Below, one piece after another: positions 1 to 64,000 of a stretch of DNA of 64,000 bases. The stretch covers positions 1,488,001-1,552,000 of the forward strand of contig NC_081340.1 of the NCBI RefSeq assembly GCF_022539665.2, given 5' to 3'. Origin of the DNA: Daphnia carinata. Its lineage: Eukaryota; Arthropoda; Branchiopoda; Diplostraca; Daphniidae. The stretch's first letter is position 1. Each line of letters starts with the position of its first letter. The translations under genes and the position numbers were made by a program. Under the pieces are notes generated by a model. It made no database searches, was not told the DNA's origin, and saw nothing but the letters and a program-made list of their open reading frames with translations.

Positions 1-464
1 CGACAGAGATGGTTTCAGTGGTGGATGCCCGTGATGAGGAAGACCGGCTTGATCGACAGATCCGTGATGGGGATGATGATGAAGGCCGTCTCCTGTGGCG
101 GCCGAGACAGGTCCGTCAGACTCGGATTCCGGAATCTTTTGTAACACAGAGTCTAAACTCCGATTTCTCTGATGTCTCGATCCGCTACAGCATTGCAATT
201 CATTTGTTTTTATTAGAAAAATATATTTTATGTTTTCGACATTCATGACACTTACTTGTGTGGCTGAATGGTGGCAGACAATGGAGGAAGGATGATGCCC
301 ATTGAGCGAAAGTCCAAACTCAAATTTCGTTGGTGGCCAAACTTCGGTGTGGAAATGGGACTCTGCGAAGGAGTGTGGAGATGAACAGCAGGTAAAGGTG
401 CAGCCTGTCGTGTCGTGGCTTCCAATCGAGGACGCACTGCTTCAATCACGCCAATCGTCTCCAT
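1..464 (-). CDS. 5' end of an unrecognised minus-strand gene (partial)
   Basis: Two minus-strand exons, 464-256 and 184-1, are joined by a 71-bp intron with a perfect GTAAGT donor and a CTGTAG acceptor, and the frame is kept across it. The ATG at 464-462 sits in a strong context (GCTGCCATGG). The product starts METIGVIEAVRP and has two similar patches, GHQRNLSLDF and RHQRNRSLDS, the second followed by VLQKIPESESDG and a His/Pro-rich low-complexity stretch. The RNxSLD patches look like basophilic-kinase or 14-3-3 type sites. The gene continues beyond the window start. I do not recognise the family, so no function is given. Support comes only from the intron and the non-random composition. Confidence 0.6.
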
Positions 465-3400
465 GGCAGCAGCGGAGTTACTAGGCGAATGGAAACAAGA
501 CTTGGGATCATGACAAGAATCAACAAAACTTTTCTTAATCGAGAACGTTGATCACATGATTCATTTACAGTTCAAAACTTTGCCCAAATGACCAAACAAG
601 TTATACACAGGACTTAATTATTATTTTTTTAGAATCCTACCAACAAGTTTTCGTCGTTCTCGGGCCGAAAACAAAATAGGCATCGTATACAATCACTGAA
701 TCAGTTTCATCCATTGACGTATACGCCCCTCGAATTTTCTTGTTTTCCAATTCCTCGTATATAGTTTTCTTTAACGACCCTCTACAAGACACCACAAGGG
801 CATTAAATTCACGTCACGTTGCCATAACATGAGCGTAGCTGTTACACTGAACATTCCTCCGACGCTATCGATCGCCTTCCAGGGAGGAAAAAAGAAAACA
901 AATGGACACCCCCTGCCGACGAAGTTTGGAAAAGGCAAAAAAAAAAAAATACGATGCCAAGACCTGGCGGCACATAGTTCAAACAAGGGTGGAATGCCAA
1001 AACCATCGATTAGTCTATCACAAGACGGCCGTCAACCAACTGCTGTCAGGCCTTTCCTACCGAAAGGAGGAAGGTCGTTCCGGTTGCACTATCCGTTCTT
1101 CATACTATGCGACCTTCACCTATAAATCTATCGCAAAATAAAAATAACATGGTCCGTCTCATGGAGGTGCTGAAGGACGATTCCACTCGACGCAGACGTT
1201 TATGCCAGACCGATACGTTTTCCAGACATGCCCCGACCCCACCCCTTTTCCCCAAACGAGAAAAAAGCAAAACAAAGTAAATAAATGGGAAAATCAAAAC
1301 TAAAATTGGTTTAAAATGCTATTTTGGAACACGCGTGGTGATGAACGACATTGACCATCTGTTTTCTTCCCTTTTTTTTAAAGACGGAAGCTGGTGAAAA
1401 TTTAAATCAAAGGGAACGAGGAATTATGTTTTGCGATTGGCCAACATTCAGCGAAATTGGAACACCCTGGCGTGCTAAACAAAAACGCAATAAAAAATGG
1501 ATTGGCTTCTTTTCATTTTGTTTTACTGCAATACGTCGCATATCGAGGACGACGAAAATGCATTTTTTTTCCTACTGAATAAACAAAATGATGAACGAGC
1601 CCGGAAATACCAGAAAGACCAAAAAAAAAAATAATAGCGTGTGGGAACAAGTCTTTCTTTTCAACTAAAAAAAAACAATTTTGAAGTTTGCCGCAACATT
1701 GTAAAGATAGGCACAAGTGAATAAGCCTCGAATGGAGCCAATCAGTTTTTTTTTTTCATTTCCCATTGAAATTCTGAAACTTCTTCCGGAAATGGTACCA
1801 TTTTCTCACAGATGCTACGTCAAATCTTTTCAATGTTTCTCAATCAACAGCTGACAACATGTTGAGCATCCACAACATTAACTGATTTCCAACGCATATC
1901 GCTTTCATCGTAAACGGAGCACGCGACAAAGTTGGGATTTGCACAAAAAATACGACGATGGTAATCGGACCGTGAGAAACTTTCATAGTACAATATCCAT
2001 TGCCAATCTTATTCGAAATTTTCAAGCCAGAGGGCTGACTTGAAACTAGACCATGAAAAAAAAGAAAGCTTAAATTGCTGGACATTTTGTTTCAAATGGA
2101 ACAAACGAAAAAAAAAGAGAAAAAAACAACAGCTGACGATTCGACATTATCTGTTTCTCGATGACCCCCCAACGTCAGCGTCGAAAAAATTGGGTGCCAA
2201 CTTTCTAGCAGCGCAAAAATATCGAAATCCCCAATTGGCTTTGGCAGATGGGCCGTGAGAACGGAAATCGGGGTCTACCGTAAAAACGGAATTGTACCGT
2301 TAAACAAAACACAAAAAAAAACGATCGCAGCGACAACGTCCTACGTACTGGTATTTGAACAGTCCTCATTGACCCACAGTCCCTAATCGAATTAGTTTGC
2401 CCAGTAAAAAGGTAAACCCGCATTTGTCGTAGTAGCCGAGATAAACAAAAAAAAAGGAAACAATCCAATGGCCAGGGGGTGCGGGTTTATTTTCAACTGT
2501 GTTTCAGTTGGTATAGCAACTGGTAAACAATTTGCCACCAAAAGTCCAGGAGGGAGAGATAATTCGCTCCATCCGGCGGAATTGTCAGCGAGGGGGGGAT
2601 AGGAGCATGATAGATAACAAACTCACTAACAGGGGGTCGACGATGGTTGTCACGACTTGGCCGGATGTTGTTTGATTTATTTCCTTTAAACATCAAATTA
2701 TAGAAATAAAGTATCATCATCTCACAGGAAATGAAACAAGAAAAAAAAAGCAAATGGTGAGAACAAAACAATCCGTTGCGATATTCAAAGGCCGTGTTGG
2801 AAATCGTTCCGCAGGTTACCTTGGACATAAACCTTGAATAAATTGCGAATGGCTTCTCTCTGAATAAGGTGGGAGGAAAACATTGTTTCCGAAGAAGGTG
2901 CATCATCGTTAAAAAATAAATTTCACGTATTCCACGACGCACAAAAATGTTTGGGAACTCATCGGAAATGCAGCAAGCCTAGACCTAAATTCCACCTGCG
3001 ACGAGGTTACATCGTGGTTTGTTTTTTTGTTTTTTTGTCGGCAGTCAAAACAAGGCCATATCGATATGCAAAACGAAGACATTTCATTCATTCTTGTACG
3101 CCCTTGAAAAAAAATATGTCTACATGCCCCTAGAATAGAAGGGGCTAGTGTAGTACGATTTAGGGGGCCTTCAAGGTCTTTGACATCATTCCAATCTCCA
3201 ACAAACATGTGTTTACTCTTAGTGGCTTTACGCATTCAAGCAAAATGCATCGCGTTTGGGAAAGAATTAAAAGAAAATGGCGTCAATACCTTTGTTGATA
3301 TCACAGCTGGATCGTTGTTGCTTGTCTACTCGTTGAGCATGAGTTCGCCATTACCTAGCAGCCATGACGTTAACATCTGTCACTTTAGATTTGATTTGCA

Positions 3401-4034
3401 TTCGTGACAGGCATTACGACGAAGACTTAAATTGCGAAAAAAAAAAAACGAGTCGCTCCTTAGGCAATTGTTGTGTACAGTCCCAACAACCGGCTCAAAA
3501 AGCTAGCAACCCCACCCTTTGGAAGAACAAATCGATACTCGAGGGTTGCTGGCAGACACACGCACACAGTTGGCAAGTTTTGTGATCAAAGGTTGGAGTA
3601 CACACACTCCCAAATGGCAAATGCAAAATACCTTAAAAGACACACACTTGCACAGACACTATTTTGCTCAGGGGGGAGTAAATACGCCTTCGCCAAGCCA
3701 TGAAATAACACTTCTTTTTTTTTTCTCTTTTTTTTTGAGTTTGCTAGCTCCAAGGGGGGAAAGCCGACATGAACAAGACGTACACAATACAACCAGGAAA
3801 AAAAAAGGAAAAAGCCGTTGCAGAAATCACTAAGACAGGGAGAGGGAAAATGCTGAAAGTTGATTGAAATTCCAATCAAACCACGCTGAAGAGAAAAAAA
3901 AATACACAGACACAATGACAGGCGCCCCCAACTAGCGTTGAGTTAGTTCGGCTAGAGACTGACGGTAGAAAGCAGAACGGCCGTGGAAGTCGAGGCTGAA
4001 AAAAACCCGAGAGGGTGGAGCACTTAGTTCCCTC

Positions 4035-4053
4035 TTTCGCCGCTAGAGGCGAA
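4035..4053 (+). promoter_or_regulatory. CTCF-like / inverted-repeat motif
   Basis: TTTCGCCGCTAGAGGCGAA is an almost perfect inverted repeat (TTCGCC ... GGCGAA) around CTAGA. Its left half matches similar sites at 6250 and 61308. The CCGCTAGA core resembles the CTCF consensus. Function is inferred from motif resemblance and recurrence only. Confidence 0.35.
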
Positions 4054-6249
4054 GAAAAACAACATGGCGATAGCCACACACAACTCATAAATAATGCTTT
4101 GAAACACATTCCAGCATGTCAGCGTTCGCTCCGTCACGATTATTTTTTGAATTTAACAAATACAACGGCTATTACTAATGGACCAGCAAACACGAAATTA
4201 AATTTTTTGCAATTCTTGTTTCGACAACCTGCGAGGACGGTTTAGATTTTTTGGGGTTATTGTGAAAAGAAGTCGTGAATGCATGAATCACGACAACATA
4301 ACGTGACGTCATTTTACAAATGGAAAAGTCACAACCACCTTTGCGAAAATATTGCTCAATCATTGCAAATTTAGCTATTGCTCGACAGAATGGCGCAAAT
4401 TCTGCCTCCGCGAAATGACGTAAGGCTTTCTTATACAGATTAGGGCGGAGTTTTCCTCCCACGTCCATAAAATTTATCTTGCTGATTCAACAACTCTTGC
4501 CCACCCAGCCCCGATGCATTCAAATTTTTGCTTCAGATTGACAGGATTTCTCATTAGCCCAGGCGAAAAAAAAAGGAAGAGATGCCATCATAGGGCGCGA
4601 GTGAAACAAGAATGACAGAGGATGCCAGCATACCGTCATCTTTCCACTAATTTGAGAAAAGAATTTTATCAAAGGAAAACAGTAGACAAGCCGCTGTTTC
4701 TTTTTTCTTCGTAAGATTCATTTCAAAGTCTTTTAACAAAAATGAAGAGAATGGATTCTCACACCCACCGATGACTCACCCACTCTGCATTCCAGAGGGG
4801 AGGGCACAAAAAACAATCGCTCGTAGAAATCTAGACCAAGGTTTTCCTGGTGACCACACTCAAAATACTAACGAACTGGTCAACAACCGACATTTTTTTG
4901 TTCTCTCTCTCTCTCGCTTTACATAAGAAGAATGGGCAAGGCATCAATTAAAGTCAAACAAGAATTGGGCTATGGGTATCGACTCGGAACGCGGCAAACC
5001 GCCTATAAACTCGGCGCCCGCCCATTATCTGAAACACTCTCACTTAGCATTCTTTCTCCAAACTATTTTTGGACCGTCCAGCCTATAACAGCATCCGGCT
5101 GTGAGTCCCAAAAGACCTTCATAAAACACGCATGGGAAGATGCAGTGTTAGTGGAAAATCAAGGAGAAACAAGAGGAAAATGTAGAGCTCAACTCTTAAG
5201 AGACTCAAGATTCGTTTCATGGAACTTCGAAGGCCGGGCAAAGTAGATTGAGAGGGGGGGGAGGGGCGGAGGGTCTGAGAGAACGAATACGACAAAACTC
5301 GTTGACCTATTCGATACTCTAGGGCTTTCGATACACGGAAACAGAAGGGGCGCGGCCAGACCAATAAAAACTGTCATCGATACACTGGCGTCAGAAACTG
5401 AAAAATCGTGAAAGAAAACGAAATTCGTCTCGCTTTCCATTTTGGCAAAGCATCAGTTAACTAGCGCCCAAGCCAAACCAGCATTATTGTTTGGCTTTTG
5501 TTTGTTGGTTTTTCTCCTTCCCAGTCATACTGATTAAGACATGACCATTACTGTATGCTCCTTTAAAAACGTAATGATGAACGTGCTTGCAAAACAATAT
5601 CGACCACCGCAGTAGTTGGGAGAGAGTCAATCAACAAAAAAAAAAAAAAAAAAAAAAAAGAGACGAAGAGAAACAAGGCAAGTAATGTGAGGTGGGCTAA
5701 AATACAAAACCCAGCGGCGGAACTTTCTAATTGAAGGCTTGGAAAAGTGGAAGGCAACGGCGGTGCACGTGCACTAGAATTTCGTATTCGCTCTACCAAA
5801 AGAAAGAACTCGGGATGTTTCGTTTCTTTTTACTCTTTCTTCCAAATCTGATCGATGATGTTGTCATCATTGCCAACAGACTATCTGGCATATGGCGAAC
5901 TTCCTCGAGGATTCTGGATACTCTTGGATCGTGGCCTTGTTTCGGAGTACAGCATAATTAGATTACAATCCCTCTCATACTGATACAGCAGTATGAGCTG
6001 ACCAAAATGCTACTGTCGCTAGGCGCCTTAACAATTCTACTACAAGGAATGCATTAAAATGTACTTACACTGGAAACTGGATGGGATTGATTGGATGAAA
6101 GCCATTGTTCCCCAAGGATGGCAACAATCAAATAAATGGTTTACTTCTTCTTTTACAGGGTTCTGTTTCACAATTTTTTGGGTTTCAATCGTGACCACTA
6201 AGAATCTTGCTCTAAACAGTCTTAGCTCTCTGACAAAAAGAAAACACGG

Positions 6250-6269
6250 GACGCCATCTAGCGGCGAAA
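6250..6269 (-). promoter_or_regulatory. CTCF-like motif upstream of MTERF3
   Basis: Read on the minus strand the core is TTTCGCCGCTAGATGGCG. It lies about 250 bp upstream of the MTERF3 ATG. It differs from the CTCF core consensus CCASYAGRKGGC at one base (G for A at the third position). A near-identical copy sits between ALAD and MED16. Confidence 0.4.
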
Positions 6270-6516
6270 TATCGAGTGAGCTGTGCTGTCGTCTGCTCAA
6301 GTGTTTTGTTTCTTCGCATGCCACATGTTCAAGAAATAAGAAAGTAAACTGTTTCTCAAAAACCCCACAGTTTATTGTTTGAATCCTGTCCAGTATTTCA
6401 AACGACAACGTCAAAGCCTGTTTTTGATGAATCAAAAATTCAAATAGTTTCCGTGCAACGCTTAGTTATTCGACTGTGTATTATTTTGGACCAAAGTTGT
6501 AAAGAAGCCTTTAAAA

Positions 6517-7782
6517 ATGTTACGACACAGCTTATGTTTCAAGCACGTAAAGTTTTTGCTTGGATACACTAGAATTAGAAATGAAGTGCATTGTGCAGGA
6601 AAATGGGCCCAGGCTTCTGAGATGCAACAGAATAACGCGCCTGTTATTTCTTTCCAGAAACCACAATCCCATGTTTTGTATAATGAATTACACTTAATCT
6701 CTTCAGAAGAAATTGACAATCCATTAGTTGTGGATTCCAGTTTTGAAGGTGTCACACCCATTGTTTCTCCAAGTTTTAACTTAGCATCCCTTGTTAATAA
6801 GTCAGAGCTTCTCCAGCTTATGGTTAAACTTGGTGTCTCAATTTATCAGTGGGAAAGGAAGGCAGATGTCCATTCCTGGATTATGGCATTAGATTTCAAA
6901 AAGGATGTTCAACCCATTATTCAGTTTTTGGTAGACCAGGGTGTTGCATCACACAGTTTGGGGCATTTCTTCACAAAAAATCCGTACATCTTAAAATCAA
7001 GCATTGGAGACCTGGAAATCCGGACCAACTATTTGCACTCAAAAAAATTTAGCTCTGAAATGATCTCTAGAATTTTATCAAGAAACCCACATTGGCTCCT
7101 GTTCAGGTAAAACATTTTCTATACTACATACAATTTATTAGATAAATCCAAGTTGTATATTACCTTAGTCCTGAAAGAATAGACAACAGGCTGGGGTTTG
7201 TACAACAAACTTTTAATTTAACTGGAGATGAAGTAAGAGCAGTGGCAACAAAAGAATCTCGGCTCATCACCTGCAGTCTTCAGGGTATCAAGGTAACTTT
7301 TTTTTTTCGTTCAAAGCAAAGGAAAGTCATTAAGCAGTCGTCAAATCTTTCCAGTTAATGAACTTTGGATTCAAAGAAGAAATGGGATTTGAGGCTAATC
7401 AAATCAAAGAACTGCTACTTGCAAAACCAAAATTGTGGTTAATGAGTATGTTTATGATCTCAGTTCGATATGCGGAAATAATTCAAAGGTTCCATTACCT
7501 TTAGACAAATCAATGCTGGTGGACCGGTTCGATTATCTCCACAACACGATGAAGATGGACCACGAGTCCGTGTTGAGATTTCCCGCGGCGTTAACATGCC
7601 GAGGATTCCGCATCAAGCAGCGCCATGAATTTCTGTGTCATTTGAACCGTGCTCAATACGATCCTAAATTACCTAGGTACGTGAGCCTACTACAAATAAT
7701 AAGTGATTCGGACGCGCACTTTGCTGTTAATATAGCGAGAAGTTCTATCCAAGATTTTAATGATTTTTGTAAAACTATGTAA
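6517..7782 (+). CDS. MTERF3: Mitochondrial transcription termination factor 3 (mTERF3)
   Basis: Four exons (6517-7106, 7169-7292, 7355-7445, 7505-7782) encode about 360 residues, close to the family length. The protein has helical mTERF repeats, with patches such as FSPERIDNRLGF, and ends in the family signature RAQYDPKLPRYVSL ... SSIQDFNDFCKTM, which matches animal mTERF3 almost position by position. In the known family mTERF3 acts in the mitochondrial matrix as a repressor of mtDNA transcription and in ribosome assembly. The N-terminus (MLRHSLCFKHVKF) is basic and hydrophobic, as expected of an import presequence. The third intron is short (59 bp), and reading through it would stop the frame. 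The ATG chosen is the first in the open exon. The 3' end is convergent with ERGIC3, only about 130 bp away. Confidence 0.93.
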
Positions 7783-7913
7783 TGTAATACAATATTACGA
7801 AATATCGGTGTGCTTTAAACAGTTGGCTGACTAGTACGATTTTATTTTAAATTCATTGAAGCAATAGAAAGGAATGTAAAAACGGCAATATTTGTCGGGA
7901 TAACACACTTTAT

Positions 7914-10418
7914 TCACGTAGCTTTTCCAAGTTGCAGTTTTTGTTGCAAAATTTTTGATGATCGGTAAAGCAGCGAATCAATTATTCCAGCCACAGTGAA
8001 CACCCCTCCAATAATTGTACATACGTCCGTGGCGAAATGGCCAATCGATCTACATTTTTAGATGCAAATTAATTGTAAATCCGTATCCCATAACAATGAA
8101 ATAATGTATAGGTAAGTAAATACCTTTTACTTTCTTTGTACGAAATTTGCAGAGGGCTCATTTCGTAAGTAAAAAACACGCCGGGGACTCCGTTTTCACC
8201 CCCATACGACGAAACAACCTGGAATTCAGAACGTTTACAAAACTAGCTTTATTTCTCTATTTTTTGCTAACGCGTTAACCTTTTGGTGGCGGGTAACTGA
8301 ATACTGGTTCGTGTGAAATTCTTCTCCATCGAGTTTCACGTACCAAGTATACAAAACATAATTTAACAATTAGTAGTGGAAACATACTGGAGAAAGGTAC
8401 GTCGAAATTCGAAAGTGTACATACGTTGGCACAACTTTGATGTAATATTGAAACATCATGGCTCCTACAGAACAAAGCAGATTCAGATGTTAAAAATTTG
8501 AAAGCAAGAACAGGAAAGAACAAACTCGCAACGGTGTACGGGACGTGAAGCAGACGAGCATTTCAAGACACTGTCGCGTTGCACGTCGAGTCGCATAACG
8601 TACACACATTAAACCTCTTCCCTCTCGAAAAAAAAAACCTTTTTAAATTTCTTGTCCATCATAACTAAATCAAAGATCACCACGAAATGCCTATGCCAGC
8701 TGGAGGTGGTTATCAACAAGGTCAACAGCAAAGCTGTTTTGACAAAATGAAAGTTGGTTTTATTATGGGCTTCAGCATTGGCATGGCTACTGGAGCTTTA
8801 TTTGGTGGTTTTGGAGCTTTAAGGTAAGCTTGCGATATTGTTGTTTTTAAGTTCGTACGAACCCAGAATTTGTTTTGCATCATTCCATCGTTATTGAAAT
8901 CATTTTTCAATAAATTATGCAATTATTTTACAGACAAGGAATGAGAGGAAGAGAGCTGATCAATACAGTTGGCAAGATTATGGTCCAAGGTGGTGGAACT
9001 TTTGGCACATTTATGGCTATTGGAACTGGAATAAGATGCTGAAATTCTAACACTCTGCAAAAATATTCTAGTGGCTTTAGAACAACCAATACATTTGTAA
9101 TGAAATTGAGATTATTAAATGTTTCACCTGATCACTGGAGAACCATATTTTTAGTTTATAAACTTACCTTTATCTGCAGCTGTGAGGAAACCATCAAGAG
9201 GATTGGCTTTCCCCAATAGGGAAGATCCAAATGATAGTGAATTAATGTGATGTGTTACATTAAAATCTTCAGATGAATAAGGCTGCACATCATGTACTGT
9301 AAAATTTCAAAACATACTACATTATTAAGTTTACTTTTTCAATATACATTGTTGAAATGTTTACCATGAACATGATTGATAGCAAAACTTTTTCCAGGAG
9401 CAATATGAAATGAACCACTGACTCTGTTGACTTCTAGATATCCATAAATTTGGCAGCCCTCTTTAAAAACGGAGTCATCCCTAGTCAAATTTTTCTCGTT
9501 TCGGCATTGCTCGAACTCGTCCGGCCGAAAAGCCCAATTCTTAGAAAATATTCAAATCTTGTTAGTTAGGCACACCAAATTGAATTACTTCACATATACT
9601 TTTTGCCTGTAGGCCTCTCGAACTTCAGCACATGTATCACAACATCCTTCTTTTGCTCCATAACAGCTATTACAGGGTTTTAAGGCGGTATCCTCTGTGG
9701 TTGTGTGTGTTTGGTTATGACTTTTATTAATAGATTCTAATTCAGCAGCTTGTAATGCCTCTCCTGACAAACTGAGTCGTTGTTTGAAAATATTGTGCTC
9801 AACTCCAAGCTGCTGTTCACCAGATGAATCTACGGCGTCCACACTCAAATCTAACCATAAAATTTCGAAGCTTAGTTTTTGTTTACTATTTTTTTGACAT
9901 TTTTAATGTGAAAAGCATTTAAAAATACTTACATGAACAAGAAATTTTAGGAAATGTCACATCAAAATTTATCTTCATGTTTGGAATCCGTGTAGTATCC
10001 ACATACAATTGTTCTAAAACACTAACTGATAGAAAGTCTTGAAACTCGATGACAAATAGGAAAACCTTGGAATTCAATAGGAATTTAGATGGATCATTGT
10101 TATGTAACATTAAAATTGTCATAAAGGAAGAAGTACCATAATCAAACTGCTGAAAACAGTAACTGTAAGAGAAAAAAAATTTTAAGCAAAGATTTTTTAA
10201 AATCCAATAAACAGCAAACAACCATTATTTTACAACGCAATGACTAATTGTTATAAAATCGGTTTCTAACTGAATTTATTGAAATGTCATGTGAGGTAAA
10301 TGATAATAATAATAAATTGCATACCGATAGCTCCAGTTGCTGTTTTTATTGTAAAATCTTCTAGTGTTTTTGGATAAGCATCAATTGTTTTGAATGCACT
10401 TCCCAGATTCTTCATCAT
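7914..10418 (-). CDS. ERGIC3: ERGIC3, ER-Golgi intermediate compartment protein 3
   Basis: Ten exons on the minus strand (10418-10325, 10162-10137, 10065-9933, 9850-9600, 9539-9365, 9296-9168, 8465-8426, 8346-8280, 8218-8124, 8049-7914) give 381 residues, close to the 383 of human ERGIC3. The N-terminus [19 protein letters not shown] precedes the first membrane helix. The luminal part carries the cysteine-rich [14 protein letters not shown] and REAYR motifs. The C-terminal helix is [13 protein letters not shown]...GIIDSLLY. The family forms a cargo-receptor complex cycling between ER and Golgi. An AATAAA signal overlaps the TGA stop. The intron at 8347-8425 seems to end in AC rather than AG: all frames fit if the exon resumes at TTGGTACG, and no AG lies where it is needed. 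Intron 6 (8466-9167) contains the whole ROMO1 gene on the other strand. Confidence 0.93.
8687..9042 (+). CDS. ROMO1: Reactive oxygen species modulator 1 (ROMO1/Mgr2 family)
   Basis: Two exons (8687-8823, 8934-9042) encode 81 residues, close to the 79 of human ROMO1. The protein begins MPMPAGGGY, has the conserved [10 protein letters not shown] entry to a glycine-rich helix ([17 protein letters not shown]), then [13 protein letters not shown], and ends [16 protein letters not shown]. Both helices and the terminal RC are family hallmarks. ROMO1/Mgr2 proteins lie in the mitochondrial inner membrane and act with the TIM23 translocase and cristae organisation. The gene lies antisense within intron 6 of ERGIC3 and has its own 5' region (8530-8686). 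Start choice is secure because there is only one upstream ATG context and the length fits. Confidence 0.96.
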
Positions 10419-10576
10419 CTTCTATGTTGTTCAAGAAATTTCTCACTAAAACAAGAGGACCACAATTGCAGTTTTGGAACTTTGTTTGAAAACTTCTCGA
10501 TTGGCACTAGACAACCAATACAAACTCCAACTGTTGACGGACTATGTTCTGATCTCGCTGTCGTCGTCTAGATAGT

Positions 10577-10594
10577 ACCATCTAGCAGTGAAAA
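10577..10594 (-). promoter_or_regulatory. Degenerate CTCF-like motif upstream of ERGIC3
   Basis: The minus strand reads TTTTCACTGCTAGATGGT, about 160 bp upstream of the ERGIC3 start. It shares the GCTAGATGG core with the sites at 6250 and 61308. This is the weakest of the four copies. Confidence 0.25.
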
Positions 10595-10642
10595 TGGGAC
10601 CTATCTGATCTAGTCGTTCAATTTTCTACCCCCGGCCTACCC

Positions 10643-10705
10643 ATGGGTTGAGCCCCGTTCTAGCAATGGGTTCAGCGCCGTTCTACCAATGGGTTCAGCC
10701 CCGTA
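10643..10705 (+). repeat. Three copies of a 23-bp tandem repeat
   Basis: The unit ATGGGTTCAGCCCCGTTCTA (plus three bases) occurs three times with one or two substitutions per copy, just before the first copy of the 1.4 kb element. Each unit can fold on itself weakly (GGGTTC...GAACGG-like). No function is evident. Confidence 0.6.
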
Positions 10706-10721
10706 TAATATATCTGTACTG

Positions 10722-12117
10722 CAGGCTGGTCGCGAGGCAATATGTACTACTTAGTACATAATCGCGCCTACAGTTTTCTTTATGGGGAAAGTGTGTGTGG
10801 CCGCCCTTAGGGCTTTGTTTGGTTGCTTTGATGGTTAAACCGTCAAAGTTAAACCAGTTAAAGAAAAATGCGTGTAGCGCATGTCTTAATTTTTTCAAAG
10901 CGAATTATATAAATTCGGTTTATATAAATTTATATTTACAATACTATGATAATATTGATAATGTATATAAATACTACATTATTATAAATACACATATATA
11001 CAGTATATTACTATATATTATACATTTATACATACGTACAATTATATTTATATATTTTACATACATACAATTATAATATATATATTACTATTATATATAT
11101 CAAATATATGTACAATAGTTATGATAATTGAAATAAACGAATATAAGAGAAACAATTTTTTAATTATTTGTCAGCAAAATTAATTATGATATTCGCTGAT
11201 TTAACATATAAGTAACATAAATATAAACATAAATCGATAGCCATTGGTAAGGGCTATCCATTTTTCGGTAATTGTAATCAACATTTTCAAATAGAAAAAA
11301 TTTTAAACGCAAAATGTGTTTTTGTTGTTTTTCGATCTAAGGTTCTAATGGACGCAACCGATAAAATAAAAAAATTGATGTTACACTTAAACTTTTTCTT
11401 TCTGAAAATTTAACATAAGTTTCATAGAATTAGATAGCTCTTGATAAGAGCTATCGATTGATGCAAAATTTGTCAATTTTAACTGTTTATTTTCCTTGTA
11501 AATAATTATTAAAGGATTTCATAATTTTAGAAGGGGGAGGGGGTGTGTGAAAAAGACGAAACTTTGCATTGATTGTTTGATGCTTAACTTTCGTCAAAAC
11601 AGGAAATCATTGTAATATTTTTGTTGCTGGTGATTCCAGGAACAAGTTGTTATAAACAATTAATTTTAAGATGCTATATTTAACCCCAAAAACTACGTTT
11701 GAAAAAGTGGTTTTTGATAAACCATTATGGCGGCCATTTTTTTACCGCGCCAAGTTCAAATTTTAAAAAGTGTAAAAAAGTGTAAAAAATTTGAATTATA
11801 AGCACATATTTACATTTTGTTTGTGTCTAAAAAATTTTAATATTCTGTCTTAGATATAAAATCTTAAAAACTAATTAAGATAAATTAAACTAATTTATTT
11901 CATGAGTTCTCATTTAATTTACAATTTTAGGTGTCTTTTTCCACAATTCCGCGTGGAAAACTACGTTTTATCGCGACTTCCACGTGGAAAAACTCCAAGC
12001 AGACAATATAAAAAAACAAACAATTGACTAACGCCCAGCGCGCTTCTGATCTACCCCATAAGAAAAAGTGCATCTGCAACTATGTACTACTTAGTACATA
12101 TGTAGTGAGACCATGTT
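10722..12117 (+). mobile_element. 1.4 kb AT-rich element, copy 1 (non-autonomous, TIR-like ends)
   Basis: The element starts CAGGCTGGTCGCGAGGCAA and ends near GAGACCATGTTG. It has no coding capacity. Near each end it carries the palindrome-like string ATGTACTACTTAGTACATA. When the right end is reverse-complemented, the next bases also resemble the left end (TTTTCTTATGGGG against TTTTCTTTATGGGG), so the ends look like imperfect terminal inverted repeats of about 55 bp. Internal hairpins include GATAGCTCTT/AAGAGCTATC near 11434 and AGCCATTGG/AAGGGCT near 11240. A second copy follows at once. It is probably a decayed non-autonomous DNA transposon or satellite-like unit; the class is not assigned. 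Confidence 0.6.
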
Positions 12118-12140
12118 GCTGTACTGTATATATGTATTTT

Positions 12141-13517
12141 CAGGCTGGTCGCGAGGCAATATGTACTACTTAGTACATAATCGCGCCTACAGTTTTCTTT
12201 ATGGGGAAAGTGTGTGTTGTCGCCTCTAGGGCTTTGATTTGGTTGCTTTAATGGTTAAACCGTTAAAGTTAAACTAGTTAAACAAAAATGCGTGTAGCGC
12301 ATGTCTTAATTTTTTTCGAAGCGAATAACATGAATTAGGTTTATATAAATTTATATTTACAATATTATGATAATGTACATAAATACTACAATATAATAAA
12401 TACACATATATACAGTATATTACAAATTATACATATATATTTATACATACGTACAATTATATTTATATATTTATACATACAATTATAATATATATATTAC
12501 TATTATATGTATGTACAATAGTTATAGTAATTGAAATAAAGGAATATAAGAGAAACAATTTTTTAATTATTTGTCAGCAAAATTAATTATGATATTCGCT
12601 GATTTAATACATAAATAATATAAATATAATATAAATCGATAGCCCTTGGTAAGGGCTATCCATTTTTAGGTAATTGTAATCAATATTTTCAAATCGAAAA
12701 AATTTTAAGCGCAAAATGTGTTTTTGTTGTTTTTCGATCTAAGGTTCTAATGGACGCAACCGATAAAAATAAAAAAATAGATGTTACACTTAAACTCTTT
12801 CCTTTTCTGAAAATTTAACATAAATTTCATAGAATTAGATAGCTCTTGATAAGAGCTATCGATTGATGCAAAATTTGTCAATTTTAACTGTTTAGTTTCT
12901 TCATAAATAATTATTAAAGAATTTCATGATTTTAGAAAGGGGAGGGGGTGTGTGAAAAAGACGAAACTTTGCATTGATTGTTTGATGCTTAATCTTCGTC
13001 AAAACAGGAAACCATTATAATATTTTTGTTCCTGGTGATTCCAGGAACAAGTTATTCTAAACGTTTACTTTTAAGCTGCTATATTTAACCCCAAAAATTA
13101 CGTTTGAAAAAGTTGTTTTTGATAAACCATTATGGCGGCCATTTTTTTACCGCGCCAAGTTCAAATTTTAAAAAGTGTAAATAAGTGTAAAAATATTTAA
13201 TTATAAGTACATATTTACATTTTGTTTGTGTCTAGAAAATTTCAACATTCCGTCTTGTATTAAAAATTAAGTAAGATAATTTAAACAAATTTATTTCATG
13301 GGTTCTCATTTAATTTACAATTTTAGGGTTCTTTTTCCACATATCCGCGTAGAAAACCACGTTTTATCGCGACTTCCGCGTGGAAAAACTCCAAGCAGAC
13401 AATATTAAAAAAAAAAAAACAATTGACTAACGCCCTGCGCGTTTGTCATTTACCCCATAAGAAAAAGTGCATCTGCAACTATGTACTACTTAGTACATAT
13501 GTACTGAGACCATGTTG
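12141..13517 (+). mobile_element. 1.4 kb AT-rich element, copy 2 (direct tandem duplicate)
   Basis: This copy is collinear with copy 1 at a spacing of 1,419 bp and differs by scattered substitutions and small indels. The left flank, both internal hairpins, the string TTCCTGGTGATTCCAGGAA and the terminal ATGTACTACTTAGTACATA are retained. The head-to-tail order suggests tandem duplication, or nested insertion of one element beside another, rather than two independent insertions. No open frame worth reporting is present. Confidence 0.6.
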
Positions 13518-14530
13518 TGTATTTTATAATTAAATCTAGATTGAATGAGGACTGGGTCACTGTGTGGATACGCTACCTACCGTTATCCTAAAAAACCTTG
13601 GCTTGCTTGACTTGTTGAACAACAATTGCCTATCCATTTGGATCGTTTAGAGACACAAACAAAAGCTTCTGATTGGTTACGCTTACTTTTGACTATTGTA
13701 ATAAATGTCCAATCAACTATACAACTTAAAGGAAACTAAAACACTGATATCAATTTTCGTGGAAAATGTAAAAAGCAAACATTTCCAGGCAATATGAGAT
13801 AATCATAGCAACAACAATAATCATGAAAGAACGCCAGACGCATAAGAAAGATTTAGGTTATTTTCACGTTTGCAGTTGGTTTGTCAGCTATCAAAACTTG
13901 TGTCATAATGCGGTACGGATTTCACAATTATTTCTTCGTTGTGCCGTACTTACTCATTATTGTGTACTCGCTGATGCGATAACTAAAGAACAGGGAAAAA
14001 ATTTGGTGGTTTCGCTCATAGTCTACTAGGTAGACTGATGGGCCGCCTATGGGCGCTCCTGCCAGTGTTAGCTTCACGTGCCAAATTGCTTATCCTAACC
14101 CTGAAGGCCAGCTTAAGTTAAACCATGACTTTAACTCTGAGGGTCTTATGACTGAGGCTGGGATGATGATTACGGTTGTAGTCACCACGAGCCCCACTCC
14201 TGTATGAATTCTTCTCCCTTCATACACGATGTCTCCCCATCCAGGTATGGCTGCGATCATGAGCCATCGAGTTACCAGCAAGAGTTCCAAAACCGTTCTG
14301 TTCTGATCGCGCGATGAATTGTGAAGTAGTTGTTGAAGTATCTGGATTGAGGCATATCCATGATGAAGTTGAATATCTACGTAGTTCGATGAGATGAGAT
14401 GTCCGAAGAGATGTTGAGCGATGTCCGTTGCGATGTTTGATGGCGTAATATGTAAGGATACAATGGCTGCATACGGGAAGGGGAAGGAGAAGGACATGGA
14501 TGATGGAAGGAATAGCATGTAAGAATGCAG
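13518..14530. other. Gene-free stretch
   Basis: Only short overlapping open frames are present, none with a recognisable domain or splice partner. The composition becomes less AT-biased than in the preceding element. Dispersed repeat material probably continues into the SINE-like fragment. Confidence 0.45.
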
Positions 14531-14539
14531 TTTGGAAAT

Positions 14540-14625
14540 TGGAGGTGGCGGGAATCGAACATGGGGAAACTGATTGCAAGGAAATGGCAATAGCCACTGT
14601 GCCAGGACCGCACATCGCAACCAAA
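14540..14625 (-). mobile_element. tRNA-derived SINE-like fragment
   Basis: The minus strand carries an A-box-like TGGCACAGTGGCTA (14604-14591) and a near-consensus B box GTTCGATTCCC (14560-14550), about 30 bp apart as in tRNA-derived pol III promoters. Stem pairing is too poor for a working tRNA, and the body continues into non-tRNA sequence. A second, weaker tRNA-like patch with GGTTCGAATTTTG lies on the plus strand near 14730. This is best read as an old SINE head. Confidence 0.45.
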
Positions 14626-14909
14626 ACTTTCTTCGCAGGTCATCTGTTCAAATACCTTCAGTATGGCCTCGGTAAATTCTTAAGCCTAGCGCCGTGCTAT
14701 AGTGCGCGATTCCCATGCCAAATTACGAAGGTTCGAATTTTGTTGTTTGGAAACATTTTTAAAGCGGTTTTTTAATCATCATTTCGAAGTTGGTTAAGCG
14801 ACAGAAATTTTATTTTTCGAAGCAACAGAAATACAATAAAAGAGCGCCATTTATTAAAATATTTAAAACTTCCTTCACAATGGTGGTAAAATAATAACAC
14901 TACGAAGGC

Positions 14910-16124
14910 TCACTTATCCTGAAATTCAGGCTTACGCTTCTCGCCGAAACTTTGCAAACCCTCTTGCGTGTCGTAAAGCTGCAAATTGTTCATCATTACG
15001 CTCTCTCCCTCTCTATGTATTTACAAAACTTTAATGAGAACAACTACGACCATTTTAAAATTTTGTCACCTACTTGTAAGCCTCCATGATATTATTCATT
15101 TTGATCTGACGTTGCAGAAATTGCTTTCCCAAACGGATTACAGGTAAGCTCTTTTCGCGAATACTTTCAATTACTTTTTGCGTTTCACTTTCTACAACCA
15201 TTTCAATTAGATTTTTAGTGACAAATCAATTGAAAAACAGGAAAAAACAGACATCAAAAGTGGTGTACCAACCTAATTGTTCGGCCTTGACAACTCTACT
15301 AACTAGACCAGCCTTCAAAGCTTCATCAGCTGATATAGGGAGTCCAGTATAAAGCATATATGAAGCTAATTTCATTGGGATGGATCTGGCAACAGCAACA
15401 CCAGGTGTTGAGCAAAAGAGACCCAAATTGACACCCGGTGTGGAAAATGTGGAATGGCTGCTTGCTACTACAATGTCACACATGGCTACCAGTTGGCAAC
15501 CTGCAGCTGCAGCTATTCCGTCAACCTTGAAAGATCTGCAAAACTATTAGTGCACTTTTGGTGTTATCAATTGGTTTTACCTTTGCCACAACGGGGACAG
15601 GACACTCAAGCAAGAGTTTCATTAGGCTAGTACACGTTGAAAAAACCAGACCATGATGAGTTTGAGGTATGTCTTTCGTCTACCACACGAAAATTCACTG
15701 TGAATGTTGTTTAAAAATATAGTGGTATAGTATCATAAGAATACCAACTCTTTCAAGTTGTGGCCAGCTGAGAAGACTTTTCCAGTAGAAGACAGTAACA
15801 CACAACGGGAGTCTTTGGCTTCATTGACCATCTTGAAAGTTGTATGAAGTTCATTCAACATCTCAAGTGAAAGGGCATTCCTATTTGACGGGTTATGATA
15901 AAAGAGTATTAAACAGTAGCAGGTTAATAAATGCCTGTACTACATGATGCAAATATTAACCTTGTGCTAGGGGAGTCAAGTTGTACATTATAAACCCCAT
16001 TTTGATTTGCGAACTTTATGAGCTTGAAAGGTTCCAGCTGGGTTGCGGCACTAGATGAGAAACCTTTTTTAAAAGAATGAAGGCCTTTGATTTGTGAAAA
16101 TTTCCTATAAACTGTCATAGCCAT
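14910..16124 (-). CDS. ECHDC3: Enoyl-CoA hydratase domain-containing protein 3, mitochondrial
   Basis: Six minus-strand exons (16124-15961, 15880-15745, 15679-15581, 15525-15273, 15191-15074, 15000-14910) encode 286 residues. All junction phases close. The N-terminus MAMTVYRKFSQ...GFSSSAATQ looks like a mitochondrial presequence. The crotonase core shows the first oxyanion-hole segment (FSAGHNLKEL) and the second (VDGIAAAAGCQLVAMCDIVV), then FSTPGVNLGLFCSTPGVAVAR, which is diagnostic of ECHDC3 among crotonases. The C-terminus is QSFGEKRKPEFQ. The catalytic acidic residues of true enoyl-CoA hydratase are not obvious, as in ECHDC3 elsewhere, so the exact reaction is uncertain; the vertebrate gene is linked to lipid and insulin metabolism. 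The gene is divergent from the BMP gene, whose start is about 520 bp away. Confidence 0.93.
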
Positions 16125-16642
16125 CTTTGTTTATATTAAGCGGAAAAAGGTAAGACGAATTGTATGTGGTTGGGATGTCGGCTGATCCTCACTTCCCACC
16201 AAGTAAACCGTGCGGTACAATACGTGCCAAAGTTTTCCATGTTAAAATTCCTTCTTGTTTTCTAGGCAGAGTTTCTAAATTTTGCAACTCAGCATCCGGT
16301 ACTGTTCTATCCTGAATGGTAATATTTTTGTCCAAATTATTTCAAAAAAATAGCTTTATTTTCTTCAAAGTAAGAAGTATCGTATCTGCGGGTGTAGGAT
16401 AGGACTGTGAATAGTTATCATTTCGTACTCTAATTTTAATAATATAAAAAAACCTGAACACTTTTGTATTTATGTTCTATATGGCAACCACCCCAAATAC
16501 CTGGAGGCTATTTGAATTCCAACAAAATTGGGATCGTCTTCGCTCTTTAGCCATCACGCCTTGATGTGCAGGTGTGCTTGTCCGGCACTAGGCTTTGTTC
16601 CAAGTTTTTACTCTTGTTTGTCTGGTTTGTCAAACACGTTAT

Positions 16643-18746
16643 ATGCATGCAGTTATGATGCAGGATTTAGTATTTCCTTTTCTGTTTGTTGCATCTTGTA
16701 CTGCCTTATCTGGATTTTATTACGATAACGGTGTTGATCAAACAGTGGTTCATCAGCATTTGAACAAACGAGAGAAGAAAGAAATGCAAAGTGAAATACT
16801 TCATTTGCTGGGTCTCCAGCACCGTCCTCGCCCTGTTTTAATGGTACACTCTAGAAGAAAACTTCAGGTGGATGATAATCTCAGCTCTGCCCCACGCTTT
16901 TTAATTGATGTTTACCAATCTCTAACTGAAGAAGATTCAGGAGAGCTTAAACTAACTCCTGATCTAATTGAGAAAGAGTTCAATGTTTCAGATTCAGATG
17001 TACACTCTATGGATGAAGCTGATGTTATTATGAGCTTTGTTAATCGGGGTAATAAGTTTATTTTACAGTTTGATGTATTTGTTGTAAAATTATTTATTTT
17101 GTGAATAGGACAACACTTACATGGAATAAGGCATCATCACAGCTTTGGCAGGTTATGGTTTGATCTGTCTGAAGTTCCAGCACCAACCACAGTTATTTCA
17201 GCTGAACTACGATTGTATATTAATTTGACCATGGTTCATGAAAACATTGACCCTACAGAACTGGAAGAGGCTGATAACCATATAGAAAGCCAACAATTTA
17301 CCATTACTGTATATGAGATTGACTTAGAAGATACATTGATCTATATTGATCAAATGGAAATTGATAGCCATCAAGAAGGTTGGGTTGCATTTAATGTATC
17401 ACTACCTCTTAAGAATTGGTTACAGAGACCTGAAGAAAATTTTGGGCTTCAGTTGGTCTGCCGCTCGTCTACCACAGGTTTTATCCGATAAAATGTAAAT
17501 TACATGCCATTTCATTTGTTTATAGCTCGAATTTTTATACGTAGGCCGCCAAGCATCTGCTAGAGAAGTTGGATTAGTAGGATCCCACGGCCATGACAAA
17601 TTACAGCCTTTTATGGTAGCCTTTTTTCGCTCTGTGTTGCCCGCCATCCCCAAACAGCCTGGCCAACAGGTACAGATCCTGCAAAAAGAATTGGCTGATA
17701 ATGAAGATGAGGACGACAATGAAGTTTCAAAGAGAAGTACCCGAATACGTAGACAAACTCCCAATAATAACAGAAAGCGAAGCAAAGATTCAGAAGAATT
17801 TGGAGGCTGGAACCCATATGCAGGTAAAAGAGGATTCGAATTTTAAAAATTTGTGGTCGATTTTTGGCTTATTTTACCTTATTAGATTTAGATGCAAGAT
17901 TGTCAAGGCGTAGTTGTCAAAAAAAGAACCTTTACGTCAGTTTCCGAGATCTGGGATGGCAGGTATATCCGATTTGATATTTTTTCAAATAGTAATAATC
18001 TTAAACGAGCTTCGAAGTGTCTGTAAATTTCCTGGGGAAAATCGACTAAGTTATTGACATAGAGAGGGTAACAGGGCGCATATTTTTTAGTGGAAAAAGA
18101 ATGGTTTATGGAATAGGCAAACTTAAGAGAGCGCATGTGTGCCATCTTTGGAGGATAAGCAAGTATAGAATTTTCTAGTTCAAATTCGGTAGTTATTCGA
18201 GCTTCTTGCAAGTTCTGATGAAAACAATTCCTACGCTGGAATATGCATCGCTATCGTCTGCTGAATTTCTTTAATTATTACCTTATATTCTATTATTAAT
18301 TATATCTTTTGGAGACTGTCTTTTATTAATGGAAAGAATATTTGATGTAAGTTACTACTTACTGCTGTCATTTCTTAATTGATATTGTACTCTGAAGGTC
18401 TAATCAAATCATTGCTGGAAGATTGTGGTTGTAAACGCTAAGAAAAATTCATTGGTCTAATTTTTAAAAAAAAATTTCTTTTTAGGATTGGATTATCGCC
18501 CCTGATGGATACGCAGCTTCCTATTGCAATGGCGAGTGTTCATTTCCACTGAATGCTCACATGAATGCGTCAAATCATGCTATAGTTCAAACTTTGGTTC
18601 ATCTGATGAATCCGTACCGTGTGCCAAAGCCTTGTTGCGCACCCATTAAACTATCTTCTATTTCGGTCCTCTATTTTGACGATAACTCAAACGTAATCTT
18701 GAAGAAATATCGGAACATGGTGGTTAAATCATGTGGCTGTCACTAA
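16643..18746 (+). CDS. gbb: BMP5/6/7/8-type TGF-beta ligand (60A / glass bottom boat)
   Basis: Five exons (16643-17048, 17109-17477, 17545-17823, 17886-17962, 18486-18746) encode 463 residues. A hydrophobic N-terminal signal ([16 protein letters not shown]) leads into the prodomain, with [16 protein letters not shown] and [13 protein letters not shown] typical of the 60A/BMP5-8 subgroup. A dibasic furin-type site (NNRKRS) precedes the mature domain, which has [19 protein letters not shown], the [17 protein letters not shown] helix and the terminal KSCGCH. All seven cystine-knot cysteines appear present. The secreted dimer should signal through type I/II receptors to Smad1/5/9, in growth and at the neuromuscular junction. 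Among in-frame ATGs at 16643, 16655 and 16658, the first is taken; any of them gives a good signal peptide. Intron 4 (17963-18485) is unusually long for this window. Confidence 0.95.
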
Positions 18747-19474
18747 ACTATTTAACCTGTTTCTCGAAATGTTTATGTTTAAATAATCATCCGCCAACGT
18801 ATATTTTATTTTCAGTGTGCTTTTCTTTGCGTCGCGACATTGTAAATATCTCTGTGCAATTAATATGTTTTCAAATTAACATCATAAATAAATGCTTTGT
18901 CCGCCGAACTTTTTCTTAGCAAACGATTTGCCTGGTAACTTAGTAAAGGAAAGAAATGAAAGCGCAACTTACTGTCTTATAGAAGGAGTGATTCCCATCC
19001 TTTATACCTATCTACAGAAAAGATGACTTCTGCTATTCCTCTTTCGCTATTTTCCACACTTTAAGCTCATTGTGCTTTCTGTTGTCTAGGCAAGAAGCAG
19101 TTTCCGCATAGTAGTCGCGGCAGTCCAGCACTGTTATTTACTAATCTCATCAAAATTGGAAGGCGGTTTACGACAAGCCTGAGATCCGCCGTTGTTCTTT
19201 CCGCACAGTATTTCCTATATTGAGCACTCTCGCCCCGTCTTTGCGTTCCCACAATTTACGGGTACCCGATTTAGTTTTCATTTCAATCACTAAATAAGAA
19301 TGGCTTGCATCTCGTAAAAAATTTGCTCCATGACAATTTTAGTTTGCAATTTGGCATAGTACTGAATTGTTTTTCAAAAATTTCCTTCGAAGTTAAAGTT
19401 TATTGTTTAAGTAGGGTAATAAATGTTACGTGCATTCCCTTTTTGCGTTCTAAGGTAAAATTTTGTGTTGTAGA
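18747..19474. other. Intergenic stretch between the BMP and RBM33-like genes
   Basis: It contains the BMP 3' UTR, with AATAAA-like signals near 18880, and the upstream region of the next gene. Open frames here are short and unsupported. Confidence 0.45.
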
Positions 19475-22331
19475 ATGGAGGATCAACTAGAGGAGAAGGA
19501 TGTACTCGAAATGGGAACCTGGAACACTGAATACGATATCGCAGAAGAAGAAGAAGAAAGGCTTCTTGAAGAAGATGAAATAACAGAAAGAAAGCCTGGA
19601 TTTCTCTATGAAAGTGAACCAAATTTTTCTGACACTGAATTTGAAACTCATGAACTTGAAGAGGATATTTTAGATTTGGGACTTAATGAAGACATAATTG
19701 AGTATGAAGAAGTTACAGCAAGTGGCCAAGAAACTAATAAAGAACTAAAAACAAACATACCACAACCTCAGCAAGGACAGCAAGCATCATCAACCAGTCA
19801 AACTGCCATAGTTGGGAGCATAACTACAAATCAAAGTTATCAAAAACGGTGTATTGTGAAAAGTGGACAACCAACAAGCTCCTATAAAAATTTGAACTTT
19901 AAGCGTCAACCCAATTTTCCTATACCTGTCCAGATGCGGAGTGTGCCTCCCACCAGGATGAGTTCTCCTGGATTTTATAATCAGAGGCCACTTTTTGATG
20001 GCCCAAATAGACCATTGATAGGAAGAGCTCCATCAGTCATGGATTACCATGGACCTCGAAGTGGATTTCCAAGACATTCAATGCCAATCAACTGTGAGCC
20101 ATTGTTTGTTCAAGATTTTCACCATGGATTTCCACCACAAAGGTTTCAGCGATACCCAATTAAGGATCACCACTTAGTTAATCATCACCCTTTCATGGAA
20201 TATGATAGGAACAATGGTGTCAATAGACTATTCATAAATCCTCATTATCAAGGTTCTGTAACAGTCCAAAATGGTTGCCCTAATCGGGTCACTCCTTTGG
20301 CAGAGCCCAGGTTAAACTTTTCACATTCTGACAACGCACCACCACGAATCGCGTTTCAAGCTCGTCATCAACGTCCCCCTCCTGGTCCAAGTTTACCGAA
20401 TACTTCAAGACCTCCATCGTTTTCGCCTATGCGATTTATGCAGCCTCCTCAGTCCAATATTCCTCCGCCTCGATTGAATGGGCCGATTGATCAAATGTCA
20501 CCCCCTCGTTTCAAACCTGCCCAACCGCAGAATTTAATGGATATGATACTACCGGCTCCCTTCGGCGATGGGCCTTTACGAGCTCCGTACCATCCTGAGC
20601 ACCAACGTACCCAAAGATTTCGGTTTAACTCCTTTGACCCTCCTCATTCATACGACCCTATACAAACCGTGCGTTTCTTGACGCCACTTTCGGCAGCATC
20701 TAAACGTCCTGCTGCAACCGAAGTGCCCGTGAGTGCGCCAGTAAAACAACTGCGACTCGGACCGACAGGCAATATACAAGTTGTGCGTACTTTTGCCCAG
20801 CGTAGTGGTCCGCTTAACTCGGCAGCTCCCTCAACCGTAGCAAATGCGTTACCTTCAGCAACCGCTCCTCTCACGCAGATTCCTCCTCCAAATATGAGGG
20901 CTCCGCATCTTCCAACGTCTATCAGGAAACCTCCGCCACCTGCAATAAATGCTCCTTCGTCCTATACCAGTCATACCAACGACTGGCTCCACCCCTTCGA
21001 CACCTCAAGCTTCTGTCTTGCCTACACCAGTTGTATCCGAATCGTCTCCAGCTAGTGCAAGCACTAATGTCGTCAATACCACTGAAGATATTTCTCCAGA
21101 AATGAAAGAGTAGGCTCTTCAAAAATTTAATTGGATTTCAAAAAGTGTATAATTTGATTTTTGTTTTTTCTCCGAAAAGTTATCTTGAAAAGATGGAAGA
21201 ACAAAGAAAGAAGCGTGAAGAAGTACTAAAAATGAAAGAGGAAAGGAGACGTCAGAAGTTGGCATCTATGGCTGGTAAAGATGATATTTCACCTGTAACA
21301 ACCCCGACGCAACCTGCAAAGAATTTACCTGGTAAATAAATGATAAATAATTTGCCAGAATTATTGATTTGAATTACCGTTTTCTTAGCCAATCCATCGT
21401 CCACCGTGTCACCGACAACAAAAGTCCCCGATACCAACAAGCAACCTAACACAAATATAAATCCATCTCCATTTTCGAGGTTGGATGGAGTTCCATCGAA
21501 CCCGTCAACAGCAGACCAGACAATCAAGGAGAACAGTGTCTCCCCCACTTTGTAAGTATCCACAGTTTATTTTTATTTCTAACTGGTTGATTTCGATAGA
21601 AATGCTCGCTAAAACCATGGCATATTCTTAATGTCGGCTGTTTTACTACAGACGAAAAACGGTGTTAGTTAAGCCTACACCGACAGTGCAGACTTCTGTT
21701 CGCGCAATCCCCCAAGCTGCCGTTGGAGTTAACCGGCGGTATAAAATCATCATCGTTAAAAATAAAAGTGGGAAAATCCTCGAAAAAAGAAGAGTATTAG
21801 TTTGCATTTAATATTAATACTTTCAATTTTCGTTTCCGAAGTTTCTCATTAAATGGATTCATTTTCGTGATTGATCTAGGTTCCAATTGATGAGCCCCCA
21901 CCTGGTAGTAATCATGAAAGCCCTTTTAGTCAGGTGATTCCCACCTCTCTACCTTCCTCGTTACCTCAGCATTCGGTAATTTTTTTAACAAAAGATTCAT
22001 AACAGTCATTAATAGCAAGCTGATTCATGATCTTTCGTATTTAAGACCCGCATCAGTGAAACGGTAACCATCGAAAATTTAAATACAAATGCCACCGAAG
22101 AATACGTGTGGAAATTGTGTCAGACGTTTGGATCTGTTCAAGTACGTTGAGATAAAATAAAACATAATAGAAAATCTTCAAAATAATATTTCTCACTTTT
22201 TGTTTCTGCTTTAGGAGGTTTACCCTAAGTTGCAGGAAGGCAAAGCTATCGTGCGATTCTCTTCTTCTGCCGGAGCCAAAAATTTTCTTACTAACCACAA
22301 CACTCCTGGGATCTGTGTGCGTTTCCTGTGA
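19475..22331 (+). CDS. RBM33-like RNA-binding protein, with an apparent frameshift
   Basis: Seven exons (19475-21109, 21180-21331, 21389-21551, 21652-21793, 21880-21975, 22046-22141, 22215-22331). The protein has an acidic N-terminus (MEDQLEEKDVLEMGTW then poly-Glu), a long Pro/Arg/His-rich middle, a basic coiled coil (YLEKMEEQRKKREEVLKMK) and a C-terminal RRM with ETVTIENLNTNATEE as the first strand and EGKAIVRFSSSAGAKNF holding RNP1. That order resembles animal RBM33, but the identification is tentative. In the Pro-rich part, near 20957-20975, the frame changes by one base. The upstream frame then runs to a stop at 21055, while another frame continues as PVIPTTGSTPSTPQ to the 21109 donor. 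This is either an assembly error or a real frameshift allele. Confidence 0.65.
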
Positions 22332-22621
22332 TCTGTTTCAATGAAGCTTTTCGTTCTATTGGCGTCACAAACTTTCTCCGTGTTAATAGAAGACATGTTA
22401 AGTGTCTTCCATCACTTCACCTCTGCTTTGGTGTTTCAACGGTGTGCTGTCGATTATCGAATTAGTTGCTCGTTGACATTGACATCAGCAAATCAAGAAA
22501 TCAACCTTTGTTTTGTGTTAAGAAAAAAATATATAAAACTGAACTTTATTTTTCAGATTCATTAGACTTCTTTTTTTTTTCTAATCGCGTTCTGTATTGA
22601 TGGATTTCCATTTTCATAGTT

Positions 22622-22875
22622 GAGGGTAACGCCAATCCAGAAGAAATCGACATGTTGTGGGAATTGAGCAAACAAATAGAAGGTCATACTAATTGCGCTC
22701 TGAGAGATCGGGGCGGCCTGGCCCGTTCAAGGTCTCATCCATCACTTCCGCCCCGAGATCGAAGCCCGAATGAAGAGTTTTGCCGAACGCCAGCACTGTC
22801 AAAAGGTTACTGGCAAAAAAATTGTAAAAAAAAAACGGGAAAAAGTAGAAGCTGTTTTAGAAACCACAGGCTCAT
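22622..22875 (+). pseudogene. NDUFV1 (complex I 51-kDa) C-terminal fragment, frameshifted
   Basis: After an acceptor-like TTTCATAG, the frame reads [23 protein letters not shown], the conserved C-terminal part of NDUFV1. A single inserted C after ALRD then shifts the frame, and the continuation [19 protein letters not shown] is found in another frame. The usual ICALGD is altered (N and R replace I or T and G). No upstream NDUFV1 exons, flavin or iron-sulphur ligands are found nearby. The preserved intron edge points to a partial genomic duplication rather than a retrocopy. Confidence 0.8.
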
Positions 22876-24502
22876 AACTATTGAACAACGGCTATGGTTC
22901 AGTAACATAAGAATGTCTTGATTGAAGAAAAAAATATCATCAATGTAAATGTCAATTTAGGACAGATACAATATAATTAATGGAACTGCCTGATGCTTTG
23001 GTGCATTCTCTCATAGTCGGGTGAAATATATCATACTGGTTGATTATGCAGTGCATGAATGAAAATCAAAGCTTCTACCATGGCATAAAAGTTAAGAGGT
23101 ACTACGATTACTTCTATTCCGTCAAAATGTTGTTATCGGTTTCGTCGAGCTGCAGTTTCTCGCTTTATCAGCAACAAGGCATTTGGTGTCCTAATGTGTA
23201 AATATCGCATTTCTTTAAAGAATAATAACAGGTTTTCCAGAATATTCTTCCATCACAAGATAATTGTACACTTTCAACCTAGTAATTTTCCCATTTTGGT
23301 TGTTGCCATTGGCTAATTGTTCAGTTATCAATAATCCTGTATGCATAACCACGGATGTAAGAAAGCAAACAAAAACTTAAAGGTGAAATGGTTGTGTTGA
23401 CCTCAAATGTAGAGCTGAAGGTGGTGCTGGAGATCTCTACAATGTGTCGCTTGTCGAAGAATTAGGTCACTGGCGGTCAGCTTGTCACTGGCCCATCCCT
23501 TCCGGGATCTTTTCTGTTTATCTGCTACTTATCATTCATGCCGGAGGGATGATGTACTAGTTTACATGTATCTCTTTTGGTAAACAATAGATTGAATAGC
23601 TCTTCAAGCGGAAAACCAAATTTAATAAAAACGTTAAATTATTTTACACAACAAACCGAACTAACTGTCATCATTTTCCTTATTAAATGCATGAAAACAA
23701 AAGTTATTTTTTAAGTGCACCGGTTACAAGACGCTCAAGTTGCAATAAAATCACAAATATAAACATTTTCACTGACGAAATAATGATAATAATAATAAAG
23801 TTAGTTTTCCCATTGAAATACGAGGTTAGTTGAAGTGGGCGAATCTCTACAGGTATTCGCACAGCAACAATATTCGCAGAGATAATCGTACGCTTCCTAA
23901 AGAAGCTCCTTTTTCAAACATAGAAACAAGGGGTTCTGCAACATTTAGCCGTAAGGTCACCGATCTCATTAATTCATGTCATACTTGTTTGACCAGTTTA
24001 ACTTTATTTGCTTTTTTTTCGTACATTTTTCTCTTCGTTGCAAAAGGGCACGTGTACCGTTAGACCTAGATAGCAACGGCGCTGTTTATTGCAGTTCAAA
24101 TTAGCATCTTCTTCTACGATTATTTTAAAGTGCAAGATAATTCTCTTCAGATTTATTTTTAAATTACAATGATTGTTAGGAATATACTACTTTCACAATC
24201 GGTGTTAAAGGGGGGATGAATTATAAAGAGCGCATCGAAATTTCCTGGGTCACACACTGCACGTGCCCAGGTCAACCAGTTTTCCCAAGCAGGTATACGT
24301 CAGGATTGCATAAAAGGACGGACTGTTCGTTCTTCTCAATCAGTCTGCTTCGCTTGCTCGACAGCCATATCGTGAGGACGCAGCAAGTTGAGACGGTAAA
24401 ACGCATCCTTTGTTTACTCCAAAGCATTTCTTAATCACTTTCTTCTTTTATTCGACAGTGTGTGTTGTGTTATTTAAGTTAAAATAAGTAGGACTGGTTA
24501 AA
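22876..24502. other. Intergenic region upstream of the chitinase
   Basis: AT-rich, with short open frames only. The last 200 bp hold a clear core promoter (see 24309-24344) and probably a 5' UTR with an intron or leader before the ATG at 24503. Confidence 0.45.
24309..24344 (+). promoter_or_regulatory. TATA-like box and arthropod initiator of the chitinase gene
   Basis: GCATAAAAGG is followed, about 31 bases from its T to the expected start A, by TCAGTC, the arthropod initiator consensus TCAGTY. The spacing is that of a focused pol II promoter. The predicted start is near 24342, 161 bp before the ATG. Confidence 0.6.
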
Positions 24503-27209
24503 ATGTGGCAGTCCTTAATTTTCATATGCGCACTTACTCTACAAGTTGCGCTCGCCGCTCAACCTCGTTCAACGGGTATTAATTTCACGTGTAAAACTTG
24601 TTCAAACACCATTGCATCCTTACAAATTTCTTACAGACGTCATTGAAAGCCAAAATTCACGCAATGCCTTGCCTGATCGCTTAGCTAAACGTGTATGCTA
24701 CTTCAGCAACTGGGCAGTCTACCGCCCAGGTAATGGCTCGTACGACATCGACCATATCCCCGGTGAAATGTGTACGCACGTTATTTATTCTTTCTGCGGT
24801 GTTAGCAATGTCACCTGGGGCGTTCTTGTTCTCGATCCAGAGGTTGGTAACTCATTTGTTTGTTTCTTTGACTTCTTTCGTCGATGTTTTCTAAACGATG
24901 AATATTAACGAATGATTCACAGAGAGACGTAGAAAAAGGAGGCTATGCCAATTTTGTAGCTCTCAAACAGAAATATCCAAACTTGAAGCCAATGCTGGCT
25001 GTGGGAGGATGGGGGGAAGGTGGAAAAAAGTATTCGCAGATGGCCTCGGTGCCTGCGCGTCGTCAATCTTTCGTTAGCAGTGTCGTAGGTACAGAGCTAA
25101 AAAAAAATTAAGTATTCCATTTTTTGTCTATTAATTAAATTTTTACTCTTCATTTTTTTTTCACCGCTTCAGAATATATGAATCAATATGGTTTTGATGG
25201 GTTTGATCTTGATTGGGAATACCCGGGAGCTGCAGATCGTGGAGGCACCTATGCCGATAAGGAAACCTTCCTTGCTCTTGTTCGGGAATTGCGAGCTGCA
25301 TTCGACACTGTTGGAAAAGGATGGGAACTAACAGCTGCGGTATAACCTCACGAAATTAAGTTATAAAGCTTCAACAATAATTGACTCAATTATGTTTTCT
25401 TTAAACGTAGGTTCCTGTTGCAAAATTCCGCTTGCAGGAAGGATATCATGTCCCTGAATTATGCCAGTAATTAACAATTTGTTCATTAAACAAATAACTT
25501 GTTTGCTATTCAGAGTTGACTGATTGTTTAGATTACTCGACGCTATTCACGTTATGACGTATGATCTGCGAGGAAACTGGGTTGGATTTGCTGACGTTCA
25601 TTCACAACTTTACCGACGCCCAGGTCTGGATCAGTACGCCTACGAAAAACTCAACGTGGTATTTATGCAATTTCAAAATGACGACAGTGCTAATTTGCCA
25701 ATCACGCTATAATAACTGTATTCACCTTTGCCTAGAACGATGGTTTATTGCTGTGGGAAGAATTCGGTTGTCCAAGAGATAAGGTAATATTTCAGTTTGA
25801 TTAGTGCACAATCTCACGTCGTGAATACTAATAGCTGTGTCTCTATTCAGCTTGTCGTAGGAACACCCTTTTATGGACGCACCTACACTCTAGGTGATCC
25901 CAAGAGCAACGATTTGGGAGCGTAAGTTCATTGAACAATCAATGCAAACATAAATACATCTACAATTGTTTGAATTAAATCAATAGTTATATCGTCAAAT
26001 GGGCTGGAGGCGGAGAACCTGGTCCTTATACAAACGCATCCGGCTTTATGGCGCACTACGAGGTATTTATGATTTACAGGGGATAAAAATTGACCTGTCC
26101 AGAATTTTTCTTAAATGCTTGTTGGTTGGGTGTGTATAGATTTGCATGAAACTTCTGAACCCAGCTGATGGATGGGTTAAACGATACGATGACGTCGGCA
26201 AAGTTCCTTTCACACACAAAGGTTTGTCTTTTTTACTGAATAAAAATTTAATTTATCTCTATAATGTATTCTAAACCATTCTAAACAGATCGCCAGTGGA
26301 TCGGCTACGAAGATGAGGATTCCTTAAAGATAAAAATGGACTTTATTCGAGCTAGGGGATATGGTGGAGCGATGACTTGGGCTATTGTACGTTAATCTTG
26401 TTGACCAAATGAATTATCCTCTTTTACGTAGAATGATTAATACGTTCTAATTAATAATAAAGGATATGGATGACTTCCACAACTTGTGCGGAAAGGGTCA
26501 TCATTCTATGATGAAGGTAAAAACTGAAACCCAATAAGGAAAACAAGATGATGCCTACGGCAGTTTTCTTTTTCTAATTCAATCAGGTCATCTACGACGG
26601 AATGAAAGACTATATCGTTCCAGTCCCACCTCCAATGACAACCACAACCGCAGTAAGTATTCGCCGATCTAGTCCGCAGCACAAAACATGCAACATCAAT
26701 TGATATCGAAGAATCGTCATAAAATGAAGTACCCTCTTTAAAATACTTAATTAATCCCGAAAGGTAACATGGTGGAAACCTTGGAAACCAGACCCTACCG
26801 TATCGTTGAGCGAACAAACAACAAGTAAACCAGCAGGACAAGCAACAACACGCAATCCAGACGTTGTTGTTAAGCCAGTCGATGTCGCCGGAATAAACTG
26901 CAACGTTCAGACCTACTGGCCTCACAAAAATTGTCGCAAGGTAAAAATGTTTGTACAAGTCGCCCTTTGTTATTGATTTACTTAAAATGTGTTGCAAATA
27001 GTATTACTGGTGCGTTCAGGGGTCTCCCCGTCTGTTGGGTAAGCATTTAATCCACTTTATGCTTAAACAATTCCTTGACTACAATGACATTTAATAATTT
27101 GTTGAATTTGCTTCATGTTTTAGATTGTCCAGGTGAATCCGTGTGGAATACAGCCAAAACAGTTTGTGACTGGCCACACAACACCGACACCTCAAATTGC
27201 GTTCTCTAA
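24503..27209 (+). CDS. Secreted chitinase, GH18 plus CBM14
   Basis: Sixteen short exons (24503-24575 through 27124-27209) encode 529 residues with every junction phase consistent. A signal peptide ([18 protein letters not shown]) precedes the GH18 barrel, which starts at [14 protein letters not shown]. The catalytic motif is [10 protein letters not shown], where the last acidic residue is the proton donor. Further motifs are [20 protein letters not shown] and [14 protein letters not shown] short Thr/Pro linker leads to one six-cysteine chitin-binding peritrophin-A domain ([12 protein letters not shown]...[13 protein letters not shown]). The enzyme should hydrolyse chitin in cuticle or peritrophic matrix during moulting. 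No membrane anchor is seen. I do not assign a Cht subgroup. Expression is probably under the TATA/initiator promoter at 24309. Confidence 0.95.
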
Positions 27210-27644
27210 GTTAAGATATTTGATGACGACTTTTCGCAAACACATCACGAAAATAAATTTATTATTGTTGTTAATTAACGAAAGTATCGCGTGTATTCTC
27301 GGTGAGGGAGGAATAAATCAAGATCTGCCAGTCCGAAAGACACTTGTAGAAAAGATCCTAACACGTGCTGTTGATATTTTCAAGTTTCTTTTAATTGCGT
27401 TCGTAGCGTTGAACAAATTTTGAAATGACCCTTTTCTTGAAGCAAAACTTAACAGTGGACACGACGAGATGTAAGGAATTGTGCTTCAAGTACAATTTTT
27501 TTATTTTGCCATAACAAATGAATGATGAAATTTTAAACAAAAATGAAATGGTATTTTACAATTATTTTCAACTAGCTTTGCGAGAAATAACAAATTCGAT
27601 TTAACTTCCTCGTCTTCACTGAAACAGAACTGAAGAATAACAGG
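27210..27644. other. Convergent 3' spacer between chitinase and MLH3
   Basis: AT-rich, with AATAAA strings on both strands; no gene seen. Confidence 0.5.
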
Positions 27645-30600
27645 CTACAATAACGATAAATTATAATCGCGCAAACGTGCATACTTTGGTCTAACAACGT
27701 TTGGCGTCATTTCGAACGGAACCAATGGGTTAAGTTCACCGAGCTCAAGTAATGGTGCTAGGAGAGGTCGCCCGTGAGCACACTGGAAGGGCACGTCACA
27801 TTGGCCTAGAGCTCTCACCAATTGAGTGCACTGCAACAACGAAAGCTCATCACCAAATTTGATTGCTCCTTGAAGGTGCGTATAAAATTAGAAAATGTAA
27901 TGAGGACAAAGTATTTTCGTCGCTTTACCGTGGCACGCCAAAGAATTTAAAACATTCCGAATTTGTACTGGTAATATGCAGGTGCTAAGTCTTCCATTCT
28001 TCGTATATTCGGAAATTGTTTCTTCAATCAGTGCCATCACCAAGTCCTTGTACAAAGAATTTCGTTTTCTCTGAATCTAAAGAGTAGCAATCATTGACAA
28101 AGGAACTTATTTAATTTCCAGTTTGTTAAATTTCGAGCATATAAATTAAATAAAAACAATTACCTCATTGATTTCTCTTGCCAAAAAACAAGCTGGAACA
28201 CGCGTTACTACCACACTGGAATCACTGAACTGCATATGTAAACCGTAACGAGTAAACTCGACGCTTAACTTTTGAATCATCTCCAGATCTTGCGAATAAA
28301 AAGACATTGAGAGATGTGGCTGAATTGGCGAAGATTGGACCTGAACATAGCCGTCCTCATTCTTGGTCGAGTGCACTAACACAAAATTCAATGTTTCGTT
28401 AATAAACGCGATATTTTCAACGCATTCTAAATTTCACGAATCTCTTTAGTTCTAATTTGGGTTTACTTTGCATAAGCCTTTCCAAGCAGATTCGCTCATG
28501 TGCCGCATGCTGATCAACAAGTACGAGATAGCGCTTGTCTCCCTCTTGTGTGACGCAGCAAATGAATTTTTGATCAACTTGATTGATTACGCGTATGTTG
28601 CTCATAACATCTTTTGTAAATTTGCATTGCCTTTGTAATGCTGTTGCCAATAGTCTATTTAAGTTTGCGGCTGCTATATTGGGTGGTAATTTCGGTTGAA
28701 CCCAAAACTGTCCAATGGTGAATCGTCTCTTAGGACTAAAATGAGACCCTATCACGAAAAAGAAAAATTACCTCTCAAATTTAATTACACGATGTCTTGC
28801 AACAAACTATAGTTCCAACATTATTTTTTTAGCTACGTCATACCGTCATCTGTAGATAATTGTCTTCTTTTAAGATCTAAGCGTTCACGAGATTTTTCTT
28901 GAATTTCGTTGTCTTTTGATTCTGTATTGAATGGTGAGCCATTGGAAGTCTTATCACAAGGTGGCTGGATTTCTAAACAAACGATCGAGCTTCTTTGTAA
29001 ATCAAAACCTTTAACGAAATTCCTTTTACCAATCTTATGGTGCAGCTCACCGTTTACTGCCATTTGCTCATCTTCTTCCCACAACCGGGTCAGGTGGTTC
29101 GGGCTCAACAGAGATGATGAAGGAAAGGACTGTAAAAAATGTGGAGATTGTTTAATCCGCATTTCAATATCTTCTGTCGCATGGCTAACGACCGGAAGCG
29201 AATTCGTGATTTTGCCATAATAATGTGCGGGTGGCAAATTATTTGTTTCACATGACAAGGGTGAGGAGATCCCTGGGGTTATCTGCATTAAACACATCCA
29301 AACAATGGAAACTAAATAATTTTTGATGACTTAGAATGTTATCGTCAGGCAATATCAAGAAAAACTATTTTTACTGGCTTACCAAATTTTTTTTAGTTTG
29401 CCGTTGTTCGTTTGATTTGAGATCATCTGTACTGAGGAGACTTGAGCTGATTAGATCCTTGTTGTAGGCAGTTGCGAGCCAACTCGTAACTAAGGCCGCT
29501 TTTTTTAAGGGAGCTGGATAAGATACGATTAACTTCATATATTTTCGTACTATAAAGTATTAAATAAACGAAACAAACCACGAGAAATAAACCTATCCAG
29601 CGAGCTGCGAATCAACGACAGTAACTCATTACTGTGCGAAAAGATGACATTTCTTTCACCTTCTGACGAAATTGCATATTTGTATGCTGCACGCGAACAC
29701 TGCGTGTTAAAAAATCAAACTGATAATATGAGAAAAGTACTAGATGTGGAAATTTCACACTGTGGTTTATCAGGAGGGTAAGACAGGGATAGGCTCTCAA
29801 TATACATAATTCATAAGAGTAACTTGTCATACCTTAATGTTTAGAACAACAGAAAACTGTTGCCCTGTACTGGATGACACACTGAACAAAACCGACGTGA
29901 TGAAATTGAGAACTTCACTGGATTCAACCAGCCGACTGTTAACAAACATAAACCAATAATGCTTATCCATATCCGGTACAAGAAGGCCTTTAATTTTGAA
30001 ATGACAACTTAGGCCGCGAAAGGGTAATATGCTTTCACAGCTTTTCAATTGGAATAGCTGTTGAGTCGCAAGTATTGTGTTCTTCTCTTTTTTTGTTTGG
30101 AGAAGGGGTGGCTTTGAAGAATCAAATCGAAGTGAAAACGATATGTTGGGATGAAGCAAAAAGAAACTTGCAATAAGTTTCTCTAGTGATAAGCAAAAAA
30201 GGCTGGTATTTGTTTCCTCTTCTGGCTCTGACAAACAAAAGTCATACACAGACATTGTTGTGCCTGACGTTGACCTATTTCCAACACGTTCAACATTGGA
30301 CCAAACCCCTTTTCGGTAACACCTTTTGTAAGAGGAACTTGAATTTTTTGATTGGCCTTCTATGTCAATAGACATACAGTTTTGACCAATAACATACAGA
30401 GCTTCTTCAAGATGATTACTTGCTATAAATTCCTCTACTTTGTTTCTCAATTGAAGCCTATAGTCCAAAGAAACAAAAATGTGGACAATAAATCCAAATT
30501 AACAGGAAACAATGTGCTCTGGTATGCTTCACAAAATGTGTTTTCTCTTGCACTTTGTATAATGATGTGAAAAGATATCTGCAAACAGATATGAACCTTG

Positions 30601-30830
30601 AGCATAATTGGTGAATTTCTGTTAACACAGTTCCTTTTCCATTGTTGACAACCTGTAAGAATTGGTTTGCCCAATCAACACGTACAGCAATGCAAGTAGC
30701 ATTTTCTTGAATTGAATGCAGTATCTTAAAAGAATTACAAAAAAAAATTAATTTTGACAGCCAAATAAAAATAATTAACAAGTCGTACGAGTTCTTCGAC
30801 GCATTTCTGAGCCGATGCTAATTCATACAT
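27645..30830 (-). CDS. MLH3: DNA mismatch repair protein MLH3, with degenerate ATPase motifs
   Basis: Ten minus-strand exons (30830-30789, 30724-30597, 30457-29833, 29699-29579, about 29513-29383, 29282-28844, 28748-28422, 28375-28164, 28070-27929, 27868-27645) give about 796 residues. The C-terminal endonuclease motif DQHAAHERICLERL, the ACHGAIKFGD site and PFQCAHGRPLL identify MLH3, the MLH1 partner that nicks DNA in meiotic crossover resolution. The middle matches too (NISFSLRFDS, FMFVNSRLVESSEVL). The GHKL ATPase is unusual: motif I reads CVEEL-ILHSIQEN where family members have an Asn and Asp-Ala, motif II is NNGKG rather than DNGxG, and the GFRGEAL position reads NHLEEAL. The usual N-terminal 15-20 residues are also missing from the first exon found, so the true start may lie in an unseen upstream exon. 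The junctions were checked for phase. Confidence 0.88.
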
Positions 30831-32946
30831 CTTCCGATGTCTCCTATATTAAGGGGTTCGAATTAACAATTAGCAAAATATGTACGTTAAAACTATAGGA
30901 AAATTCGTTTTGTCAAGGTTCATTGTAAATGACAATGATTCATGTTTAAAAAACAATAGTTGACCGAAATCAGAGATAAGGAGATAGCAATTGTTCAACT
31001 TAATGGAAACGCTATTGAAAGAAATGGTATGGTCGTATGGGGAACGCCAAAATTTCCAAATAAGCTAATGCCAATCTTGTGGTTGCCTACTACCTAAAAA
31101 CCTATGCATTCCTCACGGATTTTCGCAATCTACGACGGCAGACGACGACGACGGACACCAACTTGGTGTCAGCAGTTTTCATGTTCCACGATGCTCCACA
31201 TTTTCTCCTACGAACAAGGCGACAACGTGCCATTCAGTATGTTGACGAGTGTTTTGCACGTCGGCCGGGAGTGTGCTTACCACGAGCCTGGAATTTCGTG
31301 ACTCATTAGAACGTAATTAAGTTTAACAAAGGCTATCAGCAAGCTCTCAGGTAATTTGATACTGAATTTGTGGGAATTTTCTTTGGCATTTTAGTACAGT
31401 CATAAAGTGTTTCAATCCCAAAATAATTCTTCCTTTTTTTTGCCGAGGGAGTCTATAAACCTTTCGCGCCACTCCCTTTTCCTGGGTTGATAACATTTTC
31501 AACTTATATCTTTTAAATGGCCATATAGTTTTTGATACTAGATAGCTAAGCTAGTAATTAGCGTCCCGTGGCACTACTAATTATACGTTGAAAAGTTTTA
31601 TATATCATTTGCGGGACAGCGTGTCGTTTCGTGGAAAAAATGGCGAAGCTACATATTTCACGGATCATCGCGTTTCCTCCGTTTAACAGCTGATAGTCAT
31701 CGAGAGGAGAAATCAGCGCCACGAGTGTCTCCATCACTAGAGCTTAACACGAGTAACTCGGGCTGTTTGCTGAGGTTACTGTTCCTGGTATTTTTCATGA
31801 TTTGACTTAAGATTACAGTTTCAATATATAGAGCATAACTTTAAACGTAGTTTTTAATTAGGTAAAAATGTGTAAAATCTATACTATATAAAAAATCCAG
31901 GAAAAGACGGGGAGCCTGTGTCCGTCACATTATGTATTTGTTGTGATTGGCTGGAAACCGCCGCTGGCTGTAGTGAATTTGCGGGATGTGATTGGCTGGC
32001 GGCCGCCTGCTATAGTGAATTGGTGGGATGGGGATTTGGAAAACTAAACTGCCGGTGGAATTGCGGATTTAGGCTATTTTTCAGTCTATGGGCTTGGCTT
32101 AAAACGGGTGGGCGCTACAGTAGGTAAGCCGGCGGGGCAGAGATTGTACGGTGGAAGGCGGGTAACCACAGCGTTTTTTTGGTGGGAAAAGGGGGTTGGC
32201 GGGAAGAGACTATTCGAGAAAAGACGGGCAACTACAGCGTGCGTTTTCTGGGCTGAGACTGTGAGGGAAAGACAGGCAAAAGCAAATGAAAAGGTGAATA
32301 TGCAACTATATCGGTCGTTTTGGCGGGCAGCGAGTGGGCCGACGGGCAGCAAGTGGGTCAACGGGCAGGGAGGGGGTCGACGGGCAGCGAGTGGATCGAC
32401 GGGCAGCGAGTGGATCGACGGGCAGCGAGTGGATCGACGGGCAGCGAGTGGATCGACGAGCAGAGAAGGGGCCGACGGGCAGAGAGGGGACCGACGGGCA
32501 ACGAGCCGGCCGACGGGCAGAGAGAGGGTCGACGGGCAATAACAGCGGGCTTCGTAGCGGGAAGAAGTAAAATGTGCCATGGCTACTTTTCCCCGGTTGC
32601 AGCGTGGTTCAAGGAGCGGATGACTCATCTCTGCGAAGAGATAGCCACTCTTCCCTTTTCACCCGCGACAATATTTTACCCTTCGCTTACGAGTCACGTT
32701 CATTAGTGGAACAACAATGGCTCTATTACTCTGTTTATTGTCATGATAGAGCAAATTTTTTAGTTTTAAGAATTCAAAACTGCTTACTGCTTTCAAACAG
32801 TCTCTAATAGAGATATCGATATTAAAATCTCCATTTGCTAGTGATTTATACATTTGTAAACGAGATTTCTTTTCTATGTTTTGCTTTCTTTTTTTCACAG
32901 ATATTATCGATTTTTTTATTTTCTTATAGATTTCGACTTGGACGTC
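30831..32946. other. Intergenic region with duplicated and minisatellite DNA
   Basis: No supported gene is present. GC content rises from about 31900. A pair of imperfect direct repeats of about 55 bp (GTGATTGGCTGG...TATAGTGAATT and its partner) lies at 31940-32030. The minisatellite at 32327-32545 opens all frames artificially. The leader of the next gene ends with a CTTATAG acceptor at about 32929. Confidence 0.5.
32327..32545 (+). repeat. 19-bp GC-rich minisatellite, about 11 units
   Basis: The unit GGGCAGCGAGTGGATCGAC is repeated head to tail. The inner four copies are nearly identical and the flanking ones diverged. Because 19 is not a multiple of three, all frames remain open and yield a fake repeat of three alternating peptide phrases on each strand. 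It is not considered coding. Confidence 0.85.
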
Positions 32947-35900
32947 ATGGATAAGGCCTACGAAAAAAATGTTATTGATACGGTGTTACGGGTGGTACAT
33001 GATAACGAACGCACCAACCTGAGCCAAAGCATACGCGTCAGAGAATATCTTGAGAAAAAAGGGTTTTCTATAACGTCGAACCAGGCGCCGGGTTCCACTA
33101 ATTCTGATTCGTTCGCCCTTTGCTTGATACAACACTCGGAAAAATGCTATGGGACGTCTCATTTGAAAGAAGCTCTTTTGGCGCCTTTCGATGAAACGAT
33201 TCAACTTCTCGGCGTAATGTTTAACGAGGATGATCCCGTCGATGCTATTGCAAGCCTAATTAAATACCTCTGCAAAGATATGAAGTTGTTCAAATCAGAG
33301 TACCGTACACCAATCATGGTAGTCAGATGTTACGGCCTACTTGCCCAACCTACAAACTATCTTTACAAAGAAGACCAATGTAAACAGCTTCTAGATGAAG
33401 AACCAGAAGAAACAAATGCCGAGTGGTATTACATATGGTACGATAACGAACGTCAAGTGTTTCAGTCCATTTACTCGAAGAAGTATGATAATGACGAATC
33501 AACTCAGAAACGAAACAGAAGTCCACCAGGTGGGCATTCTACTGCATTAAAATAATGAACTCGTTTTCTTATTACAGTTTTTGCCACAGGGTATACAGTG
33601 CGAATGATTATCACGATGCAGGAGCAACGGTTTTATATCGCCAATGAAACGGTCAACAATAGAGGCAAACTACTGAAGCATTTGGACAAGCATTGCATCA
33701 GATTGACGAAAAATAACGAACAGAGCTTGCCACTAGTCGAATCATTCGTGCTGTGCTTGATTCAGCACTCTTCAGGCAACTATTGTTTAGCCAGCTTGGA
33801 TTATCCACACGTTGCTGTTCGCTCATTGAAACATATTTCTGAGTCGGGCTGGAACGCTTTCCGCGCCAAAATCGAAGACTCTGCTGAAACGTTTGGGTTA
33901 AAATCGAATGAGAGTTTGAAGGAGAGTATCAAATGGATTATCCAACAACTTTGGAAACGGTTTGAATGTTGCAAGGTAAGCATTTTAATTGACGAAACTT
34001 CTACTCAAAAGTTTGCCGTTGTCGTCTTTGGTTCACATTCGACATGCTATGTCGTGTATGAAGACAAAGAATTCAAATTTGTTAACGCTTTAAAAGAAGA
34101 TTCGACACCCTTTTACGTATGGTTTGACGAATCAGAGAAGGTCTTCGAGGCATTGGCGCCTCTAGTTTCCATGTATCAGAATGAAAAAGCAAGTGCCAGC
34201 CTTTACTGGAACGATCTGATCAACCGTTTTGAACGCAGCTTCATTCAGTTTTTGAAGAAAAGGTTCCTCTCATGTTCGAGCTCTTCCGAAGTTGAAAAAT
34301 CATTCGACGACTTGAACGAATACCTTAAAGAGACGCAAGACTACTCATTGTTCTCAATTCAACAAGTGTTTGCACGATGGGGCTCGAACAAAGAATCGCT
34401 TCGTTCAGATTGCCTCAGAAACGATTACATAAAGGTAAGTCAGCTAACGTACAAAAATAAAAGATTTGCTGTATCTCTTCTGTTAACACTCTGGCTTGCG
34501 ATTTCTCTAACCAATCTCTTTGTTACGTTTCTGAAGGTGTGTTGGAGAAACTGCCCAGAATTACGGGCTGTTTTCGCCTGCATGGAAGAGTGTCTCAAGA
34601 CTTTGGATCACGATATAGCGACGAGCTGGTGCAAGGAGCTGTGGAACTTCATACTTGAGGCAATCGCCAGACAAGTGGATCTGGAATTTGCCATGAGAAA
34701 CAGGAAGATTGAGATGGGCCGCAGGAGAGGACGGTCCAAGATCGACATGGCCAAAGAAAAGGTGGAACAGTTGCAGCATGAAATTGAATCTGCCGGGAAG
34801 CGGATGGCACAAAAACAAATGGAGAATAAGATGCTGCAAGAGAAATTGGAAGTACTCGCCTGTAATCAGCTGATTGTTGATATTGGAAGCGTCGACTACG
34901 TTCCAGATTACCAACTCGTACTCGAAGGAAGCGGCCACAAGTTTTTTCAACTGGAAAATGGCCTTGAGCTTGCTGAAACATTATCCAAAGCTGTCCAGCG
35001 GACCAGCGCATCGTCGCAACACCTTAAAAACTATGTGAAAAAAAGAGGAGCCGACAAGATTTTGGGGCAGTTACGTTCGGCTTTGAATGAAGTCGTCGGT
35101 AAAAAACCCTCTGATAGTTGGGTCAACGATCGCAAGTGGCGCGTCGAGGGACCAGCCCTAGTTTTGAGCCAAGTCGTGACTCTGCTCAAACAGAAGGGTG
35201 TTCTCTCTGGAGGAAGATGTCAAGAAGTAACGATCGAAGCCGAAAGAGTTCTTTACATCGACTCGGACTGGGTCACGCCCGGCGTCAGTTTTACGATTGT
35301 GGCTCCATTAGTTAGCGTAGTCAGTTCCGAGAGTCGAATGAAAAGGGTGATAAACACGTCCGGTATGGATGGCAAACCGCACGATTTGGAAAAAGCTAAC
35401 GATGGGAAAGGCGGCGGAGTGGACGGAAGTGATGGTCTTGATGGCGAAGACGGCCAGGACGCTGGAAACATAACCATCGACTGCCTCTCAATCGAGAATC
35501 ATGACATGTTGAAACTGGTTGCTAAAGGTGGAAATGGATCAGACGGCCAGAGCGGTGGAGATGGAAAGAATGGAAATAACGGAGAAGACGGCGCAAACGG
35601 CTCGTTTACATCGGAGGAAGAGGAAAAGAGTGACACTTTTTCATTTGGACGATTTCGTGACCTTTCACCAATAAAAATACACAGTGGCAGCTCAGGATCA
35701 AACGGCCAGGCAGGCGGTTCGGGCGGAAAAGCAGGATGCAGGGGGATAGGAGGACAGGGAGGTGAAATAACAATCACCGCTAAAACCAGTGCGCTGTCTA
35801 GAATTGAAAAAATGGATTCTAAAGGAGCCACAGGAAAACAAGGAACACCCGGTAAAGGCGGAGACTGTGGGAGAGGTGGCCGGCACGGCAAGGATGCTGT

Positions 35901-38900
35901 TTACTACTTCGAAGCGGACGATCCAAACCCTTGGGCTTTTTTTACTGGTGACTGGAAAAAGCATTTGGGTTCCAGAGACGATTTCGTGAAGCAGTGGTGC
36001 AGTGGATTGATCGGCTCAGACAGTTGTATCGGCTACGAGCGCCGTGGGAACTCGGATCCTAAATGGGCTTCTGATGGAAAACGAGGGAGAGAAGGAGAGA
36101 GGGCCAATCAGCGACAGAATGAAAATAGCCGGACGCGCAACTCGGGTTCGCTTCGGCAACGGGAGCGTTCCAGCAACACTCAATCAAATCAGACGGAAAT
36201 GGAACAGGTGATTGCAGCTCAACGTATGAACCAGGAGAAAATACAACGCGAAAGCCAAACTCTTTCTCGGTGCACTGCCGCACTCGATTCACAGAAAAAA
36301 AGGATCTCGAGCGTTCAACAAGAAATCGAGCTGGCAAACCAGGAAATCGCCGTAAACGAAACTACACGCCAACGAGTGAAAGTCAAGATTCAAGAAATGT
36401 TAGAGCAACACATCGTTCATCAGGTTGTTGTTCGTCAGAATGTGACGAGACAAGCAAACTTGCAGTTTGAGAACGACCATCAGCTGGGTCTTCAACAAAA
36501 ACAGACGTCAATTAACGTCAACCTATTAACTTTGCGGGCAGGTTTTCGAAATGAGTCAAACCCAGCAGAATCAACTCAAATACTCGATAATTTATTATTG
36601 TCTGACGGGAGCTCGTTAAGTATCCAGCATCGTTTAAAGTTAATGAATGCTACTCAAATGTTTTATTTGAAGTTGGGACCAAATCGCCAAGATTGCAACC
36701 GAGAATGGTTATTCATTGGAAAGCTAATAGAAAAGTACTCCAATTCAGCTCAAGACCTGATCGCCGGTCTCGAATTCCTCGAAATAAACCAAGGACTGAT
36801 GATCAAACTTTTAGACAGGAAAACTAATGGGAACCTCATTGAAATCTTGCGCGCCTTACTAGTTCCAATCGAAACACATGAAGAGGATGTAATTGGCACT
36901 TTGTTCGAGTTTGGTGTGCGTAACTTACCGTATAACAAGTTAAAGGAGTTGCTCGGCCGCCTTGAGCTGCGAATTTCGCCGAACGACGCCCAACTGCGGC
37001 TCGCTGTCGCTATCCACTACCGAATGCTCGGCCAAGTGACGAGAGAAATTGCCAATTTATTTGGAGACGATCGCAAAACTGCGTTCAGGTGTGCTGATCT
37101 GCTTTTTCAAGTGTCCGATTTGCATTCGCTGCTCCTCAATATTAAAGAAACCGCCCAAATGAGTGATGGCGATCTAACACCTTTTTATTCATCTTTCTTC
37201 GACGAACTTCATGACGAACTCTCCAAAGTCAAAGCTGCCACAACAATCTACCAAGCTGTCAGGCGTTTCGTCCGAAGAAAACTCGATACAACACAGACAT
37301 TTTGAAAGTTGACGACTTTTCCAACATCCAAGTGAGTGAGGTATGGAAGATTGTTTTCCTTATAAACGCATTCCTACTTGAGGCCACTGAAATGGATGCA
37401 GTAAGACAAGGGATACGCAACTCAAAAATAAAAAATCAAAACGCGATAATTTCACTTCTTGAGGAATCGTTTCAAAAAAATATTTTGGATCCTGGTTGGA
37501 AAGAAGTGAGACGGCTCTTGACCGAAAGAGAGATGTTTAACACAGAAAGACTAAAGCGCAAGCTGGAAGATGTTGAACGGGCTACCAGAATGCCATTGAG
37601 CCAAACGAGCTTCGAAGAGAAATCATGTGTCCTGGAACAGTTGAAAGATGCTCTTGGAAACGAGAAAGAAAACGAAGCGTCAGTATTCAAATGGATCAGC
37701 AACAAGGCAAGCTCAGTGGAACCATTTGATGGATTCTTTTCTGGTTCAAGTAAAGAATCGGAGGAGGCAATAGTCGTGAACATCGTTGAGAAGTTAGATA
37801 CTCGAACAGTGAAAAAACTGGTTGAATTGAACTGCCGTCTATCAACTCATCGTATTTCGTTTGATGATAAACAAGTTACCAAGTTGTGTTGCGCTATCCA
37901 AAAAGACTTCCCAAGGATCATCCAGGATTCAAGTTATGATTTGCAATATAGCCAGTCGACATTCAGATCGAACTGGATGCAATACCTCTTGAACAGAGTT
38001 GCAGATGAACGAGCAAAAGTCGATAGGTTGTCTGCGTGTGTGTTGAAAAAATTTCAAGACACAAAAAACGAAAACGGGTCTCTTGCATTGATCCTTCGCA
38101 AATATGGGCTCTACACTAGCACTTTGGAGCCTTTTGAAGCCGGTAAAGCGTGGGAGCAACTGGACAAAATCTCCCAATTAAAAGATGTTTTGCGTGAAGT
38201 TCGAAGCAAATTGAAAGTAGCAGGTGACCAGCTTTCCAAGTTCTACCCAGTTCTAATTTAACTAGCTAATACATCATTTTTTTAAACTGTTCAGTAAAGA
38301 AGCTGTTAGATGTCGTGCAAAAGGCAATTCCAACACTGGAGGATGCTTATCGGAAAACAGCGAATCCACCATCCTGCGATCATGGTAAGAAAAGGATTAG
38401 TCGTGATTAACGTGTAATTTTAAACGAAAATGAATTATCTTTCAGGTTGTGAAATCATTTCACTAGTGGATCGTGTTCAACATCTCGTTACTGGATGTAA
38501 TGAAGTGACGCCCAATAGCTCCTTATTTCAAAATGGAAATTCTTTGGGCGAGTTGTTTAATATCATGGACGCTATCCGTTTACTGCTGAATATCACGGAG
38601 ATTGATGCCACCAAAACAAAGCAAGTATCAGACACGTACGACAAGGTATGCAGCCTGAAGAACATATTCTACAATTGGAAAACTAAGTCGAAAATCCCAC
38701 GATACGGGGGCGGTCAAGAAGTCGTCCAAACTCACGACCGCCTATTGAATTCTCTAGCCGACGCATTCTCGATAAATAGTGAAGACCTTGAAGATTCCAG
38801 GCGAACAGTTTACGATGAGATTTCAAATCACATTGGTGAGATCCGGACGTTCCACAACAAAGATCTCGAACTCATTGGCGAGCTTTCCAAGATCTTTTCG

Positions 38901-41900
38901 GATCCGCGTTCCGAAATAGATTTTTGTCGATTCGTCGAGAGAACGTCTCCCATCTACTTCTCTCTTTGTCCTAGTGGTCTATCAATCGAACGGAAAATTC
39001 GCTTGTTTGAAGCCATCCTTAGAGTTGTTGACATTAAACAGCAGGATCTCCGTGAGAAAAATCTGAGCGGCCTTTTTGGTCTCACTTTGAAACGGGCGTT
39101 TGAACAGGTTTGTTTTGATATCCAGTTAAATTTGAGCTCAGACTAAATTTTTGTTTCGTCTTCTAGAACACGTGGCTGTACACATCAATCGCCCTCTTAA
39201 TCGGCGATCTGTTAAAAAGTGAATGGCATCTTGCAACGTGGGAACAAGCGAAATTGTGGAGCCATTATTTAAAATTGATCGCCGGGAAATGCGAAAACGA
39301 AAACTTTGAAGAAGCATGCGAGATGTTGCTCTCTATACAGCAACATGTTCTCGATTATTGCCGGGCTTACTACGTTGAAAATCTACTCAAGACCACTAAT
39401 AAATCAGCTGACTCCGTCGATTTGAACATGATGAATCTGGCGTTCAACGAAGCCGTAAGTCTTACAACAGACGTCATGCGATTCGCAAATGCGACTAGCT
39501 CCTCCGATTCACACAGATGGACCGTCAGCCAAGTTATGGCTCGCCAAAAGGTTCTGGATGCGATCGTTCGTCTCGGATCATCAAAGTCCAGTTCCTGGCC
39601 CGAAAACACTGTAATAGACCATCTGCTCCGCCAGTGTAATCTTTGGAACTACAGCAACACAAAGTTTAAAGCAGTTATCTCGACAGCTTTCAAAGGAGAC
39701 ACGAACTCAGAAACCCGACGTCGTAAAACTTTCGTCAAGCGTTTAATTTCATTGCGGCACGTTGAGTGGACGGAGAAGCTACTCGCCGAATTGAATTCGC
39801 TTTTGAACAAGTCATACCAGGAATTATCCGTTGTAGTTGGCTATGATGTTTTCACAGAAGAAGAGAGGTCTTTCGTTAATCTAATTGACAACGACGAGGC
39901 AGTCCTGCACATCCTGAAAAGCGAGTACCCATCGTGCTATCTGAACTCTCTGCAAAATTTTGCAATCAAACGAGCTCTCGAGTCTTTTGTGCGCTGTTTC
40001 CTGCCCAGCTTCGCCGGGATAAGCCTGAATCAAGAGGCAGATTTCGAAAAAAAGATGACCGATGAAGCTCAACTCTGGCGTATTGCAAAGACATTTTTAT
40101 CTAAAAAGAAAGCGGAAGGAACATTGAGAGATTGGGTTGTCTGGTTTAATGACGTTTTCATCGTTTCGTTGAACTCGTATCCATCGGATTCAGGGCTTAC
40201 ACTGAATCAAGTGTCAAACTTCCTTGACGATGCCGCCAATTCTAACTTGGAACTATGCCGTCTTATCACAACGACATGCCGACCGCATTATTGGACTCGT
40301 TTCCTTGCCGTTTACACCGTAAAAAATTCGACCTTTCGTCTGGGATTGGGCGAAGCAGAAGACGCCGATGCGATCGTCAGGGACCTCGTCGCGTTTTTAA
40401 TGCGGATTACAAGTGAAACTGGTAGTGTACTAATTCGTTGCTTACGAGAAAAAATTTTAGCGGAATCGGAAACAGCTCGAACAGCCGATTTGGTTTATAT
40501 AGTCCGGAGCGTGGCCTCCGGGCTGAACGAAATCTCGGAGCTCAATTCAAATATTTTTGAAGAGAAACAATTGGTTGCTAGATTCGTGAACGCTGTTTTG
40601 AAAGAGTGGCCAAAAGCCTGTCGTTTAGCGCGTTTCGCTTCCAAGTGGGCTTCTGAAGGACTTGGATTTCTTCGTACGCAGAAGGTGTTGAGCATTTTCG
40701 ATATCGAACTTGGACAGGAGCGCGCAGATCGTCTGTTGGATCGCGCACAGCGCTGCCAGCGGAACAACTTGTCTTTCACATCGTTGCTCGAAAAAATTGC
40801 CGATAACTTGATTCGTTTTCCCTGGATTAGGGAACAATGCATTAAGCTGGCTTCTTCGGACGTCACAGAAGATGAAAACGCGCTTTGGGCATCGGTGATT
40901 GACATCGAAAACAAGGCGAAATCAACGCAAAACAAGGAGCTGACTATCAACGATATTCTTACAATCCTGAGCAACGATCCCGACTCGAAGCTGATGATGA
41001 ACGATGCGGCAAAACGAGCAGAAATTCAGGACTTTGTTCAGCGAGCCAACGATAGCTACAAAATCGCGTACAGCACCTGGGACGAGAAGAAGATCACACA
41101 GTGGGCAGCGAAAGAGAAGAAGGGTTCCGAAGGCAAACCATTGCAAGTGCATGAATTTCTTGCAGTAGCTTCTCGAGCAGTGGAGCTGAAGAAAGGTTAC
41201 AAACCACGAGACGTCCAGATGTTGGCTGTTATACTGTTTGTGACGGGCGAGGATAGCGGGAGCAAAAAAATCAAACGAATGGCTCAGATCTCAACAGGCG
41301 AAGGAAAAACTTTGATAACAGCTCTGCTCGCCATTTATCACGTCCTGCGTCATTGGAACAGCTATAGGCATGTCAACGTGATCACGAGCTCGTCGGTGCT
41401 GGCTGAAGCGAGCGTCAACGAAATCCAGTACCTTTATGACCAGTTCGGGGTGAGCTTGAGCAACAATTGCGACTTGGCCTGTTCAAAAGACGACAAACTC
41501 CGCAAAGAGCGCTACAACTCAGACGTAATTTACGGTGATTTACCCAGTTTCATGCGAGACATTCTTCTCACTCGCTTTTTCAACAAGAAAATAACACGAG
41601 GCAGAGAACCTGGCGCTATTATAGTTGATGAAGTAGATTCCATGCTCTTGGACAAAGGCGAAAGCGTGTTGTACCTATCGCACAACATCCCAGAAATGTA
41701 TCACTTGCGCCAACTCTTTGTCGAAATAGCTGGAACAGTTAACGCGCCCGACGTGCAGGATTTGGCCGAATCGAGAGACATCGTTGCTGAAGTTCAAAGG
41801 TTCATCGAGCCAAGGATCAACGATTCAGACATCGCCGTGCCCAATTGTCTAAAAGGATACGTCAAACATCATTTGCCGACTTGGATCAGAAGCGCATTGA

Positions 41901-44900
41901 GAGCCGCATACCTTTTGAACGTGAAAGACTCGTACAAGATCGATGACATCGGTGATGGGAAAGGAAGACAGGTGATCATCATGGACAAAGAAACGGGCGT
42001 TGAGCAAATCCAGATGGAGTGGTCGGACGGTCTTCATCCCGCTCTTCAGTTGAAGCACGGCCTCAAATGGACCCCCACCGCCTTGAAAGCAGTTTTCATG
42101 TCGAACATAGGCTACTTCACCGAATTCAAAGGCCGGTTTTACGGAGTAACCGGGACATTAGGCTCGGCAGCCGAATGCGATCTTTTGCGCGACGTTTTCG
42201 GCGTAGATTTCTTCCGGATGCCCAGGTATAAGCAGCGCTTCTGCATCCACCACGGTCCGCTCGTTGCAAGCAATGAAGAGGAGTGGCTCCAAAATATGAA
42301 GAAGGCTGTTGAAGAGGTGACCAAGCCCCCAGAACCTCGTGCTGCCCTTATCATCTGCGAAAACATTGTTTCAGCTGAACGCATTCACGCTGCGCTCTCG
42401 AAAACCTCGCAGCCAAAGGCAGGTAAAAACATTATAGGTTGCATTCAAATAATTACATTTTTTTTGGTATAGGAATACAAAGTTAATATGTACACCAGCG
42501 CTTTTGACAAGGATTTCCTGAAAATGCAACACGAAGACGAAGTCGGCCCGGGACAAGTGATTGTTGCCACAAACCTTGCAGGCAGAGGAACAGACTTCAA
42601 GCTGAGCAAACAATTGGAGGAAAATGGCGGACTTCACGTCATCATCAGCTACGTTCCACCTAATGCTCGAGTTGAAGCTCAAGCTCAAGGACGGACAGCT
42701 CGAGCTGGACAGCCCGGCAGCTACCAATTCGTGATTCAAAAGGGATCTGCTCAAGTGCCCGACAAACCAGAATCAACCGACCCCTACGCTGAGCTGTGCG
42801 CATTTAAGATCGCCCGCGACGACGAGGAGCGATCCCGGCTGGAAGATCTGCACCTCAAAGCAGTTCCAAAAATCAAACTCGAAGAATCCCTTTTTGAGCG
42901 TTTCTATCGTGAGTGCATCAAGCCGTTGAGAGATTGTAGCACACCTGATGAAACTGTTGTAACGAGCCAAACTGAGGAGACAGATATCAAGATAAACTGT
43001 TTGAACAACCGATGGGCCCTGTGGCTCGACGACAATGAAACACTGATAGAGCGTGCTCATAGTGATCGGCTGCTGTTCGAGAGTCTCAACGAGGCCTTCG
43101 AAAGCTTCATCTCGAGTGTACGCAACACCCGCTGGTCGAGCCTAGAAACTCTGGCGCAGACCCCCAGCGAGCTAATGTGCGTAGCTCGTTTTTACGAAAA
43201 CCATCCGAAGGTTTACAAAAACTACCCGGAGAGAGCAATAAATTGCTTTAAGAAGATCGCCACCGAAGAGCCTCAGTTCTGCGAAAACGCTCTCCTAGAA
43301 AACGTTCGGCTGATGCTGTTGGACAAAGCAGGCTACTACAAGAAGAGGGAGGCAAAGAAACTTCTCGTTAAAGCAAAGAAAATGATCAATTCTAGGATCG
43401 ACATTCTCTTCGGGCTCAACCAGGTCGTTAACACCGTCCGGCAGAAGACGAGTTCCGGTCCCGATCCTGTCGAGCACTTTTCGTTTGAAGAGCAAACTAG
43501 CAATCTAATCCGCTTGCTTCAAGTGCACTTATCCTCCGTCAGTTCATTGCTCGGGGTACCTTTAACAGACTCTCTGTCCAGTCAGTTCCACTCGGAAGAA
43601 AAGAATGACGAACCGTTGAACAAAGTAATTGATTTTCTAGCCAGAAACTGCAACTATCACAAACCCTTGCGCTACTCGAGAAAGATGAAAATAATCAACG
43701 AAGCAAAAACAAAAGAACTGCAAATCAGTGGATCAGCCGTTAAGTGGCCAACGTTTTTGAGCCACTGCCAAACAGAGCTAGTCGAGTGGTTTGCTGCCAG
43801 AGTGCAAAAAAGGTCGGGTGTATCAAGTGCAACTTGGTTGCTATCAAGTTTGGAAACGAAGATCGCCGAAAGCGAAAAATGCCTGTGGAATCAGCTAATC
43901 GAAAACGGTTACATCGACAAGGGCCGGTCGGCCAGTTCTTACACCATCAAAGCAGACAACTCGCTGGAGCCAAAGCTACTCGAAAAATTCGTCGAGTACA
44001 AGCGAATCCTTCCTGGCTGGCTAGCGTTCCATGACGACGAGGATTTTGACGAAGTCTCTTCGACGTTAGGCATCACGAATGACGACCCCCTTGGACAGTC
44101 CATTAAACTAAGCACCATTAAAGATCTGCTGATTGACAACAAGTTGCTACTCAAATCTGACCGACCCGTTCACAGAATATTAAAGAACATCCCTTCAGTA
44201 CAAGAAAATGTTGAAGCCTATCTCGTGCCAGGAGTACCGCTTGTTTCATGCGCCGACGTATTGGCCGCCTGGTTCCCTTCAACGGCGTACCAAGAGGGTC
44301 AAAGAGTTGAGCAACCCGATTTTGATGGTCGCAAAACGAAATTGGCTGATCAGTTTAAAAATTACTTTATCGACATTGGTATCTTAAAGCAGCCCGCTAT
44401 CATGTTTCCATTCCCATCAGCAAATCGCTCAAAAGAAGATATCGATTCTGATTTAGAGCGGATGAAGAATTCCTTCAAATCTCAAAAAGGTTTCGACGAT
44501 TTGGCAACGACTTTGTACAAAGAGAAAGAAAAAGACAACGGAAAACGACGGGATCTCCTGGCTGAACGTTTGATGATGGCGGTAAGAGAGCACCTTGGTC
44601 AATTGAAGATGTTCGCCCAAATGAAATCTTCATTCACCTACTTGTACGACAACCTACCACCGACTTCAGTGAACCCTGCTGACGAGTTGCAACAGTTCGA
44701 CGCTCAGTACTTTGATCGTGTTGGCCGTTTTGAAGAGCACATCCCATTCGACTGGAGGACTTTGGTAGTAGCTTTGCTCGGAGTGGCCCAGCTCGTTGGA
44801 GCGGTTGCCTTCCCGTTCTTCAGCGCCGGATTGGCAGCCGAGGGCATCAACGATTTGATGTTCGCCTTCCAGAGTTTCAAGAACCCCGGGTCGTTCTCGT

Positions 44901-47113
44901 GGTCCACGTACGCCAAGGGTAAACTCAAAGGATTGGCAATAATGGCGCTAACGGCCGGGATTGGGGCCGCTGGGCTTATTGCGAAAGGAGGGCAGAGCTT
45001 GATGGGAGCAGCGAAGCTTTTGGGCCGTTTCAATGGCACATTAAAGGGATGGTGGCAGCTGGGTAAACAGGTGCTAGCCAAGTGCGCTGAGGCTCTACTC
45101 TCCAGTGTGGTCGGACAGATAGTACAAAAGTTCCTCAACTGGGCGAAAAAGTTCATATTAGAAAAGGTATTATCACGCGTAAAATCCTACCTATTCGAAA
45201 ACCCCGTTTGCCGCCCAGCTTTTGAAAGGCTGAGAGCGTTAATGAACGACATTTTAAACGAAGCGCGGCGCTTTGGTCGCTCTTTGGGTGAGGTGCGCAA
45301 ATCGGTACAGGACGCAATCGACCGAGCATGTAACCCTGACGCTCCTTCTGCCATCGATGTGTTCTCTCGAATCAAAGATAGAGCTCTTGACATTCGTGGG
45401 GAGATGCTCGGTGCTTTCAGCAATTCCACGGAGGGATTCATCAACGGTCAACAGAATCACCGTAACATTTACAAAGCATCTTCTGGACTTCATGGAATTA
45501 CAGAATCAGTGCACGCCGGTACTCTTGGAAAAGTGCTAAAATCAACAGTCAAAATCACCGATAGCGTAGGACGTATCGCGAAGGAGAGTCAAAAGATAAT
45601 CAAAACCGTCAATCAAATGCAAAGTGTTGTAAAACTTGCGGCTGAACCAGCGTGTCTCGTCAAGGACGTCAACGAGCAACTACAGCAAGAGCTCCGGCGA
45701 CTGAACAGCAAACAAAACACGGACAACAAAAAGCAGCCGATGGTGGATTTAACCGAAGCGCAAGTGCGCGAATTTGATGGTTTTAAAACGGAAATGTCGA
45801 ATAAAATTCAAGATTTGATCATGAAGAAGAGCCTCGATGAGATCCAGTCTGCTTGGGCACAGCCGGCGCTTCAAGCCAAGCTCGAAAAGACAATTCGAGA
45901 AAAGGCAACTGAAAAGATCCAAGCTATGGGGCTCATCAAATTGCCACCAGGTGCTGATCAACTGAGGGACGAAGCCAGTCAATTGGAAAATGAGGAACAA
46001 GTTGGTCTGGCTTACGAAGAAAGAATCGAAAAGATCGGCGAAGAGATGGCCGGCCCGGTGGAGAAACAGCTGCTGGCCGACCGATACGGGTGTTCGTTCG
46101 AGCTAGTCGATGAAACAGGCGATTATTCTGATGGATCAGGAACGTTTTCTTACCATCCGAACGGTGAACCGGGTAAAAAAAAGATCGTGATGAAGGTGAC
46201 GCAAAATGAGGAAGGCACAAAGCATCTGGAGCTGATCATGTCGGATGGGACGACCTACAAACACGTCCCTGGTCCTGGAGAGTCTCTCAACGGATGTCTC
46301 TATCACGCGGCGGCAAAGGCTCTGAACACATCTTCAGTTGAATTGATCAGCGAGCTAAAGGACGAAGCGAGGTGCAATGAACGAGTTCGGATCATGTACG
46401 AAATCGGCGTAAACGAAAAATATAGCCGATTGCACACCGGTGCCTATGCTAAGTGTTCCGATTTCAAAGTAAAACGCGATGAGCTCGGCAGAAAGGTAAC
46501 TGCGAACGCTATTATTACTACAGCAGATGTTGAGACGGTATCGGGCTCGGATCCAAAAGTAAGAGAAATAGTGAAGACAGGTTTTGACGGCGAGAACGTC
46601 AGTCACCTCATTGCTAGATGTCTAGGCGGCGAATACAAGGAAGAAAACCTCGTTAGTTTACCCAGCATGACGAATCAGATTTACATGCGTTTTCACGAGA
46701 AAGGACTCGAAGCATTCTGCCAGGCTCACATGAAAGATAATGTTCCAATCGCCGTACAATTGCAAATTCATTACGAAAACAGTGTTAAAGACTTGGAAAA
46801 TATGCTTACAAGTGAGAAGAAGGTTATTCATGGAATCAGTTGTATTGAACTGGATTTCCATCTCAAAAACGATCCAAACAACTTTTACCGCAGTGGTCTT
46901 ATCCCGTGTCAACCAGGCAAAAGCGGAACTGTGACTGTCGGTGGTGATACTTTCAAGAAACATTTTTTAGAACACAAATCAAGCCATCTGAAGAATGAAG
47001 GTATTTCCAACGTGCCTATCGACTACAAGAAAAGAAACCCAGGAGAAAAGCGCCAACATTATACTGAGTCTGCTGACCTTCACAGCCATCATCCACACAA
47101 TAGAAAAAAATAA
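32947..47113 (+). CDS. Giant SecA-motor protein with glycine-rich, hydrophobic, OTU-like and nuclease-like modules
   Basis: Exons are 32947-33529, 33578-38223 (one frameshift near 37290), 38295-38384, 38446-39107, 39167-42422 and 42483-47113, about 4,620 residues. In order: two related N-terminal copies (SFALCLIQHS, SFVLCLIQHS); a collagen-like glycine-rich tract (about residues 790-970); a coiled coil (about 1065-1170); long helical parts; and a SecA-type DEAD motor with QISTGEGKTL (Walker A, 41287), VDEVDSMLLD (41624), YGVTGTLGS, ATNLAGRGTD (42567) and QGRTARAGQPGS. Then follow a hydrophobic module (44745-44990), an OTU-like NGCLYHA patch (about 46290) and HLIARCLGG (about 46600), which resembles the non-specific endonuclease NS_2 family. 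SecA drives protein export in bacteria and plastids and is not part of animal genomes. An AATAAA overlaps the stop. It is probably transferred from a bacterium and domesticated; its function is unknown. Confidence 0.85.
34435..34536 (+). other. Possible in-frame 102-bp intron in the SecA-like gene
   Basis: The segment starts with GTAAGT after ATAAAG and ends CTGAAG, with a pyrimidine-rich 3' part. It is a multiple of three and has no stop. If retained it adds 34 residues including a hydrophobic run (FAVSLLLTLWLAISLTN) unlike the rest of the domain. It could be an exonised or retained intron. Confidence 0.45.
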
Positions 47114-47642
47114 AGTTTTTCGATCGATCATGCTATTGACATTCTTCGCTATGAAAGTTCTTACTTGTGCCCGCTACGATAATCATTGCTTTTGGCATCT
47201 GCAAGCTTTTTGCAGATGCAAGAATCTAGTGAAAGCATACTGGTCAAGTCTATTGATATGTCGATTGCTATGTTGAAGACTCTAGCTTTGTTTCTTTTAC
47301 ATTTTCTTGCAATAACTTTTTATAGCTTTTTTTTTTACTAAAATGTATACTATATCAATCCCAGTATCCAACATTGGCTTAATTAACCTTTCAAATGTCA
47401 AATCTGTGTGCCTTATTATCCGCGTTTGTTTTTGCCATTTCAATAAAATCACTAAGCTAATTTCCGAGTTATTTTTGAAAACCAGTCACAGGGTATCTGC
47501 TATAATCATGACCTTTCTTTATCTGTCTTGTTCATTAGCATCAAAAGACCACACATTTTTACACGTTTAAATTGAAACATCAAATCATCAATATTTCTGA
47601 ATTATCGTATGGCATACACAATCCTGATTATGAATGAGGCAC
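47114..47642. other. Convergent spacer between the SecA-like gene and CMTR1
   Basis: AT-rich; the two genes meet tail to tail. No gene seen. Confidence 0.5.
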
Positions 47643-50600
47643 TCATTTGCCAACCATTGAGTGAATCATAGAAATAAAATCGTCTTTAGTGACTTGATCA
47701 AACGAACTCTGTTGAGGTCCTTGAAGGCCGTTTTTCCACCACCACGCGATCCGGCTGTTGTGACATTCACTGTGGATATATAAGAAAAAAAAAATAACAT
47801 TAGGTTTGTTTGGTAGGCTGGCCGCAACAAAGTATGGACGTATGCAACACTTAAACTCCTCTACGATTTTTATGGTTGATAAGAGCTGAACTCACGACGT
47901 ACAACCATGTCTTTTATTCCCAACTACAAAATTTCATTGCCAATACGTGCCAAATAAAAAGAGAAAAGTTACTTACATGGAATTGGCGATGGAATCTAGT
48001 GGGCACTCGTACACAGAGGCTCGCGTCATCACATGGTACCAGTACTTTCTTCCAGAGCTCTTACTAAGCGCTAACATCCACGGATCTAAGCCAGAGATAC
48101 AGTTTATCACACATAAATTGTTACAGTCTTCAGTAATGATGTTCTTAAGTTACGATGGACGATACAACCAAGGAGTAATAATAGAAAATAAAATACTAAC
48201 GCTTTGTGGCTTTGTACAACAATAGTCCGGACGGGATGTATGCCCTTTGTTCGTCCTCTTCCAGACAAAAAACGAGACGTTCTTGGCATCCAGAATTTTT
48301 AATTATTCGCGGAAGTAGCCTGGTCAAGAAAATTGCAAACATAAGTGTTTTTGAAAATGTAAACATGGAATATCATACCGATGGAAAATTTGATCAACAT
48401 CTTCCAGTTTAAAGTTCTCCTTCGCTCGGACAATGACTAGATCCGTCCGACTAGCCTTACTCAAAGCCTTGCAATATTGCCGAATTTTTTCACTTCTAAG
48501 ATTTAAAATAAATATTTAAATATTAGGCAACGAGATAAATAAAACAGATTTAAAAAATCAAATAAAACTTAAATAACACCAGGCCCATTATCAGAGCTAC
48601 TGTGATGGCCTATAAGACATTTCTGGGAAAGACTAACGTTAGTATTTAACCCAAGATGCCTTGCAAACCAGCACAATGGGCCTGGTTTTCGAATAGTGTT
48701 TTTTAAACACAGATTGAAATGAAAAAGATTTTAGGGGGCGGCTTTCCACAGGTGTTCTGCCAACAATATTGGGGTATCTTTCTTCTTTAGTCTAACCTTT
48801 CTTTCATGTGAAATTGACTGACATCCACCCCGCCTAAAAAAACTGCATCTATGACATGGAGGGCAAGAGAACGCTTTTGAGATCTGCCTTCTCCTCGCAG
48901 TTCTTGGATCAATTCTCCATAGATTAATGTATCGCGTGCCAGTTCCACATGTTCAATCAGCTTCTGCCATCGACTTTTGTCTATATCCCAGCGGAAAACG
49001 TTGGTACGGCCTAATCCTGTAAACGACCATACAAAAGTGTTATTTACTTACTTATATTTATTTTTCTAGCGACACTTCTCGCATCTGGGAAATGGGAGTC
49101 TGTAATATTGGATTGCACAAATGTCATACTGACCAAGATAAAAGGTTTGCATAGGATTATCTTTTTCCGATCCGATAACGACGCACCTCCAATCATACAC
49201 AGATTTTACGGCTTCCCGAAAAACAGAAATGTCCATTGGAGTTGCTTTCTGGTCTAGTACGCCTTTACAAATAAGCAGGTCATTTTAAGGTCATTTGTAC
49301 ACATTTTGGGTTCTGAAAACCAAAGTGATTACTTACCGGAATTGCTTAGTAAAAGCTCTTTACATTTTTCAGCCGGGGTCATCCTAAAGTAAAGAAATAC
49401 ACATGTATGACCGTTTTAATTTTGCTTGGCCACAAGAAATTCAAAAAAAGGAAATAACCTCGACGGTGCCATTCGAGTCTTGTCTGGAATTTTCCAAAAT
49501 TCTAACGATTGTTTTCTCAGCTCATACTGTCGATCCTCTCGCAGCGTAACATCTTTACAAAACGCTGCAATTTTGGCGAGGTTTATGACTTGCCTCATTC
49601 CTGAGAGAAACAACTTTAATTTATATTTAGTCGAAATGTATATAAAGGAGCAAACCCAAATTATTATTGGACTCAACGAGGTAATTATAAAACTGTTCAT
49701 GGGAGGTCAATAATTCCAACGGTACGATATCAGTGACGTCTGTATTGGTACTGCCCAACTGTTCAAGACGACGATTTATTTCGTACAGATAAGTCTCGAC
49801 ATCTTGAGTATCGTCTCGTTTCCATTTACAGATTATATACCTATTGTGAATTTTAAAAAGCGCATTTTTAATTTCGACTCGGAAAACGATTGCATATTCA
49901 ACAAAATAACAAAATACCTTTCTGAATTCGCCGGACGAGAAGTATTAGGTTTATGAATGGAAATGTGTTTGAAGGAGCGATGCATCAAGTATACTAAACC
50001 CACACTAAATGGTGTGAATAAGTCGAACAACTTGCAAACAAAATGCCCGCCTGTAAACAGGACATTTTTAAAAGGACAGCTTAAAAAAATGTTGTAACGA
50101 ATTACCTGTTCGAACTATACACAACGCTACGAGGAACTGGCAAAGGTATAGTCTTTTGGAAAGTATTTCTTGTAGATTTTCCTGACCTTCAACTGAAAAT
50201 CCCTAAAACATTGAATGTAATATAGCATAAGATTTTAAAACATAAGAGTCACAAAAAAAGAAACCCTACTCCATCAGCCATCATAAAATGTACACCTTTG
50301 CCGGTCTGAGTAATAACAAAACGTTGAAATTCCCTGATGTTTTTAGGAATATACACATCTCCGTCTCCATCAACTCCCCCAGCGCCTAAAATAACAATCA
50401 CACGTTAAGGGTCAGGGGATTCAGGAATGTGGAACATGCAGATAATAATGCTTTCTACCGTAATGAGGTTCAAAACATTCGCATGGGGCAGCATGGAAAT
50501 CTTCCAACTTGAAATCGTTTGATTTCTTTAGGGTAAAACCAAAGCCTTTCGACTCCCATTTTTTCCTCCACAACACGTATTCCGAAAAGCCACCAGGGCC

Positions 50601-51948
50601 AGCACAAACATCAGCAAAATAAAGTAGCTCATTCGCAGCAAGAAAAGGAGTCTAGAACAAATTTGAACAAAAATAAAGATTCAGTAAATTGGCATTATTG
50701 GTAAGGGACTTACACCATCTTCATTTTTAGGATCGGTAAACATGAAACCAAAAACTGCGTCTAAATTAGCCATCTTCATGGCTGCTCTGTTAAGAAAAAA
50801 CGCTCCTCGAATTGTTTCGAACGGGTTGGAGCGGGAGCGTGCTTTTCTGAGTTCTTCTTCTTCCAGCACATCAAATATTGACTTTAAAAAGTTTATGAAA
50901 GAATATAAAACGAAGAAGACAATTAATTAAAACAAGTTTGATTTTGGTTAATCTACAATGAAATGAATTACTTTACACTGAAGAACTTGTTGCAAAACAT
51001 TGGCGGCGCAAAAAGTTGTTTCATCATCGATGGTTAATTTTTTGGGTCCTTCTTTGACCCAAGTCTTCAACTCGGGCAAAGTAGGAGCAGGAATGGAATC
51101 CGACGGAAGCCAGGTAACGGTTTCTTCTACTTCAACAGTCTAGGATAGGAGCATAATGAGAGGTTAAAAGATGCATATAACTTTAGCCAGGCTCGGCCAA
51201 CCTCTCGACTTGTGTCCCACTCGACGTCTTCAGCTTCTAATCCTTTGATTTCCAGACCCAATCCTCTTCTTCCTCGTTGTTTGGAAACCTCAATTGGCTG
51301 TGTCATGCCTTGAGATTTCTTACCAAGTCCTGTTCCTTTGGACCAACCCATTTTTGCCTTTTAACATTTGAGAAAATATAGATTAATTTAGATTGAGGTA
51401 GATTATGATTAATGAACTAACCATCATTGCAGTAGCTTTTTGATTTATGACTGGGGCTGCATTAGATTTTGGTTTAATAAATTCTCGATGTACAGATGGC
51501 ATGACAGGCTCATCTTCACTTGATTCTGAATCTTGACTACTGCTTGCTGCATTGAATGTGTATGCTCCATCACTATTACTTTTGGATGGGCTGACAATCA
51601 CAGTGCTTCGTTCAGATAATTCACTGTAATTTACATCATTCCTTGAGCTAGTATTATCTACATTGTTGTAATACTGTGTGTTTCGTTTTTTCAAAGGAGG
51701 CTCATAATTTTTGTGGGAAAAGCTCTCCTCATCTGAACTGGAATCTAGAAAAGGGATTGGAAATAAAGTAAAGTAAATTGTTATAAAAAACCCTTGATCT
51801 CTGTTTTTCCACCAACTAGAACCACTGTTTTATTCAGTGAAATTACATGCATTTGACTGCATTTATGATCACCTTTCTTCAGTGCAAGTATAAAATTGGA
51901 ATTTTATTACTAACCACTCAATGAAGTTACTTTTCCCCTTGAAGCCAT
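47643..51948 (-). CDS. CMTR1: Cap-specific mRNA 2'-O-methyltransferase 1 (CMTR1)
   Basis: A multi-exon minus-strand gene starting [12 protein letters not shown] (51948) and ending SMIHSMVGK (stop 47643-47645). Near the N-terminus is a G-patch ([15 protein letters not shown] ... [14 protein letters not shown], about 51350-51190). Then comes the RFM methyltransferase: [25 protein letters not shown] (catalytic Lys, 50870-50700), the SAM-binding [21 protein letters not shown] (about 50620-50550), FMMADG, and [16 protein letters not shown] with SRPANSERY (50030-49920). The C-terminal half has guanylyltransferase-like and WW-like parts ([18 protein letters not shown]). The last four exons were placed at 48495-48379, 48319-48201, 48127-47977 and 47769-47643. 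The enzyme methylates the first transcribed nucleotide of capped mRNA in the nucleus. The gene is divergent from VPS51 across about 650 bp. Confidence 0.95.
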
Positions 51949-52604
51949 TTTAAATGAGACTTGAGGTAGACAAGGTTTATGTGTCGTCGATACTAAGAAA
52001 TATTCGAAAGGGTTGAAATACTATCCATGTTATGATTCTGATCAAAACAATGCAATTCAATTTACCCGAAATTAAATCAGAGGCATGTAGGAAGTATCAG
52101 TATACACCATTGAAGAGCGAAAAGTACAAATAAATATTTCGCGAGTAATATTTTTCAAGGAAACAAAATTCGATGAGATAAACGAAAACAAACACCGGCG
52201 GCACTACTTATGCCACACTAACGTTATCCGAAACATTCTGCTATTTCGTATCAGTTATCTAATCTGTTTTGCTGTTTCATGCTTTTTCGATGCATTTGTA
52301 GCAGCAGAGAAGTGCTTAAAAATACCTATAGAGGGCATGCACAGAGATCCTGTAGTTCACAGACGAATCCAATGCACCAATCAGCTGAGCCATTTTGATT
52401 GTTTTGGTTAGTTTCGTCGATTTTGTCAACGAATATACGTTGTTTTATGACTTCCTGGTCCCGACTTCCTAGTAAGCCTGTAGCTCCTGGACAGGAAGCA
52501 TGCTTGCTGCTCGAAACGTCAAAATCAAAGAAAAGTAAAGCTGACCTACATTGTAGCTATAAGTGAGCAATGTTTTGAGATTGAAACTTCGATAAAAACG
52601 GAAA
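51949..52604. promoter_or_regulatory. Divergent promoter region of CMTR1 and VPS51
   Basis: A 656-bp interval between two divergent ATGs with no open frame of note. Both genes are broadly needed, so a shared bidirectional promoter is likely. No TATA box is evident at either expected distance. Confidence 0.45.
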
Positions 52605-55600
52605 ATGAGTAAAGAAGCTACCGAGAATGATAAGAGGAAGAGAAACAATCTTCTTTCTCAATATTATGGCATCACAGAAGAAAAGGATGTTGAAAACCTA
52701 TTTGATGTGGATGGAAAGCACTTTAATGCAGATGCCTACGTAGACAAACTTGTTCAAGTAAATGCCATTGTTAAACCTACAAAACTAAAAAAATTTGTAA
52801 TCATGTTCTAATTTGTATTACTAGGAAACAAGTTTGAAACAACTCATAGATAAGGAAAGGGAATTAGTTCGTGAGATACAATCACTTGATTCTGAAATGC
52901 AAACTCTAGTTTATGAAAATTACAACAAATTCATTCTTGCCACCGACACTATTCGACAAATGAAAAGTGATTTCAAAACCATGGAAGATGAAATGGAAAA
53001 GCTAGTTCAAGACATGTCTCATATTGCAACTTTTGCAAACAATATATCTTCAAATTTGCAGGTAAATTTTTCACATTTTCTATATTAACCATTCTGCTCC
53101 TAGAATATGGTTTCTGTTTTTATATCTTTTAGGATCGGCGTCAGCAAATAACAAAACTATCAAATATCCATGAATTGCTTAAAAATTTGCAATTTTTATT
53201 TGATCTTCCCACCAAATTAAAATCTTCTGTTGAAGAAAAGAACTATTCACTGGTATGTTTTGTTAATATTTTCTATCATCTGTTTTCTACCTTTTTATTT
53301 TTTTCTAGGCTGTAAAGTACTATGCCAAGTCTGAGCAAGTTCTCAAAGATTTTGGTGATCATCCGTCTTTCAGCGGAATACAATCAGATTGCCAAGAAAT
53401 TGTTACCACATTGCGGAAGTGTCTGAAAGACCAATTCGTCAGAGCTGAAGTATGTGGCACAATAGTTTGAAGATGACATGCATAGCAGACATAGATTCAA
53501 ATAGTCAAGATATATAAAATCAGTGTTCTTTTGTTTTTATTCACATTTTTTTAGTATGTATTTTTTGTCGTGTATCATTTTTAGGTAACTTCCCATGAAC
53601 TGGAAGAATCTGCATCACTATTGGGCAAATTAGGTGAATCCTCCACTAGCCTTGCCCGAGAATTCATTGTAATAAATAAAGGGAGGCTGGAAAAAGATTT
53701 GGATGATCTTTCCACGTATACTTCTAGTGAAAACAATGGCGAAGCCGTTCTTGGTTTTATTGAAAAATGCTGCAACACAGCCTTAAATAATGCTGCCCTA
53801 ACCATTGCAACTTTTAACAACATTTTTCCATTGGCTTCCACGAAAGATAACGGGTATGTATAGCTTTCCAGTTTCACGTATATGCGTTTTCATAAGCGTG
53901 TGTTGCATTAACAGAGGGCTGATCGACATGGCTGTGGATATTATTAACCGACTTTGTCCAGTTGGTAGGCATCCATAAATTCACGCCTCGAAAAAAAAAC
54001 AATTTGTCCATTTTTACGTTTCTTAACTGTACTTTTTTTGTTTTGCTTTCAATGCCTTTTCGGATAGTGAAAACAAAAGTTGTGGAAATGATCGGATCAG
54101 AGATGAACGAGGGTTGCTGCTTGTCCCTAGTTGCGGCTTTGGATAAATTTCATCGCCGTCTACTGGCCGTTCAGCGATTACTGATGTCGGATAAGCAGTG
54201 GAGCTCCATTCTTATAACGGATGTTGCCCAAATAATTTCCAACCGAGCAGCAGAGAATCTTACAATAAAGTGGACTGAAGAATTGCAAGGTTGGCGTGAC
54301 TCCTGGAACAACGATAATCAGCCCCACGGATCGGTCAAATTCATCGAGGGAGCACTTATCGAACACATTCATCGTACGCTGGTTGCATTAACGGTATTTT
54401 CTATTTGATCTTGTTATATGGTGTAGGGCTTGCAAATAATTAGATTTTTTTTTGTTTTCTTTTTTTTTTAAACTAGGCTTTTGTAGGGAATCACGTAACG
54501 TTTTCCCAGGACTATCAGTTCCGTCAGACTTTCGGTCGACGCCATGTTCGCGAAGGCGTTTTCATATTGTCGCTGAAAAAATTGTCACTAATGCTATCAA
54601 ACCTTTGTAACGTCACTGGAAAAGATAACGCATCTCCTACCCTGATTCTTGTCCTGTCAAGGGTGGCAATTGACTTTAATCAAAATTTGGCGCAATCCTT
54701 GGTAACTGAAACAAAAAAATCGTTTGCGCGTGTAGAAGGCTAATTTCGATTCCCGGATTTGCAGTTGTCTTTAATAGAAGAACAATTTGACATTCCAGCC
54801 GGTTTTCAAGGCGACAACCTCACCCCAATATCAGCCGTCACTGCCGACTTTAAGCAAGCTTCTCAAGCCCTTTTACAGAGATATGTTCAAAGTGAAAGTC
54901 ATGTTCTTGTCCAGGTTAGCGTTTGAATGTGTTCATTGATTATGATGTTCAGCAATTAGTATCAGTATGTAATTTAAAAAAATTCATTTCCCATAACATT
55001 TTTAGATGATTCGCAAATCGATGGATTCTCGGGATTGGTTAACCACTTCTGAACCTCGAAGTGTTCGCCCCGTTATAAAACGTGTACTGGAAGAGATTAG
55101 TCGAGTTGACTCCCATGCAGCTCAACTGTATGAAGAAGGTTCGAGGAAGGATAGGAGCTCTGATTCTTCCCGTCGAACTCATCATAGGTTTATAGCATTA
55201 CCCGTAAAATCCTTTTACCTATAAACCCATTCTTTTTCATTGTTTGAATAACAACAGCAGCTCGAGAATGCAACAAAAATCATCGTGGTCATCTTTGGGT
55301 CCATCGCAATTGGATTCTTCCTTGCTGAATAACATTCAAAAACTATTTTCTGAACGCATTGATCTCTCCGGGAACGTTGAGCCTAACAAAGGATCTATCG
55401 TCATGGCTATTATTAAAATCTGCCTCAAGGTTGTAATTTCCAGTTAGTTATCATGTTGGATTATTTGTAATGCATGTCAATTTTCAACTCTAGGGTTTTT
55501 TGGAATGCGTACGTCTAAAGACATTTGGGAAGTACGGTATTCAGCAAATTCAAGTAGACTGCTACTATCTGCAGCTTTTCTTATGGCGATTCACCTTTGA

Positions 55601-55774
55601 CGAAAAGTATTTAGCTACACTAATGTCAACAAGTTGAACAAAATATAATAACCGTTTGAATTCTACAGTTTGGTTCACAGCTTACTTGATGAAATTTTGT
55701 CGAGTGCAGTCCAGCGTTGCCTGGAACCGGTTTTAATGGAACCAGGTGTTGTGGAGTTGATCTGCGAACGCTGA
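52605..55774 (+). CDS. VPS51: VPS51, GARP/EARP tethering complex subunit
   Basis: About ten exons. The first (52605-52757) starts [22 protein letters not shown]. The next (from 52825) carries the family signature [25 protein letters not shown], then a coiled coil ([15 protein letters not shown]). Later exons show [71 protein letters not shown] and [20 protein letters not shown]. The end [14 protein letters not shown] with TGA at 55772-55774 matches the vertebrate C-terminus closely. VPS51 joins VPS52/53/54 (GARP, trans-Golgi) or VPS50 (EARP, recycling endosomes) in vesicle tethering. The protein appears complete. Part of its last intron-exon border is duplicated downstream at about 56118. Confidence 0.95.
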
Positions 55775-57013
55775 AAGCCATCAGTTATTCGCAATATCAT
55801 TTTTTTTTCATTATTTTGCTTATTATTAATATAATTCCATGGAACCTAATTTTCCAATTTTTTTTAGTTTGGGGCTTTCATAATTTAAGCTATGAATCTG
55901 ATCTATTGTGCGAGGATTCGGCCCAGACTTGCTGTATGATTAACTTTATTATTTAATCGACAATCAGATCATTTTGAAATGACCTCGGCTTTACACAAAA
56001 CCACGAAAGTACAGGAGAGAAAAACGGTAACATTGTAAACGGTGTCTAATAGGACAATAAGCAATATGTAAAGGAATGGATGATGAAGCACATTTGGCCG
56101 GATTGGCCAAATAATTTTAACAAATTGAACAAAATATAACTGTTTGAATTCTACAGTTTAGTGCACACCGTTACCGTTGAAAAATGGTAACATTGTAAGC
56201 GATGTTTAATAGGACAATAAGCAATATGTATAGGAAAGGATGATGAAGCACATTTGAACTGGCCGGAAGTGTTAGTGGCTAAAGTTGGATTGGTTTCCAT
56301 CATTCCTTGTTACTAAAGGCCAATGAAAACTAGAGGTAAGGCTGATGAAAAAATCTGACACGTAAAGTACCTTAATTTCAGGCTTCATTCATTGATCCGC
56401 TTGAATACCAGTAATGTCCCACTGTTTTGCATCGTCATGTATTAAGGAACAAAGAACTTAAACTTCCAGGCGGTCTAGGTAAAGAGATGTATGCTAGAAT
56501 ATCCGAGGATTACAGTACGTGAGGATTTCCCGTCCACATTTAGTGATATTCGTAATATGCTAGTGGTATAATACCATTACGATATGTTACGCGATCGCGG
56601 AACGGTATCTAATTTTGCTAGATTCTGGAGGCACAAATTCTTCGTGTTTCTGAAAATTTTAGCAGATTCTCGCCACGTTCGAAGATTTTGTAAGTTGCCA
56701 ACATCTCGATATTATCACATGTTACAGACTTCACGCCAAATCTGTAATCACTTTAGGTATGAGCATACAATGGTTTCGATGGATAAGTTCTCCATCATTT
56801 CCTATTTGCCAAAGTTCTAGAGGAACGCTTACAAATTATAGCTACGTAAATACTTTTTACATGTTCTCTCCAAGTAACCATTTCTGTAGTTGATCAACTT
56901 CAGCGTGTTACTTGTTAAGTTTTATTTACTCATCATTTTAATATTCAGTATATTCAATTGTTAAAGCTAATACACTTTACCACAGTTTGATCATCAGTAA
57001 AGTCCTAGGAAAA
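55775..57013. other. Intergenic region with small duplications
   Basis: No gene is supported. It contains a pair of direct repeats of about 85 bp (see 56017-56270) and a roughly 50-bp copy of the VPS51 last intron/exon border. Confidence 0.5.
56017..56270 (+). repeat. Two direct repeats of about 85 bp, spacing 160 bp
   Basis: Copies at about 56017-56102 and 56177-56270 share GGTAACATTGTAA, TAATAGGACAATAAGCAATATGTA and GGATGATGAAGCACATTTG with few changes. Between them lies a fragment (56118-56170) resembling the VPS51 intron/exon edge at 55624-55680, including TTTGAATTCTACAGTTT. Confidence 0.75.
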
Positions 57014-58735
57014 CTATTTTAGTTTTGATTGGGCGGCAGATGATATCCTCCCCATAATGGAGCCGGCACGCACCAGCGAAAGAACGTCCTGTATATCTTT
57101 GTTTATAACTTGTTCTTTCAAGTTTAAAGCAGTAGTGGATCGAATTCTGCCAGCTTTTTTTGACACATTTTCCGGTTTTAATTTGAAGTTTAAGTAACAT
57201 TCTTTTGTCATTACCTGAAACAGAACAAATGCCAGATTGACTGGCAATTTCTGCTGAAGGAGCTTTTGCAGTTTCTGTAACTTCGTCTTCGTCTGATACT
57301 TCGTCTGAAGGCGTTTGAGGCAAACGTGACAAAATCAACAGAACCTTGTCGTAGACGTCATGGAAAACATCAAGTAATGGCCGCTCGAGAGTCACCTGCT
57401 CATCAATTAGAATCAAATAAAATCTATTGTAGCGCAGATTTATTGGTTTGTTCTACAGTGTGAAGAAGATTGTCTTGCTTGAAGAATTCGATAATGGGAT
57501 AAATGTTCGATCGAAAGTTATTCGGTGTGCCCGAGTCTGGTTGAGATTGCCTCGTATCGATTAAATCCGTTCCAGAATCGTCATTTCCATATGATTCGTA
57601 TTTGGGATCGAGTAGCAGGATAACACCGCTTATTCGTTGAACCTGACCATCACGAAAACCATCGAATTGCCAGATGTAACATTTAACAACAGGCCTGGAG
57701 TACATTATTTTTTCTCCAACAGCACACTTACTCTGGTCATGTACTCGACGACATCTCGCATATTGCGTGGGTATCCCGTAACCAACAAGGCATCAACATT
57801 TTCTTTTTCAGATGAGATTCGATTAATAAACACTTCAAGAGCTTTTGCGGGCGGTATAATGTTCGAGTCTTGGCTTCCTAAAAATTCCGAATTTTAATTT
57901 TTTTTAAAGTTTATTCACTTGTGAAGGCGCTGTCTATATGTCTTTCCGTATGCCAAGGCTCTCGAATAAAATGGGGCCACTGGTTTACCAATAACAGAAG
58001 CCACTTCAAGAAAAGTGGCTAGCATGTCAATGTGATGTAGTCTTCCACTGATATCCGTCAGCCGCTTTAAGTTCGATAGAATTTCAGATTTTTGCTCCTC
58101 TTTACAGAATAAAAAGCAAAATAGGTGGGTGCTGTGTTGAGAATCATATTACGGCAGTTACCTGTGTCGAAAACGAAAATTATATTGAGGTTTGGAACTT
58201 CGTAAATGTCCGACTCCTGTTCAAATGTAAGTAATGGCCATTTTTACATTTGATAGGCACTTTTGAAAATAAAACAATATGTTTTATTTACCCTAATAGT
58301 TCTTTGAATTACAAATGGCACTCGTTTCAGGAATTCTGGAGCCATGTGTTTGTGCATCGGAGAATTTAAAGCATCTGGCAAATGCTTCATTATGGCAGTG
58401 TCAATCACAAATACTCGGCTACTCGCGTTTTCGGACGAAGGATCCAATTCAGAGGGTAGCGTATTCTCTGTTGGATCTGCCTGATACATTGCCTGAAGTT
58501 CAGTGTGATGGTTTCTTGTCGTTTGCGGCTTTGTTGTATCTTTAGGGGAAATGTTAATATAACGCGTATCAGTTTAGGCCGATCTACTGCATTCGAATCA
58601 CTATCCACCATCTAAGACATCATAATTGTTTTTATTTAAAGATGCAGCTCCACGTTGTCTAGCTCTATGAAGCGAAAGCATTATATGAGGGACAGTTAGT
58701 GAAAATGGCTTACCTTTGGTCATGCAGATTCCCAT
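57014..58735 (-). CDS. Adenylate-kinase-fold protein without a P-loop (AK5-like)
   Basis: Minus-strand gene starting MGICMTK (58735), where Gly2 suggests N-myristoylation. Exon 1 is 58735-58714 and exon 2 is 58539-58292, with PTENTLPSELDPSSENASSR and FVIDTAIMKHLPDAL. The order of elements follows an adenylate kinase domain: a strand NLNIIFVFDT, a helix EEQKSEILSNLKRL, an AMP-side helix LEVASVIGKPVAPFYSRAL, then DALLVTGYPRNMRDVVEYM (the DGYPR position) and a C-terminal NIYPIIEFFKQDNLLHTV. The nucleotide-binding GxxGxGK loop is missing: FDT runs straight into EEQKS. A non-catalytic, membrane-attached regulator is likely. The last exons are uncertain; the end chosen is QDVLSLVRAGSIMGR with the stop at 57014. 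Confidence 0.65.
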
Positions 58736-59362
58736 TGTTATTTCTGGTTTCTGAAATCACTGCAAGAGTGTAGTGGAACTGCCAGCAATCGCTTACAATT
58801 GAATGCAACGGATTAATAAGAAAGCACCTATAGTTTCTTCTCTGAAGCTCCAAACCTTGCGTAAAGAAGTCTAAGCACTAACAGCGGTGTGGTTGAAATG
58901 TATAGCAATTTTTAAGACCATTGTGCGTCAGGCAACAACCAAAAGTAGGACGAACACAAATTGATTTTGTGATGAATAAATCATGATGCGGTATCAATGC
59001 ATCGAGTCACGCACTTTAAAACAACGATTGCGAGATCAATAGAAAATCATTTTCTTGTTGAGAATCAGCGCGAGGCTACACCTGGCTACATAGAAGAAGA
59101 GCCATTCATTTTTCTCATTAACCTTATCAATAAATGTCATGAAAAAGAGCCGAAAGGCCGACCCGATTGCATGTACTAATGCATCCCGTTTATCCTGAAA
59201 GGTAAAGCCTCATAAAATCAAATACATTGACTTGATCATGTTCATATGGAAGGATTCCACCACTATCAATTGTAACGTAAGCATCGCTTTGCCACTTGAA
59301 AGTACAAGATCCTTCAAACCTACGTTCTTTTCTTGTTTGATATTTGCCAATGTTCTGTAAAC
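58736..59362. other. Spacer with an unassigned coding-like ORF
   Basis: On the minus strand an open frame from about 59385 to the stop at 59190 reads GKYQTRKERRFEGSC, then SDAYVTIDSGGILPYEHD and VFDFMRLYLSG. It overlaps the last bases of ALAD in another frame. The amino-acid make-up is protein-like but no start codon or partner exon was found. The remainder holds nothing clear. Confidence 0.3.
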
Positions 59363-60986
59363 TTATTTGGAAATTAATTCCAAAATCCTAGGGGCAAAAT
59401 ATGTGATAATAACGTCGGCTCCCGCTCGTCGCATGCAGCACAAAATTTCCATTAGCATGGTGTCCAGGTTGAATGCACCGGCTTTATCGCCATGGTAAAG
59501 CATTGCGTATTCTCCCGAAACCTAACAAAGACACAAACAACTAAAATAGTGAAAGAAAGTTGGAGAAATGCGGTAAATGTTTGTGGCTTCTACCTGATAA
59601 ATGAACATTGGGTGGTTAGGGTATTTGTCTTTGACCTGGCGAACCAAGTCTAGGTAAGCCAATCCTGGCTTAACCATAAGAAAATCCGCTCCTTCAGAAA
59701 CATCGCGCTCAGCAGCACGTAAGGCCAATCCTGTACTGCCTGATGGAAGCTGATAAGCTCTACGATCGCCAAAAGCAGGCGCTGACTTGGCCGCATCACG
59801 GAAAGGTCCGTAGAAACAAGAAGAAAATTTTACAGCGTACGAAAGAACAGCTACTTTGCTGGCAAGGCCATTGTCATTAAGTATGGTTTTTATAGCTCCT
59901 ACTCGACCATCCATCATATCAGAAGGAGCGACAACTTGGGCACCTAATTATTCAGTTTTTTAAGCATTTTAAACAGCAAATAAAATTAATTATTTTTTTA
60001 TTGCAAAATTTACCTGCTTTGGCATAGGCTAATGCCTGGTTGGCCAATCTTTTCACGCTTGCGGCATTATCAAGGCTTCCGTCTTCGCAAAGAATTCCGC
60101 AATGTCCGTGAACTGTGTAGGCGCAAATGCATACCTGACGTTGTCATAACAACAGATTAAATTCCGAAGGGTGAAACAAACAGTGTTAGTTACGATTCGG
60201 GTGAATTCATAGAGCCAAACTTTCAACCCATCGTAGACTTTGGTAATTGGGGATGTATCTGTTGTTTTCTCGCTTTACCATAAACATACTGTGCATGCAT
60301 GCATCTATACAGTTCGAGCTGAGTTACTTGATATGGGCTAGCTTGCGATGAACTCCAAAGAAAACGATAAGATTAGTAAGAAGGGTTAACAAGCTCATTA
60401 AAAAGGCCGAAAGAAAGGAGGAATATTCCTTAAATTTAATAAATACATTTAGCTTGTAGTACTAAGCGAAAATATAAGCTCGATTTTTTATTCTAGTTAT
60501 AGGGTTTTAATCTCATCTAGAGCTTATATTGACTTACGTCACATGCAACAAGCAGATTTGGGAAGACATCTCGCAGTTTTTTTATGGCGAGAATAACTGG
60601 GGTTTCAGGATGATCAGCCGCCGAACCATAATCGTCTTTTGGCATGGCAAACGGAACTCCGAATAGCAAAACGGAACTCAATCCTGCTGCTACGGCAGGT
60701 TTCAGGTGAGTTTCAAGGCGATTCACTCCGTATCGATAAATTCCCGGCATACCACTGATTTCGTCTTCTGCTTCTGGGTCATCGCTTTTGGGTTGTGTTA
60801 ATCAAATTATTTTCAGTCTTCACTATATTGTTCGTAAAAGTATTATGTGTTAAATAATACTTACACTATGAATAAGGGATACATCAAATTGTTTGGATTT
60901 ATTGTCGTGCCGTTGCTTTGCCATGCTCGAAGGGTCGTGTGAGAATATCCACTGTGTAGCTTGTGTGTCAAGGGAACTTCAGCCAT
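59363..60986 (-). CDS. ALAD: Delta-aminolevulinic acid dehydratase (porphobilinogen synthase)
   Basis: Minus-strand gene starting [23 protein letters not shown] (60986). The second exon holds [13 protein letters not shown]...[15 protein letters not shown] and PNLLVACDV (60750 down). The next carries the zinc-binding cysteines in [14 protein letters not shown] (about 60135). Then come [11 protein letters not shown], the Schiff-base pair ([20 protein letters not shown] and FLMVKPG), and the last exon [17 protein letters not shown]...[17 protein letters not shown] with a stop at 59363. The enzyme joins two 5-aminolevulinate molecules into porphobilinogen in the cytosol, the second step of haem synthesis, which suits a haemoglobin-using crustacean. 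It is the zinc-dependent animal type. The gene is divergent from MED16. Confidence 0.97.
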
Positions 60987-61476
60987 TCTTTAGCTAAACT
61001 TGTGGCGACTGTTGATCTGCTTCGACCTACGAGGACTGTACGCCCAGCTTTATATGCAGTTTACTTATCAACTCGTTTCTCGCATCGCCTGTGTCTTACG
61101 GCTTGATGCTCACGTACTCGTGAATGATTAGGGATCAAAAAGAAAAACGCTGCTCATCTTATTGTACGATACAGCAAACGAAAAATAATTTTTTCTAGCT
61201 CTTTATTATTGCTTGAAGAACTAATTTCCTACCTTCAATGACAGAATAAACTGTGAAAGTTTTGAGTTTTCCCTACACACAAGAAAAATATAGAAACGAC
61301 ATTGGTTTTTCGCCGCTAGATGACGTTTATTCAAATCCTGCCAAACTAAAGGCGTCTGCTAGCCGTCATGTCGGACGTTTGCTACAGTCTTTAAATTTGG
61401 ATTCTTTATCTTGAAAAACAAGTGATTCAGAAATCCGGATCAGTAGACTACTATCTGATCTTTGTTTCCATATATT
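60987..61476. promoter_or_regulatory. Divergent ALAD/MED16 promoter region
   Basis: A 490-bp interval between two divergent starts. It contains the CTCF-like site at 61308-61325. The ALAD-proximal part holds TATATGCAGTTTAC (about 61050), the only TATA-like string at a plausible distance. Confidence 0.45.
61308..61325 (+). promoter_or_regulatory. CTCF-like motif between ALAD and MED16
   Basis: TTTCGCCGCTAGATGACG matches the minus-strand sequence at 6250-6269 at all but one base over 18. It lies 152 bp upstream of the MED16 ATG. Proposed as an architectural-protein or promoter-proximal element by resemblance. Confidence 0.4.
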
Positions 61477-64000
61477 ATGGATCTAATTACTGTTGTGAGA
61501 CGTAGCCATGATGAAGAGAGTCCCAGGAAACGCCAACGGTTGAACACCGAGAATTCTCCTTGGGAAAAGTACAAACTTTTAAATACTGTTATTTTTTTTC
61601 CACCTCACTATTTATTCATTAATTTTTACCATATTTGCAGTGAGTCTGATATTGGTGTTACAGCATGTGCTGTTTCACCCCAGAATATTATAGCATTTGC
61701 ATGTTATGGTAATCTAAAGCCTAATATGTCAAAACCAACTGACCAAAACATGACTGTTGTTGTTTGTGACACCAATACACCATGGGATACTCACATGTAA
61801 GTTTAAAAATAAAATAGCTTGTTTTTTAAATTAACCTGTTGTTTTCCATATTAGCGTAAAGAGCTGTGTGGCTCAAGTAACTGTTCTGGAATGGGACCAA
61901 TCCGGGCATTATTTACTAATTGGTGACACAGCTGGAAATGCAGAGATTTGGACAACACTCACACATCTTCTAAATGAGTGGACCAGAGTTGCCAACATTT
62001 CTCTTCCAGATGAACCAATTCAGGCTGGAACATTTTTCTTTAATGGGAAGAAGGTAAAACAAAAATAATAATAATAATAAATAATGTTACAGTTCTGTAA
62101 AAGTTTCCCAAAATTCATCTATCTTTGTGTTGTCTTTCTCTGTTTTTTTTTTGTTTTTTTTAGACAGTCTTCAACAGTCAAAATCGAGAAAGTGTATCTT
62201 ACTTGGACAAGTATACTCAAGTCGATATGAAACCATCTATCCGTGGGTTTGGAGGTCGTCCTTTACAAGGGTTTTTAGTTGTTGGAATGACGGGTCTCGT
62301 GCAGGCTTTCGTCATGGGCGGCACAAAGGGAAAAACGACCAACGTAGAAATTTTGGGTGGTGTACGTTTGGCATATTCCTATGTGGATCTTGCATGGACG
62401 AAAGGTAAAATGCAATTATAGTTTTCGTCTGGCTTGATATTCATGGATGCCGTCTACATTTCTAGATGGAGAAATATTAGCGATTGCTTGCACTGGTATC
62501 CCGTTGGATCCGATTGTCTATTGTAAGCTAACCATTCAGAAAGATGACGGAGTAGAGTTCAGCTGCCTTCTTGACGAATATCGTCTTCGTTCTGAAACGC
62601 TTACGGGACTTTTTCCGCTGCAATCAGCAGGTAAAAACTATATACATTAAAGATGCTATGGTAATACTACAGTAAGATTTAATGTTCGCTACTTCTTATA
62701 TAGCTAGCGAAATGCGCGTGTGTGGAATAAACTTTAGTTCACGTGAAGACCCATCAGGGATTTTCCTACTAGTAAATGGAATGAGTAGTGGTACACTGCA
62801 GTACTGGGAACTTTCAGAGGTGGAGCGAACAATTCATTCGCTATTCTCCACCTCGGCTGCTACAAGTCGCTATTTGCAGTGGCAATGCATGTCCGTTTTC
62901 AATTGCAACAGCAAAATTACGTCGGTATGTCCATCTCGCAATGTCTGGGTTAGCGGATCAGAGGCAGGTGCTCACTCACAGCACCATTTGGTCATCACTA
63001 CCACGTGCGGAGAACTGCTGTGCTTACACCGCGACAGTATGAAACAAGTAAGTTCAGGCAAATGTTTAAAAAATTGAAATGCTGTATGGACTTAAACGTG
63101 TATATTACGCGTTCTACTTCAGGTTGGACTCCTTAGCATTGCCGACCGATCAAAATGTGAAAATAAAACGGTCAGTTCGGTATGTTTCACAGCCACTGGC
63201 AATGCCTTGATCGCCTTTGATAATTCTGCTACAATGTTTATCTGCAAACTTTCACCCATAACGGATCCAGGTAATTTCTCTGAACGCTTTAATAACGTGG
63301 CGAAATGATCAACGATTTTGCTATCCTTAGGCGGTCCGGTCACTATTCCTTACGCACTGATGGCGTTGGAGTATTGTTTAATAACTGGGATCGACTACTG
63401 GGACGTTCTTATTGGTTTACGATCAACCATGTTGGATTCACTTTGCGAAAGACTAACAGATTGCTTTAACCAGCAATCGATCGGATTACAACAATTGTCG
63501 CAATATAGATTACACAATATTAAATTAGCCATCTTTCGGTAAAATAATTTTAGGTATGTGAACAACAAAAACCATCTAATTCAAAGAATATTTGTTAACC
63601 ATAGGTTGGGTCCCAGTTCGAATTCGAAAGCAGGATTGCAGTATGGTATCATAATGTTAAATTCTGTGTATTCCGCATTAAAGTCGTTGTTGAGGCCTCC
63701 TCCCGAGCTCTTCAATCAAGACCGAGCACCGGCAGATAGTCTTACTGGTAAGAAATTTTTGAAATTTCAGAATCAAAGAAAGTACTGATTCCATCATAAT
63801 GTTTAAATCAGCTGTGCTGAGTTCCAAAATTCCGGAGATCGGCACGGAAGTTGACAAGGTCTTGCTCCACTTGGAAGTGAAAGAATTTACTGTTGAACCG
63901 TCTACTCTCATCACAGTGCAGCATCTTATTCAGTGGACAGTTACCTTTATTTTGAGATTATTGAACAACCTACCCGATTGGAGGGCAGCAACTACAACTC
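61477..64000 (+). CDS. MED16: Mediator complex subunit 16 (MED16/Med24-95), 3'-truncated by window
   Basis: Exons from 61477 (MDLITVVRRSHDEESPRKRQ) to beyond the window end. The second exon starts at 61641. The N-terminal WD-repeat propeller shows NTPWDTH, TVLEWDQSGHYLLIGDTAGNAE, GGRPLQGFLVVGMTGLVQAF and NGMSSGTLQYWELSE. The C-terminal helical half shows PYALMALEYCLITGIDYWDVL, SVYSALKSLLRPP and SKIPEIGTEVDKVLLHLEVKEF. These segments follow vertebrate MED16 in order. MED16 is in the Mediator tail and relays activator signals to RNA polymerase II. The last segment in view is LLNNLPDWRA, near the protein's C-terminus, so only a few codons should be missing. Confidence 0.93.

Follow-up and report, generated by a model that had tools for sequence, protein, structure and literature searches.

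A giant SecA-motor gene of Daphnia carinata with a hydrophobic module and a predicted C-terminal nuclease

A 64,000-nucleotide stretch of the Daphnia carinata genome (the window; contig NC_081340.1) carries a giant gene on its forward strand that combines a SecA-type motor with intact motifs, a single hydrophobic module behind it and a C-terminal nuclease domain, predicted from its profile score, that is swapped for other domains in some relatives. Kinship with a toxin-like SecA-motor family of host-associated bacteria is well supported. Tentatively, and at something close to an even chance, we read the window gene as an animal-resident member of a giant toxin-like SecA-motor family shared with such bacteria, that is, a giant toxin of endosymbiont type kept by the host, in which the motor would act at a membrane on cargo formed by the protein's own C-terminus.

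Gene structure and genomic setting

The gene is spliced and comprises about 4,600 codons if the junction at 37.2–37.3 kb is an intron; the protein of about 4,600 residues given in the preliminary description holds on the same condition. Exon 1 (32947–33529) starts at the first ATG (32947) and is open up to a GT-AG intron. Exon 2 is safe in frame from 33578 to 37227, within a frame open to 37305, and includes a segment (35023–35658) matching a paralogue on contig C7 upstream of that paralogue's motor ORF (tblastn E=1e-38). Between 37228 and 37320 the frame changes without a convincing intron, which may reflect a weak intron, an assembly slip or a true lesion. The open frame of exon 3, whose upstream limit is not fixed, occupies 37321–38223, and is followed by the small exon 4 (38295–38384) and the open exon 5 (38446–39107). 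Exon 6 (39167–42422) encodes the pre-motor region and the first motor half, recognized by its Pfam match (E=1.3e-24) and motifs, and exon 7 (42483–47113) encodes the second motor half, the hydrophobic module, the nuclease and the stop.

Five GT-AG introns of 48–71 bases could be placed (33530–33577, 38224–38294, 38385–38445, 39108–39166 and 42423–42482), all conserving the frame. The gene was correctly called a spliced animal gene, and its introns are in phase, as had been claimed, at five of the six junctions but not near 37.2–37.3 kb. Intron 42423–42482 replaces an earlier open-frame boundary at 42473; the product spliced across it reads ..SQPKAVNMYTSAFDKDF.., in agreement with uninterrupted relatives such as P0003. 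The AATAAA reported at the stop indeed overlaps the stop codon, which is weak evidence. No signal peptide-like stretch was found in the first 60 residues, where the top 19-residue hydropathy is 0.02. Ten flanking ORFs were scanned; MutL_C (MLH3-like), ALAD and TGF-beta propeptide matches exceeded the Pfam cut-offs, matches to DNA_mis_repair, GH18 and ParE-like fell below them, and four of the ten ORFs had no Pfam match. Of the two animal neighbors named before, the MLH3-like gene was therefore recovered and CMTR1 was not confirmed.

Motor, hydrophobic module and C-terminal domain

The motor core (41288–42740) begins at Walker A, ends with the second RecA-like lobe and is split by intron 42423–42482. 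Both lobes carry SecA motor motifs, each in the place and frame first described: TGEGKT (41294–41311), VDEVDSM (41624–41644), TGTLGS (42149–42166), ATNLAGRGTD (42566–42595) and QGRTARAG (42686–42709). TGEGK, DE.D, TG, GRGT and Q..GR..R were common to all 15 rows of an alignment that held the window motor and three rows of canonical SecA. The Pfam SecA_DEAD domain (about 41006–42169, E=1.3e-24), the P-loop_SecA profile (E=4.7e-8) and the closest PDB sequence match, SecA2 (E=6.7e-16), exclude chance as the source of the sequence match, and the profiles bear out the original assignment to SecA rather than to another helicase family.

When the motor halves were scanned separately, the NCBIfam SecA equivalog TIGR00963 scored 81.5 bits with the first and 20.1 with the second, against a cut-off of 800. 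This low score, together with a separate clade in the trees below, places the window protein outside the SecA translocase proper, as far as sequence comparison can tell, and agrees with the earlier view of a motor within a giant multi-domain, non-translocase protein. Six of the eight NCBIfam matches to the second half stop at profile positions 534–553 of 762–789, and the remaining two at 495 of 814 and 743 of 1118. The clamp (preprotein cross-linking domain) scored 21.4 bits with SecA_PP_bind, under the cut-off of 23.5. In the predicted model of a close relative, P0001, on which the clamp fold was judged in place of the window's own motor, 568 residues align with SecA residues 14–623, clamp fold included; this model stops too early for a fold comparison of the helical wing, two-helix finger and C-tail. 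As matches to this model, the 28 SecA entries listed all outranked the listed helicases, and the top one was a substrate-engaged SecA.

The hydrophobic module (44702–45043), absent from the preliminary description like the C-terminal nuclease, was located with an HMM built here and a hydropathy scan. It holds all three strongly hydrophobic stretches among the 2,628 residues scanned. The HMM was built from eight seed sequences, the window among them; with seeds excluded and rows long enough considered, a single module follows the motor in 25 of 27 bacterial and 10 of 11 D. carinata rows, at distances of 280–903 and 654–745 residues, respectively. The HMM found no module in 21 of the 45 listed proteins, two of the 27 bacterial rows and one of the 11 D. 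carinata rows. Identity with Latrotoxin-CTD is not claimed, as two module stretches (window protein and L036) had no match to any Pfam family even at E 10.

At the C-terminus, an Endonuclea_NS_2 (ββα-metal nuclease) domain was predicted at 46472–46783 (Pfam 29.3 bits, cut-off 27). The histidine of its conserved SHL motif (codon at about 46604) is kept in eight of nine rows. Although the model of the C-terminus has low overall quality (pLDDT 52) and a Foldseek search with it returned nothing at E<=0.001, the nuclease part, alone interpretable in a VIA alignment, contains a ββα-metal fold at low to middling model quality. The assignment as a putative nuclease thus rests on a Pfam score barely above the cut-off and on this part of the model. 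A PDB sequence search with the nuclease stretch gave no match. Among the sequences compared, P0121, a close relative, was the sole blastp match to this stretch and the one protein recovered with the C-terminus of the window protein; it scores 23.9 bits with Endonuclea_NS_2, under the cut-off of 27, and maintains its frame to the same C-terminal end.

Four kinds of C-terminal domain occur among the relatives in the matches listed: ββα-metal nuclease, HNH nuclease, ADP-ribosyltransferase-like and OTU. In joining an invariant portion to C-terminal effector domains that are swapped between members, the family resembles polymorphic toxins. Pfam scans of four class B ORFs and of P0108, L035 and L044 revealed no effector domain. 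The segment before the nuclease shows an E.Q..AD / H / C-containing pattern resembling OTU halves in swapped order. A permuted OTU is retained as a lead only: two of five first halves and none of five second halves beat 99% of shuffles, of the two passing first halves only that of P0091 aligns where expected, and no OTU appeared when the first half was searched against PDB profiles.

Relatives in animals and bacteria

The D. carinata genome contains 17 scattered SecA_DEAD places, with a cluster on contig C9. At L006/L014, L017, L020, L021 and L023 the frame is split or contains stops, and some of these breaks may be introns. The paralogue on C7, a second class A locus, is similar to the window gene in length and composition; long intact frames of 1,756 and 3,033 codons are found in the window gene and this paralogue. 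Daphnia pulicaria has an annotated relative of 3,001 residues, and mosquitoes, rotifers, nematodes and fish are represented among the best 120 of 6,044 matches (the locus listing covers the best 80 of 555 loci). In seven of eight class B pairs dN/dS was 0.22–0.43, and the eighth, near-identical pair gave 0.91; dS is saturated for the window gene, which therefore yields no selection estimate.

Family motors formed a clade apart from canonical SecA in two quick trees. After canonical SecA had been thinned from 44 to 12, 160 motor rows passed the coverage filter. The first tree used 91 chosen rows with Saccharibacteria as the only canonical SecA, and the second, without rows on long branches, near-duplicates and most of the unnamed environmental rows, used 75 with a broader canonical set. 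Daphnia members fall into two separate lineages (AU test, p-AU 9e-8); this test was posed once the first tree was known and treated P0001, P0003 and P0123 as Daphnia-like on the ground that they group with Daphnia. The bacterial members are host-associated and include Rickettsiales, Legionellales, Parachlamydiales and Amoebophilaceae. We infer a bacterial origin for the family and at least two entries into the Daphnia lineage. In the 75-row tree, two Rickettsiales rows nest beside Culex within the insect group and the branching that follows the first bacterial rows lacks resolution; the direction of transfer is therefore mixed.

SecA motors in animals are already known and the family is little-studied. 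The premise that animals lack SecA fails, as many animals are among the matches listed and Daphnia, ants and mosquitoes were reported in 2013 (PMC3639933). That study (Duplouy et al.) recognized a clade of eukaryotic secA genes, apart from bacterial SecA and including branches from Daphnia and ants, and favored transfer from animals to Wolbachia. Like the window gene, members of this clade and Wolbachia wBol1_1091/1092 are very long SecA-domain genes, found in Wolbachia, mosquitoes, Harpegnathos and Daphnia; the hydrophobic module, the C-terminal nuclease and the two Daphnia lineages are not described in the part available to us. Similarly, the 2016 report on phage WO, in the portion we could consult, places SecA in the phage's eukaryotic association module, lists it among the eukaryotic-like domains of symbiont phage genes, finds it closer to invertebrates than to bacteria and files it under virulence-factor secretion, with no architecture of module and variable C-terminus described there (PMC5062602). 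Polymorphic toxins (Zhang et al. 2012, PMC3482391) join an unchanging part to C-terminal toxin domains that can be exchanged, and that study also describes helicase-related, SecA-like domains in effectors of Amoebophilus and transfer of toxin domains to arthropods, Daphnia included; there, however, the SecA-like domain is one variable C-terminal domain, whereas in the present family it forms the invariant middle. Giant actinobacterial toxins also contain a SecA-like ATPase, a predicted secretion aid, but belong to another lineage with other domains (GT4, ART, metallopeptidase, MFS; eLife 2021, PMC8195603). Endonuclea_NS_2 nucleases (EndA, Spd1, Serratia nuclease, EsaD, EndoG fold) share the ββα-metal fold and conserved histidine, but here the domain is the C-terminal piece of a motor protein. 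We found no literature description of the layout of motor, hydrophobic module and variable C-terminal domain.

Possible function and alternatives

SecA is the textbook bacterial export motor, and animals use Sec61; to our knowledge, animals have no SecY partner. The window protein resembles SecA and SecA2 in its motor motifs and, judging from the P0001 model, probably in its clamp fold, but differs in size, context and family score. That the protein is a genuine preprotein translocase of SecA type, serving general export together with a host channel, as the motor and the modeled clamp might suggest, is highly improbable given the equivalog score, the separate clade, the giant size and the C-terminal nuclease. 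Bacterial contamination or mis-assembly joined to a Daphnia contig scarcely merits belief either. GC in the three large exons is 0.46–0.47 and GC3 0.48–0.54, against GC3 of 0.34–0.37 in three flanking exons, as foreign DNA might show; however, this explanation is already contradicted by short introns with splice-site ends, the 17 family places, the C7 locus of similar composition, the D. pulicaria relative, animal genes on both sides and the chromosome scale of the contig that carries the window gene, and the preliminary description was right to dismiss it.

A selfish or passively spread gene, entering, expanding and decaying repeatedly without host function, would fit the many places in one genome, several of them interrupted, the cluster on C9, the patchy animal distribution and the frame change in the window gene. 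We consider it improbable, as the two long intact frames, the low dN/dS in most class B pairs and the frame of P0121 kept to the same end count against it. Doubtful, yet worth serious consideration, is a domesticated protein of endosymbiont type whose SecA-type motor has given up transporting polypeptide through a membrane and instead serves as a cytosolic remodelling or sensing ATPase controlling the nuclease, as RIG-I-like helicases do; against this stand the precedence of SecA entries over helicases, headed by a substrate-engaged SecA, and the regular trailing of the motor by one hydrophobic module, needless for a soluble sensor.

In our preferred reading, that of a host-retained toxin, the clamp would grip an unfolded chain, probably the C-terminal part of the same protein, as co-occurrence suggests. 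The hydrophobic module may dock into or open a membrane, and ATP-driven threading would then move or release the nuclease, so that the Daphnia protein could act as a host-made nucleic-acid-cutting effector against microbes or selfish elements. It is possible, though unlikely, that animals here possess a SecY-independent, single-chain export machine, combining a SecA-type motor with a membrane-entry module and a nuclease cargo of its own, inherited from host-associated bacteria whose motor and module carry exchangeable toxins, and driving its cargo across a host or microbial membrane.

If true, a motor with its clamp apparently kept, a membrane-seeking module and exchangeable toxins would make up a self-contained toxin-delivery design. 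The family motor is spread across symbiotic bacteria and animals from rotifers to fish, and its two lineages in the genus Daphnia, which offers laboratory clones, gene editing and a rich biology of symbionts and parasites, make its role directly testable.

Structure and surroundings of the window gene

The window covers 1488001–1552000 of contig C10 (G000). The gene on its forward strand opens with an ATG at 32947 and closes with a stop codon at 47111–47113, its open frames being joined across five introns of 48–71 bases, all having GT-AG ends and keeping the frame. The open frames starting at 39167 and 42473 are one and the same frame; the intron at 42423–42482 agrees with relatives of the gene, whereas the border at 42473 does not. 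For the frame change in the middle of the gene, near 37.2–37.3 kb (37228–37320), no convincing intron was found. Just 5' of the first exon, at 32330–32540, reading by eye indicated a short tandem array with units like GGATCGACGGGCAGCGAGT. Among ten flanking ORFs scanned, three exceeded the Pfam cut-off (MutL_C, ALAD and TGF-beta propeptide), three had matches below it (DNA_mis_repair, GH18 and ParE-like) and four had no Pfam match. The ParE-like toxin match (49627–49944, reverse strand; E = 0.0021, under the curated cut-off) is probably due to chance.

Two classes of SecA-like genes in D. carinata

SecA_DEAD was detected at 17 places in the D. carinata genome. The locus number is nearer 15, because the short contig C28 seems to duplicate two genes at the start of C2 (L024/L016 and, apparently, L023/L011); the sole pair compared directly, L024/L016, shares 98.8% protein identity. 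C28 is perhaps an alternative haplotype. The C7 paralogue (L018; ORFs of 1,756 and 3,033 codons) and the window gene are related along much of the sequence, with 35.8% identity across 1,000 residues including the motor, and the end of the C7 gene reads like the same nuclease as in the window gene. These two genes represent class A, and the remaining places belong to class B, whose largest ORFs, where long frames occur, span 1,300–2,461 codons, some being clipped by the end of the stretch examined. GC3 was higher in class A (0.48–0.54 in the three large exons of the window gene, 0.56 in L018) than in class B of the same genome (0.41–0.44 in five ORFs among L010–L015). The homologous protein P0108 is annotated as Daphnia carinata LOC130700927. 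Five class B places (L009, L010, L013, L014 and L022) cluster at 8.45–8.83 Mb of C9, one of them with an internal stop.

Relatives, exchangeable C-termini and gene transfer

Scoring covered 7,994 candidates; 6,044 proteins reached E ≤ 0.001, of which 120 were listed. Named sources among the matches listed include insects, a springtail and Daphnia (Anopheles, Culex, Ctenocephalides, Harpegnathos, Ephemera, Diamesa, Allacma, Daphnia), further animals (Rotaria, Didymodactylos, Pristionchus, Panagrolaimus, Acrobeloides, Globodera, Diploscapter, Symsagittifera), fish (Genypterus, Pholidichthys), the ciliate Stylonychia, Rickettsiales and Legionellales. P0101, P0113 and P0120 are SecA-like proteins annotated on long contigs of two teleost fish. 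In named genomes, the best 80 of 555 confirmed loci were considered; 22 of the best 34 belong, judging from their titles and known group membership, to Rickettsiales, Legionellales, Chlamydiales or Amoebophilaceae, and 19 of the 34 have ORFs of 2,386–4,507 codons, several clipped by the locus end.

In the window gene, the motor is followed by a hydrophobic module and a C-terminal Endonuclea_NS_2 (NS_2) nuclease domain, and this last part is swapped among relatives. Pfam scanning of five of these ORFs identified an HNH/WHH nuclease plus LysM (L040), an ADP-ribosyltransferase-like domain (L031) and LysM only (L039); L035 and L044 showed no effector domain. The homologue P0105 contains OTU, and the nematode protein P0091, on another branch than the window gene, also carries NS_2 (precomputed Pfam). 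SecA-domain genes had already been reported in Daphnia, other animals and Wolbachia (Duplouy et al. 2013, PMC3639933); Bordenstein 2016 (PMC5062602), Zhang 2012 (PMC3482391) and an eLife 2021 paper (PMC8195603) also touch on this theme. Neither the motor–module–exchangeable-toxin layout nor a nuclease-tailed animal SecA protein was found described in the literature covered, which takes in few subscription journals and no bioRxiv preprints.

In both trees, a long, fully supported branch divides canonical SecA from the giant family. When the trees are rooted on this branch, the first two rows to diverge are bacterial, namely those of a Parachlamydiaceae MAG and of Legionella quinlivanii. The subsequent fork, fish rows included, lacks resolution in the second tree. 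P0101 and P0113 form a deep branch of their own. Environmental rows group with the window gene, as do the C7 paralogue and D. pulicaria; further out come a springtail, Stylonychia and a Legionellales MAG together with a bacterium. Class B clusters with nematodes, rotifers and insects, and a single Daphnia clade, a question asked after the first tree was seen, was rejected (p-AU = 8.98e-08, lnL difference 124). Two Rickettsiales proteins, P0026 and P0033, adjoin Culex within the insect group, a sign of animal–symbiont transfer. With these rows beside Culex, the genes have been transferred more than once, perhaps in both directions.

Selection and a possible mode of action

Class B dN/dS was 0.22–0.43 in seven of eight pairs, which are not mutually independent, and 0.91 in a near-identical pair. 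P0121 shares 68% identity with the window gene over the last 687 residues, its frame being retained right up to the matching C-terminus. Since synonymous sites are saturated between the window gene and its C7 paralogue, it is the long frames and the frame retention in P0121 that suggest a functional window gene. In such a protein, a clamp would hold polypeptide, the module would contact a membrane and the motor would move or unfold the C-terminal part. The two least certain steps are that the nuclease may be the payload and that the protein may serve the host in Daphnia.
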